From contig NZ_CP155618.1 in assembly GCF_031128465.2 (NCBI RefSeq), positions 1,373,501 to 1,437,500 on the forward strand: a stretch of DNA of 64,000 nt, given 5' to 3'. Every line of letters begins with the position of its first letter. Position 1 is the stretch's first letter. A program made the translations under genes and the position numbers. This stretch comes from Mariniflexile litorale. GTDB taxonomy: Bacteria > Bacteroidota > Bacteroidia > Flavobacteriales > Flavobacteriaceae. Below are positions 1-64,000 of the stretch, one piece after another. The notes under the pieces are model-generated. The model saw only the letters and a list, made by a program, of their open reading frames with translations, was not told the origin of the DNA and searched no databases.

Positions 1-117
1 GCCTGACATAGCCGATAATACAACCACCTTTTTTTCGCCGTCGTTAATAATGCTTTTAACGTTACAGATATTTTCAATCGATCCTACCGAAGTGCCACCG
101 AATTTTAATACTTTCAT
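1..117 (-). CDS. thrA: aspartokinase N-terminus, probably bifunctional aspartokinase/homoserine dehydrogenase (partial)
   Basis: Only the first 39 codons are inside the window; the gene runs off the left edge. The translation begins MKVLKFGGTSVGS, the glycine-rich ATP/phosphate-binding start of the amino-acid kinase fold in aspartokinases, which phosphorylate aspartate to enter the Thr/Met/Lys pathway. The ATG is at 117-115 and the frame is open to base 1. In Flavobacteriaceae this exact start is more typical of the ThrA fusion than of monofunctional LysC (family knowledge), but the fusion itself cannot be seen. It is transcribed away from the ACT-domain gene at 326. Confidence 0.75.
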   Translation of the reverse strand, partial: MKVLKFGGTSVGSIENICNVKSIINDGEKKVVVLSAMSG

Positions 118-146
118 ACTTTTTATAAGCTTATCACTTTATATAG

Positions 147-164
147 TTGATTTATTTAAATCAA
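147..164. promoter_or_regulatory. palindrome in the divergent thrA/ACT-gene intergenic region
   Basis: TTGATTTA-tt-TAAATCAA is a perfect 8-bp dyad lying 30 bp upstream of the aspartokinase start codon, inside the 208-bp divergent region. Dyads of this size and place are typical operators. No regulator can be named and the A+T-rich background makes chance dyads possible. Confidence 0.3.
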
Positions 165-223
165 TTCAGACTACTAAACTATAACTCCTTATCTTAATAA
201 AGATATTTATTAAAAAATATGTT

Positions 224-231
224 TAATTTTG
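224..231 (+). promoter_or_regulatory. candidate -7 element (TAATTTTG)
   Basis: Matches the Bacteroidota TAnnTTTG consensus and lies about 95 bp upstream of the ATG at 326. No clear -33 TTG is present at the usual spacing, so this is a weak call. Confidence 0.3.
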
Positions 232-325
232 TACATATTGTTAAATAATTAACATAAAGCATTGGCTTTATTTCTGTTACCTATATAATGAAGGCTGGAT
301 TTGCTTAAGAAAGAATAAAAACCAT

Positions 326-982
326 ATGAAAACTGTATCAAACTGCGTAGAAGACATTCTAATAACCCAACCTTATTTAGAAGAAGCACTGTCTAGAAAT
401 ATAATAAATTTTAGTGCATTGGCAATTGAACTAACCGAACCCATTAGTCAAATGCTAAAAAAAGAGGTGAAACCAGGTGCTATTATGATGGCTTTAAGGC
501 GTTACAATCCGCCACCTGCTTTGTCAAACTCGGTGAAAATGAAAAAATTCATGCAGAATCTGGGTGATATCACCGTGCGTTCTAACTTAACAGATTTCAC
601 AATTAAAAATTCTGAAACTATTATTGAAAATCATGCAAAAATTTTAGTTCGTATTAATCAAGAATCAAAATTATTTTACACATTCACTAGAGGGATTCAT
701 GAAAGCAATCTCATCATATCCAGTAGTTTAAAAGAGTTTATTGAAGAAAATTTAAAAAACGAAACCTTTATCGCTACACAAGACGGCTTGTCGGCTATTA
801 GCGTAAACTTACCACAAGATAACTCAAAAATTGCTGGGTTGTACTATCAATTTTTTAAGCGTTTAGCTTGGGAAGGCATTGTGCTTTACGAAGTAATTTC
901 TACAACCAATGAGTTTACCATTCTAGTTGAAGATGAATTTGTAGATAAAGCCTTTACTGCAATAAAAAAGGTGAAAGCCTAG
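326..982 (+). CDS. ACT-domain protein related to aspartokinase regulatory regions
   Basis: The 218-residue protein has no kinase domain. The C-terminal part (about residues 153-217) reads as an ACT-type ligand-binding fold: a beta-strand (ISVNLP), a helix with RLAWEGI, a strand (YEVISTTNEFTILVE) and a closing helix. The N-terminal 60 residues are helical and contain QGA-like KPGAIMMALRRY, possibly a winged-helix or helix-turn-helix-like segment. Proteins like this are often labelled 'aspartate kinase' in Flavobacteriaceae, which appears to rest only on the ACT resemblance. The position divergent from a real aspartokinase gene suggests amino-acid-responsive control; this is inference. No signal peptide or membrane segment. 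Confidence 0.75.
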   Translation: MKTVSNCVEDILITQPYLEEALSRNIINFSALAIELTEPISQMLKKEVKPGAIMMALRRYNPPPALSNSVKMKKFMQNLGDITVRSNLTDFTIKNSETIIENHAKILVRINQESKLFYTFTRGIHESNLIISSSLKEFIEENLKNETFIATQDGLSAISVNLPQDNSKIAGLYYQFFKRLAWEGIVLYEVISTTNEFTILVEDEFVDKAFTAIKKVKA

Positions 983-1015
983 TTATCCTAATATTATTGT
1001 TTAATTTTTTTAAGT

Positions 1016-1795
1016 ATGATATTCGTATACAAAGGCATTAACATTTTTTATACTGATGAAGGCCAAGGAAATCCTGTGGTTTTACTTCACGGATTTTTAG
1101 AAAACGCAACTATGTGGAATCCATTCATTCCAGAACTAAGCAAAAACAATCGCGTTATTTGTATTGATTTATTGGGTCATGGTAAAACAGAATGCCTAGG
1201 TTATATACACACCATGGAACTTATGGCAAAAGCCGTTGAAGCAGTACTAAATCATTTAAAAATAAAATATTCTACTTTTATAGGACACTCTATGGGAGGC
1301 TATGTGGCACTCGCATTTGCAGAAAAAAATCCAGATGCCTTGAAAGGGTTGTGCTTAATGAATTCTACTGCATTACCCGATACTGAAGAAAAAAAACAAA
1401 ACAGAGACCGTGCTATTGTGGCTGTAAAACAGAATTATAAAACTTTTATTAGAATTGCTGTTAACAATTTATTCCGACCAAAAAACAGAATCGCATTTGC
1501 TGATAAAATAAAAGAGGTTGTTAATGAAGCTTTAAAAACACCTCTTCAAGGTATCATTGCAGCTTTAGAAGGTATGAAAATTAGAAAAAATCGAGTACAC
1601 ATCCTTCAATTATCTAATTTTAAAAAAATGATTATTATTAGTAAAAAAGATCCTGTATTAGATTACAACATACTCTTCAATCAAGCCATGAATAATAATG
1701 TGAATGTAGTAGAATTTCCAGACGGACACATGAGTCATATCGAAAATGAAAGTATTTTCTTGACACAAATAGTGTATTTCATCGAAAATTTATAG
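1016..1795 (+). CDS. alpha/beta hydrolase
   Basis: A 259-residue single-domain alpha/beta hydrolase of unknown substrate. The oxyanion-hole HGFLEN motif is at 25-30, the nucleophile elbow GHSMGG at 90-95 (Ser92), the likely acid Asp212 in SKKDP and the catalytic His in DGHMSH (238 or 241). A lid region lies between about 125 and 190. No signal peptide, so cytoplasmic. It follows the ACT-domain gene by 33 bp on the same strand and may be cotranscribed with it. Confidence 0.88.
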   Translation: MIFVYKGINIFYTDEGQGNPVVLLHGFLENATMWNPFIPELSKNNRVICIDLLGHGKTECLGYIHTMELMAKAVEAVLNHLKIKYSTFIGHSMGGYVALAFAEKNPDALKGLCLMNSTALPDTEEKKQNRDRAIVAVKQNYKTFIRIAVNNLFRPKNRIAFADKIKEVVNEALKTPLQGIIAALEGMKIRKNRVHILQLSNFKKMIIISKKDPVLDYNILFNQAMNNNVNVVEFPDGHMSHIENESIFLTQIVYFIENL

Positions 1796-1851
1796 CGTTT
1801 TGACGGTTTATTAATTTTTTTTTCTAAGTTTATTGCTCAAACAACCAACAC

Positions 1852-2118
1852 ATGAAAAAATCTACTAAAAAACCAACACGCATACCAAAGATGTACTGCA
1901 ATCTCTTTGGGCACGATTATCAAGTATCTAAAAAGGTCACCTACCATGTAAAAGAGTATACTTGCTCACATTGCAAAAAACAATTAACCACAAATAGCAA
2001 TGGAAAGTTAATAGAATTAACTCCAACATTTAAGGAAATTAATATCATCTTAGAACGCATTTACAACACTAGAATGGAACGTTCGAAGGATAAAAGATTC
2101 GTTTCGTCGATTTACTAA
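1852..2118 (+). CDS. small zinc-ribbon-like protein (copy 1)
   Basis: An 88-residue basic protein with a conserved MYCNLFGHDY start and a YTCSHCKKQ knuckle. The pattern Cys-x3-GHD ... CxxC could hold one metal ion through two or three Cys and a His, resembling DUF1660-type zinc-ribbon proteins seen in phages and chromosomes. The adjacent gene (2190-2438) is a clear paralogue, identical in stretches such as VTYHVKEY and KQLTTNS. The first 13 residues are a Lys/Thr-rich extension absent from copy 2. Function unknown. Confidence 0.7.
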   Translation: MKKSTKKPTRIPKMYCNLFGHDYQVSKKVTYHVKEYTCSHCKKQLTTNSNGKLIELTPTFKEINIILERIYNTRMERSKDKRFVSSIY

Positions 2119-2189
2119 CATTTTATCGATAAAATTTGTTTGCTTTTTTATAGATTAATAGTCTCTTAAGAAGCTAATTAAAATATATA

Positions 2190-2438
2190 ATGAAAAACAT
2201 CCATTGTCTGGTATTCGGACATGATTTTAAAGTAACCAGAAATGTTACTTATCATGTTAAAGAATATGCATGTAAAACGTGCAATAAACAACTTACTACG
2301 AATAGTAGTGGTAATTTAATTGAATTGACGCCTAAGTTAAAAGAAATTAACGATGTGTTAGAACGCATCCACCATAAACGTCTCTCTAAAACCAATCTTC
2401 AAAGATTTAATTGTGAATTGTTAGTTTTTAGTCATTAA
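2190..2438 (+). CDS. small zinc-ribbon-like protein (copy 2)
   Basis: An 82-residue paralogue of the preceding gene: CLVFGHDF at the start, YACKTCNKQ as the CxxC knuckle, then a shared LIELTP...KEIN...LERI helix. The copies diverge only in the last 20 residues. The stop codon overlaps the 3' end of the convergent thiL gene by 11 bp. The pair looks like a tandem duplication retained with both metal-site motifs intact, which suggests both proteins fold. Function unknown. Confidence 0.7.
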   Translation: MKNIHCLVFGHDFKVTRNVTYHVKEYACKTCNKQLTTNSSGNLIELTPKLKEINDVLERIHHKRLSKTNLQRFNCELLVFSH

Positions 2439-3468
2439 AATTTTTCCATCCTTGCGCCTTTATAGGTATTTTAGCATCGGCTCTGGTAACTAAGTGTATA
2501 CCTTCATTTGCTTCCTTCATAAAACCAATAACACTAAAATGAGGGTTTGCTTGTATTTTAGGGAAATCGACTTGAGATATGGTGAATAAAAGTTCATAAT
2601 CTTCACCACCATTTAAAGCAACGGTTGTACTATCTATGTTGAATTCTTCACATGTTGAAATAACTTGCGGGTCTAATGGAATTTTTTCTTCGTACAAATC
2701 ACACCCCAAATTACTTTGTTTGCATAAATGAATGATTTCAGAAGATAAACCATCGCTAATATCAATCATAGCTGTGGGTTTTACATCTAAATCTTTCAGC
2801 AGCTTAATAATATCTTTTCGCGCTTCTGGTTTAAGCTGGCGCTCTATAATATAGGTGTAAGGCTCAAGATCGGGTTGACTATTTGGGTTGACTTTATATA
2901 CTTCTTTTTCGCGCTCTAGTACTTGCAAGCCCATAAAAGCGCCCCCTAAATCGCCAGTAACAACTAGTAGATCTTTTGGTTGAGCTCCATTTCTATAGAC
3001 TGGATTCTCTACTTCTCCAATAGCGGTAACAGAAATTAAAAGCCCAGTAGTAGATGACGTTGTATCTCCACCAATAACATCTATATCATATGTTTTAGCA
3101 GCAGTTTCTATACCTGCATAAATATCTTCAAGGGCTTCCAAAGGAAACCTATTAGAAACCGCAATTGATACCGTAATTTGTGTGGCTTTCGCATTCATGG
3201 CATACACATCGGACAGGTTTACAACAACAGCTTTATATCCCAAATGTTTTAATGGCATATAGCTCAAATCAAAATGCACTCCTTCAACTAATAAATCGGT
3301 AGTAACAACAATTTTCTTGTTTTCAAAATTCAAAACAGCGGCATCATCACCTATTCCTTTAATGGTAGACCTGTGATTTATTTTAAAGTTTTTAGTAAGG
3401 TGGTCTATCAGACCAAATTCTCCTAAATCACTTAATGGGGTACGCTGTTGATTTTTATCTTCTATCAT
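2428..3468 (-). CDS. thiL: thiamine-monophosphate kinase
   Basis: ThiL phosphorylates thiamine monophosphate to the active cofactor thiamine pyrophosphate with ATP. The 346-residue protein has the PurM/AIR-synthase-like fold signatures: GIGDDAAVL at about 38-46 (Mg/ATP aspartates), TTDLLVEGVHFDL at 56-68, a VIGGDTT motif near the middle and NGGEDYELLFT near the C-terminus. Full family length. It stands alone and points away from the suf cluster; no thiamine riboswitch was evident in its upstream region. Confidence 0.95.
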   Translation of the reverse strand: MIEDKNQQRTPLSDLGEFGLIDHLTKNFKINHRSTIKGIGDDAAVLNFENKKIVVTTDLLVEGVHFDLSYMPLKHLGYKAVVVNLSDVYAMNAKATQITVSIAVSNRFPLEALEDIYAGIETAAKTYDIDVIGGDTTSSTTGLLISVTAIGEVENPVYRNGAQPKDLLVVTGDLGGAFMGLQVLEREKEVYKVNPNSQPDLEPYTYIIERQLKPEARKDIIKLLKDLDVKPTAMIDISDGLSSEIIHLCKQSNLGCDLYEEKIPLDPQVISTCEEFNIDSTTVALNGGEDYELLFTISQVDFPKIQANPHFSVIGFMKEANEGIHLVTRADAKIPIKAQGWKNFND

Positions 3469-3649
3469 ATTGCAAAAATAAGAACCTTATTTTTATAAAT
3501 GAATACACTTCAGATAATAAAAATTCAAATTTGTTAACTTAAAACTAAAAATATACAACAAAATTGTAATTTTTTAATCAATAAGAAAAACCTATAAAAC
3601 TATATACTAATATAATGTTAGGTTACATGGTAATCCATGACTTATATTG

Positions 3650-3657
3650 TATATTTG
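3650..3657 (+). promoter_or_regulatory. candidate suf-operon -7 element (TATATTTG)
   Basis: Exact TAnnTTTG match 74 bp upstream of the sufA-like ATG at 3732. It lies inside the apparent N-terminal extension of that reading frame, supporting the internal start. No convincing -33 TTG is seen. Confidence 0.42.
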
Positions 3658-3731
3658 TACCCTATTTAGAAATTGTCTTAATTAAATATTTATTTAAGCT
3701 AAGAGCAGATCTAAATCTAATTAAAAAAAAT

Positions 3732-4061
3732 ATGATAAAAGTTTCTGAAACAGCTAAGAAAAAAGTTATCGAACTTATGACAGAAGAGGGCTTTAACCCT
3801 ACTTCCGATTATGTACGCGTAGGTGTTAAAAGTGGCGGTTGTTCTGGGCTATCTTACGATTTAAAGTTCGATAAAGAAAATCAAGAAGATGATAAAGTAT
3901 TTGTAGATAATGATGTGAAAATTATTGTAGACAAAAAAAGCTTTTTATACTTGATAGGAACAACTTTAGAATATTCTGGAGGATTAAACGGAACTGGATT
4001 TGTGTTTAATAACCCCAATGCAAACCGCACTTGTGGTTGCGGCGAATCATTTTCGCTTTAA
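3732..4061 (+). CDS. sufA: HesB/IscA-family iron-sulfur carrier protein (SufA-like)
   Basis: A 109-residue A-type carrier that would receive Fe-S clusters from SufBCD and pass them to apoproteins. All three cluster ligands are present: Cys37 in GGCSG, Cys101 and Cys103 in the C-terminal TCGCGESF. The frame is open from 3615, but the upstream 39 codons are hydrophobic and unrelated to the family and contain a promoter-like element, so the ATG at 3732 (MIKVSETAKK) is chosen. First gene of the suf cluster; sufB starts 48 bp downstream. It could equally be named erpA or iscA by sequence. Confidence 0.93.
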   Translation: MIKVSETAKKKVIELMTEEGFNPTSDYVRVGVKSGGCSGLSYDLKFDKENQEDDKVFVDNDVKIIVDKKSFLYLIGTTLEYSGGLNGTGFVFNNPNANRTCGCGESFSL

Positions 4062-4109
4062 TCCAATTCCAACCTTCACAATCGAAGGAGTTTTCAAATA
4101 GTAAAAAAT

Positions 4110-5561
4110 ATGAGTAATAAATATACAGAGGACGATTTAAGAGAAGAGCTTAAAACCAAAGAATATGAATACGGATTTTATACTGATATAGCTTCCGACA
4201 CATTTCCTATTGGTTTAAATGAAGATATTGTTCGTGCAATCTCTCTTAGAAAAGAAGAACCAGAATGGATGACCGAATGGCGCTTAGAAGCCTTTCGTGC
4301 TTGGGAGAAAATGGTTGAACCAGAATGGGCAAATGTGCATTATGCAAAACCAGATTTCCAAGCTATTTCATACTATTCTGCACCTAACAGCAAGCCTAAA
4401 TACGATAGTTTAGACGAAGTAGACCCTGAGTTATTAGCAACATTTGCTAAACTTGGAATTTCGATAGATGAACAAAAAAAACTATCTAATGTAGCCATGG
4501 ATGTGGTGGTAGATTCGGTTTCGGTAGCGACTACATTCAAGAAAACCTTGGGTGAAAAAGGCATTATATTTTGTTCTATTTCAGAAGCGTTAAGAGAACA
4601 TCCAGACTTAGTAAAAAAATATATTGGTACGGTAGTCCCTCAAAAAGACAACTTTTATGCTGCTTTAAACTCAGCTGTTTTTAGCGATGGGAGTTTCTGT
4701 TACATTCCAAAAGGCGTTCGTTGCCCAATGGAACTTTCAACTTATTTCAGAATCAATCAAGCAGGAACGGGTCAATTTGAAAGAACATTGGTGATTGCAG
4801 ATGCAGGTAGTTATGTTTCTTATTTAGAAGGTTGTACCGCACCAAGTCGTGATGAAAATCAATTACACGCAGCTGTTGTAGAACTTATTGCTTTGGATGA
4901 TGCTGAAATAAAATATTCAACCGTACAAAACTGGTATCCAGGAAATGCTGAGGGTAAAGGTGGTGTTTTCAACTTTGTAACTAAACGTGGTTTATGCGAA
5001 AAGAACGCTAAAATATCCTGGACTCAGGTAGAAACTGGAAGTGCAGTTACTTGGAAATACCCATCATGTGTATTGAAAGGTGATAATTCGGTTGGTGAAT
5101 TTTATTCAATCGCCGTAACTAATAATTACCAACAAGCCGATACAGGTACGAAAATGGTTCATTTGGGAAAAAACACCAAGTCGACTATTATTTCTAAAGG
5201 TATTTCAGCAGGAAAATCACAAAACAGTTACCGAGGACTGGTTAAAATTAGTCCGAATGCAGACAACGCACGTAACTTTTCGCAATGTGATAGTTTACTT
5301 ATGGGCAACGAATGTGGTGCACATACCTTTCCTTACATTGAAGTGAAAAATAAATCGGCAAAAATAGAGCACGAAGCAACTACTAGTAAAATTGGTGAAG
5401 ATCAAATTTTCTATTGCAACCAACGTGGTATAGACACCGAAAAAGCGATCGCATTAATAGTAAACGGATTTAGTAAAGAAGTATTAAATAAACTTCCTAT
5501 GGAGTTTGCTGTAGAAGCTCAAAAACTATTAGAAATTAGTTTAGAAGGCTCGGTAGGATAA
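4110..5561 (+). CDS. sufB: Fe-S cluster scaffold subunit SufB
   Basis: SufB is the scaffold in the SufBC2D complex on which sulfur from SufS/SufE and iron are assembled. The 483-residue length and landmarks match the family: the N-terminal YGFYTDI region, [28 protein letters not shown] and the parallel beta-helix core, and a C-terminal block with [11 protein letters not shown] and [11 protein letters not shown] that contacts SufC. Lies between sufA and sufC in the expected order. Confidence 0.98.
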
Positions 5562-5587
5562 AAATAAATATTCAAAATGAAAACTCC

Positions 5588-5618
5588 AAATTCCAACGAA
5601 TAGTATCCATTGGAATTT
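5588..5618. repeat. inverted repeat in the sufB-sufC gap
   Basis: AAATTCCAA (5588-5596) and TTGGAATTT (5610-5618) form a perfect 9-bp dyad with a 13-base loop. No U-tract follows, so it is not a classic terminator; it could be an mRNA stability hairpin or a dispersed-repeat remnant. Confidence 0.5.
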
Positions 5619-5651
5619 AGAATTTAAGTATTGCAATTTCAAATATAAATT

Positions 5652-6404
5652 ATGTTAAAAATTGAAAATTTACACGCAAGTGTTGAAGATAAAGCCATTT
5701 TAAGAGGCATAAATTTAGAAGTAAAAGCGGGAGAAGTTCATGCAATCATGGGGCCCAACGGTTCTGGAAAAAGCACATTAGCCTCTGTAATTGCAGGGAA
5801 AGAAGAGTACGAAGTAACCGAAGGAAGTATCTTTCTTAATGATGAAGATATCGACGAATTAGCTGCTGAAGAGCGTGCACATAAAGGTATCTTTTTATCT
5901 TTTCAATACCCAATTGAAATCCCAGGCGTATCGGTTACTAATTTCATGAAAACAGCTATAAATGCAAATCGTAAAGCTAAAGGCTTAGACGATATGCCTG
6001 CAAAAGATATGTTGAAATTAATACGAGAAAAATCGGAGCTATTAGAAATTGATAGAAAATTTTTATCACGTTCTTTAAACGAAGGCTTTTCGGGAGGTGA
6101 AAAAAAACGTAACGAGATTTTCCAAATGGCGATGCTAGAACCTAAATTGGCTATTCTTGATGAAACCGATTCTGGTTTAGATATCGATGCCCTTCGTATA
6201 GTTGCCAATGGTGTTAACAAACTTAAAAGTAAAGACAACGCGGTTATTGTGATTACGCATTACCAACGTTTGTTAGATTACATTGTTCCAGATTTTGTAC
6301 ATGTACTTTATAACGGCCGTATTGTAAAATCGGGCGGCAAAGAATTAGCGCACGAACTTGAAGAAAAAGGATACGACTGGATTAAAGAAGAAGTGAACGC
6401 GTAA
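5652..6404 (+). CDS. sufC: Fe-S assembly ATPase SufC
   Basis: ABC-type ATPase that dimerises on SufB and SufD and drives conformational change during cluster assembly. Of 250 residues: Walker A GPNGSGKS at 34-41, Q-loop FQYP at 84-87, SufC-specific signature FSGGEKKR at 146-153, Walker B LAILDETDSG at about 167-176 and H-loop His in VITHYQRLL near 203. No membrane partner, as expected for this soluble ABC protein. Only 3 bp separate its stop from the inverted-repeat cassette that splits it from sufD. Confidence 0.98.
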   Translation: MLKIENLHASVEDKAILRGINLEVKAGEVHAIMGPNGSGKSTLASVIAGKEEYEVTEGSIFLNDEDIDELAAEERAHKGIFLSFQYPIEIPGVSVTNFMKTAINANRKAKGLDDMPAKDMLKLIREKSELLEIDRKFLSRSLNEGFSGGEKKRNEIFQMAMLEPKLAILDETDSGLDIDALRIVANGVNKLKSKDNAVIVITHYQRLLDYIVPDFVHVLYNGRIVKSGGKELAHELEEKGYDWIKEEVNA

Positions 6405-6407
6405 TTT

Positions 6408-6439
6408 GTTTTAAGTTTGAGATTCAAAGTTTCAAGTTA
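6408..6439. repeat. left arm of 32-bp inverted repeat
   Basis: Starts 3 bp after the sufC stop codon and ends immediately before the ATG of the four-helix-bundle remnant. It pairs with 6844-6875 at 26 of 32 positions when compared by hand. Confidence 0.75.
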
Positions 6440-6830
6440 ATGGCAACTATACAACGATTTGAGGATTTAGAAAACTGGCAGGAAGCTAGAACATTATTTA
6501 ATCAAATTAAAAGATATTGCACTTGAAACAGAATTAAAGCACGATTTCAAACTCAAAGATCAAATAAAAGGTTCTTCTGGTTCTGTAATGGACAATATTG
6601 CTTAAGGTTTTGAACTTGATGGCAATTTGGAATTCAGACAATTTTTATCAATAGCAAAAGGTTCGGCAGGAGAAACAAGGTCGCAATTATATAGAGTATT
6701 TGATTCAAATTACATTTCAGAAGAAAAACTAAAAAAATTAGTAAGCGATTATGAACAATTAAGCAAGAGAATATCTGGCTTTATATCATATTTAAATAAA
6801 AGAGATTTCAAAGGAAACAAGTTTAAATAA
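6440..6830 (+). pseudogene. four-helix-bundle protein (S23 / 23S rRNA intervening-sequence family), broken
   Basis: The N-terminus starts at ATG 6440 (MATIQRFEDLENWQEAR) but shifts frame near the A-rich run around 6500, after which the family sequence continues in another frame (LETELKHDFKLKDQIKGSSG, then MDNIA). A TAA at 6603-6605 replaces the Glu expected in the conserved AEGFE motif. The remainder, from 6627 ([20 protein letters not shown]), is intact to the TAA at 6830. One frameshift plus one nonsense codon make it a pseudogene. Family members are about 120-130 residues, function unsettled, and are often found as inserts in rRNA or intergenic DNA. Confidence 0.88.
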
Positions 6831-6843
6831 AATTTTGAGTAAG

Positions 6844-6875
6844 CAACTTGAAACCTTTAACCTTAAACTTGAAAC
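6844..6875. repeat. right arm of 32-bp inverted repeat
   Basis: Reverse complement of the left arm (6408-6439) with six mismatches. It ends 10 bp before the sufD ATG, so it occupies the position where the sufD ribosome-binding region should lie. Confidence 0.75.
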
Positions 6876-6885
6876 TATTTAAAAA

Positions 6886-8199
6886 ATGGATTTAAAAGAA
6901 AAATTAATATCATCCTTTTTAGCATTCGAAGAACGTGTAGATGTAGATGCATACGTACACGACGTTAGAAATGAAGCTATCAAAATATTTGAAGAAAAAG
7001 GCTTTCCTACCAAAAAGGAAGAAGCTTGGAAATACACCTCTTTAAACAGTGTTTTAAAGGAAGATTATAGCGTATTCCCAAAAAAGGAAAATGCTATAGA
7101 ATATAACGATGTAAAAAAATATTTCATTCACGATATAGACACCTTTAATGTGGTATTTATAGATGGGAAATATTCATCGCATTTATCGCAAACCACACAC
7201 GACGGTTTAGATGTTTGTTTAATGTCTTCGGCATTAACAAAACCTAAATACCGTTTAATCATTGAAAACTATTTTAACAAAGCAGCTACAAAAGATAGTT
7301 TACCATCGTTAAATACAGCATTTTCATGTGAGGGGGCCTACATTCACATTCCAAAGAATAAAATGGTTCAGAAGCCTATTCAAATCATTTATTTTTCAAC
7401 AGGAAATGAATCGGCCACCATGTTACAACCACGAAATTTAATTGTAGCGGATGAGAATTCACATGTACAAATTATAGAACGTCATCAAAGCCTAACCAAT
7501 AATCCTGTTTTAACCAACAGTGTGACCGAAATTTTCGCAAACAAACGCTCTATTGTCGATTACTATAAAATTCAAAACGACAACCAAAACGCGACGCTAA
7601 TAGACAATACGTTTATAAAACAAAAGCAAGAAAGTATCGCATCCGTGCATACATTTGCTTTTGGCGGTAAATTAGTTCGTAATAATTTGAATTTCTATCA
7701 AATGGGCGAACACATTGAATCTATTTTAAAAGGTGTTACCATTATTGGCGATAAACAACATGTAGATCACAATACGCTCGTACACCATATAGAACCTAAC
7801 TGTGAAAGTCATCAAGATTATAAAGGAATTTTTGGCGAGAACTCTACAGGTGTTTTTAACGGTAAAATTATTGTTGAAAAATTAGCTCAAAAAACCAATG
7901 CTTTTCAAGCCAATAATAACATTTTAATAAGTGATAAGGCAACCATAAACACCAAACCGCAATTAGAAATTTTTGCTGATGATGTAAAATGTTCTCACGG
8001 CTGTACCATTGGGCAATTAGACGAAAGTGCCATGTTTTACATGCGTTCTCGTGGTATCCCCGAAAAAGAAGCCAAAGCACTTTTAATGTATGCCTTTAGT
8101 AATAACGTATTAAGTTCGGTTAAAATTCCAGAAATTAAACAGCGTATTACTAAGATTATTGCTAATAAATTAGGTGTTAAAATTGGGTTTGATTTATAG
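6886..8199 (+). CDS. sufD: Fe-S cluster assembly protein SufD
   Basis: Partner of SufB in the SufBC2D complex, needed for iron acquisition. The 437-residue protein shows family landmarks: KKEEAWKYTSL in the N-terminal domain, AYIHIPKNK..QKPIQI opening the beta-helix, and the C-terminal CSHGCTIGQLDE...FYMRSRGIPEKEAKALLMYAF block that binds SufC. Start ATG at 6886 gives MDLKEKLISSF, which fits. Expression from the suf promoter has to pass through the inserted cassette upstream. Confidence 0.97.
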   Translation: MDLKEKLISSFLAFEERVDVDAYVHDVRNEAIKIFEEKGFPTKKEEAWKYTSLNSVLKEDYSVFPKKENAIEYNDVKKYFIHDIDTFNVVFIDGKYSSHLSQTTHDGLDVCLMSSALTKPKYRLIIENYFNKAATKDSLPSLNTAFSCEGAYIHIPKNKMVQKPIQIIYFSTGNESATMLQPRNLIVADENSHVQIIERHQSLTNNPVLTNSVTEIFANKRSIVDYYKIQNDNQNATLIDNTFIKQKQESIASVHTFAFGGKLVRNNLNFYQMGEHIESILKGVTIIGDKQHVDHNTLVHHIEPNCESHQDYKGIFGENSTGVFNGKIIVEKLAQKTNAFQANNNILISDKATINTKPQLEIFADDVKCSHGCTIGQLDESAMFYMRSRGIPEKEAKALLMYAFSNNVLSSVKIPEIKQRITKIIANKLGVKIGFDL

Positions 8200-8210
8200 T
8201 ATATTTTGTC

Positions 8211-8230
8211 ATTCCCTCGAAGAAGGGAAT
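8211..8230. repeat. short hairpin after sufD
   Basis: ATTCCCT and AGGGAAT form a perfect 7-bp stem with loop CGAAGA, 11 bp after the sufD stop. No U-tract, so at most an RNA-processing hairpin. Confidence 0.4.
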
Positions 8231-8267
8231 TTCATGATATAATTAATTATATTAATTTGAAGCTATT

Positions 8268-8340
8268 TCCCGCTATCCGCTATATCTTTTTCGCTTTGAA
8301 AAAAAAGCAAAAAAGGATGCCGCTACCATCGGGGCTAAAC
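8268..8340. repeat. candidate dispersed intergenic repeat before sufS
   Basis: The stretch has a higher G+C content than its surroundings at both ends (CCCGCTATCCGCTA and GGATGCCGCTACCATCGGGG) around a central imperfect stem: 8286-8297 pairs with 8304-8315 except one position. It resembles repeat families that recur between flavobacterial genes, but only one copy of this type is in the window, so dispersal is inferred. Confidence 0.4.
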
Positions 8341-8348
8341 AAAAAGCC

Positions 8349-9563
8349 ATGTTCAACGTAGAAACCATTCGAAAAGACTTCCCCATTCTTTCTCGCAAAG
8401 TAAATGGCAAACCTTTAGTGTATTTTGATAATGCAGCCACATCACAAACCCCACAACAAGTTATTGATGCTATTGTAGATTATTATTCAAACTACAACGC
8501 CAACATTCATCGTGGTGTGCATACATTAAGCCAGGAAGCAACCGATAAATACGAACAAGCAAGAGAAAAAATACAAAAGCACTTTAATGCAAAATTTGCA
8601 CACGAAATTATATTTACTTCGGGTACAACAGATAGCATTAATTTAGTCGCCAATGGTTTTTCATCACTATTAAAAAAAGATGACGAAATTATTGTTTCTG
8701 CCCTAGAACACCATAGTAATATTGTCCCCTGGCAAATGCTTTGCGAACGTACGGGTGCCACTTTAAAGGTCATCCCAATGAACCAAGATGGTGAATTGGT
8801 GATACCAGAATTCGACGCCTTACTATCAAAAAAAACAAAACTCGTATTTGTAAACCACATATCAAATGCTTTGGGTACCATAAACCCCATAGAATATATC
8901 ATTAAACAAGCACATTTATTTGGGGCTGCCGTATTAATTGATGGCGCACAATCAACCCCACATATTAAACCAGATGTTCAAGCATTGGATGTGGATTTTT
9001 ACGTAGCATCTGCTCACAAAATGTGCGGACCAACAGGTCAAGGGATGCTATACGGCAAAGAAAGTTGGTTGAAAAAATTGCCTCCCTATCAAGGTGGTGG
9101 TGAAATGATAGCCGAAGTCACCTTCGAAAAAACAACCTATGCTGATTTGCCTCACAAATTTGAAGCAGGCACACCAAATATTTGTGGAGGTATTGCTTTT
9201 GGAGCCGCCATCGATTATATGAATGCTGTTGGTTTCGATGCCATTGCCAAATACGAACATGAACTTTTAGAATACGGTACAAAAAAACTTTTAGAAATTG
9301 AAGGTTTAAAAATATATGGTACTTCGAAAAATAAAACTTCTGTCATTTCATTTAACTTAGAAGGTATCCATCCTTACGATGTGGGTACCATTTTAGATAA
9401 ATTAGGAATTGCGGTTCGCACAGGGCATCATTGTGCGCAACCTATTATGGATTATTTTAAAATTCCAGGAACAGTTCGTGCTTCTTTTTCTTTTTACAAC
9501 ACTAAATCTGAAATAGACGTTTTAGTAGCTGGTGTGAAAAAAGCAAAAATGATGCTTTCTTAA
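8349..9563 (+). CDS. sufS: cysteine desulfurase SufS
   Basis: Group II PLP-dependent desulfurase that releases sulfur from cysteine as a persulfide for SufE/SufBCD. The 404-residue protein has the PLP lysine Lys224 in SAHKMCGPTG, cofactor-binding Asp198 in DGAQSTPH, the substrate-binding R-x-GHHC motif and the persulfide cysteine Cys362 in RTGHHCAQP. Group II identity follows from the short loop around this cysteine. Precedes sufE with one lipoprotein gene between. Confidence 0.97.
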   Translation: MFNVETIRKDFPILSRKVNGKPLVYFDNAATSQTPQQVIDAIVDYYSNYNANIHRGVHTLSQEATDKYEQAREKIQKHFNAKFAHEIIFTSGTTDSINLVANGFSSLLKKDDEIIVSALEHHSNIVPWQMLCERTGATLKVIPMNQDGELVIPEFDALLSKKTKLVFVNHISNALGTINPIEYIIKQAHLFGAAVLIDGAQSTPHIKPDVQALDVDFYVASAHKMCGPTGQGMLYGKESWLKKLPPYQGGGEMIAEVTFEKTTYADLPHKFEAGTPNICGGIAFGAAIDYMNAVGFDAIAKYEHELLEYGTKKLLEIEGLKIYGTSKNKTSVISFNLEGIHPYDVGTILDKLGIAVRTGHHCAQPIMDYFKIPGTVRASFSFYNTKSEIDVLVAGVKKAKMMLS

Positions 9564-9611
9564 ACTTTGGCTTCTTTTTTGCAACTCTATAAGAAATACA
9601 ATCTCATTCCT

Positions 9612-10040
9612 ATGAAATTTTTAATCATCTTATTATCATTAGTTTTTATAGATAATGGTTGTTCTGCATCTAAAGTAAATCAAGACGCTATATTTCTTGA
9701 ATACTCGATGCATTCAAGGGGTTCGTATCAACTCATAACCATCACCAAAAAAAGTATTTCAGTAGTAAGTAAAAGGGACGAAAACCCTGTTGTTAAATCC
9801 TGCTCTAATTCCAATTGGAATAAAATCTTAAAAGTTCTAAAGCCAGTTGATATTGAAAATTTACCAAATCTAAAAGCACCTTCTGAAAATCGATTTTTTG
9901 ATGGTGCTTCTATTGCTAATTTCAAAATCATTTATAATGGTGATACTTATAAAACACCAAGTTTCGATCATGGAAATCCTCCTAAAGAAATAGCACGACT
10001 TGTTAAAGAAGTCTTATCTATTTCAGAAAACATTGAATAG
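9612..10040 (+). CDS. hypothetical lipoprotein between sufS and sufE
   Basis: A 142-residue protein with a hydrophobic N-terminus (MKFLIILLSLVFIDNGCSAS) and a cysteine at residue 17 in a poor lipobox. The frame extends to a TTG at 9567, but the ATG at 9612 puts the signal peptide at the N-terminus and is preferred. The body contains IENLPNLKAPSENRFFDGA and SFDHGNPPKEI, features that recur in proteins found beside sufS in related genomes (family memory, not checked). No catalytic motif recognised. Probably periplasmic or membrane-anchored, so a direct role in cluster assembly is unlikely. Confidence 0.75.
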   Translation: MKFLIILLSLVFIDNGCSASKVNQDAIFLEYSMHSRGSYQLITITKKSISVVSKRDENPVVKSCSNSNWNKILKVLKPVDIENLPNLKAPSENRFFDGASIANFKIIYNGDTYKTPSFDHGNPPKEIARLVKEVLSISENIE

Positions 10041-10074
10041 CAACATTTCTTGTTGTATTTTTACATAAAATTAA

Positions 10075-10503
10075 GTGATTGTGAGTATTAAAGACATACA
10101 AAATGAAATAATAGACGAATTCTCAATGTTTGAAGATTGGGAAGAACGTTATCAATATATGATTGATTTAGGGAAAGATTTACCCCTAATAAACGACCAA
10201 TATAAAACCGAAAGCAACATTATAAAAGGTTGCCAAAGTAAAGTGTGGGTTCATGCCGAAATGCAGGATGATAAAATAGAATTTACAGCCGATAGTGATG
10301 CTATTATTACCAAAGGTATTATCGCTATTTTAATACGAGTATTTTCTAACCAACACCCTAAAGATATTATCGATGCCGATATGGATTTCATTGATAAAAT
10401 TGGTTTAAAAGAACATCTATCGCCTACCCGAGCTAATGGCTTGGTAAGCATGATAAAACAACTTAAAATGTATGCTATTGCGTACCAAACACAGTTAAAA
10501 TAG
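10075..10503 (+). CDS. sufE: sulfur-transfer protein SufE
   Basis: SufE accepts persulfide sulfur from SufS and stimulates its turnover. The 142-residue protein has the acceptor cysteine Cys53 in KGCQSKVWV and the conserved DLGKDLPLI helix. No ATG fits: start is GTG at 10075 or the GTG two codons later at 10081 (giving MSIKDIQNEI), which matches the family equally well. The protein ends 72 bp before sufT. Confidence 0.95.
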   Translation: MIVSIKDIQNEIIDEFSMFEDWEERYQYMIDLGKDLPLINDQYKTESNIIKGCQSKVWVHAEMQDDKIEFTADSDAIITKGIIAILIRVFSNQHPKDIIDADMDFIDKIGLKEHLSPTRANGLVSMIKQLKMYAIAYQTQLK

Positions 10504-10575
10504 TTGAATTGTTTATTCGTTAAATGAAAAGCACTTTCAAAACGATTAAACTCTAAAGGATTAAACATTAAAAAA

Positions 10576-10899
10576 ATGAGCGAAACAATCGACACCACCG
10601 AATTAGGTGAAAAAATAGTAAACGTACTAAAAACCATTTACGATCCAGAAATACCTGTAGACATTTATGAATTAGGTTTAATTTATGATGTTTTTGTAAA
10701 TGAAGATTTGGATGTTAAAATTTTAATGACTCTTACTACTCCTAACTGCCCTGTGGCAGAAACATTGCCTTTGGAAGTTGAAGAAAAAGTAAAATCCTTA
10801 AACGCTGTAAAAAGTGCTGAAGTTGAAATTACTTTCGATCCACCATGGACACAAGATTTAATGAGCGAAGAAGCCAAATTAGAATTAGGAATGCTTTAA
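10576..10899 (+). CDS. sufT: SufT / MIP18-family (DUF59) Fe-S assembly factor
   Basis: A 107-residue DUF59 protein. These act as accessory factors in Fe-S maturation and in Bacteroidota are encoded within suf clusters. Visible landmarks are YDPEIPVDIYELGLIY near residues 22-37, the conserved Cys in TPNCPVAETLP, and a C-terminal FDPPWTQDLMSEEAK. Start ATG at 10576 follows an A-rich leader. Confidence 0.93.
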   Translation: MSETIDTTELGEKIVNVLKTIYDPEIPVDIYELGLIYDVFVNEDLDVKILMTLTTPNCPVAETLPLEVEEKVKSLNAVKSAEVEITFDPPWTQDLMSEEAKLELGML

Positions 10900-10973
10900 T
10901 TAGTTTAGTTCATAGTTGAGAAATCGTTACGCTTATTTACAACTGAACAACAAACTTCTAAACAACAAACATT

Positions 10974-11486
10974 TTGGATAAAGAAATTATAAATCGCGTA
11001 GCGAATAGTGTACTAGTTACGATTAACCTTGAGGATTATTATCCTAAAGGACCACGTGTTCTTTTTGATATTAAAGATTGGTTGTATGAAGGTTTCGTAT
11101 TACGCGAAAAAGATTTTAGAAATCAAGTTGCTGAATATAACTGGGCTCAATATCAAGATTCTTATGTCGCATTAACTTGTAGTAGCGATGCCATCATCCC
11201 AGGTTGGGCTTATATGTTAATTAGTATTCAATTAGAATCGTTTGCTAAAAAAATGATTATTGGCAATCTTGAAGCTTTGGAGACCTCAATATATCAAGAT
11301 GTTATATCTCATTTAGATGTTTCTGAATTTACTAATAAACCTCTCATTATAAAAGGCTGTTCTAAAAAACCAGTACCTCAAAATGCCTATATCATGCTTG
11401 CAACAAAATTAAAACCTATTGCAAAATCGATCATGTATGGAGAAGCTTGTTCTTCTGTTCCTCTTTTTAAAAAAAAACAACCTTAA
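10974..11486 (+). CDS. DUF2480 family protein
   Basis: A 170-residue cytoplasmic protein with landmarks LEDYYPKGPRVLFDIKDWL, EYNWAQYQDSYVALTCSSDAI and PGWAYMLI. The family is confined largely to Bacteroidota and is regularly the last gene of their suf clusters; its function is unknown. The best start is TTG at 10974 (MDKEIINRVA), since no ATG lies before the conserved region. Two cysteines (in LTCSSD and IKGCSKK) are candidates for a role in cluster chemistry, which is inference. Confidence 0.88.
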   Translation: MDKEIINRVANSVLVTINLEDYYPKGPRVLFDIKDWLYEGFVLREKDFRNQVAEYNWAQYQDSYVALTCSSDAIIPGWAYMLISIQLESFAKKMIIGNLEALETSIYQDVISHLDVSEFTNKPLIIKGCSKKPVPQNAYIMLATKLKPIAKSIMYGEACSSVPLFKKKQP

Positions 11487-11520
11487 TTGTAACTTCGCAA
11501 TAAAATGCGTATCTTAAACT

Positions 11521-11536
11521 GTCTTAATTTTAAGAC
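11521..11536. promoter_or_regulatory. palindrome upstream of the DUF3078 gene
   Basis: GTCTTAA-tt-TTAAGAC, a perfect 7-bp dyad, ends 20 bp before the ATG at 11557. Possible operator or 5'-UTR hairpin; function inferred from position only. Confidence 0.35.
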
Positions 11537-11556
11537 ATATATTAATACGAGAAGAA

Positions 11557-12501
11557 ATGAAAAAAACACTTTTATTATTTGCATTATTTATTGGCATAAT
11601 AGCCGTAAATGCTCAAACAAAAGAAGAACTTCAAGCCCAAAAATCTGAAAAACAAGCTGCAGCAAATGCTTTACAAGCTGAAGCAAAAGCTTTGCAAGCA
11701 CAAATTGATGCCCTACCTGGTTGGAGGGTTGGTGCTTTTGGTACCATTGGTGGTAGTTTATCAAACTTCAGCAAATGGTATTCACAAGGTGCTCCAAACA
11801 ACTCATCTGGTAACATAGGCTTTACTTTTAACGGCCATGCCAACTTGATTCAAGAAAAATTTTTTTGGAGAAATGCCTTAACAACCAATCTAAATTGGGT
11901 GAAGCTTGACAATAAAGACAACCCAAACGATGACGATAGTTTCAACCCTACTACCGATGTGTTTAATATTTCATCTTTATACGGAAGGAACATTACAAAA
12001 ACATTAGCTGTTTCAGGTTTAATGGAATATAGAACGACATTATTAGATAACTTTAACGATCCTGGATATTTAGATTTAGGTGTTGGTGCTACTTGGACAC
12101 CTATAGAGAATTTAATAGTGGTCATTCATCCTTTAAACTACAACTTTGTTTTTGCTGATAATGATACTGTTTTTGAATCATCATTAGGTGCCAAAATTGT
12201 TGCAGATTATACAAGACAAATTGGAGCCATTAATTTTAAAACGAACTTCTCAACATTCCAAAGCTATAAAAGTGGGGATTTATCAAACTTTACATGGACA
12301 AACTCTTTTAGCTACACACTTTGGAAAATGATTGGTGTTGGTTTTGATTTTGGCTTAAGAAGTAACAAGCAAGAAGCTTTAAACTATGCATTAGGACAGT
12401 TTGATCCATTAGCAATTCCTGCTCAAACAGAACCCACGTTTGATAATGTAGATAATGATTTACAAACATATTACACCGTTGGATTGAGTTATAAATTCTA
12501 A
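11557..12501 (+). CDS. DUF3078 family outer-membrane beta-barrel protein
   Basis: A 314-residue exported protein. A Sec signal peptide (MKKTLLLFALFIGIIAVNAQ) is followed by an Ala/Gln/Lys-rich coiled coil (about 21-52) and then a DUF3078 beta-barrel-like region with GGSLSNFSKWYSQGAPNNSS, RNALTTNLNWV and a C-terminal strand ending YTVGLSYKF (aromatic last residue, typical of outer-membrane barrels). Function unknown. It follows the suf cluster on the same strand but has its own leader and ends at a strong terminator. Confidence 0.85.
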   Translation: MKKTLLLFALFIGIIAVNAQTKEELQAQKSEKQAAANALQAEAKALQAQIDALPGWRVGAFGTIGGSLSNFSKWYSQGAPNNSSGNIGFTFNGHANLIQEKFFWRNALTTNLNWVKLDNKDNPNDDDSFNPTTDVFNISSLYGRNITKTLAVSGLMEYRTTLLDNFNDPGYLDLGVGATWTPIENLIVVIHPLNYNFVFADNDTVFESSLGAKIVADYTRQIGAINFKTNFSTFQSYKSGDLSNFTWTNSFSYTLWKMIGVGFDFGLRSNKQEALNYALGQFDPLAIPAQTEPTFDNVDNDLQTYYTVGLSYKF

Positions 12502-12522
12502 TAACCTTACCCTTTATATAAA

Positions 12523-12663
12523 CAAAAGAGGCTGTCTGAAAAGTGTTATTCTGAGTCATATTGAGCCTGTCGAAATATTCAAACTTGTTGATAATCAATA
12601 TCAGTTTCGACAAGCTCAACCTGACAAAGTAAACAAAATACACTTTTCAGACAGCCTCTTTTG
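12523..12663. terminator. nested-palindrome bidirectional terminator
   Basis: Convergent genes end here (stops at 12501 and 12670). The outer arms 12523-12546 and 12640-12663 are perfect 24-bp inverted repeats with A/T tracts at both outer ends, so either strand can form a stem ending in a U-run. Nested inside, 12561-12575 and 12605-12619 form a second inverted repeat (14 of 15), of the TTGAGCCTGTCGAAA type, which resembles dispersed palindromes common in flavobacterial genomes. Confidence 0.85.
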
Positions 12664-12669
12664 TTTTAA

Positions 12670-14925
12670 TTACTTTTTATTTCCTTTGAATTTTCGTTCT
12701 TTCTTTTTACTACTAAAAATCCTTTTTATAAAACCATCTCGTTTTTCTGGTTCACAGTTTAAATCAGAAACCACTTCACTCGAAGGGTTTTCAAAATGAC
12801 TTTTTGTAATAAAATTGTAATTGGAATCGGAATTTAATTTACTGTAGAATTTTGCAAAAATAGGCAGAGCAGAATTTGCTCCTTGACCCAACCCCGTGGT
12901 TTTAAACCCAATACTTTGGCTGTCGTTTCCAACCCAAGTAACTGTTACTAAATTTGGAGTAATACCCACGAACCAACCATCTTTATTATCTTGTGTGGTT
13001 CCTGTTTTTCCTGCAATCTCATTTGTTAGGTTGTAAGCTGTTCGTAATCGAGTAGCAGTACCTGAATTAACGGTTGATTTCATTATTTCAAGCATCACCT
13101 CTCTGGTGTAGTCATTAAAGGCTGGTTCCGTTACTTCTGGTTTAAACAATGCTATCACATGCCCATTCCTATCCGTAATTTTAGTGATGGCATATGGCGT
13201 AACCGGTTTACTACTGTTTACATAACTGGCATAAGCACCCGTAAGGTCTTGCAAATTAATTTCAGCTACACCTAATGCTATAGAAGGCAAGTTCGGTAAC
13301 TCTTTCTTTATTCCTAATTTTTTAGCTTGTTCTAAAACCTTCGAAATTCCTACTTCATTTAAAACCTTTACAGCAATAGTATTAACCGAATTACTCAATG
13401 CCATTTCAAGATTATAATTAACATAAGGGTCTTCAGTTTCACCTCCTGAGTTTGTAGGTGTCCAATCATCATAATTGCTATATGTAACTTCTGCTAAAGA
13501 AAAATAAGTGCACGGTTTCATGCCATTTTCAATTGCTGCTGTATAAACAAAGGGTTTAAAAGTCGACCCCACTTGTCGTTCACTTTGTGAGACATGATCA
13601 TATTTAAAATAGCGGTAATCAATGCCTCCTATATACGCTTTGATAGCACCTGTTTTTGGCTCTATACTTAACATACTTGTATTTAAGAATTTCAAATAGT
13701 GTTGTAGACTATCTACAACACTCATCCTTTGAATGGTATCCCCTTTCCATTGAAATAGTTCTACATCCCGTTTTACTGAAAGTGAATCACGAATTTGAGC
13801 GTCAGATAAACCAGCTTCTTTATACAGTTTATATTGTGGTAAGTTTTTTAAAGACCTTTGAATGAGTTTTTTATTTGTTTTCCAAGGTGCAGAATTTCCA
13901 TAGGACGTTTCAAAATCGTTTTGTAAAATGGTGAGATGCTCTTTCATAGCTTCTTCTGCAAATTGCTGCATCCCAACATCTAATGTGGTATGAACAATAA
14001 GCCCATCGCGATATAAATCATACCGTTCTCCATTGGGGTTTTTAATACTATCTAATATAGCTGCCAATTCCTTTTTAACCTGAGCTCTAAAATAAGGTGC
14101 TGTACCCACGTCATGATTAAACGACTTATAATCTAATCCCAAAGGTTTTTTTGCATAAAACGTGGCAGTATCTTGAGGCATATTACCATACTTTACCATT
14201 TGGTTCAGTACGACATTACGTCTATTTACACTTTTTTCCGGGTTTAATCTGGGGTTGTAATAATTATTCGCTTTTAAAGAACCCACCAACGTAGCCGCTT
14301 CATCTTTTGTAAGCTGAAATGCTGGTTTATTAAAAAATTTACGAGCAGCACTCTCAATACCATAGGTATTATCTGGAAAAGGAACCGTGTTAAAATACAT
14401 GGTTAAAATCTCCTTTTTTGAATAAATGGCTTCAATACGTTTCGCAATAATAGATTCCCGAAACTTGTTGATAACCATACTAAAAAACCTGTAATTATTT
14501 CTACCGTATAAATTCTTTGCGAGTTGCAAAGTGATGGTACTACCACCTCCTGCAGATTTATCTCTTAACAAAATACTTTTTACAAACACACGCATCAAAC
14601 TAATATTGTCGATACCATCATGCTCAAAAAAACGAACATCTTCAGTAGCTACTAAAGCATCAATAAGGTGTTTAGGGAAATCTTCAAAGTGTAAAGGCTG
14701 CCTATCATAAATATAATATTTACCTATCAGCTTTCCGTCTTGATCTAAAACTTGTGTGGCTTCTTCTTGTTTTATAGAACTTAATTCGGTACTAGTTGGC
14801 ACTTTCCCAAAAACACCTAAGTAAATACTAATGTAAAGTCCAATAAAAAAAATTAAGACGGAAGCAAAACCAATGAATCCCCATTTTATCCATTTATTTT
14901 TCAGTAACCTTTTTATTAACTCCAT
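12670..14925 (-). CDS. penicillin-binding protein 1A (bifunctional transglycosylase/transpeptidase)
   Basis: Class A PBP that polymerises and cross-links peptidoglycan in the periplasm. Of 751 residues, one N-terminal membrane anchor spans about 16-40. The GT51 domain carries EDVRFFEHDG at 105-114 (catalytic Glu105) and GGSTITLQLAKN at 137-148. The transpeptidase domain carries STFK at 454-457 (active Ser454), SNSVN at 511-515 and KTGT at 640-643. A Lys/Arg-rich tail closes the protein. HflX lies upstream on the same strand, 12 bp away, so the two may be cotranscribed. Confidence 0.96.
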   Translation of the reverse strand: MELIKRLLKNKWIKWGFIGFASVLIFFIGLYISIYLGVFGKVPTSTELSSIKQEEATQVLDQDGKLIGKYYIYDRQPLHFEDFPKHLIDALVATEDVRFFEHDGIDNISLMRVFVKSILLRDKSAGGGSTITLQLAKNLYGRNNYRFFSMVINKFRESIIAKRIEAIYSKKEILTMYFNTVPFPDNTYGIESAARKFFNKPAFQLTKDEAATLVGSLKANNYYNPRLNPEKSVNRRNVVLNQMVKYGNMPQDTATFYAKKPLGLDYKSFNHDVGTAPYFRAQVKKELAAILDSIKNPNGERYDLYRDGLIVHTTLDVGMQQFAEEAMKEHLTILQNDFETSYGNSAPWKTNKKLIQRSLKNLPQYKLYKEAGLSDAQIRDSLSVKRDVELFQWKGDTIQRMSVVDSLQHYLKFLNTSMLSIEPKTGAIKAYIGGIDYRYFKYDHVSQSERQVGSTFKPFVYTAAIENGMKPCTYFSLAEVTYSNYDDWTPTNSGGETEDPYVNYNLEMALSNSVNTIAVKVLNEVGISKVLEQAKKLGIKKELPNLPSIALGVAEINLQDLTGAYASYVNSSKPVTPYAITKITDRNGHVIALFKPEVTEPAFNDYTREVMLEIMKSTVNSGTATRLRTAYNLTNEIAGKTGTTQDNKDGWFVGITPNLVTVTWVGNDSQSIGFKTTGLGQGANSALPIFAKFYSKLNSDSNYNFITKSHFENPSSEVVSDLNCEPEKRDGFIKRIFSSKKKERKFKGNKK

Positions 14926-14937
14926 ACTTGGTTTTAT

Positions 14938-16149
14938 CTAGTTCATATCTTCGTAGTCGGGGTACAAAAATTTGTTATAAGGGAAACGTGTAATGTGAAT
15001 TTCGCGAACCTCATCGTAAACACGTTTTTTAAAATCTTCTAAGTTCTCTTTATTTAAAGCTGAAATAAACAAGGCATTGTTACCTACCTTACTCATCCAC
15101 GTGCTTTTCCATTCACTAAGGGTGTTATGTTTAGAGCTGCGTTCGGTTTCTAAATCATCATCATCTAAAGGTTCCGCTTTATAGGCATCAATTTTGTTGA
15201 ACACCATGATAATAGGTTTATCGGCACTTTTTATTTCACCCAAAACTTTATTTACAGACTCGATGTGTTCTTCAAAATTAGGATGTGAAATATCAACGAC
15301 ATGCAATAATAAATCAGCTTCTCGAACCTCATCAAGCGTTCCTTTAAAACTTTCAACCAATTGAGTAGGCAGTTTTCTAATAAATCCAACGGTATCACTT
15401 AATAAAAAAGGTAAATTTTGAATCACGACTTTTCTAACGGTGGTATCTAAAGTGGCGAATAATTTGTTTTCGGCAAAAACTTCACTTTTGCTTATAACAT
15501 TCATTAACGTCGATTTTCCAACATTCGTATAACCTACTAAAGCGACACGCACCATCGCACCACGATTACCACGTTGTACAGACATTTGTCTATCAATCGT
15601 TTTTAGTTTTTCTTTAAGCAGGGCGATTTTATCACGTACGATACGCCTATCCGTTTCAATTTCGGTTTCACCAGGTCCACGCATACCAATACCCCCTTTT
15701 TGACGCTCAAGATGCGTCCACATCCCTCGTAGTCTTGGTAATAAATATTCGCATTGCGCCAATTCAACCTGCGTTCTCGCATAACTTGTTTGGGCACGTT
15801 GCGCAAAAATATCGAGAATTAAATTGGTTCTATCTAATACTTTACAATTTAGAATTTTACTGATGTTTCGTTCTTGAGCCGATGACAATTCATCATCAAA
15901 AATGGCAGTTCCAACTTCGTTTTCTTCAATATATTTACGCACATCTTCCATTTTACCCGTTCCTATAAAAGTTTTAGGATTAGGCATCTCCATTTTTTGA
16001 GTGAATCGTTTTACCACCTCGCCACCTGCTGTAAAGGTTAAAAACTCTAACTCATCTAAATACTCTTGAGATTTAACTTCATCTTGGGCTTTAGTAATAA
16101 CGCCTATTAAAACGGCTTTTTCTAAAGTAATATCTTTTTTTTCTAACAT
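14938..16149 (-). CDS. hflX: ribosome-associated GTPase HflX
   Basis: HflX binds the 50S subunit and rescues or splits stalled ribosomes under stress. Start ATG at 16149 (MLEKKDITLEKAVLIGVI) is chosen because the 12 codons upstream match nothing in the family; this gives 403 residues. Landmarks: N-terminal nucleotide-binding region with TFIGTGKMEDV, the GMRGPGETEIETDRR linker motif, then the G domain with G1 GYTNVGKST, G3 DTVGFIRKLP and G4 NKID. The gene ends 12 bp before the PBP gene. Confidence 0.95.
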   Translation of the reverse strand: MLEKKDITLEKAVLIGVITKAQDEVKSQEYLDELEFLTFTAGGEVVKRFTQKMEMPNPKTFIGTGKMEDVRKYIEENEVGTAIFDDELSSAQERNISKILNCKVLDRTNLILDIFAQRAQTSYARTQVELAQCEYLLPRLRGMWTHLERQKGGIGMRGPGETEIETDRRIVRDKIALLKEKLKTIDRQMSVQRGNRGAMVRVALVGYTNVGKSTLMNVISKSEVFAENKLFATLDTTVRKVVIQNLPFLLSDTVGFIRKLPTQLVESFKGTLDEVREADLLLHVVDISHPNFEEHIESVNKVLGEIKSADKPIIMVFNKIDAYKAEPLDDDDLETERSSKHNTLSEWKSTWMSKVGNNALFISALNKENLEDFKKRVYDEVREIHITRFPYNKFLYPDYEDMN

Positions 16150-16225
16150 AGAATAAATGTAATATGCAAAGTTACATAATTGCATCCATTTTAATTTTTA
16201 TATTTTTAGTGATTATTTTTGATTT

Positions 16226-17197
16226 ATGATAGACATACCTGAAGATATTATCCCCGTTCAACACCATTTACAAACCTTAGCATTTTATAATCTTGAAAAT
16301 TTGTTTGATATCTATGATGATTCCAGGACTAATGATAATGATTTGTTACCTACTTCCGTAAAAAAATGGACATCCAAACGTTACGACAATAAGCTTCGGA
16401 AATTAAGTTTTGCTATTTCTAACATCGGAAAGAAAGAAACAGGTAAACCTCCTGCACTTGTTGGTTTAGCTGAAGTTGAAAATGCGAAAGCTATTCAAGA
16501 TTTAATAAACTATAAGCATTTAGAAACCTGTAATTACAACTATATACACTACGATTCTTTAGATGAACGCGGTATTGATGTGGCTTTGATATACGATACT
16601 ACAGCTTTTGAAGTTACACATTCAGAAGTTTTTAGAATTCATTTAATTGACCAATTAGGAATACCAGATTATACTAGAGATATTTTATTGGTTTCTGGAT
16701 TATTAGATGGCGAAACCATTCATGTAATTGTAAACCATTGGTCGTCTAGACGCGAAGGTGAAAAAGAAACCGAACCTAAACGCATGGCTTCATCACATAA
16801 AGTAGCTGAAATAATTGACAATCTACGTTTAGAAAATGGTGATGTTAAAATTATTGTTATGGGTGATTTTAACGACGATCCATCCAGCAATAGTATTAAA
16901 AATTTGGTTGAAGAAGCAAGTCTTTACAACCCCATGGATACGTTGCGTTCTTTTAGCAGAGGTACCACCATGCATAACCGACAGTGGAATTTATTCGACC
17001 AAATTATAGTTTCTACTAACTTTTTTGACAAAACACCTAATAGGTTTGAATTTGACTCCGCTAATATTTTTGATGAAGATTTTTTAAAACTCTTTAATGG
17101 GAAATACAAAGGCTCTCCTTTTAGAACTTATATAGGTAAAAAATATCAAGGTGGTTATAGCGACCACTTTCCGGTGTATGCTATTTTTAAGAAGTGA
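16226..17197 (+). CDS. endonuclease/exonuclease/phosphatase (EEP) family protein, cytoplasmic paralogue
   Basis: A 323-residue EEP-fold metal-dependent phosphoesterase. Catalytic landmarks: YNLENLF near 27-33 (metal-binding Asn/Glu), AEVEN, RGIDVALIY, VNHWSSR, GDFNDDPSS and C-terminal SDHFPVY with the catalytic Asp-His. No signal peptide, in contrast to the paralogue at 22719, with which it shares all these motifs. Substrate (nucleic acid, nucleotide or sugar phosphate) cannot be told. Divergent from hflX. Confidence 0.88.
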   Translation: MIDIPEDIIPVQHHLQTLAFYNLENLFDIYDDSRTNDNDLLPTSVKKWTSKRYDNKLRKLSFAISNIGKKETGKPPALVGLAEVENAKAIQDLINYKHLETCNYNYIHYDSLDERGIDVALIYDTTAFEVTHSEVFRIHLIDQLGIPDYTRDILLVSGLLDGETIHVIVNHWSSRREGEKETEPKRMASSHKVAEIIDNLRLENGDVKIIVMGDFNDDPSSNSIKNLVEEASLYNPMDTLRSFSRGTTMHNRQWNLFDQIIVSTNFFDKTPNRFEFDSANIFDEDFLKLFNGKYKGSPFRTYIGKKYQGGYSDHFPVYAIFKK

Positions 17198-17202
17198 AGT
17201 TA

Positions 17203-17295
17203 CGTCATTGCGAAGTACGAAGCCATCTGTGTTCTGTGAAAAAATGAATTAACTTTAATTAATAAAATTAATTCAATAGTACCTCAGTAATGACG
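17203..17295. repeat. palindromic repeat of dispersed type
   Basis: The element begins CGTCATTGCGAAGTACGAAG and ends with GTAATGACG, so 17203-17209 and 17289-17295 are inverted repeats. A second inner dyad is TGAATTAA (17245-17252) with TTAATTCA (17268-17275). The GTCATTGCGA...CGAAGC wording is typical of dispersed repeats in Bacteroidota (memory, unchecked). It separates convergent genes and may also act as a terminator. Confidence 0.55.
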
Positions 17296-17312
17296 AATAG
17301 TTACAAGCATGG

Positions 17313-17690
17313 TTAGGCAGCTTGAAAAAGAATAAGTGCCAACACAATAACACTAACTGGCAATAATATAAGCAACCATATATTGTGTTTTGGGCTTGCC
17401 CTTTTATTCATTTTAGCATTTATCATCATGCGTCTTTTACCTGTATATTGCATCCAGTTTTTGAAAAACACAAACCCTGAAACCAAAATAAACAGTGTCC
17501 ACGCTTTTTCTTTGCTCATGGTAGTCATATTCATTTGATTAAAAAATTTCGCAAAGAAAACACCTAAAAACAATAATAATGCACATTGCAATGTCGAAAC
17601 ATAGGCAATAGCAATGCTATTCGATTTTTGTTTGTATTTGGGTTTAAAAAAAGTAAATAAAGTATAATATAGAGTGTCGAAGGTATTCAT
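17313..17690 (-). CDS. small integral membrane protein, function unknown
   Basis: A 125-residue protein with three predicted transmembrane segments (about 27-48, 63-82 and 103-122) and a basic loop (GKRRMMINAKMNKRASPKH) between the second and third, which by the positive-inside rule should face the cytoplasm. Start MNTFDTLYY. No family recognised. It is convergent with the EEP gene and has a gene-free region upstream. Confidence 0.65.
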   Translation of the reverse strand: MNTFDTLYYTLFTFFKPKYKQKSNSIAIAYVSTLQCALLLFLGVFFAKFFNQMNMTTMSKEKAWTLFILVSGFVFFKNWMQYTGKRRMMINAKMNKRASPKHNIWLLILLPVSVIVLALILFQAA

Positions 17691-17833
17691 TTATTAGGTT
17701 TTGCTCAGTTATTTGATTTGTATCTGTTAAAGTTTTTGTTTTACTGATGTGGTTGACTTAAATCCAAAACGGTTATAAAATAAGATTTGCATATTTCAAG
17801 CAACTAATTTAGTAAATACAAACCGAATAAAAC

Positions 17834-18322
17834 CTATAAAAAATCATCGTGATTTTTGCTAGTATACTTATAGCTGCAATTAATTTTATGCGTTTTGTCG
17901 CCAGCTATTTTTACTCTAGATTGCTGTTTTATCCATTTCATTTGATCTGTCAGTTCAAACGAATTAATCGGAAAACTAAATTTATACAATCATAAACCTA
18001 AATGCTAATTATTCATTTCTTTTACATGTTTAATTTCGAATTAAATTTCGATTAGTTCTCATATTAATCAAAAATGTTTTGATTAATGTTATTAACAAGT
18101 TCAAATAGAGCTTGATTAAACTCATTTTTGAGACTTTAAATTGTGTTTGAAACACTCATATGTGTAAAATGTTTTTTTGTCTTTCGATTTTGCTACTATT
18201 AATTGTGACCAAATATTCTTTTTTAACCAATTCTTGAGTAAGGGCAAGGAAAACTTTCCGTTTTCTTTTGGAATAATAGTATAAGCCTTATGTTTTGATT
18301 TATTTTTGTAGCCAAAGCAAAA
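17834..18322 (-). pseudogene. gene fossil: fragmented coding remnant of unknown family
   Basis: No intact gene lies between 17691 and 18325, but three stop-bounded minus-strand segments read like protein. Segment 1 (18122-18322, 66 codons, no start) contains KAYTIIPKENGKFSLPLLKN and LIVAKSKDKKTFYTYE. A one-base shift at the A-run near 18127 leads to segment 2 (to 18064): LKNEFNQALFELVNNINQNI. Segment 3 (17834-17989, 52 codons) contains ELTDQMKWIKQQSRVKIAGD. Their length without stops in such A+T-rich DNA is unlikely by chance but not impossible. No homologue recognised. The rest of the stretch shows only short hairpins (17839-17857; 18063-18087). Confidence 0.35.
18063..18087. repeat. inverted repeat in the 17.7-18.3 kb gene-poor stretch
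   Basis: ATTAATCAAAA-atg-TTTTGATTAAT: perfect 11-bp arms. It lies about 240 bp downstream of the DUF5689 gene's stop on the minus strand. No U-tract follows in that direction, so a terminator role is doubtful. Confidence 0.5.
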
Positions 18323-18325
18323 TTA

Positions 18326-19762
18326 TCAAGGCATATAATCAATACTAATCTCATCCAACTCATAGACCCCATCAAAAGATTCTTGCCCGCTTCCTGTGTA
18401 TTTAAAAGCAATGTGAATAGTTCCAGTAGCACATGTTAAATCAACATTTCCAGAGTTAAACCATGGCACAAAAGAATCTGAATCTTTCACCACATAAGCT
18501 GCAGATAACACACCCCAAGTGGCAGTTTTGATAGTTGATTGTGTACCATCCCAGTCTAAAGAATACAGCACTTCCAAAAAACTACTATCTGCTAAACTGT
18601 TTGATGTTTTAAAACGTAGTGTGGTACCATTTTTTCCCGTTACATTTATAGCAGGGGTTATTAACCAAGCTATATTACTAGCATCTCCAGAACTAGCACT
18701 TTGCAATCGAGCCGAACGGCCTAAAGATGCATTGGTGGCTGTTGAAGAATAAGCTTCCCAACTTTTAGTTCCTGCTTCAATATAATTGGTCCAACCTTTA
18801 CCAATTATAGGTTTATTATTTGTTTGCGATTCAAAATTTTCATAAAATAAATTAGTAGTTCCGTAAGTGGCTGCTAAACCACAATTTAATTCTAATGGGT
18901 CGCAGCGTTGCTGATTATCAAAATTAATATCCGAAGAACTGTTTATGATGAGTACATTAAAATCATCACCATAATCTCTACTAAAAATGCCCTTTATAGA
19001 GCCTTTACCCTGTGGAATAGGTAATGATTTAAAATCGGCATACGTACTGGTTTGCATTAAAATAGATACTCCAGAATTACAGTTTTCTAAAACACGAAAT
19101 CCATCAAATTCGTCGGTAGATTCACCTGCATACGTAGATGCTAAGTCAAAACGGTTCACTTGAATATTATTTAATTGAATAAGCGTGTTTTCATCTTTAC
19201 CTGTTAAATCTTCTATGTTGGCAACTTTAGGAGTAAGTGTCGCAACCTCTGTGCCTCTAATGATAATTTGGCGATACTCCGACGCTTGAATTTGTTTCAC
19301 CTTATTAGAATCCCCTTTACCAATAGCAATAACACCATTTGACAGGCCAATGGTTAATCCATTTAGTTTTACATACACCTTTCTGCCAATTTCAAAAGTA
19401 TTATATAGGCTACTAGCATTTATTTCAATTCTAAGTCCTAAACGAGGATCGTTATCGGGATCGCTATTGTCAGCTTTATTTTGAATAATTAGTTTTTCAA
19501 AAAAGTTACCACCTTTATCACTAGAAATAACGTAACCTTCAATATATAAATCTTGTTCATCTCTAATTAAAACCGTAGTATTTCCACCATTCACTGCTTG
19601 TTCATAAAGCTCCACAATTGCTTTAAAAGTTGTGATATTACTTCTTGGAATATTGGGTTCCTTAATAATTGTATCTGGAACCGAATAATCATCATCTTTC
19701 ACACAAGCTATAAAACTGATGGTCATTAAAGCTCCCATTATAAACTTATTTGTATTACTCAT
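18326..19762 (-). CDS. DUF5689 lipoprotein with C-terminal choice-of-anchor-like domain
   Basis: A 478-residue surface or periplasmic lipoprotein: signal MSNTNKFIMGALMTISFIAC with the lipobox cysteine at 20. Residues about 45-260 fit DUF5689, whose strand pattern (LYIEGYVISSDKGGNFFEKL, RIEINASSLYNTFEIGRKVY) suggests an OB-fold. The C-terminal 170 residues (NLFYENFESQ..., WEAYSSTATNASLG..., WLITPAINV, RFKTSNSLADSSFLEVLYS) look like a choice-of-anchor-J jelly-roll domain. It is 12 bp downstream of the TonB receptor gene, so the pair is an operon. A role in presenting nucleic acid or another polymer to the receptor is inference. Confidence 0.85.
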   Translation of the reverse strand: MSNTNKFIMGALMTISFIACVKDDDYSVPDTIIKEPNIPRSNITTFKAIVELYEQAVNGGNTTVLIRDEQDLYIEGYVISSDKGGNFFEKLIIQNKADNSDPDNDPRLGLRIEINASSLYNTFEIGRKVYVKLNGLTIGLSNGVIAIGKGDSNKVKQIQASEYRQIIIRGTEVATLTPKVANIEDLTGKDENTLIQLNNIQVNRFDLASTYAGESTDEFDGFRVLENCNSGVSILMQTSTYADFKSLPIPQGKGSIKGIFSRDYGDDFNVLIINSSSDINFDNQQRCDPLELNCGLAATYGTTNLFYENFESQTNNKPIIGKGWTNYIEAGTKSWEAYSSTATNASLGRSARLQSASSGDASNIAWLITPAINVTGKNGTTLRFKTSNSLADSSFLEVLYSLDWDGTQSTIKTATWGVLSAAYVVKDSDSFVPWFNSGNVDLTCATGTIHIAFKYTGSGQESFDGVYELDEISIDYMP

Positions 19763-19774
19763 AATACCCTTATT

Positions 19775-22600
19775 TTAAATTCTATAATTCACATTTACAA
19801 AATAGGTTGTTCCTCTACCATACCAATATTTTGAACCAAAAACGGGTTTATTTAATGCTTTATCATCTCTTAGTTCTCTGAAATTGGCATTTCTAGATTG
19901 CTCAAATCCGCCCGTTTTATGAACTACATCTAAAAGATTATTCACACTGACAAACATCCCGATGTACTTACTTTTTATACGCCATGATTTTCCCCCCGTT
20001 AAGTTTACTATCATGTAATCTTCAAATCGTTCTTGTTTTAATAAGGCCTTGGCAAGTGTTACATCATAATCATTAAAAGGTTGGCCATCAACATCTGTAT
20101 TAAAATTTGAACTTCTTGTTAACGTACTAATATCAATATACGTGTTGCTAAAAAAATTAGTGGTTGCACCAAACCACCAATAATCGGGATCTCTGTATTC
20201 AAAACCCATAGAATAAGCTGTTTGTGGGCCCGCTGCAAGTTTGTAGTTTTTCAAATGGGCTTTCCCTAAATATACATTGGTAAAATCTTCGGATGATAAA
20301 TATAAATCGGGATTATTATTATAGGTAAATTGACCCATAGCGAACGCCCCTTTTAGTTTAATACTTGTGGTTATTTGAGACTCAACGCCCAATTCTGAAC
20401 CAACATGTTTCTTTTTGATGCCTTGAAGAATTTCTTGTACAAAATTTGCATCTTCATTAAAACTATTTTCTGTAAAAGCATTGATAGCCCCAATTCCATC
20501 AGCAAAGAAAAATGAGATTTCATTGGCAGCTTTCATATGCGTATAATAGCCCGTAAGTTTCGCTTTCATTATAGGCGATCTAAAAATATAACTAGCATCG
20601 ATACTACTTGTTTTTTCTTTGGAAATATTGGGAACCACATTATGATTCTCCCTAGAATTTGAATAGGTGTTTTGAATGAACGGCGCTTTTGAAATATACC
20701 CAAGATTCATATCAAGTAGATGTTTTCCTGTAATTTTGTAAGTCGCTCCTGCTTTTGTTCCCAACCCTAAAAAGTTTACTTTTTTTCCATTTCCAACTGA
20801 TGCTACTCCTGGAAACGAGCCGTTTTCAAAAACACCTTCTCTTTGGTAAGTGGTATTAATAACGTTTCCTGCCGTATAAAAATCTATCTTATTGTATTTA
20901 AATTGTGATTGTACATAGCTACCAATAACCTCTGCTTTAAGATTATAATTATATTTAAACGCGTCTCCAACACCAACAATTCTGTTTGGATTTAGTAAAT
21001 CATTTTGGATAGCACTAGGATTGTTTACAAAATCATTGGCATATCCATCTACATCTAAATAACCCTTGGAACCAAGTAAGTCGAGCACCTTTGCATAATT
21101 TTTAGAGTTTAATACTTTATAATTGATGGCGGCATTAAAAATTATATGATCGTTAATTTGAGTATTTAATGTAGTGTTAAACGTTACTTGTTTATCGTCT
21201 ACACGATCTTCATACAATGCATAAATAGCATGACCGCCTTGTATTGTGTTACTTATATTTGCACTGTATAAATCATTCCAATTAATCTGTCCGTTATTTA
21301 AAAATGCCTGTTGCGCTGTATAAGCAAAACCTAAATCGTTAGAGAAATTGCGTTCAAAATAACTTGGTAGATTTTGGTAATAGGTAGCACTTGGGTTTGA
21401 TCCCCCTCCTTCTGGGTAACCATTAACTAAATCGGTACCATTATAATCTAAACGACTATTTCCTTGTTTTCCGAATTGGTAAGCTATGGCATTGGTTAAA
21501 GATGTATTCTTGCTAAAATTCCAATAATGATTCAAAATCACAATAGGTTCATCAACCTCCTTTGTTCTGGAATTTCGCTGTTCACCATCTTGCCAACCCC
21601 AATATTCATTGTACTTGATCCCTTTTAAATCATAAACTTCTTGGGTGTTTGGTGATGATTTTCCTCTTTTATTGGGAGCATAAATAGATGTGATATTTAA
21701 ACTCTGTTTATCGCTAATTTTTTTATCTACTGAAACAAAAAATGAATTTGAATTATAAAACGTTGCATCTTGAAAACCTTCATTACCCCAACGTCTTGAT
21801 AACATAAACGCCATAGACCAACCCCCTTTCATTAACCCTGTAGCATAACTTGCCATAGTTCTATTGGTATAACTTCTATTGGAAAATGAGTAAGTTATTT
21901 GTCCGCCTTCACCAAAATTTGAAGCTCTAGTATTCATATTAGTAGTTCCTAATATACCACCAAAATTATAAGCTGAAGGAATTAAACCAGAAGTTAATTC
22001 TTGATTTCTAAGTACATCGTTTAATCCGCCCCAATGACTCCACTGTGGGCGTCCATTAAACAACTTGTTCATTTCGATACCATTAATTAAAACTGAGCTA
22101 TTTTCTGAATCTAAACCTCTCACGCGAAAAAAAGAAGCACTAAACTCGAAAGCTACGGTGCGTTGAAAGATATCTAAGGATGCTGCTAATAACCCAGAGA
22201 TGTTATCAGACCCACCTGTATCATCATTCAATTCATCATCAGAAAGGGAGATGGTAAAAATATCTTGAGTACTTACCACATCAAACTCTAAAGTCATATC
22301 TGTAATGTCAACCGTTCTAGTTTCATTGACTACGATAGGATATCTTTTGGTAACATATCCCGCTTTAGAAATTTTCAAAACTTGTTCGCCCAAAGGAACA
22401 TGGGCTGAAAATATAAAAACGCCATCGGCATCTGTTTGAGTTAATTGGTAAGTTTCTTCTATAGTGATAGAAACATTTGGAATTGGCTCAAAAGATACCG
22501 CATCTTTTACACTACCCTTTATAATGGTTTGTTGTGCAAAAACTGTAAAAATTGAAAACATTCCGAATAAAGAAATATATAATTCTTTTTTCATCCTCAA
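19775..22600 (-). CDS. TonB-dependent receptor with carboxypeptidase-regulatory-like N-domain
   Basis: Outer-membrane active transporter of 941 residues. Signal peptide (ending TVFAQQ), then a beta-sandwich CarboxypepD_reg-like domain (about 25-110, IKGSVKDAVSFEPIPNVSI), a plug domain with FRVRGLDSENSSVLINGIEM at about 163-182, and a 22-strand barrel ending in YFVNVNYRI. Its operon partner is the DUF5689 lipoprotein, and an exported EEP nuclease is divergent 118 bp away. Substrate is not evident from the receptor itself; the neighbours suggest a phosphoester or nucleic-acid product. Confidence 0.92.
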   Translation of the reverse strand: MRMKKELYISLFGMFSIFTVFAQQTIIKGSVKDAVSFEPIPNVSITIEETYQLTQTDADGVFIFSAHVPLGEQVLKISKAGYVTKRYPIVVNETRTVDITDMTLEFDVVSTQDIFTISLSDDELNDDTGGSDNISGLLAASLDIFQRTVAFEFSASFFRVRGLDSENSSVLINGIEMNKLFNGRPQWSHWGGLNDVLRNQELTSGLIPSAYNFGGILGTTNMNTRASNFGEGGQITYSFSNRSYTNRTMASYATGLMKGGWSMAFMLSRRWGNEGFQDATFYNSNSFFVSVDKKISDKQSLNITSIYAPNKRGKSSPNTQEVYDLKGIKYNEYWGWQDGEQRNSRTKEVDEPIVILNHYWNFSKNTSLTNAIAYQFGKQGNSRLDYNGTDLVNGYPEGGGSNPSATYYQNLPSYFERNFSNDLGFAYTAQQAFLNNGQINWNDLYSANISNTIQGGHAIYALYEDRVDDKQVTFNTTLNTQINDHIIFNAAINYKVLNSKNYAKVLDLLGSKGYLDVDGYANDFVNNPSAIQNDLLNPNRIVGVGDAFKYNYNLKAEVIGSYVQSQFKYNKIDFYTAGNVINTTYQREGVFENGSFPGVASVGNGKKVNFLGLGTKAGATYKITGKHLLDMNLGYISKAPFIQNTYSNSRENHNVVPNISKEKTSSIDASYIFRSPIMKAKLTGYYTHMKAANEISFFFADGIGAINAFTENSFNEDANFVQEILQGIKKKHVGSELGVESQITTSIKLKGAFAMGQFTYNNNPDLYLSSEDFTNVYLGKAHLKNYKLAAGPQTAYSMGFEYRDPDYWWFGATTNFFSNTYIDISTLTRSSNFNTDVDGQPFNDYDVTLAKALLKQERFEDYMIVNLTGGKSWRIKSKYIGMFVSVNNLLDVVHKTGGFEQSRNANFRELRDDKALNKPVFGSKYWYGRGTTYFVNVNYRI

Positions 22601-22718
22601 TTTAAAATTACAAATTATATGTCATTAAATACAACTATATTTAACAATATAAACTTACATTATTTCTTGTTAATATTTACATTCGATAAAAAATAAATTT
22701 TAATATCATATTTTACTA

Positions 22719-23774
22719 ATGAAAAAAGCCAAATTATATTTCTTCGTATTCATTGTTTGCCTATTCACTAAAGCAAACTCACAAGACAAAAAGGTTTACA
22801 AAATACATACGGTTGCTTTCTATAATTTAGAAAATTTATTTGATGCTATAGATGATCCTGACAAATTTGATGAATCGAGCCCTATTATGAACATAAAAAC
22901 AAACAGAGAAGATGTTTATAAAAAAAAAGTAAACAACATGGCACATGTTATAGCGGATATTGGAAAAGAAGACACGAACAATTCCCCTGCTATTATTGGA
23001 GTTTGTGAAGTTGAAAATAGAGAAGTACTTGAAGATGTTATAAGTGATGTATTATTAAGAGATAAAGATTATGGTATTGTACATTATCACTCACCAGATG
23101 CCAGAGGTATTGATGTGGCACTTTTATATCAAAAAAAACTTTTTACACCCATTTCGACAAGTAGCCATGAATTAAAAATATTTGATGATGAAAACAGAAA
23201 ACGTGTTTATACCAGAGACCAATTATTAGTGAGTGGTGAGTTGGAAGGTGATTTCATTCATCTAATAGTAAATCACTGGCCATCTAGAAGTGGTGGCGAG
23301 GCAAAAAGTAAATCCAAGCGTGTAGCGGCGGCTAAGTTAACCAAACATTTAGTCGATTCACTTCAAGTAATAGACCCATATGCAAAGATTTTTATTATGG
23401 GAGATTTGAATGATGACCCTATTAACGAAAGCGTTAAAAAGGTTTTAAGAACTGAAAAAGACAAAGAAAAAGTGGGTCTAAAAGGCATTTACAATCCATA
23501 TGAAAATTATTATAAAGAAGGTATAGGTACTACAGCTTTTAGAGATGCTTGGAGTTTATTTGATCAAATAATGCTTACCAAACCATTACTTGAAAAAGAC
23601 TATTCGTCATTTCAATTTTACAAAGCAGGTATTTTCAATAAAAATTATCTCATTGAGAAATCAGGCACTTATAAAGGTTACCCTAAACGCAGTTTCTCAT
23701 ATGGCGGTTTTACCGATGGGTTTAGCGATCACTTTCCAGTGTATGTGTACCTTATAAAAGAAGTTAGCAATTAA
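22719..23774 (+). CDS. exported endonuclease/exonuclease/phosphatase (EEP) family protein
   Basis: A 351-residue EEP-fold enzyme with an N-terminal signal peptide (MKKAKLYFFVFIVCLFTKANSQ), so secreted or periplasmic. Catalytic motifs: YNLENLFDAIDDP, CEVENREV, RGIDVALLY, VNHWPSRSGG, GDLNDDP and the C-terminal SDHFPVYVY. It shares these with the non-exported paralogue at 16226. Divergent from the TonB receptor/DUF5689 operon, sharing the 118-bp regulatory gap. A predicted metal-dependent nuclease or phosphodiesterase; specificity unknown. Followed by a strong bidirectional terminator. Confidence 0.9.
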   Translation: MKKAKLYFFVFIVCLFTKANSQDKKVYKIHTVAFYNLENLFDAIDDPDKFDESSPIMNIKTNREDVYKKKVNNMAHVIADIGKEDTNNSPAIIGVCEVENREVLEDVISDVLLRDKDYGIVHYHSPDARGIDVALLYQKKLFTPISTSSHELKIFDDENRKRVYTRDQLLVSGELEGDFIHLIVNHWPSRSGGEAKSKSKRVAAAKLTKHLVDSLQVIDPYAKIFIMGDLNDDPINESVKKVLRTEKDKEKVGLKGIYNPYENYYKEGIGTTAFRDAWSLFDQIMLTKPLLEKDYSSFQFYKAGIFNKNYLIEKSGTYKGYPKRSFSYGGFTDGFSDHFPVYVYLIKEVSN

Positions 23775-23789
23775 TATCCTATACTATTA

Positions 23790-23830
23790 AAACAAAAAAT
23801 GTGACTTTTGAAAAGTCACATTTTTTGTTT
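23790..23830. terminator. bidirectional intrinsic terminator
   Basis: Perfect 20-bp inverted repeat around a single central G (23810), with AAAAAA/TTTTTT outer tracts. It serves the plus-strand EEP gene (stop 23774) and abuts the stop of the minus-strand gene at 23831. Confidence 0.9.
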
Positions 23831-24268
23831 CTAAGCTAACCAGATACTCCAAGGTATCCTTGATAAAAGTAATACCAAAGCTATGGAATAAAAAACAGCT
23901 ATTGGTTTTAATTTTGCTTTAGAAGTTAATTTCTTTTTATGTTTAGAATAGCCAATTGTAATTAAAGCAACTGCTATAATATTTACTAAAGGATGCTCTA
24001 CCAGATATAATCGTGTCATGGAGTCTTTCATTACTTTACTACCCATTTCAGCCCACAACTCAAATCTTGGAGATACAAAATATAATATCAAACCAATTAG
24101 TAATTGAATATGCGATACTATTAAGGTGAATAAGGCTATTCTAAAATCTTTAGCCGTATATTCTTTATCTCCAAACACTTTTATTAAAGCATTTATAACC
24201 GCAATAATTAAAATGAAAAGCACAAGGTAAGCCCAATAAGAATGGAGTTTTAATATAGTTTCATACAT
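23831..24268 (-). CDS. four-TM integral membrane protein (sometimes labelled cytochrome B-like)
   Basis: A 145-residue membrane protein with four predicted transmembrane helices (about 11-31, 45-66, 90-108, 123-141). Histidines at residue 9 (LKLHSYWAY), in the second helix (VSHIQLL) and before the third (VEHPLVN) are spaced as could suit haem ligation, but this is not demonstrated. Homologues occur widely in Flavobacteriia. Function unknown. Confidence 0.72.
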   Translation of the reverse strand: MYETILKLHSYWAYLVLFILIIAVINALIKVFGDKEYTAKDFRIALFTLIVSHIQLLIGLILYFVSPRFELWAEMGSKVMKDSMTRLYLVEHPLVNIIAVALITIGYSKHKKKLTSKAKLKPIAVFYSIALVLLLSRIPWSIWLA

Positions 24269-24320
24269 AAAAAACAGGTTTTAAATTTATAATTACAAAT
24301 GTAATAATTAAAAGCATAAA

Positions 24321-24349
24321 AAAACTGCTTCTAAAAAAGAAGCAGTTTT
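24321..24349 (-). terminator. intrinsic terminator of the TonB receptor gene
   Basis: AAAACTGCTTCT (24321-24332) and AGAAGCAGTTTT (24338-24349) form a perfect 12-bp stem, with an A-run to the left that becomes a U-tract in the minus-strand RNA. 23 bp beyond the stop at 24373. Confidence 0.88.
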
Positions 24350-24372
24350 AAAATTATTTAAATTGGATAGAA

Positions 24373-26946
24373 TTAGAAATTGTAACGCAGGCTAAAGTTC
24401 CATGTTCTACCGTAACCGAACCATACTCCATTTTTCACATTAACACCTTTCCAAGCAACATCACCTGAATCTACATGAATGTTATCTCTAGAGTTTTCAA
24501 TATATACTTCATCAAAAACATTGTTAATATTAACTCTGAATTGTAAAGAGTTTTGATCCTCTTTACCTAATAACCATTTATATGAAACTCCTGTATCTAC
24601 AGTGTCATAAGAAGGTAGTTTAATAGATCCTCTATTATTATCCGTTTTAAATTCATCAGAACCAAAATCGGCAGCACCGTACAGGTTGTCATATTGATTC
24701 CAGTTTGCTCCAATTTTTAAACGAGGTAATATTTCATAATCAGCACTAACTCCAGCTGTAAATTGAGCTGCTTCGCCCACTTTAACACCATCTATATAAC
24801 TAGTATCTCCATTTGCTATTACTGCTCCTGTATCATCTGTTGTTCTTGTTGTAATATTTCCATTATAAGTCCAATCTCCTACAGATACATAACCATTAAT
24901 ATTTAATCCATCAATAGGACGTGTGAATATTTCTAATTCCACTCCCATATGTACCTGTTTTAAAGGACTCGTTTTAGTAAACTCATCGGCTAAACCATCA
25001 CTATCTGTATCTTTAGAGCTATAATCAACTTTATCAGCCCAAGTAGTATGGTATACATTCAAATTAGCTGAAAACCTATTCCCTAGAAGCTTATATCCTG
25101 CTTCAAATCCTGTTATCTTTTGATTACCTTCCACAAAAGGATTTAATTGATTTGATGATCTATCATTAATGAATAAGTCACTATGGTAAGGTTGACGTGA
25201 ATAATATCCTGCATTAACAAAAACAATGTTATTTTCGTTTATATTATAGGCAGCCCCTGCTTTTGCATTAAAACCTGTATTATTTATTTTATCAGAATCT
25301 TCAGCCTCTCCTTCATTTTCAGCTTCACCATATTCTGTTCTAAAATGTGATTGTGTTGATGCAGACCCTTGAAAAAATGCTGACAATTGATCTTTGGAAT
25401 ATTCTAATTGGCCAAATACTCCTGTATAATTAATTTTTTCTTCGTAATCATAATAACCATGAAAACGTTGAGCATGGTCATTATTTGTATTAAATAGCAA
25501 GTTCCATGGATTAATACCACCAAAAGTTTTACTTATTGTATAACTACCTCCATTATAATTACTAGAATCGTCTATAGAATCAATAGATAAGAATTCGTTA
25601 ACACTTCTAAAATGAATTCCATTATATAAACGTACATCAGCACCAACGTTAAAACTTAAATACTCATTTAACTGGTTGTTATAATTTGAAACCATACCAT
25701 ACCAGTTGTGGTTGTTATTAGACCCTCTAGCATAGGTTGGAACTCCTCCTGATGATATTGTTGAAGCAAAAGTTCCTCTTCCCGCAGAAGCATATAATAC
25801 CGTAGATAAAGATGATTGATCATTAATAGTTAGATCCCAACTTAAATTAGCTACAGGTTTATGATATACATTTCTTCCTGTTGGGTAATATCCTTCACTT
25901 ATGTTATTTGGGCTATTAACGCCTGTAAAAGCAAAATTATATCTTCTCCCTTTATCTAAATAAGTCTCTAAAGTGTTATATCCAGAGGCTGCATGCCACT
26001 GTGGTGCACCTGTAATCATCAAATTGAAAATATTATTTTCGTTTGGTTTATAACCAAGAGATAAAAAATACGTTTGACCTTGTCCATCAGTACGATCTGC
26101 ATAACCTTCTCCTTGCCAATGTCCTAACAACGCTGTAAATGCCCAACCTTTTTCACTTAGACCTGTTGAATATGAAGCAGTCGTTTTAGTGTAATTATCA
26201 TTCGCAATCATTTGTTGTACAAAACCACCTTCTCTTCTATCAATAGTTTTTGTAACAATATTAACGGTACCTCCAACTGATGAAATTGCTAATTTAGAAG
26301 ATCCTAAACCACGTTGGATTTGAACTGCTTGTGCCACATCTAAAACACCAGACCAGTTAGACCAATACATTTTACCATCTTCTACACCGTTAATTGGTTG
26401 ACCGTTAAGTAAAAATGCTGTATTCGTTTGGTCAAAACCACGTAAAAATAATTGACCTTCACCAAAACCTCCCTTTTGAACAGATTGAACTGAAGGTGTT
26501 GATTTCAAGATTTCTGGTAAATCTGATGTTCCTGTTTTTTCTTGAATTTGATTTGCTTTAATTGTAGAAACAGCAATTGGCGTTTTCCTGTCTTCAGCTA
26601 AATCTATAACTCCAGAACCAATAATCACGATTTCATCAAGTGAATTATCTGGTGTTAATTTAATGTTACCTAAATTGGCACTTCCAGTAAATTTTAAAGT
26701 AACTGAACTATAGCCAACAAAGGAAATAACAATTTGACCAACAGAGGTCGTTGTTTCTAATTTAAACTTACCGTCGAAATCTGAAGAAACACCATTCGTT
26801 GTTCCTTTTTCAACAACATTCGCACCAGGTAGTGGAGAATTAAGTTCGGCATCAATAATAGTACCTGTTATGGCACTTTGAGCCATCATAACTGTAGTGA
26901 ATAAAAACGCCACAGCCATCAATAAAAATTGAGGGATTTTTTTCAT
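24373..26946 (-). CDS. TonB-dependent receptor
   Basis: An 857-residue outer-membrane receptor. Signal peptide (ends TVMMAQS), carboxypeptidase-regulatory-like domain (about 24-108, ITGTIIDAELNSPLPGANVV), plug domain (IQEKTGTSDLPEILKSTPSV, LFLRGFDQTNTAFLLNGQPI, SSVGGTVNIVTK) and a barrel that ends WNFSLRYNF. It stands alone with its own promoter and terminator and has no SusD-like partner, so siderophore, vitamin, peptide or metal uptake are all open. Not closely similar to the receptor at 19775. Confidence 0.93.
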   Translation of the reverse strand: MKKIPQFLLMAVAFLFTTVMMAQSAITGTIIDAELNSPLPGANVVEKGTTNGVSSDFDGKFKLETTTSVGQIVISFVGYSSVTLKFTGSANLGNIKLTPDNSLDEIVIIGSGVIDLAEDRKTPIAVSTIKANQIQEKTGTSDLPEILKSTPSVQSVQKGGFGEGQLFLRGFDQTNTAFLLNGQPINGVEDGKMYWSNWSGVLDVAQAVQIQRGLGSSKLAISSVGGTVNIVTKTIDRREGGFVQQMIANDNYTKTTASYSTGLSEKGWAFTALLGHWQGEGYADRTDGQGQTYFLSLGYKPNENNIFNLMITGAPQWHAASGYNTLETYLDKGRRYNFAFTGVNSPNNISEGYYPTGRNVYHKPVANLSWDLTINDQSSLSTVLYASAGRGTFASTISSGGVPTYARGSNNNHNWYGMVSNYNNQLNEYLSFNVGADVRLYNGIHFRSVNEFLSIDSIDDSSNYNGGSYTISKTFGGINPWNLLFNTNNDHAQRFHGYYDYEEKINYTGVFGQLEYSKDQLSAFFQGSASTQSHFRTEYGEAENEGEAEDSDKINNTGFNAKAGAAYNINENNIVFVNAGYYSRQPYHSDLFINDRSSNQLNPFVEGNQKITGFEAGYKLLGNRFSANLNVYHTTWADKVDYSSKDTDSDGLADEFTKTSPLKQVHMGVELEIFTRPIDGLNINGYVSVGDWTYNGNITTRTTDDTGAVIANGDTSYIDGVKVGEAAQFTAGVSADYEILPRLKIGANWNQYDNLYGAADFGSDEFKTDNNRGSIKLPSYDTVDTGVSYKWLLGKEDQNSLQFRVNINNVFDEVYIENSRDNIHVDSGDVAWKGVNVKNGVWFGYGRTWNFSLRYNF

Positions 26947-26977
26947 AATAAAGATTAATTAATTGAATTAGTCACTG

Positions 26978-26985
26978 CAAAAATA
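26978..26985 (-). promoter_or_regulatory. candidate promoter of the TonB receptor (-7 TATTTTTG) with adjacent dyad
   Basis: Minus strand reads TATTTTTG, an exact TAnnTTTG match, 31 bp upstream of the ATG. Immediately upstream of it, ATAATAAT (26989-26996) and ATTATTAT (27003-27010) make an 8-bp dyad spanning the -15 to -35 region, a position suited to a repressor or activator. Confidence 0.45.
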
Positions 26986-27046
26986 CATATAATAATCGTA
27001 CAATTATTATGTAATTGTTAACATATTAAATACTTGTAATGAAAAC

Positions 27047-27082
27047 AAAAAAGCATTCATATAAAAATATGAATGCTTTTTT
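27047..27082 (-). terminator. intrinsic terminator of the DUF3108-pgi operon
   Basis: Perfect 16-bp stem (27047-27062 with 27067-27082), loop AAAA, six A/T at the base giving a U-tract in the minus-strand transcript. 29 bp past the pgi stop. Confidence 0.92.
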
Positions 27083-27111
27083 AAGACTATTATTGAATAT
27101 TTTAATGTTTT

Positions 27112-28731
27112 TTAAGACATATTTTTATAATGATTCAATAAATTTTGAGTTGAAGAGTCATGATTGTTAACCGTGCTATTGTTAAATTCTTGTAAAATTT
27201 TACTAGCTAATTGCTTACCTAACTCGACACCAAATTGGTCGTAACTAAATATGTTCCAAATAATACCTTGCACAAATATTTTATGCTCGTACATCGCTAT
27301 TAATTTCCCTAAGCTTTCAGGCGTTAATTTGTTAATAAAAATAGTATTAGTGGGTTTATTTCCTTGAAATATTTTAAATGGGACAATTTTTGAATCGGTT
27401 CCTTCTGCAACTACTTCAGCTTCAGTTTTGCCATTTAATAGTGCTTCGGTTTGTGCTAAAAAGTTAGACATTAACTTATCTTGATGGTCTTGATTACCAT
27501 GTAATGATTTAGTAAACCCTATAAAATCGGCAGGAATTAATTTTGTTCCTTGATGTATTAATTGGAAAAAAGCGTGTTGTGAATTCGTTCCTGGCTCACC
27601 CCAAATAATAGTTCCTGTTTGGTAATCTACGGGGTTACCATTTCTGTCGACACTTTTACCATTACTTTCCATAATACCTTGTTGTAAATAAGTAGCAAAC
27701 TGATTCAAGTATTGAGAATAGGGAATAATAGCTTCCGTTTCCGCTTTAAAAAAGTTATTATACCACACACTTATTAATGCTAATACAACGGGAATATTGG
27801 TTTTAAAATCTTCATTTTTGAAATGCTCGTCCATTTTGTTAGCTCCTTTTAACAAACTATCAAAATTTTTATATCCAACCGCTAAACTAATAGTTAAACC
27901 AACAGCACTCCATAAAGAAAAACGGCCTCCAACCCAATCCCACATAGGGAAAATATTGTTTTCATCTATACCAAAAGCTTTTACGTTTTTAATATTGGTA
28001 GACACTGCCACGAAATGTTTTGCAATAGCTTCTTTGTTAGCCGATTTTAAAAACCAAGCTTTTAGAGTATTTGCGTTAGAAAGTGTTTCTTGCGTAGTAA
28101 ATGTTTTTGAAACAATTACAAACAGTGTGGTTTCTGGGTTTAGTTTTTTAATAACTTCATTTACATGATCGCCATCTACATTACTTACGAAATGAGTGGT
28201 TAAATGATTCTTATAATATTGAAGCGTTTCAACAACCATGGCTGGTCCTAAATCCGAACCTCCAATACCAATATTAACCACATCGGTAAATACTTTTCCT
28301 GTAAAACCTTTTAAATCACCATTTACGACTTCATTCGTAAAAGCTTCAATTTTTTGTTTTACAGCATATATTTCAGGCATTACATTTACTCCATCTACCT
28401 TAAAATTGGCCTCTTTTGGTGCACGTAAGGCAGTATGTAAAACGGCACGTCCTTCAGTTTGGTTGATTATATCTCCAGAAAACTGACTTATAATAGCCTC
28501 TTTTAACTTCACCTCATCGGCTAGTTCTAAAAGATATTTTAAAGTGTCTTCTGTTATTCTATTTTTAGAAAAATCTACATAAAAATCGTCCCACTTCACT
28601 GTAAATTTATCTGCTCTTTCTCCATCTTGAGCAAACAAATCTTTCATATGATTATTACGAATGTTGTTATAATGATCTTCAAGCTTTTTCCAAGCTTTTG
28701 TTGTTGTAGGATTTATGGTTGGTAGCGGCAT
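27112..28731 (-). CDS. pgi: glucose-6-phosphate isomerase
   Basis: Interconverts glucose-6-phosphate and fructose-6-phosphate in glycolysis/gluconeogenesis. The 539-residue protein has the PGI signatures: [13 protein letters not shown] in the phosphate-binding region, [26 protein letters not shown] (with the catalytic-site Arg/Glu neighbourhood), [18 protein letters not shown] with the catalytic His, and a C-terminal [13 protein letters not shown]. Start 3 bp after the M23 peptidase stop: last gene of a four-gene operon. Confidence 0.98.
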
Positions 28732-28734
28732 AAT

Positions 28735-30015
28735 CTATTTTTTTTGAGTTACGATATCTTTGACTTCTTTTTCCTTTGAATCATCAAAAATAGGTAACAC
28801 ATCTAATTTATATTTTATTGGTTTAATAAACTCTAAATAGTCTCCCTTTAGAGATTCTGCAATAGGTTCTGATTGTGATAATTTTTCTCTTAATGGGTCT
28901 ACTTGTTTGCCATTTTTCCAAAAACGGTAGCATACGTGCGGGCCACCAGTATTTCCTGTCATCCCTATAGTACCTATCACATCTCCTTGTTTTACATGTT
29001 GCCCAACTTTAACTTTACGTTTTTGCATGTGCAGGTATTGGGTTTCGTAAGTACTATTATGTCTAATTTTTACATAATTACCATTACCGCCTTTGTATTG
29101 AGATTCGGTAACTGTACCATTGGCAGTTGCTAAAATAGGGGTTCCAATAGCTGCGGCAAAATCGGTGCCTTTATGTGGACGTAACGCAAAACCGTAATAA
29201 GCAATGCGACGATTTAAGTTATATCGAGATGAAATTCTACTAAATTGAACAGGTGCTTTTAAGAATGCCCGTCGTAAATCTTTAGCAGCTTCATTATAAT
29301 ATTCATATATGTTTTTTATTGAATCTGTTCGATACCTAAAGGCATAATATGGTGTATTCTTATGGTTAAAAAAAGCTGCTTTAACTTTATGTACTCCGGC
29401 ATAAATGGTATCATCAATATATTTATCGGTATAAATAACTTTAAACGAATCGCCTTTTTGAAGTCGAGTGAAATCTATAGTCCAAGCATATATTTGTTCA
29501 GCTAACATATTGGTCAAAATAGGGCTGATTCCTTTTTTGTCTAAAATTTCTGAAATACTACTTGTAACAACTCCTGTAACTGTTTTTTCAACATATTTAA
29601 TAGGTTTTCTACTTGTATAAGCATGAATGGAATCTTGAAAACTTATAACAACAAATTCTTCTTGATTGGGCTGATATATAAAACATTTAGGGGTTTCTAA
29701 AGAATCTTTAGAGCACAGCAAAGTATAAGGTTTACCTATTTGAAGGCGTCTTATATCAAAAGTATCTCTGGCTTTTTCGGCAATTGAAAATATTCGTGGA
29801 TAGCCAATTTTATTACGTTCCAAAATAACACCAAAACTATCACCTTTTCTTACGGTGTCTCTTTTTACAACAAAATCGTTTAAATTAAAGCCAAATTCAT
29901 AAATATCAGCAGGCTTTTCTATTGCTACTACTTCCTCTTCAACAGGTTGCTCTTTTTCTTTACACGCAATGACGCTTAATAGTGCTAATATTATTACTAA
30001 ATATTTACTCCCCAT
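28735..30015 (-). CDS. M23 family (LytM-type) metallopeptidase lipoprotein
   Basis: Predicted cell-wall endopeptidase. The ATG at 30015 gives MGSKYLVIILALLSVIACKE, a lipoprotein signal with lipobox Cys18, and is preferred over the upstream ATG at 30093, which would bury the signal; it makes 426 residues. The C-terminal M23 domain has HKGTDFAA (zinc-binding HxxxD), an extended GNGNYVKIRH strand and the HLHM-type YLHMQ motif with zinc/catalytic His, then GPHVCYRFWKNG. The start lies inside the 3' end of the dioxygenase gene (19-bp overlap), suggesting translational coupling. Confidence 0.92.
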   Translation of the reverse strand: MGSKYLVIILALLSVIACKEKEQPVEEEVVAIEKPADIYEFGFNLNDFVVKRDTVRKGDSFGVILERNKIGYPRIFSIAEKARDTFDIRRLQIGKPYTLLCSKDSLETPKCFIYQPNQEEFVVISFQDSIHAYTSRKPIKYVEKTVTGVVTSSISEILDKKGISPILTNMLAEQIYAWTIDFTRLQKGDSFKVIYTDKYIDDTIYAGVHKVKAAFFNHKNTPYYAFRYRTDSIKNIYEYYNEAAKDLRRAFLKAPVQFSRISSRYNLNRRIAYYGFALRPHKGTDFAAAIGTPILATANGTVTESQYKGGNGNYVKIRHNSTYETQYLHMQKRKVKVGQHVKQGDVIGTIGMTGNTGGPHVCYRFWKNGKQVDPLREKLSQSEPIAESLKGDYLEFIKPIKYKLDVLPIFDDSKEKEVKDIVTQKK

Positions 30016-30914
30016 TCTTCTATTTCTTGCTTTGTCCATAAGTCTGGAAAAAATATTCTTTTTTGATACTTTGGATGCATATATTTTACCCATTCACTTC
30101 CTCCTGTTGCTTCGGCAGTTTTCCCGCCAATATTTAAATAATGATTTGCAGTATTATAATGTGCCATAACCCATTTGATGTTAACGGTATAGTCAAAATG
30201 GCGCATCGCATTAATTAACTCTTTGTTCTCTTTGGCTTCCTTAGGAAGTTCTTTAAATTTTGAGTATAAATTGTTTGAGCTATAAAACTGGGCAAATCTA
30301 ATAAATTCGTCTTTATATTTTTCTTCAAAAACTGTTAATGTATAACTTTTTTTGCCTGTTTTATAATTCTTTCCTGCAGCTTGCCAATATAAATGCTCGA
30401 ATGCATTTTCATAAGAAGAATTTCTATCAATAGTATCTCTAAATCTTTTGTCTATAAGATTTATAAGTTCGGTTGATGCAAACTCAATTTTTCTATATTG
30501 GGCACTTTGAAAGCCGCTGGCAGGGGTTAAGGTTGCTCTAAATTTGTTGTATTGATCTACGTCCATACCATCTTTCATAATACTGAAAGAAGACGTAAGC
30601 ATATCGAAATAGCGGCTAATGCGCATTAATTTGGAAGTAAACAATTCCACTGTTAACGCTTTGCTTTTAGCTACTTGATCTATTTCAACAAGTATCATTT
30701 TAAACAATAATTCGTTTATTTGATGATACATGATGAATACCATTTCATCTGGAAAAACGGTACGTTGTATTTGAAGATTTAATAAAGCATCGGTTTGAAT
30801 ATAATCCCAATAATTGATAGGTTTACTGTGTAATAAGCCTTCTAAATATGCTTCTAAATCTTGATTTATTGCCTCGTATTTTTCTTTAAGTTGATCGTTT
30901 ATTTTCGATTTCAA
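29997..30914 (-). CDS. tryptophan 2,3-dioxygenase family protein
   Basis: Haem-dependent enzyme that opens the indole ring of tryptophan, first step of the kynurenine route. The 305-residue all-helical protein shows MVFIMYHQINELLFKMIL, the RFRATLTPASGFQSAQYRKIE substrate-loop motif, the KWVMAHYNTANHYL helix and TGGSEWVKYM near the C-terminus. Second gene of the operon (8 bp after the DUF3108 gene). No other kynurenine-pathway gene is in the window, so the substrate is inferred from family alone. Confidence 0.9.
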   Translation of the reverse strand: MKSKINDQLKEKYEAINQDLEAYLEGLLHSKPINYWDYIQTDALLNLQIQRTVFPDEMVFIMYHQINELLFKMILVEIDQVAKSKALTVELFTSKLMRISRYFDMLTSSFSIMKDGMDVDQYNKFRATLTPASGFQSAQYRKIEFASTELINLIDKRFRDTIDRNSSYENAFEHLYWQAAGKNYKTGKKSYTLTVFEEKYKDEFIRFAQFYSSNNLYSKFKELPKEAKENKELINAMRHFDYTVNIKWVMAHYNTANHYLNIGGKTAEATGGSEWVKYMHPKYQKRIFFPDLWTKQEIEEWGVNI

Positions 30915-30922
30915 AATATCTT

Positions 30923-31705
30923 TTAATTTTCAACAACTATTTTAAAAGGGTGTTTTAATCCTTTAAAAGCTTCCAAGTCAGCACGCAGAGAGCCTACTCT
31001 TAAATCGGCCTTAATTCGCAAAGGTATTTTATTTTTATCTTTTGACACCCATAGTGTTAGACTTTCTTCTTCTTTAAAAACACGACCTGCCATCACATAA
31101 GGTCTGAATTTTAAAGATTCTATTTTACCAAAATCGGTATCAATAATTTCTACACCTAAATATTGTAATTTAAATCCGTAATTTTCTTCATCAAAAAACA
31201 TATCAGTACGAATCTCGTCACCGATTTTTAAAGTACTTATATTTATTTTATTTCGCAAATAGTAATAGGTTGACACCATATCTTGAATATTTGCTTTGGT
31301 ATCAAACACTTCTTTAGTTTTTTTCTTTTTGTCGTTTACGTAAGCTTTATTGTTTTTTTGGTCAAATTCAACCTCTAAGTCTTTAGTGTGTCCACCTTCA
31401 TCAATATTTCTAATAAATTTGTAAGGTAATAGCGTGGTTCTATCAAAATAGCTTTCATAACGGTCTTTAACTTTAAAAAACCATTTTATCATGCCAGAAG
31501 TCCATCCTTTTCCAATGACATGATACACATCTTTATTATCAAGTTTGGTCTCTTTTACATAAAGTGTTGCGTTTCCAGCTTTTAAAAAGCCACTATAACT
31601 CATTTTAAATTGAAACCATTCGCCATCTCCAAAAGCCGAGTCTTGTTGTGCAAAAGTTATTTGTGTAATTATTATTGCCGATATTATAAGTAGTATCTTT
31701 TTCAT
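30923..31705 (-). CDS. DUF3108 family exported protein
   Basis: A 260-residue protein with a signal peptide (MKKILLIISAIIITQITFAQ) and a DUF3108 beta-sheet body (GEWFQFKMSYSGFLKAGNAT, KVKDRYESYFDRTTLLPYKF, DLEVEFDQKNNKAY, LWVSKDKNKIPLRIKADLRV). Periplasmic; function unknown, perhaps a lipoprotein-carrier-like lipid-binding fold. First gene of the operon with tryptophan dioxygenase, M23 peptidase and pgi. Confidence 0.85.
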   Translation of the reverse strand: MKKILLIISAIIITQITFAQQDSAFGDGEWFQFKMSYSGFLKAGNATLYVKETKLDNKDVYHVIGKGWTSGMIKWFFKVKDRYESYFDRTTLLPYKFIRNIDEGGHTKDLEVEFDQKNNKAYVNDKKKKTKEVFDTKANIQDMVSTYYYLRNKINISTLKIGDEIRTDMFFDEENYGFKLQYLGVEIIDTDFGKIESLKFRPYVMAGRVFKEEESLTLWVSKDKNKIPLRIKADLRVGSLRADLEAFKGLKHPFKIVVEN

Positions 31706-31943
31706 TTCTATTTGGGTAATTGTAACTAAGTTATTGTGTTTACATGTTATATTGTAAATAAGAATTTACAATTACTGTTCCAAAAATATAAAATTTCTTT
31801 AAGTCTTATTAAATACCGCCTATTATTGTTTTGTTATAATTCTTTTAATTTTTTAATTAAGCTCACATTTTTTAATTATATATCTGCTTGTATTAACTAT
31901 AAAAACAAAAATTATGATTCAGTAAAAAAACTAGTCCCCAACA
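31706..31943. other. A+T-rich intergenic region without a gene
   Basis: Holds only the promoter-like element at 31781-31788. The small plus-strand frame here (31736 on) is hydrophobic low-complexity translation of A/T-rich DNA and runs into the next gene's 3' end. Confidence 0.6.
31781..31788 (-). promoter_or_regulatory. candidate -7 element of the DUF3108 operon (TATTTTTG)
   Basis: Exact TAnnTTTG match on the minus strand, 76 bp upstream of the DUF3108 ATG; no clear -33 element. Confidence 0.35.
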
Positions 31944-34175
31944 TTAAAACCAAAATCCTATGTTAAAAAACCAATAATTTTGTTTGTTTTCAGGTGAAAA
32001 GCTATACTTCGCTTGTATGGGTCCTAAAAAAGTATCGATGGCGTAACCGAGGGCATAACCATTGTAATCTGAAAAAGAAAACCATTCTCCTGAATCAAAA
32101 ATATCATCTTCTATATTTGCCCAATTCCCTTCTAAAGTTATATAATGTTTTTTAAAAATTTCGTAATCAGCGCTAAAGGCTGCTTTAACATAACTATTCC
32201 CAGAAAAAGACATGAAATCGTATCCTACAAAAGGCACAAAATTATTGATCAAATTGTTACCATAACCTCCAAGTGAAAAATCTAAGGTTTTTGTAGATTT
32301 GTCTCCTACTTTGAATCCGCCACTTGCTTGTAAATTAATGGCTAATTTATCTGACAGACTAAAAGCATACCCTACATCGGCTTTAATTATTGAAAAATTA
32401 TCAAACCCTTCATTAAAACCAGATGCATATACATACATATGTAAATTACTATTAAAATAAAGTCCGCTTTTTGGAAAATACTTATTATCATAAGTATCTA
32501 ATTTTAAGTTTCCAAAAACGCTTAAATAATCGGTGCTTTCAAATAAAAACTCACTTTCTTCATCCTCGGATGCGAGCGTTTCTGATTGTATTTTTAAACG
32601 TTTATGCTCCACACCCATACTTAACGAGAAATCTTTTCTAAATAAGGTTTGCACATAAATTTGATTGGTTTGATCTTGTAATTCAGCATCTACCTTGTTT
32701 AAATTAGCTTCAGCCATTTGTGTATCATCTAACAATAATTGAGCACTGATGTTTTTATTGAATTGATTGAATCTAGATTTTACACCTATACTCCAATAAA
32801 AACCTTTATCTATAAAATACTCGAAATTATAACGTACGTTATCGCCTAGAATAATATCTAATGAAGCCACGTCGCTACCAAACAACCATCTTTTTTTTGT
32901 TAGATTTACAAGAGCTGCGCTTTTGTATAAATCATCATAATGCAATCCTAATTTTAAAAAAGTAGTTGTATTGGTTTCTTTTAAATCGGCAATTAAATCA
33001 TATCCTTTTTTGTTTTCACTACTCTTTAATTGATATTCAAACGAGTTGAAATTATTTGTAGCAACTAAATTATTAACGCCTCTATTAAAATAATTGTAAC
33101 TAATTTTTTCATTGTTTTTTAATTTTAGTTTACCCAAAATATAAGCTCTAGTATATTTACTATTACCTTTTATAACAATATTATTAATTGTAATACTGTC
33201 TTTAGTATTGCAATTAATTTTTGGTTTGACTTCAGAATAATTTTTACTGGGTAATTTTTTTAAAGCATCTAAGGTTGTTACCGTAGCTTGTATACCACTT
33301 TTAATAATTTTTGAACCTTCATCAAAGGAGACTACAGAATAATCTTTAATGTCCGGTTTAATATAAATGTCGGTTTTTTTAACCTTCAATTTCATGTCAT
33401 TAATAGTTCTGAAATTATTAATTTGAACCAAAACATCTGGTGCCGATGTTAGCTCGTCTCTAGCAGCCAAACCATCTTGTACATCTACTCCAATAATAAC
33501 ATCCATACCTTTAGCACGTAGCTCATCGATAGGATAATTATTCACCACCCCTCCATCTATTAATACTTGATTATTAATGGTAACTGGCTGGAATAAAGAC
33601 GGTAATGCACCACTTGCCATAATAGATTGTGTTAAGTTTCCTGAATCTAATATAACAGCTTGTCCAGTTTCAATATTGGTCGCTATACAGAAAAATGGAA
33701 TTGGTAACTCGTTGAAGTTATTTATTTCACTAACATGCAATGTGAGTCTGGCAAATAACCCATAAGTATTCTGGCCTCGAGATAGCGCCGATGGTAATTT
33801 AATTTTAAAATTTTCAAATGGTAGGGTTACCGCATATTTTTCAGAATTATCTCGCTCATAAAAAGCTTTGGATGCTCTTGGTAAATCATCGTTTATTAAC
33901 CTATCAAAATCAATTTCTTTAAAAATAGAATCAAGTTGATTGCCTGTATAACCTGAAGCATAAAGCGCCCCAATGATGGCCCCCATACTGGTACCTGCTA
34001 CATAATCTATTTTTACGCCCAAACTATCAATAACTTTTAATACCCCTATATGCGCCAACCCTTTAGCACCTCCTCCACTTAAAACCAGACCCACTTTAAC
34101 ATCATCTTTTTCTATGTTTTGAGAGAACACCTCAAAACAAAAGGTAAAAAAAATACATGCTAAAAAATATTTCAT
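31944..34175 (-). CDS. patatin-like phospholipase fused to an outer-membrane barrel
   Basis: The ATG at 34175 (MKYFLACIFFTFCFEVFSQ) places a Sec signal at the N-terminus and is preferred over the longer frame to 34238; it gives 743 residues. The patatin domain has the GGGAKG oxyanion motif at 44-49, GTSMG at 71-75 with Ser73, and DGG in LIDGGVVNNYP, completing the Ser-Asp dyad. A POTRA-like segment (INNIVIKGNSKYTRAYILGK) is followed by a BamA-type barrel with KLDTYDNKYFPKSGLYFNS and an aromatic C-terminus (FFNIGFWF). The architecture resembles PlpD-type type V secretion, with lipase export through its own barrel. Confidence 0.9.
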   Translation of the reverse strand: MKYFLACIFFTFCFEVFSQNIEKDDVKVGLVLSGGGAKGLAHIGVLKVIDSLGVKIDYVAGTSMGAIIGALYASGYTGNQLDSIFKEIDFDRLINDDLPRASKAFYERDNSEKYAVTLPFENFKIKLPSALSRGQNTYGLFARLTLHVSEINNFNELPIPFFCIATNIETGQAVILDSGNLTQSIMASGALPSLFQPVTINNQVLIDGGVVNNYPIDELRAKGMDVIIGVDVQDGLAARDELTSAPDVLVQINNFRTINDMKLKVKKTDIYIKPDIKDYSVVSFDEGSKIIKSGIQATVTTLDALKKLPSKNYSEVKPKINCNTKDSITINNIVIKGNSKYTRAYILGKLKLKNNEKISYNYFNRGVNNLVATNNFNSFEYQLKSSENKKGYDLIADLKETNTTTFLKLGLHYDDLYKSAALVNLTKKRWLFGSDVASLDIILGDNVRYNFEYFIDKGFYWSIGVKSRFNQFNKNISAQLLLDDTQMAEANLNKVDAELQDQTNQIYVQTLFRKDFSLSMGVEHKRLKIQSETLASEDEESEFLFESTDYLSVFGNLKLDTYDNKYFPKSGLYFNSNLHMYVYASGFNEGFDNFSIIKADVGYAFSLSDKLAINLQASGGFKVGDKSTKTLDFSLGGYGNNLINNFVPFVGYDFMSFSGNSYVKAAFSADYEIFKKHYITLEGNWANIEDDIFDSGEWFSFSDYNGYALGYAIDTFLGPIQAKYSFSPENKQNYWFFNIGFWF

Positions 34176-34263
34176 TGTAATTATTGTTGTTTTTTTAATG
34201 ATCAAATAGAACATTAAAATGATTAATCTCTTTATCAATTAAAAAATTCGAATCATGAATGTT

Positions 34264-36057
34264 TCATTTGTCATGGTAGTAATTATAAATTTTTTCGGCT
34301 CTAGAAACACCAACAATAGGTTCTAATTCATCTAACTTTGCATTAGCAACTCGCTTAGCAGATTTAAAATGCTTTAACAAATCTATCACTGTTTTTTCAC
34401 CAATACCTGGAATAGTTTCAAGTTCAGTATTTAACGCTGTTTTACTTCGTTTATTTCTATGGTGTTCTATTCCAAAACGGTGTGCTTCGTTCCGTAATTG
34501 TTGTATTATTTTAAGCGTTTCGCTTTTTTTATCTAAATATAGTGGAATTGGATCATTTGGGTAGTATAATTCTTCTAAACGTTTTGCAATTCCGATAATT
34601 GCTATTTTTCCTCGCAAATCTAAAGCATCTAAACTTTTCAATGACGATGATAATTGCCCTTTTCCACCATCAATAATAATGAGCTGTGGCAACGTTTGTT
34701 CTTCATCCAACATTCTTTTGTAACGACGGTAAACCACTTCTTCCATAGATGCAAAATCATCTGGACCAACAACTGTTTTGATATTAAAATGTCTATAATC
34801 TCTTTTACTTGGTTTTCCATTTTTAAAAACCACACAAGCCGCTACAGGATGAGTGCCCTGAATATTTGAGTTGTCGAAACACTCTATATGTCGTGGTTCC
34901 TCACGCAACCTTAAATCGGCTTTCATTTGCGCCATAATTCTATTGGCATGCCTGTCTGGATCTACAATTTTATCTTGCTTAAAACGCTCCATACGATAAT
35001 ATTTAGCATTTCTAAGCGATAAATCTAATATGTGCTTTTTATCACCTAATTGTGGTACAGTTACTTTAATATCTTCACCTAAATCCACTTTAAAAGGTGT
35101 ATAAATTTCTCTTGATTTGGAATGAAACCGCTGGCGAATTTCAGTAATTGCCAATTCTAATAACTCCACATCGGTTTCGTCTAATTTCTTTTTGATTTCC
35201 AAAGTATGAGAACGAATAATGGATCCGTATGATAACTGTAAAAAATTTACGTACCCATAACTTTCATCGCTCATAATAGAAAACACATCTACATTACTAA
35301 TTTTTGGATTAACAATAGTAGATCTGGATTGATAATTTTCAAGGACTTCTATCTTTTCTTTAATTTTTTGAGCCTCTTCAAAACGCATGTCTTCAGCAAG
35401 CTGCTTCATTTGTGTTTTAAACTGAGACAAAGAATCTTTAAAATTTCCTTTTAAAATTTCTTTGATACCCTTGATGTTTTCGTTGTATTCTTGCTCCGTT
35501 TCATATCCTTCACAAGGGCCTTTACAGTTTCCTAAATGGTATTCTAAACATACTTTATATTTGCCTGATTCAATTTTACTTTCAGATAAATCATAATTAC
35601 AATTCCGGAGCGAATACAAGCCTTTTATTAAATCCAACAAGGTATGAACCGTTTTCATACTTGTATAAGGACCGAAATAATCGCTACCATCTTTAAAAAC
35701 TCTACGGGTAGAAAACACTCTAGGGAAACGTTCATTTTTTATACAAATCCATGGATAGGATTTATCGTCTTTCAACATGACGTTATACTTGGGTTGATAC
35801 TTTTTAATTAGATTATTTTCTAATAAAAGAGCATCCGTTTCAGTATCAACTACAATATGTTTTATAGTGACAATTTTTTTTACCAATACACGGGTTTTAC
35901 CATTTTCGTGTATTTTTGTAAAATACGAACCGACTCGTTTCTTTAAATTTTTAGCTTTACCAACGTATAAAATAGTACCTTCAGCATCATAATACTGGTA
36001 CACACCTGGTTGATTTGGTAGGGTTTGTAATTGTATTTCTAAAGTAGGTGTGTCCAT
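34264..36057 (-). CDS. uvrC: excinuclease ABC subunit C
   Basis: Dual-incision nuclease of nucleotide excision repair. Of 597 residues: GIY-YIG domain at the N-terminus (PGVYQYYDAEGTILYVGKAK), cysteine cluster CLEYHLGNCKGPCEGY, UVR motif around 210-245 that binds UvrB, RNase H-like C-terminal nuclease domain (HIECFDNSNIQGTHPVAACV, IIDGGKGQL, EAHRFGIEHHR) and helix-hairpin-helix TIPGIGEKTVIDLL. Upstream of the patatin gene on the same strand; 88 bp separate them. Confidence 0.97.
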   Translation of the reverse strand: MDTPTLEIQLQTLPNQPGVYQYYDAEGTILYVGKAKNLKKRVGSYFTKIHENGKTRVLVKKIVTIKHIVVDTETDALLLENNLIKKYQPKYNVMLKDDKSYPWICIKNERFPRVFSTRRVFKDGSDYFGPYTSMKTVHTLLDLIKGLYSLRNCNYDLSESKIESGKYKVCLEYHLGNCKGPCEGYETEQEYNENIKGIKEILKGNFKDSLSQFKTQMKQLAEDMRFEEAQKIKEKIEVLENYQSRSTIVNPKISNVDVFSIMSDESYGYVNFLQLSYGSIIRSHTLEIKKKLDETDVELLELAITEIRQRFHSKSREIYTPFKVDLGEDIKVTVPQLGDKKHILDLSLRNAKYYRMERFKQDKIVDPDRHANRIMAQMKADLRLREEPRHIECFDNSNIQGTHPVAACVVFKNGKPSKRDYRHFNIKTVVGPDDFASMEEVVYRRYKRMLDEEQTLPQLIIIDGGKGQLSSSLKSLDALDLRGKIAIIGIAKRLEELYYPNDPIPLYLDKKSETLKIIQQLRNEAHRFGIEHHRNKRSKTALNTELETIPGIGEKTVIDLLKHFKSAKRVANAKLDELEPIVGVSRAEKIYNYYHDK

Positions 36058-36185
36058 TTTCTCAAAGGTAATTATTTTTAATTTTTATTATTGAAATATG
36101 CCTGTAAAATCTGTTAAACTTTTATAATGAAATCCATTTATAAATTACTAATTTGGTACATTGCGGCACATTTTAAAATTATAAA

Positions 36186-36611
36186 ATGAAAAAAAAAGCA
36201 ATTGGTAGAGTTGACAAAATAGATTTTCCTAAATTAGGTTTATTTAATATTGACGTCAAAATTGATACAGGCGCTTACACCTCTACGATTCATTATTCTG
36301 AAATTATTGAAGAAAATAATACCTTAAGATGCGTTTTTAACAGCGATAAACATCAAAATTTTGGTAAAACTGAAATTATTTTTGATGAGTACTCCAGCAC
36401 TGTTGTAAAAAGCAGTAACGGATTGAAAGAAAACCGATATAAAATAAAATCTGAAGTCATTTTTTTTGGAAAGACCTACAAGATTAACCTAACTTTAAGC
36501 ACACGCAACGATATGAGATTTCCTGTTTTAATAGGCAGGCAATTTTTAAAACGAAAATTTATGGTAGATGTAGATTTAGAAAATGTTTCTTATAACACAA
36601 AACCCTTATGA
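36186..36611 (+). CDS. retropepsin-like aspartic protease, RimB/PF05618 type ('ATP-dependent zinc protease')
   Basis: A 141-residue single-domain protein. DTGAYTST at 27-34 supplies the catalytic Asp27 of a retropepsin-like fold, and [20 protein letters not shown] near the C-terminus is the family's closing motif. The family is paired with RimK in many genomes; in Pseudomonas the relative RimB trims glutamates added to ribosomal protein S6. Its TGA stop overlaps the rimK ATG by 4 bp, so the two are coupled. No export signal. Confidence 0.9.
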
Positions 36612-37486
36612 ACATAGTTATTTTATCCAGAAACTCGAATCTATATTCAACTGATAGACTTGTTGAAGAAGGCGAAAAAAGAGGTCACAAAATAGAAGTT
36701 ATTGACCCTTTAAAATGTGACATCATTATTGAAAGAGAAAAACCAACCATTTATTATAAAGACCGTTATTTGGATTATGTAGATGCTATTATACCCAGAA
36801 TTGGGGCATCAATAACTTTTTATGGCTGTGCTGTGGTTCGTCAATTTGAAATGATGAATGTGTTTACCATTGCAACCTCCGATGCCATTCAACGTTCTAG
36901 AGATAAACTAAGAAGTTTACAACGTTTAAGTAAAGCTGGTATTGGTATGCCAAAAACTGTTTTTACCAATTATTCGCGAGATGTTGAAGAAGTTATTGAA
37001 CATGTTGGTGGAGTACCCGTTATTATAAAATTACTTGAAGGAACTCAAGGTTTAGGAGTAGTTTTGGCAGAAACAAAAAATGCTGCCGAATCTGTTTTAG
37101 AGGCTTTTAATGGTCTAGAAGCACGCGTTATTGTACAAGAGTTTATTAAGGAAGCTAAAGGGGCTGATTTACGGGCTCTTATTGTTGATGGGCAAGTTGT
37201 AGGCGCCATGAAACGTCAAGGAAAAGAAGGTGAATTTCGGTCTAACCTACATCGTGGTGGTTCTGCTAATATTATTAAATTAAGTGATGCAGAATTACGC
37301 TTAGCTATTAATGCATCCAATGTGCTTAAATTACCTGTATGTGGTGTAGATATGTTACAATCTGCCCGCGGTCCTTTACTTTTAGAGGTGAATTCAACCC
37401 CTGGCTTAGAAGGCATTGAAGAAGCTACTGGTAAAAACATAGCAAAAAACATCATTACTTATATTGAACGCAATACACATAGTTAA
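36608..37486 (+). CDS. rimK: RimK-type ATP-grasp ligase (S6 glutamate ligase)
   Basis: ATP-grasp ligase that adds glutamate residues to the C-terminus of ribosomal protein S6 and can make poly-glutamate. Of 292 residues: preATP-grasp domain ([20 protein letters not shown]), [20 protein letters not shown], the ATP-binding [40 protein letters not shown] and Mg-binding [19 protein letters not shown]. Translationally coupled to the upstream protease gene and 2 bp from the M14 gene downstream. Confidence 0.95.
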
Positions 37487-37488
37487 CT

Positions 37489-38460
37489 ATGACATTAGCG
37501 AATAATATATTAACGATTCTTGACACCAAAATATATCCTGGAGAAAGTAAAGAGATTGATTTTGATGTAGCCAACCTGCACACCTCATCACCTGTAAATG
37601 TTCCCATCATTATTGAACGGGCAAAAAAGCCAGGGCCTATTGTGTTATTTACAGCAGGTATTCATGGTGATGAAGTTAATGGAGTTGAAATTGTAAGACA
37701 ATTAATTGCTAAAGGCATTAATAAACCGAAAATCGGTACTATTATTTGTATTCCTGTTATTAATATTTTCGGTTTTATAAATTTAAAACGTGAATTTCCT
37801 GATGGTAGAGATTTAAATCGCGTATTTCCAGGTACTGTAGATGGCTCTTTAGCCAGTAGAGTTGCCCATAAATTAATACACGATGTGATACCTTGTGTAG
37901 ATTGTGTCATCGATTTTCATACAGGAGGTTCTGGGAGGTTTAATGCTCCTCAAATCCGGATTAGTAAAGAAAACAGACACCTAAATGAACTAGCCAAAGT
38001 GTTTGCTGCTCCTTTTGTTCTTTACTCTAAAAATTTAAATAAATCTTTTAGGAATACCTGCTATAAATTAGGCAAAGACATGCTGCTTTTTGAAGGGGGT
38101 AAATCCATCCACATTGATGAAAGCGTCACCAACCATGCTGTTAATGGCTCTAAACGGGTATTAAAACATTTAGGTATGTTAAATACCAGTTCTAAAGTTA
38201 CCATACCAAAAAAAGAAACCGTATTCATTAATGAAAGTAGGTGGCAACGTGCTAGTTTTTCTGGCATGTTTAGAGCTACTATTGCTATTGGTAGTCTAGT
38301 TAAAAAAGGAGATGTTTTAGGACATATTACGGATCCGTATGGTAAATTAAATCAAGAGGTAAAAGCACCTAATTCTGGGTACATTATTAATGTAAATGAA
38401 TCGCCTATCGTTTACCAAGGGGACGCTTTGTTTCATATTTCCACAAAACTTAAACGTTAA
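37489..38460 (+). CDS. succinylglutamate desuccinylase/aspartoacylase (M14) family deacylase
   Basis: A 323-residue zinc hydrolase of the AstE/AspA branch. Zinc ligands are in GIHGDEVNG (His and Glu) and VIDFHTGG (His); FPGTVDGSLASRVAH carries the substrate-binding Arg region. The C-terminal 80 residues form a biotinyl-like beta barrel (GMFRATIAIGSLVKKGDVLG...). Starts 2 bp after rimK. Given the coupling, an amidated glutamate product of RimK is a plausible substrate (inference). No arginine-succinyltransferase genes are nearby, so true AstE function is unlikely. Confidence 0.9.
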   Translation: MTLANNILTILDTKIYPGESKEIDFDVANLHTSSPVNVPIIIERAKKPGPIVLFTAGIHGDEVNGVEIVRQLIAKGINKPKIGTIICIPVINIFGFINLKREFPDGRDLNRVFPGTVDGSLASRVAHKLIHDVIPCVDCVIDFHTGGSGRFNAPQIRISKENRHLNELAKVFAAPFVLYSKNLNKSFRNTCYKLGKDMLLFEGGKSIHIDESVTNHAVNGSKRVLKHLGMLNTSSKVTIPKKETVFINESRWQRASFSGMFRATIAIGSLVKKGDVLGHITDPYGKLNQEVKAPNSGYIINVNESPIVYQGDALFHISTKLKR

Positions 38461-38467
38461 ACATATT

Positions 38468-39031
38468 ATGCTTAAAGCCGAATTACGAAAAAAATATAAA
38501 ATGCTTCGTAAGGATTTATCTACCTCTCAAATAGATGATTTAAGCATATCCATCGCCAATCAACTTTTAAAATTACCTGTTTGGGAGTTTTCATTCTACC
38601 ATATTTTTTTAGCTATTGAAGAACACCACGAAGTAAATACCGATTATATTTTAAATATCTTATCGGGTAAAGACAAAAATATTCTTATTTCTAAAAGTGA
38701 TTTTGAAACAGGTTTGATGACGCACTTTCTTTTAACTGACAATACTGTAATTAAGAAAAATAGTTACAATATACCAGAACCTGTTGATGGCATTGAAATT
38801 TCGAACGAGAAAATAGAGGTTGTTTTTATTCCGCTTTTAGCTTTTGATGAAAAAGGAAATCGTGTCGGTTATGGCAAAGGTTTTTATGACCGATTTTTAG
38901 CAGATTGTAAACCCGAAACTATTAAAATTGGCTTATCATTTTTTGAAGCTGAGACCGAAATTACCAATGTTTTTGAAAGTGATGTAAAAATGGATTATAG
39001 TGTAACTCCTGATAAGGTTTATGGGTTTTGA
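38468..39031 (+). CDS. 5-formyltetrahydrofolate cyclo-ligase
   Basis: Converts 5-formyl-THF to 5,10-methenyl-THF with ATP. The ATG at 38468 (MLKAELRKKYKMLRKDLS) is the family start; a longer frame from 38396 overlaps the upstream gene and is rejected. 187 residues, with the AFDEKGNRVGYGKGFYDRFL motif that binds ATP and folate phosphates near residues 139-158. The TGA stop abuts the stop of lspA directly (no bases between). Confidence 0.94.
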   Translation: MLKAELRKKYKMLRKDLSTSQIDDLSISIANQLLKLPVWEFSFYHIFLAIEEHHEVNTDYILNILSGKDKNILISKSDFETGLMTHFLLTDNTVIKKNSYNIPEPVDGIEISNEKIEVVFIPLLAFDEKGNRVGYGKGFYDRFLADCKPETIKIGLSFFEAETEITNVFESDVKMDYSVTPDKVYGF

Positions 39032-39652
39032 TTACTTCTTCGGAAACGCTCTTTTATTAAAAACAATAAGCATAATAAAGCCAGTGCTTATAGCCATATC
39101 GGCAACATTAAAAACAGGTTCAAAAAAGGTAAAATACTCACCTCCAAAATAAGGCATCCATTCTGGTAAATAGCCTTTGTATAAAGGAAAATAAAGCATA
39201 TCGACTACTTTACCATGTAAAAGGGAATCATATCCTCCAGTTTCAGGCAAAAAAGCAGCAATTTGATTAAAACTATCTTCAAATAGAATCCCATAAAAAA
39301 CGGAATCTATAATATTCCCCAAAGCTCCAGCAAAAATGAGAGCAATAGATAATATTAATATCTTAGATGCTTTCTTTTTAGTTGCATCAAACAGCCAATA
39401 ACCAATACCAAAAATAGCAACAATTCTAAATACAGTTAAAAATATTTTAGCAGATCTTTCAGAAATAAAAGTTACAAAATCACTAATTTTTGTACCCCAA
39501 GCCATACCATCATTTTCGATAAAATAAATTTGAAACCAACTAAATACCTCAATATGTTCCTGAAGCTTGAAATGGGTTTTTATATATATTTTACTCACTT
39601 GATCTATAAGTAAAACGATAATAATTAGAATAATAGGTTTTTTTAAGGACAT
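39032..39652 (-). CDS. lspA: lipoprotein signal peptidase
   Basis: Membrane aspartic protease that cleaves prolipoproteins after lipidation, serving the many lipoproteins encoded here. ATG at 39652 (MSLKKPIILIIIVLLIDQVSK) is preferred to 39691. 206 residues, four transmembrane segments, with family motifs IENDGMAWG, GALGNIIDS (catalytic Asp) and NVADMAIS (catalytic Asp). An insert of about 35 residues between the aspartates (SLLHGKVVDMLYFPLYKGYL...) is usual for Bacteroidota. Downstream of ileS and traR, the classical ileS-lspA linkage. Confidence 0.96.
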   Translation of the reverse strand: MSLKKPIILIIIVLLIDQVSKIYIKTHFKLQEHIEVFSWFQIYFIENDGMAWGTKISDFVTFISERSAKIFLTVFRIVAIFGIGYWLFDATKKKASKILILSIALIFAGALGNIIDSVFYGILFEDSFNQIAAFLPETGGYDSLLHGKVVDMLYFPLYKGYLPEWMPYFGGEYFTFFEPVFNVADMAISTGFIMLIVFNKRAFPKK

Positions 39653-39697
39653 TATGCTGTAATATATTAAAGTAGGAATGACAAATTGCAAAATAAA

Positions 39698-39722
39698 AAA
39701 CGCCTCAAAAAATGAGACGTTT
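39698..39722 (-). terminator. terminator-like hairpin between traR and lspA
   Basis: AAACGCCTCA (39698-39707) pairs with TGAGACGTTT (39713-39722) with one G-U pair in the minus-strand RNA, followed by a U-rich run. It would attenuate read-through from ileS-traR into lspA. Confidence 0.75.
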
Positions 39723-39745
39723 CAAATATATCATTTAAAATAAAA

Positions 39746-40126
39746 TTATTGCATGTTTTTTGCTTCAATGCTTAACGTAGCATGTGGCACTAATTTTAAA
39801 CGTTCTTTAGCAATTAATTTACCTGTAACGCGACAAACACCATAGGTTTTATTTTCTATTCTAATCAAAGCATTTTTTAAATCGCGAATAAACTTTTCTT
39901 GTCTTATGGCTAAAGCTGAGTTCGATTCTTTACTCATTACTTCACTTCCTTCATCAAATGCTTTGAAAGTGGGTGAAGTGTCTTCTGTGCCATTACTTAG
40001 GTTATTCATATATGCACTTTTAATCAAATCTAAATCGTGCTGTGCCTTAACTATTTTCTCTTGTATTAGCTCTTTAAACTCTGCTAAATCTTTATCAGAA
40101 TATCTTACATTTAAATCTAAACTCAT
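39746..40126 (-). CDS. TraR/DksA-family protein with degenerate zinc finger
   Basis: A 126-residue DksA-like protein: coiled-coil N-terminal half (LAEFKELIQEKIVKAQHDLD) and a globular C-terminal domain (ENKTYGVCRVTGKLIAKERL, VPHATLSIEA). DksA proteins act in the RNA polymerase secondary channel. Only one of the usual four zinc-ligand cysteines remains (in GVCRVTG), so the finger cannot bind zinc in the standard way; this seems normal for the flavobacterial branch (memory). Four bp downstream of ileS on the same strand. Confidence 0.9.
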   Translation of the reverse strand: MSLDLNVRYSDKDLAEFKELIQEKIVKAQHDLDLIKSAYMNNLSNGTEDTSPTFKAFDEGSEVMSKESNSALAIRQEKFIRDLKNALIRIENKTYGVCRVTGKLIAKERLKLVPHATLSIEAKNMQ

Positions 40127-40130
40127 AATA

Positions 40131-43100
40131 TTAATGTTTTTGAATGTACAATTTGGTATTTACCTCGTCAAACGCAATTTCTATACCACTATCTAATTTA
40201 TCAATAATTTCAAGATTGTCAGTTAGTGTTTCAGCTTTTATATACGACATATTTATATTTATAGCCGTATCAATAAGCGGATTACTTTGCAACTTCACAT
40301 CTATCCTATCTGTTACCTCAAATCCAGAATCTTTTCTTAAATTCTGAATACGATTCACAAGTTCTCTGGCAATTCCTTCTCTTTTTAAATCTTCAGAGAT
40401 AGTAACGTCTAATGCAACCGTTAAATTGCCTTCATTAGCAACTAACCAACCCTCTATATCTTGCGATGTAATCTCTACATCATCAAGGGCTAAAGTTATA
40501 TTTTTTCCATTAACTTTAATATCTAAAACACCATTTTGTTCTATTTTGTTAATATCTTCTGCCGAAAAGTTAGTAACTATTCCCGCAATGGCTTTCATAT
40601 CTTTACCAAAACGAGGCCCTAAAGTTTTAAAATTAGGTTTAATTTGTTTTACTAATATCTCTGAAGCTTCTTCCAACAGTTCTATTTCCTTAATATTCAC
40701 TTCATGTTTTATTAAATCTGAAATCGCTAAAATCTCATCTTTCTGCTGCTTACTCGTAACAGGAATCATGATTTTTTGAAGTGGCTGACGCACTTTTATC
40801 TTTTCTTTAGCTCGTAAAGACAGTACTAAAGACGATATGGTTTGTGCTGCTTCCATTTTGCGTTCTAGACTCTTATCTACAACCGATGCATCATATTTTG
40901 GAAATTCGGCTAAATGGACACTTTCAAAGGCTTCTTTATTAGTTCCTGCATTCAAATCTAAATACAAGCGATCCATAAAGAATGGCGCTATTGGCGCACC
41001 TAATTTTGCAATAGTTTCCATACACGTATAAAGTGTTTGATATGCAGAAATTTTATCTTGTTGGTAATCGCCTTTCCAGAAACGTCTTCTACATAAACGG
41101 ACATACCAATTACTTAAATAGTCTTGAGTGAAATCTGAAATAGCACGGGCTGCTTTAGTTGGCTCATATTCACCGTAAAACGCATCAACTTGCTTTATTA
41201 AAGTATTTAATTCTGAAAGTATCCAACGGTCTATTTCTGGGCGTTCATTTACAGCAATATCCGCTTCAGCATACGTAAAATTATCTAAATTAGCATACAA
41301 CTGAAAGAATGAATACGTATTATAAAGTGTTCCAAAAAACTTACGTTTTACTTCTTCAACACCTTCCAAATCGAATTTTAAATTATCCCAAGGGTTGGCA
41401 TTTGCAATCATGTACCAACGTGTTGCATCGGCGCCATAAGTAGATAAGGTTTCAAAAGGATCGACCGCATTTCCTAAACGCTTAGACATCTTTTGTCCGT
41501 TTTTATCCAGCACCAATCCGTTAGACACAACGTTTTTATATGCAACCGAATCAAAAACCATCGTACCAATAGCATGAAGTGTATAGAACCACCCACGTGT
41601 TTGATCGACACCTTCAGCAATAAAATCGGCTGGATAGGATGTGCCATTATCTATTAAATCTTTGTTTTCAAATGGGTAATGCCATTGTGCATATGGCATA
41701 GAACCAGAATCGAACCAAACATCAATTAAATCGCTTTCGCGGAACATTTTTTGACCTGATGGAGATACTAAAATTACCTCATCAACAATATTTTTATGTA
41801 AATCAATTTTAGCATAGTTTTCTTCGGAATTATTCCCCACTTCAAAATCTTCAAAAATATCTTTTGAAAGTACACCTGCGGAAACTGCTTTTTGCATCTC
41901 GTTTTTCAACTCTTCAACAGAACCAATACAAATTTCTTCTTTACCATCTTCGGTTCTCCAAATTGGCAATGGAATGCCCCAATAACGCGAACGCGACAAG
42001 TTCCAATCGTTGGCGTTTGCTAACCAGTTTCCAAAACGACCTGTTCCTGTTGCTTTTGGTTTCCAGTTGATGGTTTCGTTCAATTCGAACATGCGATCTT
42101 TCACATCGGTTACTTTAATAAACCATGAATCTAACGGATAATACAGAATTGGTTTATCGGTTCTCCAGCAATTCGGGTAACTGTGTTTATATTTTTCAAC
42201 CTTAAAGGCTTTATTTTCTTCTTTTAATTTGATGGCAATCTCAACATCTACCGAACGTTCTGGTGCTTCTCCATCGTTGTAATATTCATTTTTAACATAT
42301 TTACCAGCATACTCAGCCACTTCAGGTCTGAACTTTCCTTGTAAATCTACCAATGGCACTAAATTGCCATTTTCATCTTTAACTAACATAGGTGGCACTG
42401 GAGGTGTTGCTTGCTTAGCAACCAAAGCATCATCAGCTCCAAAAGTAGGTGCGGTATGTACAATTCCTGTTCCATCTTCAGTCGTTACAAAATCTCCAGA
42501 AATGACTCTAAAGGCGTTTTCAGGATTGTCGTTTGGCAAAGCATACGGCAATAATTGTTCGTAGGTGATGCCTACTAAATCTTTACCTAAACATTCACTA
42601 ATTATTCTGTATGGAATTTTTTTATATTCAGCGTTGTAATTCAATAATTCAGCTTCCGTTTCAACCAAATTAAACTTTCCAGCAAATTGGTAACTAACCA
42701 GTTTTTTAGCTAAAATAACATTTACAGGCTCAAATGTATATTGATTGAAAGTTTGAACCAACACATATTCAATTTTAGGCCCAACAGTTAATGCGGTATT
42801 ACTTGGCAATGTCCATGGTGTGGTTGTCCAAGCTAGGAAAAAGAAATCCCCACCCCGACCCTTCACAAAGGGGAGAGAGTTGAGACCGAAAGCTTTGTAA
42901 ATATCGTTTTCGGCTCCCTCTCCTTTGGAGAGGGCTGGGGTGAGGAACTGTGCCACAATAGTTGTATCCGTAACATCTTGATAGGTTCCTGGTTGGTTTA
43001 ACTCGTGCGAGCTTAAACCCGTTCCTGCTTTTGGAGAATAAGGCTGAATCGTGTACCCCTTGTACATCAAATTCTTATTATAAATTTCTTTTAACAACCA

Positions 43101-43601
43101 CCAAACACTTTCCATGTATTTTGGTTCGTAGGTAATATATGGGTCGTCCATATCTACCCAATAACCCATTTTTTGAGTTAGATCGTTCCAAACATCGGTA
43201 TAACGCATCACGGCTTTACGACATGCTGCATTATAATCTTCTACCGAAATGGTTTTACCAATGTCTTCTTTGGTAATACCTAATTCTTTTTCAACACCTA
43301 ATTCAATAGGCAAACCATGCGTATCCCAACCAGCTTTACGCTTTACTTGATAGCCTTTCATAGTTTTATAACGTGGAAAAATATCTTTGATAGCACGTGC
43401 TAAAACGTGGTGTACACCAGGTAATCCGTTTGCAGATGGTGGTCCTTCAAAAAACACAAACGATTCATTGTTCTCTCTGGTAGAAACACTTTTTTCAAAT
43501 ATGTTGTTTTCTTGCCAATAGTTAAGAATTTCTTCAGCTACTTTTGGTAAGTCAAGACCTTTATATTCAGGGAATTTAGCACTCATTGTATCAAATTTCA
43601 T
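40131..43601 (-). CDS. ileS: isoleucyl-tRNA synthetase
   Basis: Class I synthetase, 1156 residues, with the HIGH-type motif GVHHVL at 62-67, AGWDTHGLPIE, the editing-domain motif AWTTTPWTLPSN, GWFYTLH, KMSKRLGNAVDP and an anticodon-binding C-terminal half. A second ATG five codons in (MSAKFPEYKG) is an equally good start. About codons 219-252, just before AWTTTPWT, are encoded by a palindromic repeat (see 42848-42945) that keeps the frame. First gene of ileS-traR-lspA. No T-box leader was seen. Confidence 0.97.
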   Translation of the reverse strand: MKFDTMSAKFPEYKGLDLPKVAEEILNYWQENNIFEKSVSTRENNESFVFFEGPPSANGLPGVHHVLARAIKDIFPRYKTMKGYQVKRKAGWDTHGLPIELGVEKELGITKEDIGKTISVEDYNAACRKAVMRYTDVWNDLTQKMGYWVDMDDPYITYEPKYMESVWWLLKEIYNKNLMYKGYTIQPYSPKAGTGLSSHELNQPGTYQDVTDTTIVAQFLTPALSKGEGAENDIYKAFGLNSLPFVKGRGGDFFFLAWTTTPWTLPSNTALTVGPKIEYVLVQTFNQYTFEPVNVILAKKLVSYQFAGKFNLVETEAELLNYNAEYKKIPYRIISECLGKDLVGITYEQLLPYALPNDNPENAFRVISGDFVTTEDGTGIVHTAPTFGADDALVAKQATPPVPPMLVKDENGNLVPLVDLQGKFRPEVAEYAGKYVKNEYYNDGEAPERSVDVEIAIKLKEENKAFKVEKYKHSYPNCWRTDKPILYYPLDSWFIKVTDVKDRMFELNETINWKPKATGTGRFGNWLANANDWNLSRSRYWGIPLPIWRTEDGKEEICIGSVEELKNEMQKAVSAGVLSKDIFEDFEVGNNSEENYAKIDLHKNIVDEVILVSPSGQKMFRESDLIDVWFDSGSMPYAQWHYPFENKDLIDNGTSYPADFIAEGVDQTRGWFYTLHAIGTMVFDSVAYKNVVSNGLVLDKNGQKMSKRLGNAVDPFETLSTYGADATRWYMIANANPWDNLKFDLEGVEEVKRKFFGTLYNTYSFFQLYANLDNFTYAEADIAVNERPEIDRWILSELNTLIKQVDAFYGEYEPTKAARAISDFTQDYLSNWYVRLCRRRFWKGDYQQDKISAYQTLYTCMETIAKLGAPIAPFFMDRLYLDLNAGTNKEAFESVHLAEFPKYDASVVDKSLERKMEAAQTISSLVLSLRAKEKIKVRQPLQKIMIPVTSKQQKDEILAISDLIKHEVNIKEIELLEEASEILVKQIKPNFKTLGPRFGKDMKAIAGIVTNFSAEDINKIEQNGVLDIKVNGKNITLALDDVEITSQDIEGWLVANEGNLTVALDVTISEDLKREGIARELVNRIQNLRKDSGFEVTDRIDVKLQSNPLIDTAININMSYIKAETLTDNLEIIDKLDSGIEIAFDEVNTKLYIQKH
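42848..42945. repeat. palindromic repeat inserted in frame in ileS
   Basis: A locally G+C-rich stretch inside an A+T-rich gene. Its ends are imperfect inverted repeats (42848-42877 and 42916-42945; 22 of 30 pair), and the right arm contains its own CCCTCTCC/GGAGAGGG hairpin. The CACCCC...CTCTCC wording resembles dispersed repeats common between flavobacterial genes. Translated on the minus strand it gives LTPALSKGEGAEND...LPFVKGRGGD, which has no counterpart in standard IleS. Confidence 0.82.
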
Positions 43602-43691
43602 TTCGAGGTGCGAAATTAAGGATTTTTGATAAAATAGCGCAGTTAAATAACTAAAAAACGGTTTGTAGATTTTAAATACCGGTTATTAAAA

Positions 43692-44153
43692 TTAATGTAT
43701 CTTTTTAAACGCCTTTTGAAAACGGTTTGCTTTATTTAAAAGCAGTTTTTCTTCTTCCTCATTAACATGTTCTTTTGAAATGACTCTTTTATTTTGAATG
43801 TAGATTTTTTTAATAGGTGTATTTGCAATTTGTGAGGTTATGAAAATTAATTTATTATCTGAAAAATAATAGGCTTCTGTGATTGTTTTACTGGTAATTT
43901 CTGTGTTTTTTATTTTAGATAATTCATTTGTATTTTCATCGAAAAACACATAGTATTTAAAAGTCCCTATATCCTTAAATCCTTCTTTATCAGTTAAAGC
44001 ACCTTCCGTTATAGTTTCTTTCAATTTTTTATTGGCATCAATTTTCGAAATTGTCTTTTCTATTTCAGCAACAGCAACATCTTTACTTATATATGTTTTG
44101 GTTCCACAAGAAAGAACTGTTAATAAAAGTATTATAAAACCTAAATTTTTCAT
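43692..44153 (-). CDS. hypothetical lipoprotein
   Basis: A 153-residue protein with a lipoprotein signal (MKNLGFIILLLTVLSCGTKT, lipobox cysteine at 16). The mature part is Lys/Glu/Thr-rich with alternating strands (GTFKYYVFFDENTNELSKIK, EAYYFSDNKLIFITSQIANT), suggesting a small beta-sheet fold. No family recognised. It sits alone between ileS and a decayed T9SS gene, 90 bp upstream of ileS on the same strand. Confidence 0.7.
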   Translation of the reverse strand: MKNLGFIILLLTVLSCGTKTYISKDVAVAEIEKTISKIDANKKLKETITEGALTDKEGFKDIGTFKYYVFFDENTNELSKIKNTEITSKTITEAYYFSDNKLIFITSQIANTPIKKIYIQNKRVISKEHVNEEEEKLLLNKANRFQKAFKKIH

Positions 44154-44191
44154 CTATTTTAAATTTATCATTCTATGTGAATTTAAAGTAT

Positions 44192-44226
44192 AAAAAAAGC
44201 CTAAACAAACATTTAGGTCTTTTTTT
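44192..44226 (-). terminator. terminator of the decayed T9SS gene
   Basis: AAAAAAAGCCTAAA and TTTAGGTCTTTTTTT form a stem with one bulged base and a U-tract in the minus-strand RNA; it starts 18 bp past the remnant's stop at 44244. Confidence 0.7.
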
Positions 44227-44243
44227 ATGAGAACATTTAATCT

Positions 44244-44615
44244 CTAATTAACAATAATTTTTTTAGTAATTACTTGGCCTGTTTTAGTTTTAAACCAAGC
44301 CACATAATTATGGTGGGACCTACAACAGAATTAAACTCTAAACGTATTTTTTGCATTTCCATATCTTTCAATGATTTAGATGACGTAGAAGTGTTTTTAT
44401 TTTTGGATGATTTGGAAAATGTAGACCCCTTATTAATAAGTATCATCGGCATCAGATTCTTTTATAAATATACGTTGATTGTTATTAAAAACCACTTGGC
44501 CGCTAGCTATAATTTCTGTTATAAAACCTTGCCCAACAGAAAGATATCTTGATGGAGTTATAGTACCATCTTGAGAGTCATTGTTAGCTCCTATGTCCAA
44601 AAATTGAATGCTATG
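44244..44615 (-). pseudogene. remnant of a T9SS-secreted protein (C-terminal sorting domain)
   Basis: Three minus-strand fragments in different frames, in the right order. Fragment A (44615-44433) reads FLDIGANNDSQDGTITPSRY then LSVGQGFITEIIASGQ and ends in two TAA stops. Fragment B (within 44452-44270) reads KNKNTSTSS...MEMQKIRLEFNSV. Fragment C ends NYVAWFKTKTGQVITKKIIV plus Asn and a TAG at 44244, the typical end of a type A T9SS sorting domain. Everything upstream and the part between B and C seem deleted. This shows the lineage has, or had, T9SS. Confidence 0.82.
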
Positions 44616-44786
44616 TAAGATCCTAATTTAAATAGTTGCAGAACACTCTTTTTTATTGATTAGAAATGTTAAATCGGTAATTTACACATGTATAAATGTG
44701 AAGGAAATGTAATCAGGCAGCCACTAGTTTCGTTCTAATTCATTAAATATTAACTCAATAATAATAAAATATGGCTAAATAAAGAT

Positions 44787-44829
44787 AAAAAAACATGTTT
44801 TTTTACCGAACAAGTAGGTTTTTTGTTCG
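44787..44829 (-). terminator. possible radA terminator (two small hairpins)
   Basis: AAAAAAACATGTTTTTTT (44787-44804) is a perfect 18-bp palindrome; next to it CGAACAA (44807-44813) pairs with TTGTTCG (44823-44829). They lie 53-95 bp beyond the radA stop. The remaining bases between 44616 and 44881 are A+T-rich with no gene. Confidence 0.45.
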
Positions 44830-44881
44830 ATTAAAAAAATTTAGTAATTATCTTTTAATTTGGTTTTATTACTGTTGAAAT

Positions 44882-46243
44882 TTAAGAAACAATGGCATCC
44901 ACTATATCTTCAATTTTAGAAATGAGTTGAATTTTAATGGCCGTGTTTTTAAGAGAAATTTTATTGTATTTAGACACAAAAATGGTTGAAAATCCTAATT
45001 TTTCAGCTTCTAGTATACGTTGTTCTACCCGTTGCACAGGACGTATTTCACCAGACAAACCAACTTCAGCAGCAAAACAAAAGTCTTTTTGTAATGCAAC
45101 ATCTTCGTTAGATGATAAAATGGAAGCCACTACAGCCAAATCAATAGCGGGGTCATCTACATTAATTCCTCCGGTAATATTTAGAAACACATCTTTAGCA
45201 CCTAAACGAAAGCCTGCCCGCTTCTCTAAAACGGCCAATAACATATTAAGTCGTTTAGCATTAAAACCCGTAGCACTTCGTTGTGGAGTTCCATAAACGG
45301 CTGTACTTACCAAAGCTTGTACCTCAATCATCAATGGGCGCATGCCCTCAAGTGTGGCCGCTATAGCATTACCCGAAAGTTCTTCATCCTTCTTTGAAAT
45401 TAAAATTTCTGATGGGTTCGACACTTCTCGTAAACCAGACCCTTGCATTTCATAAATACCCAGCTCGTTAGTAGATCCAAAGCGGTTTTTATGCGCTCGT
45501 AAAATTCTAAATACATGATTGCGGTCGCCTTCAAACTGCAAAACAGTATCTACCATATGTTCTAAAATTTTAGGACCGGCAATATTACCATCTTTCGTTA
45601 TGTGACCAATTAGTAATACTGGAGTAGCTGTTTCTTTAGCAAACTTAATTAACTCGGTAGTGCATTCTTTTATTTGAGAAATACTTCCAGAAGACGATTC
45701 AATATAATCGCTATGAAGTGTTTGAATGGAATCAATAATAACAATATCGGGCTCCAAAGCTTCAATTTGTTTAAAAATGTTTTGGGTTTTTGTTTCTGTA
45801 AGAATATAACAATTATTATGCTTCGGATTAATACGTTCTGCACGCATTTTTATTTGTTTTTGACTTTCTTCACCCGAAACATATAAGGTTTTATAAGGTA
45901 GTTTTAATGAAATTTGAAGCAATAAGGTGCTTTTACCAATTCCAGGCTCTCCTCCTAAAAGTGTTAAAGATCCTGGCACAATGCCACCACCAAGAACCCG
46001 ATTAAATTCGCCATCAAATGTATCTAGCCTTGCTTCCTTTGAGGCATCAATGTCTTGAATTCGCAGAGGTATAGCGGCTTTTTTTACTGTAGATGTTGGT
46101 GATTTCCAATCGCTTTTTTCCGGTGTTTGGATTACTTCTTCAACAATAGTATTCCACTCTTTACACGCATTACATTGCCCTTGCCATTTTGCATATTGCG
46201 AACCGCAATTCTGACAAAAAAATGTAGTTTTAACTTTTGCCAT
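44882..46243 (-). CDS. radA: DNA repair protein RadA (Sms)
   Basis: RecA-like helicase that extends branch migration in recombination. The 453-residue protein has a zinc finger (Cys10, Cys13, Cys24, Cys27), Walker A GGEPGIGKST at 97-106, Walker B IVIIDSIQT, the RadA-specific KNRFG at 252-256 and a Lon-protease-like C-terminal domain (KDVFLNITGGINVDDPAIDL). Its ATG overlaps the preceding stop as TAATG, so translation is coupled to the esterase gene. Confidence 0.97.
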   Translation of the reverse strand: MAKVKTTFFCQNCGSQYAKWQGQCNACKEWNTIVEEVIQTPEKSDWKSPTSTVKKAAIPLRIQDIDASKEARLDTFDGEFNRVLGGGIVPGSLTLLGGEPGIGKSTLLLQISLKLPYKTLYVSGEESQKQIKMRAERINPKHNNCYILTETKTQNIFKQIEALEPDIVIIDSIQTLHSDYIESSSGSISQIKECTTELIKFAKETATPVLLIGHITKDGNIAGPKILEHMVDTVLQFEGDRNHVFRILRAHKNRFGSTNELGIYEMQGSGLREVSNPSEILISKKDEELSGNAIAATLEGMRPLMIEVQALVSTAVYGTPQRSATGFNAKRLNMLLAVLEKRAGFRLGAKDVFLNITGGINVDDPAIDLAVVASILSSNEDVALQKDFCFAAEVGLSGEIRPVQRVEQRILEAEKLGFSTIFVSKYNKISLKNTAIKIQLISKIEDIVDAIVS

Positions 46244-47391
46244 TAATATCCAAAATCTGTTTTAATAGCCTCAGCTTTTTCAAGCATAAAATCTTTGGTA
46301 AAACCAGCTATTTCATCTAAAGTAAATGCCGTTTCATATGTTCGCATTGCTTTTTTAGGTTCGCCTGCTTCTTCGTAAAACCTAGCTAAATAATAGCTTC
46401 CTAAAAGTGTTTTTGGGTATTCGTCTCGGGCCATTTTGCCTAAAACTTCATAATATTCAAAATTTCGTGTCTTTTCAATAGCTGCTGAAATAGCCTTAAA
46501 ATCATTTATAAGAATTCGCTTTTTTATGCCAAACAACTCATGAATAGCCTTATATTTTTCTTGAAGATATTCTACAGGTGAGCCTTCTAAATTTAGAATA
46601 GTTTTAGTATATTCTTCTTTACTTATAGGTTGAAAAACTTTAAAAATAGATTCAATAGCATTTGGAATGGCATGTGTAGACACCGAATAATGTGATGGTT
46701 TCTCAAAATTATTAAATTTATAGAAAAGATTTTTATTGTTTAATGCTGAAATATCGGTATGTAATGCATCTGTCATTTGTTTCATGGACGATGAGTCATT
46801 ATTCGTATTTGCCAAATAATAAAAAGTTTTTGAAGGAATGGCTCTTAAAGCATCAGTAATATAGGTAATCATATTGGGTGCCAATTCAGGACTGATAGCC
46901 ATATATCCTTTAAATAAGGGATCTGGTTTTAGTAAAAAATAATTAATAAAGTTTGCGGTTTCACCATGCCCTACTATAACTCTAAAATTATCCGTTTTAT
47001 ATTTTTTCTCTAAATGAGGTATAAGTTCCATACCAATAAACTCGAAAAAATTTGCACCTGCATCTATAGGTAGTGAATTTTGTTCGGCATACATACAGTC
47101 ATCATAACGTTTATCAAATTGATTAATGCCTACAACAATAGAAGCAGGCATGTCTTCCCAATACGAATAATAATCAATATTTCCCGCCACGGCTTCAAAT
47201 AAGTAATCCCCATCTAAAACAATGAATAAAGGATACTTTGTATTGTCGCTAGGATTATAACCTCTAGGGAATTGAATTTTTAATTCGCGAGTTTCGCCAA
47301 GCTTCGCAGACTCTATAGTCTCATATTTTACTTGGGCATTAAAACTAGTTATTGAGCAAAGAACTAATATAACGAAAAGGAGATGTTTCAT
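46243..47391 (-). CDS. putative esterase (PF00756-like) with altered nucleophile position, exported
   Basis: A 382-residue exported protein: signal peptide MKHLLFVILVLCSITSFNAQ, then an esterase-D-like alpha/beta fold (YPLFIVLDGDYLFEAV, the nucleophile elbow VGHGETANF at 140-148, a conserved GYMAISPELAP strand) and a C-terminal TPR-like helical tail (LLGSYYLARFYEEAGEPKKA). The elbow reads G-H-Gly143-E-T where the family has Ser, one base change (AGT/GGT) from a serine codon. Either inactive or using another residue. Ends in a TAATG overlap with radA. Confidence 0.85.
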   Translation of the reverse strand: MKHLLFVILVLCSITSFNAQVKYETIESAKLGETRELKIQFPRGYNPSDNTKYPLFIVLDGDYLFEAVAGNIDYYSYWEDMPASIVVGINQFDKRYDDCMYAEQNSLPIDAGANFFEFIGMELIPHLEKKYKTDNFRVIVGHGETANFINYFLLKPDPLFKGYMAISPELAPNMITYITDALRAIPSKTFYYLANTNNDSSSMKQMTDALHTDISALNNKNLFYKFNNFEKPSHYSVSTHAIPNAIESIFKVFQPISKEEYTKTILNLEGSPVEYLQEKYKAIHELFGIKKRILINDFKAISAAIEKTRNFEYYEVLGKMARDEYPKTLLGSYYLARFYEEAGEPKKAMRTYETAFTLDEIAGFTKDFMLEKAEAIKTDFGY

Positions 47392-47463
47392 TTTAAAAAA
47401 GATTTGAGATTTTAATGCAAGGTATGAAATTAGTTAAAACTAAAAAAAGCAGATTTTAAGTCT

Positions 47464-48426
47464 TTAACGTTTAGATTTTTTTCTGTTATAAATAGGTAAG
47501 TAAATAAGCGATAAACCTCCGAAAATAATAATCATAAGAGTTTGAGAAGCCCACATAATCCAACCAAAAGCAATACTGGGTTCTTGGGCAATACCAAAGA
47601 TTGAAAACGCCGCATAAACAGCCAACGGATAGGAGCCTATACCGCCATTGGTTGCTGCAATACTAAAGCTAGCTGAAATAAACCCTATCAAAATAGCTCC
47701 TGTTGAAATACCTTCTAAATCTTCAATTGCCAAAGATGTTACATAAAACATAAGTAAATACATAGCCCAAATAAATAGGGTATGAAAAATAAACGCCCAT
47801 TTTTTTTTCATTTTGAAGACACTTAAAGCACCTTCAACTAATCCCTTTATAAAGTTTTTAATTTTTATTGCGAATTTAGATTCACTTTTTTTTATAAATC
47901 TAAAAAAGGCTATAGCGAGTAAGACTAATATGACTAAGGCCAATAAAATTTTGAGGGGATTGAATTTTTCAGTAAAAAAACTATAAATAAAATCAAATTG
48001 AAGAAATAAGGTTATGAGAATTATACCAAACATAACTATTAAATCGGCAATACGTTCAGCTATAATAGTTCCAAAACCTTTTTCGAAGGGGACGCCTTCA
48101 TAGGTTGTAAGTATAGATGCTCTAGCAACTTCTCCTGCTCGTGGAATGGTATAATTTATTAAATAGGTTGCAAAAACCGCCATAACGCTATTGCCAAATT
48201 TAATATTATAACCCATAGGTTCTAGCTGAAAACGCCAACGATATGCACGGGATAGGTGACTTAACAAACCTAAAAAAAGACCAAAAGCAATCCATAAATA
48301 ATTTGATTTTTGCAAGTATACTAATATATCTTCTATTGAAACCTTAGACAGTGAATACCATACTAAAAAAACTCCCAATAATAATGGGAGTGAAATTTTA
48401 AGTATATTCTTTATATTGTAGTTCAA
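47464..48426 (-). CDS. lysylphosphatidylglycerol synthase TM-region / UPF0104 family membrane protein
   Basis: A 320-residue polytopic protein with about eight transmembrane segments. Family motifs: NYTIPRAGEVARASIL after the third segment and TNGGIGSYPLAVYAAF near the seventh. Only the flippase-like membrane part is present, with no aminoacyl-transferase domain, so lipid transport or glycolipid assembly is more likely than lysyl-lipid synthesis. 4 bp after panD on the same strand. Confidence 0.87.
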   Translation of the reverse strand: MNYNIKNILKISLPLLLGVFLVWYSLSKVSIEDILVYLQKSNYLWIAFGLFLGLLSHLSRAYRWRFQLEPMGYNIKFGNSVMAVFATYLINYTIPRAGEVARASILTTYEGVPFEKGFGTIIAERIADLIVMFGIILITLFLQFDFIYSFFTEKFNPLKILLALVILVLLAIAFFRFIKKSESKFAIKIKNFIKGLVEGALSVFKMKKKWAFIFHTLFIWAMYLLMFYVTSLAIEDLEGISTGAILIGFISASFSIAATNGGIGSYPLAVYAAFSIFGIAQEPSIAFGWIMWASQTLMIIIFGGLSLIYLPIYNRKKSKR

Positions 48427-48430
48427 ACTT

Positions 48431-48781
48431 TTATTTTAACAAGTTTGTTGCTTCATCTGGAAAAACTAAAGAAGGCTTAAATACTTTGGCTTCTTCAATA
48501 TCCATAAAAGCGTAAGTAATTAATATTAAGGTATCACCCACTGCAACTTTTCGGGCGGCAGCACCATTTAATGTTATTTCACCACTATTGCGTGGTCCAG
48601 GAATACAATAAGTTTCCAAACGTTCGCCATTGTCGTTATTTACAATTTGAACTTTTTCTCCTTGAATAATGTTAGCTGCTTCCATTAAATCTTCATCAAT
48701 AGTAATACTACCGATGTAGTTAAGTTCTGCACCGGTACATTTTACTCTATGAATTTTAGATTTTACTACTTGTATTTGCAT
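48431..48781 (-). CDS. panD: aspartate 1-decarboxylase
   Basis: Makes beta-alanine for pantothenate. The 116-residue pyruvoyl-dependent proenzyme has the self-cleavage site Gly24-Ser25 in NYIGSITID; Ser25 becomes the pyruvoyl group. Also Lys9 region [15 protein letters not shown], Tyr22 and the [11 protein letters not shown] loop. Directly downstream of panC (13 bp), so both substrates of pantothenate synthesis are made from one transcript. Confidence 0.97.
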
Positions 48782-48794
48782 GTGGCAAAGATAA

Positions 48795-49646
48795 TTAATT
48801 TAACGCGATATTGTCAATGAGTCTAATATCATCTGCATATACAGCAATAAACGCTCTATAAGTTTTTTTGTTTGATTTCCGCTTTAAAGTTTTTAAAGTT
48901 GAAATATCGGCAATAATAAAATATTCTAATTTCAATAATTTATGACTTTCAAACTGTTTTTCAACCCATTTCGATACTTTATTAGCACTTTTTGTGCCAA
49001 AAAGAGTTTTGGCAGTTTCTAATGTTTTATAAATAAAGGGAGCGACTTCTTTATAGTCAGGTTTGAGTCGGCTATTGCGTGAACTCATTGCTAAACCAGA
49101 TGACTCTCTGTATATGGGACAAGGTACAATCGTAACTGGGATATGATGTTTTTCAACTAATTTTTTTATAATTGCTAATTGCTGAAAATCTTTCTCTCCA
49201 AAATAGGCTTTATTTGGTTTTATAATATGGAATAAACGCTTCACGACAGTACCTACGCCATCAAAATGTCCCGTTCTAAATTTACCTTCCATTTCAAATT
49301 CTAAGCCATCAAAATCGAAGGTTTCAGAAACTGCATTTCCTCCATAAATATCATCAACCGTTGGTGCGTAAACTAAAATAGCATCTTCATTTAAAGTACT
49401 AAGTAACTCTACATCTCTTTCTAAGGTTCTAGGATATTTTACTAAATCTTCTTTATTATCAAATTGTGTTGGATTCACAAAAATACTAATAACCACCTTA
49501 TCATTATTTTTTAATGCTTTTTTCACTAAAGCCAAGTGCCCTTTATGCAATGCCCCCATAGTAGGAACCAACCCTAAAGTTTGCTTTTTTTCTTTAAAAG
49601 CATCAATGGCAATAGCCATTTGTTGTTTTTCTGTGTAAACCTTCAC
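48795..49646 (-). CDS. panC: pantoate--beta-alanine ligase (pantothenate synthetase)
   Basis: Joins pantoate and beta-alanine using ATP. The 283-residue protein has [10 protein letters not shown] at 28-37 (HIGH-like), [39 protein letters not shown] and [11 protein letters not shown] (KMSKS-like). Start is GTG at 49646. A TAnnTTTG element lies 25 bp upstream. Heads the operon panC-panD-UPF0104-esterase-radA. Confidence 0.97.
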
Positions 49647-49670
49647 CTTTTAATATAAAATTAACGGGGG

Positions 49671-49678
49671 CAAACTTA
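49671..49678 (-). promoter_or_regulatory. candidate panC -7 element (TAAGTTTG)
   Basis: Exact TAnnTTTG match on the minus strand, 25 bp upstream of the panC GTG, so the leader would be short. It is 32 bp from an opposing element (49710-49717), making a compact divergent promoter pair. Confidence 0.42.
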
Positions 49679-49709
49679 AGATTTTACAATCAATCTGCAT
49701 AAATTTTTG

Positions 49710-49717
49710 TACTTTTG
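49710..49717 (+). promoter_or_regulatory. candidate -7 element (TACTTTTG) for the GT5-like gene
   Basis: Exact TAnnTTTG match. Transcripts from here would have a leader of about 120 bases containing the hairpin ATTTCTCA-caa-TGAGAAAT (49776-49794). Confidence 0.42.
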
Positions 49718-49843
49718 CGTGTTTTTTATTTCGATTTTCTCGAATAAAACACTGTTATATGGCAAGTTGTTCTAAATTTCTCACAATGAGAAATGATTAA
49801 TGCCATGTTATATAAAATCTATAAAAGCTATAAATTCGAACAC

Positions 49844-50653
49844 ATGAAAGATAAGAGGATATTATATGTATCATCTGAAGTAGTGCCTTATTTACCCGAA
49901 ACCGAAATTTCTTCAATGTCTTTTGAAGCGCCACGGCTAGTAAATCAACAAGGTGGTCAAATAAGAATTTTTATGCCTCGATACGGCAATATAAATGAAC
50001 GAAGACACCAATTGCACGAAGTTATTAGACTTTCTGGAATCAATTTAGTGATAAATGATTTAGATATGCCACTTATAATTAAGGTAGCATCCATCCCTAA
50101 AGAGCGCATTCAAGTCTATTTTATTGATAACGATGAATACTTTAAAAGAAAAGCAACCTTAACCGATGAAGATGGTAATTTATTTGCCGATAACGACGAA
50201 CGTGCCATTTTCTTTGCCAAAGGCGTTATAGAAACGGTTAAGAAATTGAATTGGTCGCCTGATATTATTCATGTTCATGGGTGGTTAGCCTCTTTATTAC
50301 CTATTTATCTAAAAGAATACTACAAAGACGAGCCCTTATTTACTGAAAGTAAAATAGTAACTTCTGTGTACAATCAAAGTTTTAACAATACGTTAAATAA
50401 AGATATGCTTAATAAAGTTAAATTTGACAATCTTAACGAAGATGCTATTAAAATTTTAGAAGAACCATCATATGTGAATTTAATGAAAGTTGCAATTGAT
50501 TATTCGGATGCATTAATAGTAGGATCTGAAGATATTCCAAAAGATTTAGAAACCTATTTAAAAGCGTCGAATAAACCCGTTTTAGAATACAAAAATAAAG
50601 AAGAATTTGGAGAAGCTTATAAAATATTTTTTAATACTAAAGTTTTAAGCTAA
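49844..50653 (+). CDS. glycogen/starch synthase-like protein (GT5 N-terminal domain only)
   Basis: A 269-residue protein from ATG 49844 (MKDKRILYVSSEVVPYLPE); the 17 codons upstream do not fit. It matches the N-terminal Rossmann domain of GlgA-type synthases (YVSSEVVP, EAPRLVNQQGGQIRIFMPRY, DNDERAIFFAKGVIETVKKL, PDIIHVHGWLASLLPIYLK). The second GT-B domain, which binds the nucleotide sugar in enzymes of about 470 residues, is missing, and the usual KxGGL start motif is replaced by ETEISSM. Catalysis is therefore doubtful. Such short versions next to panC and DUF4270 recur in Flavobacteriaceae (memory). Confidence 0.82.
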   Translation: MKDKRILYVSSEVVPYLPETEISSMSFEAPRLVNQQGGQIRIFMPRYGNINERRHQLHEVIRLSGINLVINDLDMPLIIKVASIPKERIQVYFIDNDEYFKRKATLTDEDGNLFADNDERAIFFAKGVIETVKKLNWSPDIIHVHGWLASLLPIYLKEYYKDEPLFTESKIVTSVYNQSFNNTLNKDMLNKVKFDNLNEDAIKILEEPSYVNLMKVAIDYSDALIVGSEDIPKDLETYLKASNKPVLEYKNKEEFGEAYKIFFNTKVLS

Positions 50654-50677
50654 CCCATTACATTCATTTTAATATAT

Positions 50678-52357
50678 ATGAAGAAGACCATTAAAACCCT
50701 TAAATTTTCCGTTGCTTTTTTATTCGTTTTTTCATCTTTTATTGCTTGCGACAAAGATTTTGCTATTGTTGAAAGTGACGTACTTGGAGAACAAAATTCA
50801 AATTTTAAAACTGACAGCATTAGCTTTCAAATAGCCGCTTACAATAAAAAACTTGACTCCTTACAAATTAACGGGTTATCTTCATACTTGTTAGGGGTTT
50901 ATAACGACCCTGCGTATGGACAAACCATCGCTAGTATTATAACACAAATTACACCTTCTATATACAGTCCTGATTTTGGAGACAACCCTGTTATCGATTC
51001 TGTTGTTTTAACCATTCCATATTTTAACAGAGCTACGGGAACAGATGAGAATGGTAATCCCACTTATACTTTAGATTCTATATATGGTAAAATACCGAAA
51101 GAGGCCATCAAGCCTTTCCAATTAACTATCTATCAAAACAATTATTTTTTAAGAACTTTTGATCCTAACACAAGTTTAGACCAAAAACAAAAATATTATT
51201 CAAAAGCAGATGGTAGTATCAATACTACCGATAATTTTGCTTTAAATGGGAGCTCTGTTATAAATTTTGATGACCAAAAAGGCGCTCTAGTTTATTCAAA
51301 TTCATCTTTCACCCCTAGTAATGATGCAATTAAAACAAGCGTTGGAGTAGCTCCTGATAAAGTCACAACATTATCTACACCTGCTTTAAGAGAGAAATTA
51401 GACATTGCCTTTTGGAAAACAACTATCTTAGACAAAGAAGATGATGCAGTATTAAGTAACCCTAGTAATTTTAGTAATTATTTCAGAGGTCTATATTTTA
51501 AAGCCGAGACTATTGGTGGCACAGGTAATATGATATTATTAAATTTAGCTACCAACGCTAACATCACTATTTATTATTCCAAAGACTCTAGTGTCGCAGG
51601 TGAAAAAACACAATCCACCTATACATTAAATTTTACTGAAAACATTCTAAATACCTTTATTAATAATTACAGTTCTGTACCCTTACAAAATGGCAACAAA
51701 ACCACAGGTGACGAAAAACTTTATTTAAAAGGAGCAGAAGGTTCAATGGCTGTTGTAGATTTATTTAGTGGAACCAATACTTTAGAAGATTTTTTAAACA
51801 CTTACAGAATACCTCTTGGTAATAATGAATATAAAAAAGATCGTTATGGCAATTACATTTTAAGGCGTTTAATAAATGAAGCACAATTAATTATTTATGA
51901 AGATGACTCAATGCTGACTTATGGTGTAGATGATAATGGAGACGACTATCATGAATATGATAGAATTTATGCCTATGATATTAAAAACAACAAGCAGCTT
52001 ATTGATTATGATTACGATCCTACAGGGAATACAACAACCCCTTATAATTCTGTATTTTTTCATTTAGGGCAACGTCAAACAGATGATGCAAGTGTTTCAA
52101 AATATAAAATTCATTTAACCGAGCATTTAAATAATATTTTACTTAGAGATTCAACAAATACAAAAATAGGCTTAGTCTTATCGACTAACGTAAATCGAAT
52201 TAATAGTGCTAAAATTTTGAATAGTGCAGATGAAGTTACTTCAATACCTGCTACGTCTCTATTAACCCCAAGAGGAACTATTTTATATGGAACCAATTCA
52301 ACCGTTCCTAATAATAGAAAAATGAAATTAAAAATATTTTTCACCGAACCTAAATAA
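50678..52357 (+). CDS. DUF4270 family lipoprotein
   Basis: A 559-residue surface or periplasmic lipoprotein: signal ending [11 protein letters not shown] with the lipobox cysteine near 24. DUF4270 features include [33 protein letters not shown] and a C-terminal [13 protein letters not shown] segment. The body is beta-rich. Function unknown; restricted to Bacteroidota. 24 bp after the GT5-like gene, so cotranscribed. Confidence 0.88.
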
Positions 52358-52369
52358 TTTCAACTATAG

Positions 52370-52437
52370 AATTTATACGATGAAGTCATTTCTTACCAAA
52401 GAAAAGTGAACTTCATCGTATAAATTAATGACTTCAT
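52370..52437 (+). promoter_or_regulatory. long hairpin with an alternative pairing, between DUF4270 and glmS
   Basis: 52370-52386 and 52410-52426 are perfect 17-bp inverted repeats (loop 23 with a small inner TTTCTT/AAGAAA stem). A third segment, AATGACTTCAT (52427-52437), is perfectly complementary to 52380-52390, so two mutually exclusive hairpins can form. There is no U-tract. It may be the 3' end of the DUF4270 transcript or a leader switch for glmS. Confidence 0.55.
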
Positions 52438-52515
52438 ATAATAATTATCGTTCATTAGCATTTATTTTACATATTTGCTTCAAATTAGAACCCCAACACC
52501 AAAAACAAATAAATT

Positions 52516-54363
52516 ATGTGTGGAATTGTAGGATATATAGGAACTAGAGAAGCTTATCCAATTATAATTGAAGGACTCAAACGTTTAGAATACCGAGGTT
52601 ATGACAGTGCAGGAATCGCACTTTTTGATGGCACAGATCTTAAAGTTTCTAAAACAAAAGGGAAAGTCTCAGATTTAGAAGAACGCTGTGAAAAAGAAAT
52701 TACAAAACACGGTAATATAGGTATAGGGCATACTAGATGGGCAACCCATGGGGTTCCAAACGATGTCAACTCACATCCACACCTTTCAAATTCTGGTGAT
52801 TTAGTTATTATTCATAACGGTATTATTGAAAATTATGGATCTTTAAAACAAGAATTAATTTCAAGAGGATACACTTTTAAATCCGATACCGATACCGAAG
52901 TTTTAATAAATTTAATTGAAGACGTAAAAAAACAAGAAAATGTTAAACTGGGCAAAGCTGTGCAAATAGCACTAAACCAAGTTGTTGGTGCTTATGCCAT
53001 TGCCGTTTTTGATAAGAATAAACCAGAAGAAATTGTTATTGCGCGCTTAGGAAGCCCCTTAGCAGTAGGTGTTGGCGAAAATGAATTTTTTATTGCAAGT
53101 GATGCCTCTCCTTTTTTAGAATATACTAAAAATGCCATCTATTTAGAAGATGAAGAAATGGCCATTATTAGATTTCATAAAGGCATAAAAATTAGAAAAA
53201 TTAAAGATGATTCTATAGTACCCGCTTATGTTCAAGAACTTCAAATGAACCTTGAGCAAATTGAAAAAGGTGGTTATGAGCATTTTATGCTAAAAGAAAT
53301 ACACGAACAACCAAAGGCGATTACAGATACTTACAGAGGTCGATTGTTAAGAAACGAAGCTATTATAAAAATGGCTGGTGTTGAAGACAATATGAAGAAA
53401 TTTCTTAATGCCAACCGAATTATAATTGTAGCTTGCGGTACCTCATGGCACGCTGGTTTGGTGGCAGAATACATTTTTGAAGATTTAGCAAGAATACCCG
53501 TTGAAGTAGAATATGCATCCGAGTTTAGATATAGAAACCCTGTAATAGGAGAAAATGATGTTGTGATTGCTATTTCCCAATCTGGAGAAACTGCCGACAC
53601 TTTAGCTGCCATAAAATTAGCAAAATCTAGAGGGGCATTTGTTTTTGGGGTTTGTAATGTTGTAGGCTCATCTATTGCCAGAGAAACTGATGCTGGCGCT
53701 TATACACATGCTGGTCCAGAAATTGGAGTAGCCTCAACAAAAGCATTCACCACCCAAATAACCGTTCTAACTTTAATAGCATTACGCTTGGCGAGAGCTA
53801 AAGGTACTATTAGTAGTTCTGACTTCAGACAGCATTTATTAGAATTAGAATTAATTCCTAAAAAAGTAGAAGAAGCTTTAGAATCGGATGCACATATTAA
53901 AATGATTGCAGATATATATAAAAATTCTCGCAACTGTTTATATTTGGGAAGAGGTTATAATTTCCCAGTAGCATTAGAAGGTGCTTTAAAATTAAAAGAA
54001 ATTTCTTATATACATGCAGAAGGCTACCCAGCTGCTGAAATGAAACATGGCCCTATTGCTTTAATTGACGAAAATATGCCAATTATTGTAATTGCAACAA
54101 AAAAAGGACATTACGAAAAAGTAGTAAGTAATATTCAAGAAATAAAATCCAGAAAAGGAAAAATTATTGGTATTGTAACCCAAGGCGACACCCAAGTTAG
54201 AGAGCTAGCTGATCACGTTATTGAAGTTCCAGATACTTTAGAATCTTTATCTCCATTATTAACTACCATCCCACTTCAATTGCTATCCTACCATATAGCA
54301 GTGTTGTTGGATAAAAATGTAGATCAACCACGTAACTTAGCAAAATCTGTTACTGTAGAATAA
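52516..54363 (+). CDS. glmS: glutamine--fructose-6-phosphate aminotransferase (isomerising)
   Basis: First committed step of UDP-GlcNAc synthesis for peptidoglycan and lipopolysaccharide. 615 residues: N-terminal glutaminase with nucleophile Cys2 in MCGIVGYIG and GHTRWATHG, SNSGDLVIIHNGIIENY; two SIS isomerase domains (CGTSWHAGLVAEY, AISQSGETADTLAAIK, GRGYNFPVALEGALKLKEIS) and the C-terminal DQPRNLAKSVTVE. A near-consensus -7 element (CATATTTG, 52470-52477) precedes the gene. No glmS ribozyme is expected or seen. Confidence 0.98.
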   Translation: MCGIVGYIGTREAYPIIIEGLKRLEYRGYDSAGIALFDGTDLKVSKTKGKVSDLEERCEKEITKHGNIGIGHTRWATHGVPNDVNSHPHLSNSGDLVIIHNGIIENYGSLKQELISRGYTFKSDTDTEVLINLIEDVKKQENVKLGKAVQIALNQVVGAYAIAVFDKNKPEEIVIARLGSPLAVGVGENEFFIASDASPFLEYTKNAIYLEDEEMAIIRFHKGIKIRKIKDDSIVPAYVQELQMNLEQIEKGGYEHFMLKEIHEQPKAITDTYRGRLLRNEAIIKMAGVEDNMKKFLNANRIIIVACGTSWHAGLVAEYIFEDLARIPVEVEYASEFRYRNPVIGENDVVIAISQSGETADTLAAIKLAKSRGAFVFGVCNVVGSSIARETDAGAYTHAGPEIGVASTKAFTTQITVLTLIALRLARAKGTISSSDFRQHLLELELIPKKVEEALESDAHIKMIADIYKNSRNCLYLGRGYNFPVALEGALKLKEISYIHAEGYPAAEMKHGPIALIDENMPIIVIATKKGHYEKVVSNIQEIKSRKGKIIGIVTQGDTQVRELADHVIEVPDTLESLSPLLTTIPLQLLSYHIAVLLDKNVDQPRNLAKSVTVE

Positions 54364-54391
54364 TAAAAAAACCTATTTGTTACTTTGAATA

Positions 54392-54426
54392 AAAACGTCA
54401 TGATTGATACTCAATCATGACGTTTT
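54392..54426 (+). terminator. intrinsic terminator of glmS
   Basis: Perfect 16-bp stem (54392-54407 with 54411-54426), loop TAC, with a T-rich 3' flank. 28 bp past the stop. Confidence 0.9.
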
Positions 54427-54440
54427 CTTATTTATTTGGT

Positions 54441-54498
54441 TTTTTTTTACATAAAAAACAGTTTAAAGGCTTTTTTTTACACATAAATCAGTTTGAAA
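54441..54498. repeat. two direct repeats upstream of the TonB receptor gene
   Basis: TTTTTTTTACATAAAAAACA (54441 on) and TTTTTTTTACACATAAATCA (54471 on) share the continuation GTTTaAAA/GTTTgAAA. Start-to-start spacing is 30 bp, about three helical turns, about 115-170 bp upstream of the ATG at 54615. Candidate paired regulator sites. Confidence 0.5.
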
Positions 54499-54614
54499 AT
54501 ATATTTTTTTGTTAAAATTTACTATGCGTGCATAATTTTTATGTATATTTATTCCTAGGCCTTATATAATATTTTTTATACTGCTTATCACATACTAAAA
54601 CTAATTAACACTAA

Positions 54615-57398
54615 ATGAAAACAATTCTTACATTTTTTTTGTTGTTTTTTTGCAGCATTATTTATTCGCAAACTACTATAACAGGTTCTGTTTTAGATGA
54701 TAATAGTCAACCCATCCCCGGTGCAAATATTATTATTGTGGGAACCACAACAGGAACCGTTACAGATTTTGATGGAAACTTCACATTAACTTTTAACCGA
54801 AACCCTCCTTTTAGTATTCAAGCAAGTAGCGTCGGTTTTGAAACAGTAACAATACAAGTTACCTCCAACAATCAAAAGCTAAACTTGATTCTTAAAGAAG
54901 GCACCTCGTTAGATGAAGTTGTTATTTCTGCTTCCCGAACACCAGAGCGTATTTTTGAATCGCCAGTAACAGTAGAACGCTTAGGACTTAAAGAAATTAA
55001 AAACACCGCTTCTGCCGATTTTTACGATAGTTTAGAAAACCTGAAAGGTGTAGATGTAAACACCAACAGTTTAACATTTAAATCTGTTAATACACGGGGT
55101 TTTGCAACTTTTGCTAACAATCGTTTTATGCAATTAGTTGATGGGATGGATAACTCGACACCTGCTTTAAACTTCCCAATAGGAAATTTAGTTGGTATGA
55201 CTGAAACCGATGTTTTAAGTGTAGAATTACTACCAGGAGCATCTTCTGCATTATATGGAGCCAATGCTTTTAATGGTATATTATTTATGCGAAGTAAAAA
55301 CCCATTTGACCATCAAGGAATCAGTGCTTCTATCAAAAGAGGTATTACATCACAAAAAGCTTCAGGTGATAATGCATATACCGATGTAAGCTTTCGTGCT
55401 GGACATAAATTTAACAATAAGTTTGCCGCTAAAATAAACTTTGGTTACTTAAAAGGTACAGATTGGGCAGCAAATAGCAAAGTCGACAAAACAAATATTG
55501 GGGGCACACGTGCAAATACAGATTATGATGGTGTGAACGTTTATGGAGATGAAGCTTCAACAAACCTGAAAGCTGTTACCGAGAGCCCTACTTTTTTAGC
55601 TCAATTACCAAATCCAGCTTTAGTGGATTTAGTACCACATGTTGTAGTTAGTAGAACTGGATATGATGAAAGTGATCTAACCAATTATAATGCTGAAAGT
55701 ATAAAAGCGGATTGGGGCTTCTACTATAGACCCTTTGAAAATTCATTCGAAATATCGTATGTGGGTAAAGTAGGTACAGGTACCACCATTTACCAAGGAA
55801 CCAACAGATATAATATTGACGGATTCTTTCAAGAACAGCATAAATTAGAAATTAAAAATGATAACTTCTTTTTAAGAGGTTATGTTGTTAATGATAAAGC
55901 AGGAGATTCTTATGATATGGTCTTTACAGGAATCAATATTAACAGAGCTTGGAAAGATAATAATACGTGGTTTGGTGAATATACAGGTGCATTTATAGCC
56001 GCCACTCTTGGAGGTGCGAACGAAACTGATGCACATGCTGCTGCAAGAACTGTTGCCGATACAGGAATGTATTTACCAGGAACTCCTGAATTTATTGCCG
56101 CTTTCAATAAAAGCATAAATGATCCCGATTTATCTACAGGTTCAAAATTTCAAGATGCCTCTAAATATTATCATGCAGATGCAAATTATAACTTTAGTCA
56201 TTTAATTGATTTTGCAGACATCCAAGTTGGTGGATCTTTTAGACAATACAATTTGAATTCTTCGGGAACTATCTATACCGATCTTAATAAACCTATAGAC
56301 TATTCAGAATACGGTATTTATACGCAAATTCAGAAAAATTTCGAATTAAACGAAGATATGGAGCTAAAATTAACAGGATCTGCTCGTTTTGATAAATCTG
56401 AATTTTTTGATGGTTTTATATCCCCAAGAATTTCTGCTGGTTTAACGGTAAACAGAAATCATAATATAAGAGCATCTGTTCAAACTGGATTTAGAAACCC
56501 AACAACACAAGATTTATTTATTGGTTTAGATGCAGGTAGAGCTATTTTAGTAGGTTCTGCTCCTAATAACTTAGCTAGATGGACTAGAGATTATCAGGTA
56601 AGTGGTGGTGGCCAATTATTAGGACAACCAGCAACTATAACACAAACGGGGGCTGTTGCGTATAATAACTCATATACAGCAAGTTCTGCATTAGCTTTAG
56701 CTGCTACTGGCAATCCTGCGGTATTAGAAGTTGCAAATCCAGACATCGTAAAACCAGAACAGGTAACTTCAGGTGAAATAGGTTATAGAGGGAAATTCAG
56801 TAACCTTATTGTAGATTTTAGTGCGTATTACAATAGTTATAAAGATTTTATTTCACAAGAAGTTGTGGTTGCTCCATACTATGGAACTGTTGGAGATGGT
56901 TCATTATCTGTTGCAGCATTAGCCAATGGTGATAGTCAAGCTTATAGTACGTATACAAATTCTGAAGCAAGTGTTAACTCATATGGAGCTTCTATAGGTC
57001 TATCAACTAAAATATTTAATAATTTTGATTTAAACGGAAGTTATACTTATGCAAGATTAGACTTTGATCAAGAAAAATATCCAGATTTCACAACGAATTT
57101 CAATACTCCAGAACATAAATTTAAAGCCTCATTTGGTAATACAGAGTTGTTTAAAAATTTCGGATTCAATGTTGCTTATAGATATAGTGATGATTATTAT
57201 TGGGAAGCGACATTTGCTAATGGTGTGGTTCCAGAATTCCATGTGGTAGATGCTCAAATAAACTTAACAGTGCCTAGCATGAAATCCATGTTTAAAGTAG
57301 GCGCAACAAATCTTGCTGGTAAAGAATACTACACTGCATATGGAACAGGATATATCGGTTCTATGTATTATGTGTCCTGGACAATTAACAACTTATAA
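54615..57398 (+). CDS. TonB-dependent receptor with carboxypeptidase-regulatory-like N-domain
   Basis: A 927-residue outer-membrane receptor: signal peptide (ends CSIIYSQ), CarboxypepD_reg-like domain (about 20-98, ITGSVLDDNSQPIPGANIII), plug domain with SVNTRGFATFANNRFMQLVD and LPGASSALYGANAFNGILFM, and a barrel ending YYVSWTINNL. Two bases separate it from the GDSL lipoprotein gene, so they form an operon. The substrate may be a lipid- or ester-containing compound in view of that partner (inference). Confidence 0.93.
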   Translation: MKTILTFFLLFFCSIIYSQTTITGSVLDDNSQPIPGANIIIVGTTTGTVTDFDGNFTLTFNRNPPFSIQASSVGFETVTIQVTSNNQKLNLILKEGTSLDEVVISASRTPERIFESPVTVERLGLKEIKNTASADFYDSLENLKGVDVNTNSLTFKSVNTRGFATFANNRFMQLVDGMDNSTPALNFPIGNLVGMTETDVLSVELLPGASSALYGANAFNGILFMRSKNPFDHQGISASIKRGITSQKASGDNAYTDVSFRAGHKFNNKFAAKINFGYLKGTDWAANSKVDKTNIGGTRANTDYDGVNVYGDEASTNLKAVTESPTFLAQLPNPALVDLVPHVVVSRTGYDESDLTNYNAESIKADWGFYYRPFENSFEISYVGKVGTGTTIYQGTNRYNIDGFFQEQHKLEIKNDNFFLRGYVVNDKAGDSYDMVFTGININRAWKDNNTWFGEYTGAFIAATLGGANETDAHAAARTVADTGMYLPGTPEFIAAFNKSINDPDLSTGSKFQDASKYYHADANYNFSHLIDFADIQVGGSFRQYNLNSSGTIYTDLNKPIDYSEYGIYTQIQKNFELNEDMELKLTGSARFDKSEFFDGFISPRISAGLTVNRNHNIRASVQTGFRNPTTQDLFIGLDAGRAILVGSAPNNLARWTRDYQVSGGGQLLGQPATITQTGAVAYNNSYTASSALALAATGNPAVLEVANPDIVKPEQVTSGEIGYRGKFSNLIVDFSAYYNSYKDFISQEVVVAPYYGTVGDGSLSVAALANGDSQAYSTYTNSEASVNSYGASIGLSTKIFNNFDLNGSYTYARLDFDQEKYPDFTTNFNTPEHKFKASFGNTELFKNFGFNVAYRYSDDYYWEATFANGVVPEFHVVDAQINLTVPSMKSMFKVGATNLAGKEYYTAYGTGYIGSMYYVSWTINNL

Positions 57399-57400
57399 AA

Positions 57401-58891
57401 ATGAAAATTACTATGAATATAAAATATATATGGCTGTTAATAATCTTATTAGGTCTTACAGCTTGTAATGATATAGAAGATGTTAGCCGAGAAGAAGCAA
57501 AAGTAATATTGCCTGAATTAACTGCTGGTTCTGCCAATTTTACTACGTATGTGGCTGTAGGAGCTTCTTTTACTGCGGGTTATACTGACAATGCTTTATT
57601 TAAAGCTTCACAAGAAAACGCGTACCCCAATATTTTATCACAACAATTTGCAAAAATTGGTGGTGGTATATTTACACAACCATTAATGAACGATAACTTT
57701 GGCGGTATCGCTTTAGGAGGCGTACAATTACCCGGATTTGGCCCAAGATTAGTTTTTGGTGGCTCAGGTCCAGTACCTTTAGAGTCGGTTATTGGTCCCG
57801 TTGTTTCAACAACAGATTTAGCAGTAAACAACTTAACAGGCCCCTTTAACAATATGGGCGTTCCAGGTGCTAAAAGTTTTCATTTATTGTTTAACGGTTA
57901 CGGAAACCCTACAAATTTAGCAACTAAAACAGCTAATCCATACTTTATACGTATGGCTTCTAGTGAATCTGCTACGGTACTAGGTGATGCCATGTTAAAA
58001 TCTCCCACGTTTTTTACTTTATCAGAAATGGGAGGTAATGATGTTTTAGGTTATGCAGTGTCTGGTGGCGATGACACCAACCCCATTACACCAAGCGCCG
58101 GAGCTGTTGGCGTTGGTTTTGATGCTACTTTTAATTTTTTAGTTACTACCTTAACCTCTCAGGGAGCAAAAGGTGTAGTAACTAATGTTCCTTATATAAC
58201 AGATTTACCACATTTTACAACCGTACCTTATAATCCATTACCATTAGATGCCTCAACTGCCACCCAATTAAATAATGCTTACGCACAATATAACGGAGGT
58301 ATTCAATATGCTTTAAGTCAAGGAGACATCGACGCCAATGAAGCCGCTGCCCGAACTATTAATTTCACGGCTTCTGCAACTAATACCATGGTATTAATTG
58401 ATGAAGACTTAACAGATTTATCTGGATACAGTCTTCCTAATTACAGACAATCTACGGTTCATGATTTGTTTGTGTTACCCCTATCTTCTCTTATTCCACA
58501 AGGCTATGGAACTCAAGTTCCGTTAGCTGATAAATGGGTTTTAATACCTTCTGAGCAAGCCGCTATTAAAGATGCTATCGATGCTTATAATACAACTATT
58601 GCCGCCACAGCCGATGCCAATCCGAATATAGTTTTAGTAGATTTAAATGGTATTCTAACACAATTAGCTTCAACAGGCATTCCTTTTGATGATTATACTA
58701 TGAATGCCAAATTAGTAACAGGTGGCGCTATTGGCTTAGATGGAATTCACTTAACCGCCAGAGGCTACGCCTACTTATCTAATAAATTTTTAGAGGCTAT
58801 AGATACGGCCTTTGGATCAAACTTTATAGCATCTGGAAATGTGGCGAAAGCAGGAAATTATCCAACAAATTACGCACCAAATTTAAATTAG
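57401..58891 (+). CDS. SGNH/GDSL-type hydrolase lipoprotein
   Basis: A 496-residue lipoprotein (signal ending LLGLTACND, Cys22). SGNH blocks are present in order: block I GASFTAGY at 54-61 with nucleophile Ser56 (GAS instead of GDS), NNMGVPGAKS as block II (Gly), EMGGNDVLGY as block III (Asn), and DGIHLTARGYAYL near 446-458 as block V with the Asp/His pair. Predicted esterase or acylhydrolase at the outer membrane, cotranscribed with the TonB receptor. Confidence 0.88.
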   Translation: MKITMNIKYIWLLIILLGLTACNDIEDVSREEAKVILPELTAGSANFTTYVAVGASFTAGYTDNALFKASQENAYPNILSQQFAKIGGGIFTQPLMNDNFGGIALGGVQLPGFGPRLVFGGSGPVPLESVIGPVVSTTDLAVNNLTGPFNNMGVPGAKSFHLLFNGYGNPTNLATKTANPYFIRMASSESATVLGDAMLKSPTFFTLSEMGGNDVLGYAVSGGDDTNPITPSAGAVGVGFDATFNFLVTTLTSQGAKGVVTNVPYITDLPHFTTVPYNPLPLDASTATQLNNAYAQYNGGIQYALSQGDIDANEAAARTINFTASATNTMVLIDEDLTDLSGYSLPNYRQSTVHDLFVLPLSSLIPQGYGTQVPLADKWVLIPSEQAAIKDAIDAYNTTIAATADANPNIVLVDLNGILTQLASTGIPFDDYTMNAKLVTGGAIGLDGIHLTARGYAYLSNKFLEAIDTAFGSNFIASGNVAKAGNYPTNYAPNLN

Positions 58892-58908
58892 TATACAATA
58901 ATCATATT

Positions 58909-58936
58909 AAACGCCTTGAAATTCAAGGCGTTTTTT
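58909..58936 (+). terminator. intrinsic terminator of the TonB receptor/GDSL operon
   Basis: AAACGCCTTGAA-a-TTCAAGGCGTTT, a perfect 12-bp stem followed by T's, 18 bp past the stop at 58891. Confidence 0.92.
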
Positions 58937-58983
58937 ATTATAAAAAAGCTTTAAAAACAACTTTCATTTTAAATTAAAAAAAT

Positions 58984-58991
58984 TATCTTTG
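58984..58991 (+). promoter_or_regulatory. atpD promoter -7 element (TATCTTTG)
   Basis: Exact TAnnTTTG match followed by CAC, as in strong Bacteroidota promoters; a TTT at 58962-58964 lies 19 bp upstream in the -33 position. The start codon is at 59052. Confidence 0.6.
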
Positions 58992-59048
58992 CACGCGGAA
59001 ACTAAAAGTGTTTTCATTCAATTAAAACGCATAATATTAAACATATAA

Positions 59049-60560
<1,512 letters not shown>

Positions 60561-60562
60561 TT

Positions 60563-60606
60563 CAATTGATAATTATCAATTGACAATTATCAATTATCAA
60601 TTATAA
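60563..60606. repeat. palindrome and AATTATC repeats between atpD and atpC
   Basis: CAATTGATAATTATCAATTG (60563-60582) is a perfect 20-bp palindrome, followed by further AATTATC units up to the atpC leader. Possibly a processing hairpin that sets the beta:epsilon expression ratio, or a simple-repeat expansion. Confidence 0.6.
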
Positions 60607-60611
60607 AAATT

Positions 60612-60899
60612 ATGTATTTAGAAATTGTATCACCAGAAGCTACTTTATTCAGTTCAGAAATTGAATCTGTTGTACTTCCAGGTATAAATGGAGAATTTCA
60701 ACTTTTAAATAATCACGCATCTATTGTGTCGCTTTTAAAAGAAGGTACCATTAAAATTCATACAGAAACCCAATTAGATTTGGATGCATTACATACTGAA
60801 ATTATTCCTCAAAAAGGTAATAATAAAATAGTAACGCTAAAAATCAATTCTGGAACTATTGAAATGAAAGATAATAAGGTTATTGTTTTAGTAGACTAA
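60612..60899 (+). CDS. atpC: F1F0 ATP synthase subunit epsilon (short form)
   Basis: A 95-residue protein covering only the N-terminal beta-sandwich of epsilon (MYLEIVSPEATLFSSEIESV, LPGINGEFQLLNNHASIVS). The C-terminal helical hairpin of the roughly 135-residue epsilon, which inhibits ATP hydrolysis in E. coli, is absent. Short forms are usual in Bacteroidota. The region from about 45 to 70 (HTETQLDLDALHTEIIPQKG) is divergent. Confidence 0.95.
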   Translation: MYLEIVSPEATLFSSEIESVVLPGINGEFQLLNNHASIVSLLKEGTIKIHTETQLDLDALHTEIIPQKGNNKIVTLKINSGTIEMKDNKVIVLVD

Positions 60900-60923
60900 A
60901 AGTCTATTACTTTATATAATATT

Positions 60924-60957
60924 AAAAACGCAAAGCTTTAAGTTTTGCGTTTTTTTT
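60924..60957 (+). terminator. intrinsic terminator of atpDC
   Basis: AAAAACGCAAA pairs with TTTGCGTTTTT (60924-60934 with 60944-60954), followed by more T's; 24 bp past the atpC stop. The A-run on the left may let it act for the convergent umuD gene as well. Confidence 0.88.
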
Positions 60958-60983
60958 ATTTATTAATTGTTGTTAACTGAAAA

Positions 60984-61424
60984 CTATACTTTTTTTATAA
61001 CATTCGTAACAATCCCCCAAATTATAAAGTTATTTTCACTTGTGATTTTTATAATGGGGTAGTTAGGATTTTCTGGTTGTAACCAGACCTCATCTTTATC
61101 TACTTTTAATCGTTTTACGGTAAATTCTCCATCTAAAAAACAAACTGCTATTTTGTTGTTTTGAGGTTCCAAACTTCTGTCTATTACTAACAAATCGTTA
61201 TCGTCTAACCCTGCACCAATCATAGATTGCCCACTTACGCGTGCAAAAAAAGTAGCTTCTTTATTCCTTATAAGCTCTTTGTCTAAGGATAAGCGCTGTT
61301 CTTTGAAATCTTCAGCTGGAGAAGGAAATCCAGCAGAAATACCTGTTTCAAAAAATACGGCACCTAAACTATTTGTATCTTCTGGAGTGAAAAATGATAA
61401 ATTATTAGATTGATGTAACATCAT
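60984..61424 (-). CDS. umuD: UmuD-type S24 autoprotease (DNA polymerase V subunit)
   Basis: Self-cleaving LexA-like protein whose processed form joins UmuC in translesion synthesis. 146 residues: cleavage site Ala31-Gly32 in ISAGFPSPAED, catalytic Ser67 in SGQSMIGAG and Lys104 in FTVKRLK. The N-terminal arm is short and has no DNA-binding domain, which separates it from LexA. It lies downstream of umuC, the reverse of the usual order. Confidence 0.95.
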   Translation of the reverse strand: MMLHQSNNLSFFTPEDTNSLGAVFFETGISAGFPSPAEDFKEQRLSLDKELIRNKEATFFARVSGQSMIGAGLDDNDLLVIDRSLEPQNNKIAVCFLDGEFTVKRLKVDKDEVWLQPENPNYPIIKITSENNFIIWGIVTNVIKKV

Positions 61425-61443
61425 TTTATTTTGTGTTTCTTTT

Positions 61444-61503
61444 GCGTTAGGGATTGAAGCAGGCTACCGTGTAGCGCGAAAAGCCCGACCCTTGTGGTAA
61501 CGC
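61444..61503. repeat. palindromic repeat of dispersed type between umuC and umuD
   Basis: A 60-bp G+C-richer block with GCGTTA/TAACGC inverted ends and an inner GCTAC-cgt-GTAGC hairpin (61463-61475). The opening GCGTTAGGGATTGAAGC is reminiscent of intergenic repeats common in flavobacteria (memory). It lies 19 bp upstream of the umuD start, so it replaces most of the expected umuD leader. Confidence 0.55.
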
Positions 61504-61573
61504 TCTATTAAAATTATTTATTCTTTTTTTAAATTTAGTTCTAATTTTTGAAACCTTAATCTTTGAATGCCAA

Positions 61574-62830
61574 TTATTTCACTTTAATAATTTCATTGAT
61601 ATTCGTGGTGTAACGTGGTGATAAGCGCTCTTGCCGCATTTTCCAAGTGCGTTTTAAGTCTTGATTGCCTATTTTAATTTTGTAATCGGCGTATTTAGCG
61701 TTTAAGCCATCGATGGCCCGCATGAGTGGTTTATGTTTAGGATTCTCACTTTCAAACAAATGTAATTGATGGTTAGTGGTTGGCACTAAGCCCATAACCA
61801 CAACACCTGCACGTTTATACTTTATGCCAGCTTTAAAAATACTTGTTACAGCTTTAACCGCTTCTTGACTGATAATTAAACTGGAATCGCTTGGATAGGT
61901 TAAACTTACTAGTTTGCTGGCACGGTGCTGCTCTAATTCTTTTTTATGCCTATCGCTACTTAGCACTACATAGATGATGTGGCAGCTAGAGCCTTGTTTC
62001 CGCAGTTTTTCAGCACAGCTTGTTGCAAAAGTTGAAATACGTTCTTTTATATTTTCAATATCTGAAAAAGTATATTCAAAACTTCGGGTTGTGGCAATAG
62101 CTTGTTTTGTTTTAACTTCATCTAATTGCAAAGTGGGTATGCCTTCTAAATCCTTTTTAAGTTTCCACTCTACAATAGAGAAATTTTTACGCACCCAATC
62201 GTCTGGAAGCAATACAAAATCTAATGCGGTAGTACATCCTTTTGCTTTCAATCGCTTTGTTAAGCCACGACCAATACCCCATACATCTTTAATTTTAATC
62301 CATTTTAAGGCTTTAATACGTTTTTCTTCAGAATCGATAACATAAACGCCTTTGGTTTGGTTAGGAAACTTACGGGCAATTTTATTAGCGACTTTACTTA
62401 ATGCCTTTGTTGGCGCCATACCCACACAGGTGGGAATGCCCGTCCATTTTAAAATACGGGTTCTAATTTGGCTTCCATACTCGTTAAAATTATAATTTTC
62501 AAAGCCTTTAAATTGAATGAAAGCTTCATCAATGCTGTATACTTCAACATCGGGCGTGAATTGTTCTAAAATGGACATAACACGACCGCTCATGTCACCA
62601 TAAAGCGGATAGTTAGATGAAAATACTTGTATGCCATTTTCTTTACAAAATCTGTCCCATTTAAAAATAGGCGCTCCCATAGGCAAACCAATAACTTTGG
62701 CTTCATCACTGCGAGCTATAACACATCCATCGTTATTGCTTAAAATAGCCATCGGCTTATTTCGTAAATTAGGGTTGAAAGCGCGTTCGCAAGACGCATA
62801 AAAATTGTTACAATCTACTAGGGCATACAT
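61574..62830 (-). CDS. umuC: Y-family DNA polymerase V subunit UmuC
   Basis: Error-prone lesion-bypass polymerase. 418 residues: MYALVDCNNFYASCERAFNP with the first catalytic Asp, NNDGCVIARSDEAK, YSIDEAFIQFKG with the catalytic Asp-Glu pair, helix-hairpin-helix region (KIKDVWGIGRGLTKRLKAKG) and the little-finger and C-terminal tail. A -7-like element almost abuts the ATG (see 62836). Upstream of umuD on the same strand. Confidence 0.96.
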   Translation of the reverse strand: MYALVDCNNFYASCERAFNPNLRNKPMAILSNNDGCVIARSDEAKVIGLPMGAPIFKWDRFCKENGIQVFSSNYPLYGDMSGRVMSILEQFTPDVEVYSIDEAFIQFKGFENYNFNEYGSQIRTRILKWTGIPTCVGMAPTKALSKVANKIARKFPNQTKGVYVIDSEEKRIKALKWIKIKDVWGIGRGLTKRLKAKGCTTALDFVLLPDDWVRKNFSIVEWKLKKDLEGIPTLQLDEVKTKQAIATTRSFEYTFSDIENIKERISTFATSCAEKLRKQGSSCHIIYVVLSSDRHKKELEQHRASKLVSLTYPSDSSLIISQEAVKAVTSIFKAGIKYKRAGVVVMGLVPTTNHQLHLFESENPKHKPLMRAIDGLNAKYADYKIKIGNQDLKRTWKMRQERLSPRYTTNINEIIKVK

Positions 62831-62835
62831 AAGGG

Positions 62836-62843
62836 CAAAGGTA
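62836..62843 (-). promoter_or_regulatory. candidate umuC -7 element (TACCTTTG), predicting a leaderless mRNA
   Basis: Exact TAnnTTTG match ending 6 bases before the umuC ATG. With the usual 5-7 base distance to the start point, transcription would begin at or next to the A of ATG. No SOS-type operator could be recognised. Confidence 0.4.
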
Positions 62844-62863
62844 CGTGAAATGCCTATATTTTT

Positions 62864-63277
62864 TTAGAAAAACTTCCCGCTTTGTATGATGGCATGTCCA
62901 GTTCGCTTATAAGTAACCTTGGTACCATTTGCACAGAATTGATACACTGCTTTCACTTTTTGCTCCGAAACAGATAATAAAATAACATCGGCTACTTCAC
63001 AATCATAATCTTTAGCGACTTTCTTTTTTACATCATCCATGGTGGCGCGTCCCTTTTTCAATTGTGATTGAATTTTGGAATTCAACTTTGGCTCCTCAAA
63101 ATCTACTGCTAGGTTACATCTTTTATCGGGTGTTGATTTTTCTATATCAATATATTCCCAAGTATAATCGGATTTTAATAGTATTCGCCTTCCATCTTCG
63201 GTTTTTACAATGTGATTGTTTTGGGAGAAACCAACTAAGGTGATAAAAAACAGAAACATAAAAAGACACTTTTTCAT
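62864..63277 (-). CDS. DUF3157-like exported protein
   Basis: A 137-residue protein with a signal peptide (MKKCLFMFLFFITLVGFSQ). The segment VKTEDGRRILLKSDYTWEYI is typical of DUF3157-like proteins, as are two later Cys residues (DKRCNLAV, DYDCEVAD) and a third in YQFCANGTK. Beta-rich and probably periplasmic. Function unknown. Confidence 0.72.
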   Translation of the reverse strand: MKKCLFMFLFFITLVGFSQNNHIVKTEDGRRILLKSDYTWEYIDIEKSTPDKRCNLAVDFEEPKLNSKIQSQLKKGRATMDDVKKKVAKDYDCEVADVILLSVSEQKVKAVYQFCANGTKVTYKRTGHAIIQSGKFF

Positions 63278-63328
63278 AGCAAGAGGGTGTATAATTGAAT
63301 TTCAAAAATACAATTTTTTCAAGTTAAA

Positions 63329-63535
63329 TTAATCTTCTACAAATTCTAAAATATCTGCGGGTTGACAGTCTAACGCTTTACAAATAGCCTCTAAAGTGGA
63401 AAAACGTACTGCTTTAGCTTTCCCTGATTTTAAAATGGAGAGGTTTGCTGTAGTAATTCCTATAATTTCAGCCAACTCATTGCTTCTCATTTTGCGTTTA
63501 GTAAGCATAATATCTAGATTTACTATTATAGGCAT
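63329..63535 (-). CDS. XRE/Cro-CI-type helix-turn-helix regulator (YozG-like)
   Basis: A 68-residue protein that is essentially one HTH domain: MLTKRKMRSNELAEIIGITT then ANLSILKSGKAKAVRFSTLE (recognition helix ITTANLSILKSGK) and the LEAICKALDCQPADILEF end. This subtype regularly pairs with DUF2975 membrane proteins; here the DUF2975 gene is immediately upstream (3 bp). The pair probably forms an autoregulated unit. Confidence 0.93.
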   Translation of the reverse strand: MPIIVNLDIMLTKRKMRSNELAEIIGITTANLSILKSGKAKAVRFSTLEAICKALDCQPADILEFVED

Positions 63536-63538
63536 AAG

Positions 63539-64000
63539 TTATATAGTTAGTTCGTTTTCTTGTTTTAATATTCTTGAATTTTCAAAAATTTTACTAAATA
63601 GCAGAAAAAATAAGCCTATAACAATAGAAAAAATACTTTTCAAATCGATTGCAGCACTTGCTATACTTAAAATTTTAATAAAAATATCATCTTCTATTTT
63701 AATTGTATTTTTAAAATATAGCGCAAAAAACAACTGTACTATAATTGATGAAACTCCTATAAAAACAAAAAGACTTCCTACTATTTTAAAGTTTTTTATT
63801 ACTTGATTATTATAAAAATCGGACTGCATAAATAATGAAACGCTTTTTCTTAAAAATGAGATTGCAATTATAAATAATACGAAATTAACAGCTATTGTTA
63901 AAGGAATAAAAAACATTCTCCAGTTAAAAAATGTACTAAACAACATTTTGAATATGACTGAATTATTAGACATCGGTGCAAATAATAAATCTGTAAAAAA
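63539..64000 (-). CDS. DUF2975 membrane protein (partial, runs off the right edge)
   Basis: At least 154 codons. An ATG at 63973 exists, but the frame stays open to base 64000 and the first helix of the family is not in the ATG-started version: the visible part begins with the second segment (MFFIPLTIAVNFVLFIIAIS), followed by the FLRKSVSLFMQSDFYNNQVI loop and two further segments. So the true start is probably outside the window. A promoter-like ATTATTTG near 63981 leaves the ATG at 63973 possible. Partner of the XRE gene. Confidence 0.72.
   Translation of the reverse strand, partial: FFTDLLFAPMSNNSVIFKMLFSTFFNWRMFFIPLTIAVNFVLFIIAISFLRKSVSLFMQSDFYNNQVIKNFKIVGSLFVFIGVSSIIVQLFFALYFKNTIKIEDDIFIKILSIASAAIDLKSIFSIVIGLFFLLFSKIFENSRILKQENELTI

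Follow-up and report, generated by a model that had tools for sequence, protein, structure and literature searches.

Between sufC and sufD of Mariniflexile litorale lies a single unit that takes up the whole gap between the two genes and that consists of a broken S23 gene (23S_rRNA_IVP) enclosed by two inverted arms. Coordinates below are those of the window, by which we mean the entire 64,000-nucleotide stretch of contig NZ_CP155618.1 that was analyzed. The features of the locus are as follows:

5652 to 6404, + strand: sufC, the upstream neighbor, in the same operon and orientation as the S23 unit
6402 to 6438, + strand: 5′ arm, a degenerate 7-mer array with the inward reading TAATTTGTTTTAAGTTTGAGATTCAAAGTTTCAAGTT, complementary at 30 of 37 positions to 6845 to 6881
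6440 to 6830, + strand: S23 / 23S_rRNA_IVP pseudogene, with an extra A in 6509 to 6512, an in-frame TAA at 6603 to 6605, and a terminal TAA at 6828 to 6830
6845 to 6881, + strand: 3′ arm, the inverted partner array, whose complement read inward gives five AG units
6886 to 8199, + strand: sufD, the downstream neighbor of the S23 unit

An earlier note on this DNA had described a 468-bp unit filling the gap, with 32-bp inverted repeats pairing at 26 of 32 positions around one S23-type gene and nothing else. With the sufC stop codon at 6402–6404 and the sufD start at 6886, the first of these statements was borne out, and the 5′ arm even begins inside the sufC stop codon. The pairing of the inner arms (6408–6439 and 6844–6875) is exactly as claimed, and the inverted repeat extends further, to 6402–6438 and 6845–6881, with 30 of 37 positions paired. 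The S23/IVP ORF is indeed the sole gene of the unit, matching PF05635 (23S_rRNA_IVP) with an E value of 5e-29 in a search for which the frame was restored and the stop masked as X; what the description lacked is that this copy is a pseudogene, broken by a frameshift and an in-frame TAA. The upstream and downstream flanks of the unit match with a score of 42.5, and none of 5000 dinucleotide shuffles reached this value (mean 17.5, maximum 39). In the predicted RNA structure, the unit is closed by its arms; the overall fold energy is ordinary (z of −1.36). The unit sits between sufC and sufD and not within an rRNA gene, and an Rfam scan of the window returned no rRNA. Near-identical sisters of this copy were absent from its own genome.

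PF05635 has nine matches in the same genome, spread over about eight loci and for the most part broken, and inspection of the flanks showed that most of these loci are bordered by inverted degenerate 7- or 8-mer arrays. Examples of the units are TAGTCTA, TAGTCTT, and TAGACGT at one locus, AAGCTAT, ACGCAAT, and AGGCTTT in the groES–groEL gap, and GATTCGTT with GATTTGTT at another. Each arm consists of roughly four to six degenerate units of 7 or 8 nt, inverted with respect to the other arm, and the unit varies between loci and matches within a locus. In the inward reading, C is rare in the arms (8%) and AG mostly occurs once per unit (67%). Over 52 S23 loci from six congeneric genomes, the mean own-arm score was 35.4 against a permuted maximum of 23.4 (10,000 permutations), with 51 of the 52 own arm pairs ranking among the top seven; the upstream flank of the window unit was itself best matched, among these 52 loci, by its own downstream flank. 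Autocorrelation in S23 flanks peaks at lags 7, 8, 14, 16, and 21, and these peaks are absent from coding DNA. As a control, the flanks of 146 ordinary small genes from the same genome gave no own-arm match (20.0 versus 19.7). Shuffles, permutations, and control genes together rule out chance pairing in AT-rich DNA, and the locus-specific units at the 52 loci of the genus rule out a fixed terminal repeat common to S23 loci. A search for the window arms beside other S23 genes had been proposed as a check; each locus has its own 7- or 8-mer unit, so looking for these particular arms elsewhere would have missed the rule. Two variations on the arrangement were observed. In the upstream flanks of L019, L020, L046, L030, and L047, a complete palindrome (both arms on one side) takes the place of one arm per side, which suggests nested or duplicated arms. 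At L011 and L031, the arms near the S23 gene are direct and not inverted, with AAACCCAT units on both sides.

The association of S23 genes with such arms extends well beyond this genus. S23/IVP genes were found in 116 of 148 sampled Bacteroidota genomes, with up to 16 copies each, and 29 S23 loci from across the phylum gave an own-arm score of 31.2, compared with 22.9 as the maximum of 10,000 permutations. For 79 named S23 loci from many phyla, the corresponding values were 35.4 and 21.8 (again the maximum of 10,000 permutations); these loci, with names per record titles, include Nitrospirota, Desulfobacterota, Clostridia, Alpha- and Betaproteobacteria, Chloroflexi, Acidobacteria, SAR324, and two CPR lineages. 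Another 68 S23 loci, from 15 non-Bacteroidota genomes and including 15 that overlap the named set, scored 34.9 versus a maximum of 20.7 in 10,000 permutations. In many bacterial phyla, S23 genes and arms of this kind go together, and most of the sampled S23 genes are enclosed by them.

Movement of S23 units was sought at several levels. Recent transposition was not detected in the window's genome or genus, where all pairs with at least 80% core identity are orthologous, and the Bacteroidota set held no S23 pair with at least 80% core identity at different sites. A Desulfobacteraceae MAG, G192, supplied a moving family. Its S23 cores are 84–98% identical at unrelated sites and are accompanied by octamer arms, each containing five AG octamers, and by outer hairpins. 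The ends of the family are precise, beginning GGATCATCTCCAGATTAGTTGG and finishing CCAACTAATTGGGAGAAGAAC(C). Used as queries, these ends gave 43 and 50 matching places, or about 45 end copies, and nine right ends are 98–100% identical with different flanks. Derivatives of 83, 253, and 337 nt keep both ends and leave no room for an intact S23 gene together with its arms. Since the S23 genes of G192 occur at unrelated sites with arms and precise ends, the moving unit includes the arms, which travel together with S23 in this genome. The proposal that terminal inverted repeats would define an element type around S23 genes therefore holds for the enclosure of the gene and, in this one genome, for an element that has many copies, precise ends, and derivatives lacking S23, and it does not hold for a common terminal sequence. 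Candidate target duplications of G192 are 9 nt in L328 (CTTCATTTA) and 5–6 nt in L337 and L348, with none clear in L329; own pairs give 5.3 nt versus 4.2 nt for mismatched pairs, and target-site duplication is suggestive at best. The terminal hairpins of this family (L323–L382) have complementary loops, ATTAGTTGG and CCAACTAAT, and a kissing interaction between element ends is possible on the basis of this complementarity.

The small size, the inverted ends (GGATC and GAACC), the internal-deletion derivatives that retain both ends, and the possible short target duplications of G192 recall MITEs. These units could be plain DNA elements of that kind, with the arms as terminal inverted repeats containing subterminal sites for a transposase encoded elsewhere and with S23 as cargo. 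We regard this account as quite improbable. Within the window's lineage no fixed end sequence is shared across loci, and common ends occur only within the G192 family. Random cargo would not be expected to show the link between arms and S23 seen over many phyla in the loci surveyed, and a DNA transposon would not be expected to show a sense bias in operons, where 98 of 116 S23 genes are co-directional with both neighbors.

Comparison of the sufC–sufD gap among relatives turned up the empty sites that had been suggested as worth seeking. In 30 genomes, S23 was recognized in this gap only in the window's own genome. Some relatives have an empty spacer of 9–22 nt (G022, G010, G013, G021, and others), and some have an S23-less palindrome, which is clear in G001, G004, G005, and G011 and weaker in G002, G024, G019, and G003. 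An S23-less inverted heptad array also stands in the sufB–sufC gap of the window (5561–5651; AAACTCC and AAATTCC, then GGAATTT and AGAATTT), and similar GGAATTT arrays occur in the same gap of G001, G002, and G003. At 60560–60611, a 51-nt co-directional gap holds the S23-less palindromic heptad array ATTGATAATTATCAATTGACAATTATC. Repeats occurring alone, with no tie to S23, had been named as an observation that would tell against an S23 element. Such S23-less palindromes do exist, including in the sufC–sufD gap of congeners, yet in many phyla the majority of S23 genes lie between arms. Palindromic heptad arrays might still be independent intergenic repeats, arising by slippage and hairpin-templated correction, with S23 inserting into their loops much as IVSs insert into rRNA hairpin loops. 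The palindromes of similar style in the sufC–sufD gap of G001, G004, G005, and others and in further gaps fit this idea, as do the locus specificity of the arms and the S23 genes that lie beside or between complete palindromes (L019, L020, L030, and L047). We nonetheless consider it unlikely, given that in G192 the arms and S23 of one family moved jointly to many sites, that most S23 genes in many phyla are enclosed by arms, and that S23-less arrays were few in a 404-kb sample, as judged with a detector dominated by terminators.

Three further features of the window were recorded. On the − strand at 8262–8340, between sufD and the next gene (cysteine desulfurase-like), there is an Rfam Flavo-1 RNA. 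A long, near-perfect nested inverted repeat of MITE-like appearance, with outer sequence AAACAAAAGAGGCTGTCTGAAAAGTGT and inner sequence TTTCGACAAGCTCAACCTGAC, lies between convergent genes at 12501–12669. Finally, two small genes that closely resemble each other, FGHDYQVSKKVTYHVKEYTCSHC and FGHDFKVTRNVTYHVKEYACKTC, stand in tandem at 1852–2438 and have a CxxC motif.

Orthologous S23 loci stay in place across genera, including those in the sufA–sufB, groES–groEL, and nuoC–nuoD gaps, the genes being named from visual inspection of the flanks. Arms of close orthologues are interchangeable, and in distant orthologues both arms have changed in concert. Over 89 orthologue pairs, which are not independent of one another, the own minus cross arm score was +5.8 (58 positive and 28 negative). 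At one locus with 75% core identity, own scores were 32.5 and 40.5 compared with cross scores of 16 and 13. In intact orthologous S23 genes, substitutions by codon position number 124, 63, and 521, and because the changes fall mainly at third positions, S23 is under purifying selection. Even so, S23 is erratically present or broken between close species. A domesticated regulator that benefits the host, possibly a TRAP-like RNA-binding pentamer acting on its own 5′ arm, at the AG units next to the start codon, and tuning operon expression, would accord with this selection, with long vertical retention in the three named gaps, with an AG once per unit, and with the five chains of two PDB relatives. 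It accords poorly with the erratic presence and breakage of S23 among close species, with units that are not alike between loci, and with the presence in G192 of dozens of copies that have moved and of deletion derivatives. On balance, we doubt that S23 is such a regulator.

The closest known systems are the 23S rRNA IVSs of Coxiella and Leptospira, which share with the S23 units a length of about 430–480 nt, a single S23 ORF, and complementary ends. In Coxiella, a 28-bp stem that RNase III cleaves carries the S23 ORF in its loop, and three tandem heptamers (GACAGAT, sequence as published), variable between strains, directly precede the ORF.(PMC4990558) Inverted repeats around S23, which had been taken as a pointer to an element type, were therefore already known for rRNA.(PMC4990558) The units described here differ in that they occupy the spacers of protein operons and not rRNA, in that their arms are degenerate, locus-specific 7/8-mer arrays, and in that a multi-copy family has moved within one genome. 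Heptamer arrays of TAACTGA in Beggiatoaceae, cyanobacteria, and Bacteroidetes are also intergenic repeats near start codons, and unlike the arms they are direct repeats of one fixed heptamer; we found no mention of four-helix proteins, 23S rRNA, or intervening sequences in that paper.(PMC4679880) In the open-access literature that we searched, intergenic S23 genes were nowhere described as having heptad arms, and neither the rule of 7/8-mer arrays, nor its reach over many phyla in operon gaps, nor a moving family appeared there. Another set of relatives is the Avd proteins of diversity-generating retroelements, S23-family homologues that form pentameric four-helix bundles. Such retroelements have a linked reverse transcriptase and template/variable repeats; the cassette here holds S23 alone.

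With these comparisons in place, the explanation that we hold to be probable as a whole is that the window copy is a decayed S23 element, built like an IVS and placed in a spacer within a protein-coding operon, that has lost its protein and kept its arms, and that such elements work through an arm-stem RNA, S23 binding, and mobilization in trans. An intact member would be a non-autonomous element of minimal content, with one gene, akin to the 23S rRNA IVS and residing in an operon spacer. We infer an RNA-hairpin function, pentamer binding, and a mobilizing enzyme. The arms would pair in the transcript and leave the S23 ORF in the loop. By analogy with the rRNA IVS, RNase III may then cut out the loop and spare the neighboring cistrons. 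The S23 homopentamer may bind the repeat units of the arms. We know of no catalytic activity of S23, and because of this the enzyme for movement would presumably be supplied in trans.

AG units were also counted in each arm. In the first set, AG units per arm peak at five (35 arms, versus 21 and 12 for the neighboring counts), which agrees with the five AG octamers per arm of the G192 family. After stricter redundancy removal, the excess at five gave P values of 0.22 (5′ arm) and 0.013 (3′ arm), and in other phyla the count shows mainly a fall-off after five. The PDB relatives 2gsc and 2rld have five chains each, likewise in agreement with the peak in the first set. Binding of the arms by an S23 pentamer as a five-unit ring is offered here as a hypothesis because strict removal of redundancy leaves the peak weak.

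The 23S rRNA IVSs appear to be one particular form of a broader class of S23 elements. A bolder and more tentative possibility is that S23 elements are bacteria-wide, one-gene mobile ribonucleoprotein elements, whose homopentamer might bind, as a TRAP-like ring, about five AG-bearing units of 7–8 nt at either end of the transcript or element that encodes it. If this is true, the rRNA IVSs would be only those S23 elements that landed in rRNA loops. The rule of inverted, locus-specific 7/8-mers makes the target of the pentamer, the movement of the element, and the pairing of S23 with a stem in rRNA open to experiment. A further implication is that many genes in operon gaps with the annotation "four helix bundle protein" would belong to elements and not to the operons in which they are found.

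Follow-up and report, generated by a model that had tools for sequence, protein, structure and literature searches.

How does a palindromic repeat come to lie in frame inside a gene for a tRNA synthetase, and to what kind of element does it belong? The question arises from a 64,000-nucleotide stretch of the Mariniflexile litorale genome (the window), which contains an ileS gene identified by matches to the isoleucyl-tRNA synthetase family model (NCBIfam TIGR00392, 1001.8 bits) and to Pfam PF00133, PF08264 and PF19302.

A palindrome in frame within ileS

The original prediction, made from the letters of the window, was that ileS carries an in-frame palindrome. Its position, frame and palindromic nature proved right: a 98-bp block (42848-42945) with imperfect inverted arms stays in frame within an otherwise intact gene (Table 1). 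RNA folding of 42835-42960 on the minus strand gave -54.6 kcal/mol, compared with -36.8 kcal/mol (sd 3.9) for shuffled sequences (z -4.5; 0/200 as low). The block was also G+C-rich, as had been stated (0.54 across 42850-42949 versus 0.29-0.44 in seven non-overlapping intervals clear of it), and its end motif CCTCACCCCAGCCCTCTCC occurred once in the window at up to three mismatches (0/100 shuffles). An inverted-repeat finder run on the window at default settings reported no inverted repeat, because the arms are imperfect; their pairing is visible by folding. The block has terminal inverted repeats, as MITEs do. No target-site duplication was recognised by eye at the insert/no-insert junctions, where the native linker is replaced and there is no clean empty site. 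Comparison with Rfam returned four hairpin matches, all below threshold (the best scored 30.9 bits against a gathering score of 95; whalefall-1 scored 17.3 against 37).

Table 1. Features of ileS and its palindromic insert, in window coordinates.
Feature	Coordinates	Strand	Remarks
ileS, isoleucyl-tRNA synthetase	40131..43601	-	1156 aa, intact frame holding the insert
In-frame insert LTPALSKGEGAENDIYKAFGLNSLPFVKGRGGD	42846..42944	-	Residues 220-252; replaces native linker, net +17 aa versus congeners
Left half element CCTCACCCCAGCCCTCTCCAAAGGAGAGGGAG	42914..42945	-	5′ arm in the gene; codes approximately LTPALSKGEG
Middle between arms	42880..42913	-	Codes approximately AENDIYKAFGLN; [N][SD][IV]xKAF common to IleS inserts of distant genera
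Right half element	42848..42879	-	3′ arm in the gene; codes approximately SLPFVKGRGGD; pairs with left arm
Conserved AWTTTPWT motif	42810..42833	-	Residues 257-264, a few residues downstream of the insert, at the editing-domain entrance

An AlphaFold2 model of IleS of middling quality (55 alignment rows, mean pLDDT 73.9, pTM 0.61) placed the insert in a turn that joins strand 213-220 to strand 253-259; confidence was low for residues 224-231 and 243-250, and residues 233-237 formed a short helix. The alignment to the solved IleRS structure 8c8w is interrupted at this turn as well, between its residues 210 and 211, where there is almost no linker. On this model the ileS copy would form, once translated, a loop that is mostly of low confidence and includes a short helix, tolerated at the entrance of the editing domain. 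The editing domain, with AWTTTPWT at its entrance, is known as CP1.

The insert takes the place of the native linker

The M. litorale enzyme has 36 residues between AQF and LAWTTTPWT, compared with 19 in all five congeners (e.g. KAKQESLPNFLKNEGDIHF). The prediction that the insert replaces a short linker therefore stands, and its estimate of about 33 added residues does not: about 16 linker residues before AWTTTPWT are replaced, giving a net gain of 17. Every one of the five congeners has a shorter, repeat-free linker rather than a non-repetitive one of equal length. The nearest named IleS proteins in the alignment are 86-88% identical, including those of Confluentibacter citreus (88%) and Flaviramulus basaltis (87%), and the named relatives are Flavobacteriaceae.

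As judged from these alignments, the native linker is replaced, not split. The clearest case is a pair of IleS genes (L138 and L058) whose DNA is 90-100% identical in ten 60-base segments on either side of linkers that are wholly different. We rejected the idea that the native linker is kept between the two arms for most pairs, this one showing nothing of it, and alignment of insert to native linker was no better than for shuffled sequences in four of six sister pairs. In the other two the alignment exceeded most shuffles (M. litorale L099 against L101, 13/1000 as good; L062 against L088, 118/1000), so that, with some doubt, a few native residues may have been kept in these two proteins. Common descent of the insert followed by repeated loss was judged unlikely, because losses could not restore the conserved short linker KAxxxSLPDFLQNEGDI that insert-free sisters share across much of the tree.

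Copies of the repeat in the M. litorale genome

If the block is a repeat, copies should be found elsewhere in the genome, as had been predicted. This was borne out for the arms and not for the whole: the 98-bp block has no second full-length copy in the single 4.52-Mb contig, and only its arms recur. The best arm copies, in two places, match the last 32 bp of the block (91% identity across 32 bp and 90% across 31 bp), with weaker ones elsewhere. The first of these values is for the left arm of the ileS block and a copy at the start of a gene (L002) that we take, from a motif, to be trpF; the element there directly adjoins the gene start and contains a GTG as a possible start codon.

The core pattern CCTCTCCAAAGGAGAGG, allowed up to three mismatches, gave 38 matches (19 per strand, including single palindromic places read on both strands), compared with 2 and 3 for the control pattern. 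At up to two mismatches it marked 14 distinct places, two of them in genes (ileS and valS) and 12 intergenic or at a gene edge, some of the latter overlapped by short, unsupported frames. Arm copies thus lie mostly between genes, in line with the likeness to intergenic palindromes noted at the outset. The clear copies consist of two parts in inverted order, each a small hairpin, and a second pattern added in-gene copies in leuS and a radical-SAM gene. Core-pattern matches at three mismatches in other frames (L162, L164 and L169) had no second arm on reading and were taken as chance; this in-frame reading left out L161 and six matches without a locus.

We propose that the full element comprises two half elements in inverted order, each with a small hairpin of the CC-AAA-GG type, around a spacer. 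Most copies would lie in short intergenic gaps, and those within genes would keep the frame open and place their peptide at a surface turn. The arms are free of stops in the frames used, and therefore a copy can be read through.

The same IleS site is occupied in other genomes

Among the 79 readable IleS proteins of the 80 most similar named records (L061 was dropped because the motif was not matched), two-arm inserts were found in L045 (Maribacter flavus), L062, L064 (Flavobacterium ichthyis), L065 (Confluentibacter citreus, the same as G312) and L066. L023 has a two-arm insert with a different middle, and L039 and L059 have half elements. A profile of the insert searched against 397 genomes of the family gave 12 matches at E 0.01, of which eight are two-arm IleS inserts (M. 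litorale itself, G000, with G130, G139, G142, G229, G267, G312 and G370); the other four are two half elements (L145, L146), an ordinary linker (L147) and a match outside IleS (L144). Across 396 genomes of the class there were 51 matches; 30 loci were fetched and 19 were readable, yielding three inserts from two other families (L253, L254 and L256).

The arms of these inserts differ between lineages, and the middle, [N][SD][IV]xKAF, is alike. The palindrome is near-perfect in L141 and L254 and decayed or weak in L140, L142, L253 and L256. When only the insert was used as a profile on 16 genomes, good E-values were obtained only in IleS, with a weaker match in G002 to an element with another middle between genes named by motif as ruvC and hemW; with this profile the G554 IleS insert went unfound and the G229 one reached only E 0.10, and diverged copies elsewhere would likewise escape it.

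In a tree of 94 IleS rows built without the linker columns, the two-arm state requires 12 changes for 13 rows, or 15 changes for 17 rows when half elements are counted too. These counts are approximate, because the tree came from a quick search and stars mark only 29 of its 91 inner branches; L061 and L137 (the L065 record) were left out of it, and the counts do not separate gains, losses and exchanges. Five starred sister pairs differ in the insert (L138/L058, L139/L033, L065/L103, L045/L050 and L062/L088), and of the seven proteins in the starred set that includes the M. litorale one, five are without it. The site is therefore occupied in distant lineages and free in sisters, a pattern that homing cassettes also display.

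Corresponding sites in ValS, LeuS and other proteins

In M. litorale the repeat is also found in ValS, before LTIATTRPET, at the place corresponding to the IleS site. Within the genus, ValS has a two-arm insert in two genomes (G000 and G002), a half element in two (G001 and G004) and neither in two (G003 and G005). A ValS match was obtained in 389 of the 397 family genomes, and among the best 30 of these 389, which were read, three have two-arm inserts (G000, G130 and G142), 21 are short and six have extended linkers: a clear half element in G318, and little or no pairing left in G124, G180, G260, G267 and G399. All three genomes with two-arm ValS also have the IleS insert (P 6e-6; 3e-4 without M. 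litorale), and four genomes are common to the nine with extended ValS linkers and the eight with IleS inserts (P 9e-6; 2e-4 without M. litorale); both tests take the unread ValS as insert-free. That the IleS position tolerates an insert, as originally proposed, is strongly supported by this evidence from ValS and by the recurrence of IleS inserts in the family.

Half elements were present in LeuS, a radical-SAM protein and IcmF. In LeuS one lies near the C-terminal domain in six genomes (G000, G001, G130, G142, G252 and G312), with more elsewhere. The M. litorale LeuS has another repeat-like stretch, TGCTGAGCTTGTCGAAGCA, just before the editing-domain motif VFTTRPDTIFG, and G005 has CATTGCGAGCGAAGCGAAGCAATC; we take both stretches to be common bacterial repeats.

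A pattern for the right arm gave 69 matches in 42 genomes, 48 of them intergenic or at gene ends and 21 (one doubtful) in genes: six in LeuS, five in ValS, five in a radical-SAM protein, two in IleS, one each in IcmF and a metal ATPase, and one unassigned. The radical-SAM copy in G001 is in the opposite orientation. Thirteen of the 21 in-gene matches are in IleS, ValS or LeuS, and the in-gene elements show an apparent preference for class Ia synthetases.

Outside the genus, the right-arm pattern occurred in five of seven insert genomes versus three of 26 controls, which were hand-picked and not random (P 0.004); it was also found in five of six genomes of the genus and in one of three genomes with half elements only. 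It was absent from the insert genomes G139 and G370, whose inserts are decayed. In G142 and G267 some of the matches are the synthetase inserts themselves, and others remain.

A probable protein-coding member of a repeat family

In-frame copies thus occur in several unrelated conserved genes (those for IleS, ValS, LeuS, the radical-SAM protein and IcmF) alongside intergenic ones. Taken together, we consider it likely that the Flavobacteriaceae have a family of palindromic repeats working like the Rickettsia palindromic elements, and that the ileS block is one of its members that lies in frame and codes for protein. It would be a selfish or passive palindrome, retained in a coding frame where the protein does not mind, and the insert is probably neutral for the IleS enzyme. 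The element is also probably mobile: presence and absence between close relatives bear out this part of the original prediction, and no mover was found to complete it.

Fresh copies would be near-perfect palindromes, and older inserts would keep a longer peptide with little pairing. A peptide with little pairing remains in three IleS proteins (L140, L142 and L256) and, if these are relics, in three ValS proteins (L176, L178 and L179). That the peptide is kept while pairing is lost speaks against the hairpin itself being under selection.

The element may also move in a second way. In ileS the unit may in addition travel as a linker allele, by recombination between the highly conserved flanks, with its arms renewed from the repeats of the resident genome or with insertion recurring. 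The shared middle of the IleS inserts suggests that the unit is passed on as such within IleS, probably by recombination, and the lineage-specific arms suggest either renewal from the resident repeat or recurrent insertion. Since the KAF middle is convincing only in IleS across the 16 genomes, it counts against a freely transposing element. Recombination of a linker allele, in place of a new transposition for every case, may then be how the IleS unit spreads, a route that the original prediction did not include.

Pressed to its limit, this becomes a separate explanation, in which an old palindromic variant of the IleS linker has been moved between species by homologous recombination, with no transposition in ileS at all. 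We regard it as possible, though on balance doubtful. The [N][SD][IV]xKAF middle common to IleS inserts of three families, and convincing only in that protein across the 16 genomes, speaks for exchange, as do alignment scores between inserts of distant genera that are mostly far above those between insert and sister linker. However, the arms vary by lineage, the left arm in M. litorale matches the resident repeat at trpF, the middle in L023 differs, and ValS, LeuS, IcmF and other genes carry the repeat in other surroundings. Linker exchange is partly contained in the explanation that we prefer.

Relatives that carry a DUF559 nuclease domain

The LeuS site holds an in-frame DUF559 domain (PF04480; 118 bits in G001), with half elements at its ends, in G130 and three congeners. 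DUF559 was detected in 187 of 397 family genomes, and among the 150 matches listed 59 are in frames of at least 300 aa. The in-frame hosts that were read are LeuS, MetH (at two sites), RecG, HemD, HisD and IleS (L404 and L405, in a loop other than that of the window's copy). Family models confirmed one DUF559-bearing host each for LeuS, MetH, RecG, HisD and IleS; HemD was named by a motif and is presumably correct. The ends of the domain are inverted at no more than 2/200 shuffles in 31 of 61 in-host rows, of which three repeat a place and one has an unassigned host, and MetH ends such as CAGCCCCCCAACCCCCAAAGGGGGAGCT are similar to the arms of the L062, L065 and L254 IleS inserts. No splicing domain was present among the Pfam matches of five DUF559-bearing proteins (L233, L405, L411, L361 and L391), and PADLOC found nothing on the DUF559-bearing LeuS of G001.

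These proteins raise the possibility that the ileS insert is the remnant of a homing cassette, in which palindromic ends and a DUF559 nuclease copy themselves in frame into fixed protein sites; the insert would then be a mini form lacking the nuclease, having once travelled with it or been served by it in trans. This is compatible with membership of the repeat family and, in our assessment, rather unlikely. It would account for the similar half elements read at the ends of DUF559 in six different hosts and for the likeness of MetH ends to IleS arms, and a linker swapped between intact flanks is what homing repair could leave. Against it, the M. litorale genome has no DUF559 match, its 33-residue insert has no endonuclease reading frame, and the domain was not seen at the window's IleS site among the DUF559 hosts read. 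Six of the eight IleS-insert genomes have DUF559 versus 181 of 389 others, an enrichment that is not significant (P 0.11). Moreover, the inverted ends fail the shuffle test in 30 of the 61 rows and three of nine free-standing DUF559 genes also pass it; half elements occur singly and between genes too, and cleavage by DUF559 is putative.

Two further explanations fared less well. An inverted pair of small hairpins with a spacer recalls a REPIN moved by a REP transposase of the Y1 type (RAYT), and the M. litorale genome has Y1_Tnp proteins in 195-aa frames (L133, L134 and L135) that we take to be RAYT-like in size. However, REPs and REPINs are known as extragenic. One hairpin rule, applied to six of the seven Y1_Tnp loci of this genome, marked no element hairpins within 1.5 kb. 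RAYT as the mover is therefore without support, no scanned Y1_Tnp locus being flanked by element hairpins, and we consider this origin improbable. A G+C-rich linker that folds by chance, or an assembly artefact, would suit the single full-length copy but can be set aside with near certainty, given that none of the 200 shuffles folds as well, that the genome is a single contig, that arm copies lie elsewhere and that other genomes have inserts at the same site.

Relation to known elements

The predicted parallel with Rickettsia holds for the way of working, namely intergenic copies together with in-frame copies in unrelated conserved proteins. Rickettsia palindromic elements are reported to be 105-146 bp long, to lie in frame in 19 reading frames and to be tolerated by guanylate kinase (PMC2229807); they are also described as protein-coding palindromes (PMC2996958). 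Both kinds are palindromes of about 100-150 bp, found between genes and in frame in conserved proteins that tolerate them. At 98 bp the ileS block is just under the reported range (PMC2229807), and we count it with such hairpins. The flavobacterial repeat differs in its host, which belongs to another phylum, in its G+C-rich architecture of two halves, in its nuclease-bearing relatives, and in its repeated presence at a single site across many genera and at the matching position of a paralogue. We set it beside the Rickettsia elements for its way of working and not as a member of their family.

The ileS repeat family resembles REPs and REPINs in its inverted pairs of short hairpins with a spacer, dispersed in one genome, and differs in having copies inside genes and no repeat-flanked RAYT among the six Y1_Tnp loci scanned, out of seven. 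Small inverted-repeat elements with an open frame fused to genes are also described in enterobacteria and Neisseria (ERIC/RU-1, RU-2, RU-3 and the 107-bp NEMIS; PMC2229807). Compared by description, these share with the flavobacterial repeat a small inverted-repeat element with an in-frame open frame, whereas the flavobacterial repeat has no recognised target-site duplication and another site preference.

The DUF559-bearing relatives resemble homing cassettes in being nuclease domains in frame in conserved proteins at recurring sites. Known homing endonuclease cassettes include inteins and group I introns. In contrast, no splicing domain was found in the five DUF559-bearing proteins, and the window's copy is without a nuclease. 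A Bacteroidota class of selfish element that homes into protein genes without splicing, with DUF559 as a passenger in the loops of core enzymes and the ileS and valS copies as mini forms, can be suggested only tentatively.

Our search of the literature on Flavobacteria, synthetases and DUF559, outside which most subscription journals lay, found no report of such inserts. On the papers searched, protein-coding palindromes are known from Rickettsia and a few others, and the Bacteroidota set and DUF559 in these enzymes appear to be new.

For annotation, the IleS insert and the DUF559 domains in LeuS, MetH and RecG are probably passengers rather than domains with a function in those enzymes. The Bacteroidota set displays a reused site, corresponding sites in paralogues, stages from fresh palindrome to decayed peptide, and nuclease-bearing relatives. 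Because it can be read, two questions become testable: by what route repeats enter proteins, and whether an enzyme can come to make use of a repeat peptide. Related repeats within other core proteins, some with a DNA-cutting domain, point to a family of protein-invading selfish DNA in these bacteria.

In-frame elements in LeuS, ValS and IleS

The LeuS of the M. litorale genome contains a half element (SSPPSEGLGEA, followed by LKTLHKTIKKV) and a second repeat-like stretch, TGCTGAGCTTGTCGAAGCA, immediately N-terminal of the editing-domain motif. The site of the palindrome in ValS corresponds to that of the IleS insert. At the ileS linker of another genome (G267, locus L138) an extra small hairpin (TCGCTGAAGC...GCGTAAGCGA) is found within the left arm of the insert, an arrangement suggestive of one repeat having inserted into another. 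Within the window, an Rfam match to whalefall-1 RNA at 42914-42947 (+ strand) fell below threshold (17.3 bits against a gathering cutoff of 37, E 0.063); it possibly arose by chance, or possibly reflects a related palindrome.

Features of the M. litorale genome (C1, contig)
Feature	Locus	Position	Remark
leuS	L232	C1:1305500-1310300	two repeat-like stretches in LeuS
valS	L112/L156	C1, about 908500-908680	two-arm palindrome, in frame
Element at trpF start	L002	C1:2865249-2865280	trpF named by motif
Three IS200-type Y1 transposases	L129-L131		equal scores
Three further Y1_Tnp proteins	L133-L135		195-aa frames

Among the IS200-type transposases, the two that were read (L129 and L130) encode an identical protein.

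Elements at gene edges

The GTG at the end of the trpF element could serve as the trpF start codon. In the congener G002 an element occupies the ruvC/hemW junction (L291, contig 21; genes named by motif) and lengthens both frames, giving RuvC a new tail and HemW a new N-terminus.

Half elements and DUF559 domains within host proteins

One site in a radical-SAM protein holds a half element in five genomes, with that of the congener G001 (L323) reversed in orientation relative to the other four (L247, L315, L327, L332). DUF559 nuclease domains were found in frame within LeuS, MetH, RecG, HemD, HisD and IleS of Flavobacteriaceae genomes (part of loci L351-L354, L356, L360, L361 and L376-L440), and half palindromes flank many of these in-host domains. 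MetH hosts DUF559 at two sites, both occupied in L411. In leuS of genome G370 (L402/L415) the half-element peptide occurs in tandem repeats (EGSNLNPEVPSGR...) adjoining the DUF559 cassette, in a stretch that is partly N. Among the matches listed, frames of at least 300 aa hold 59 of 150 DUF559 matches.
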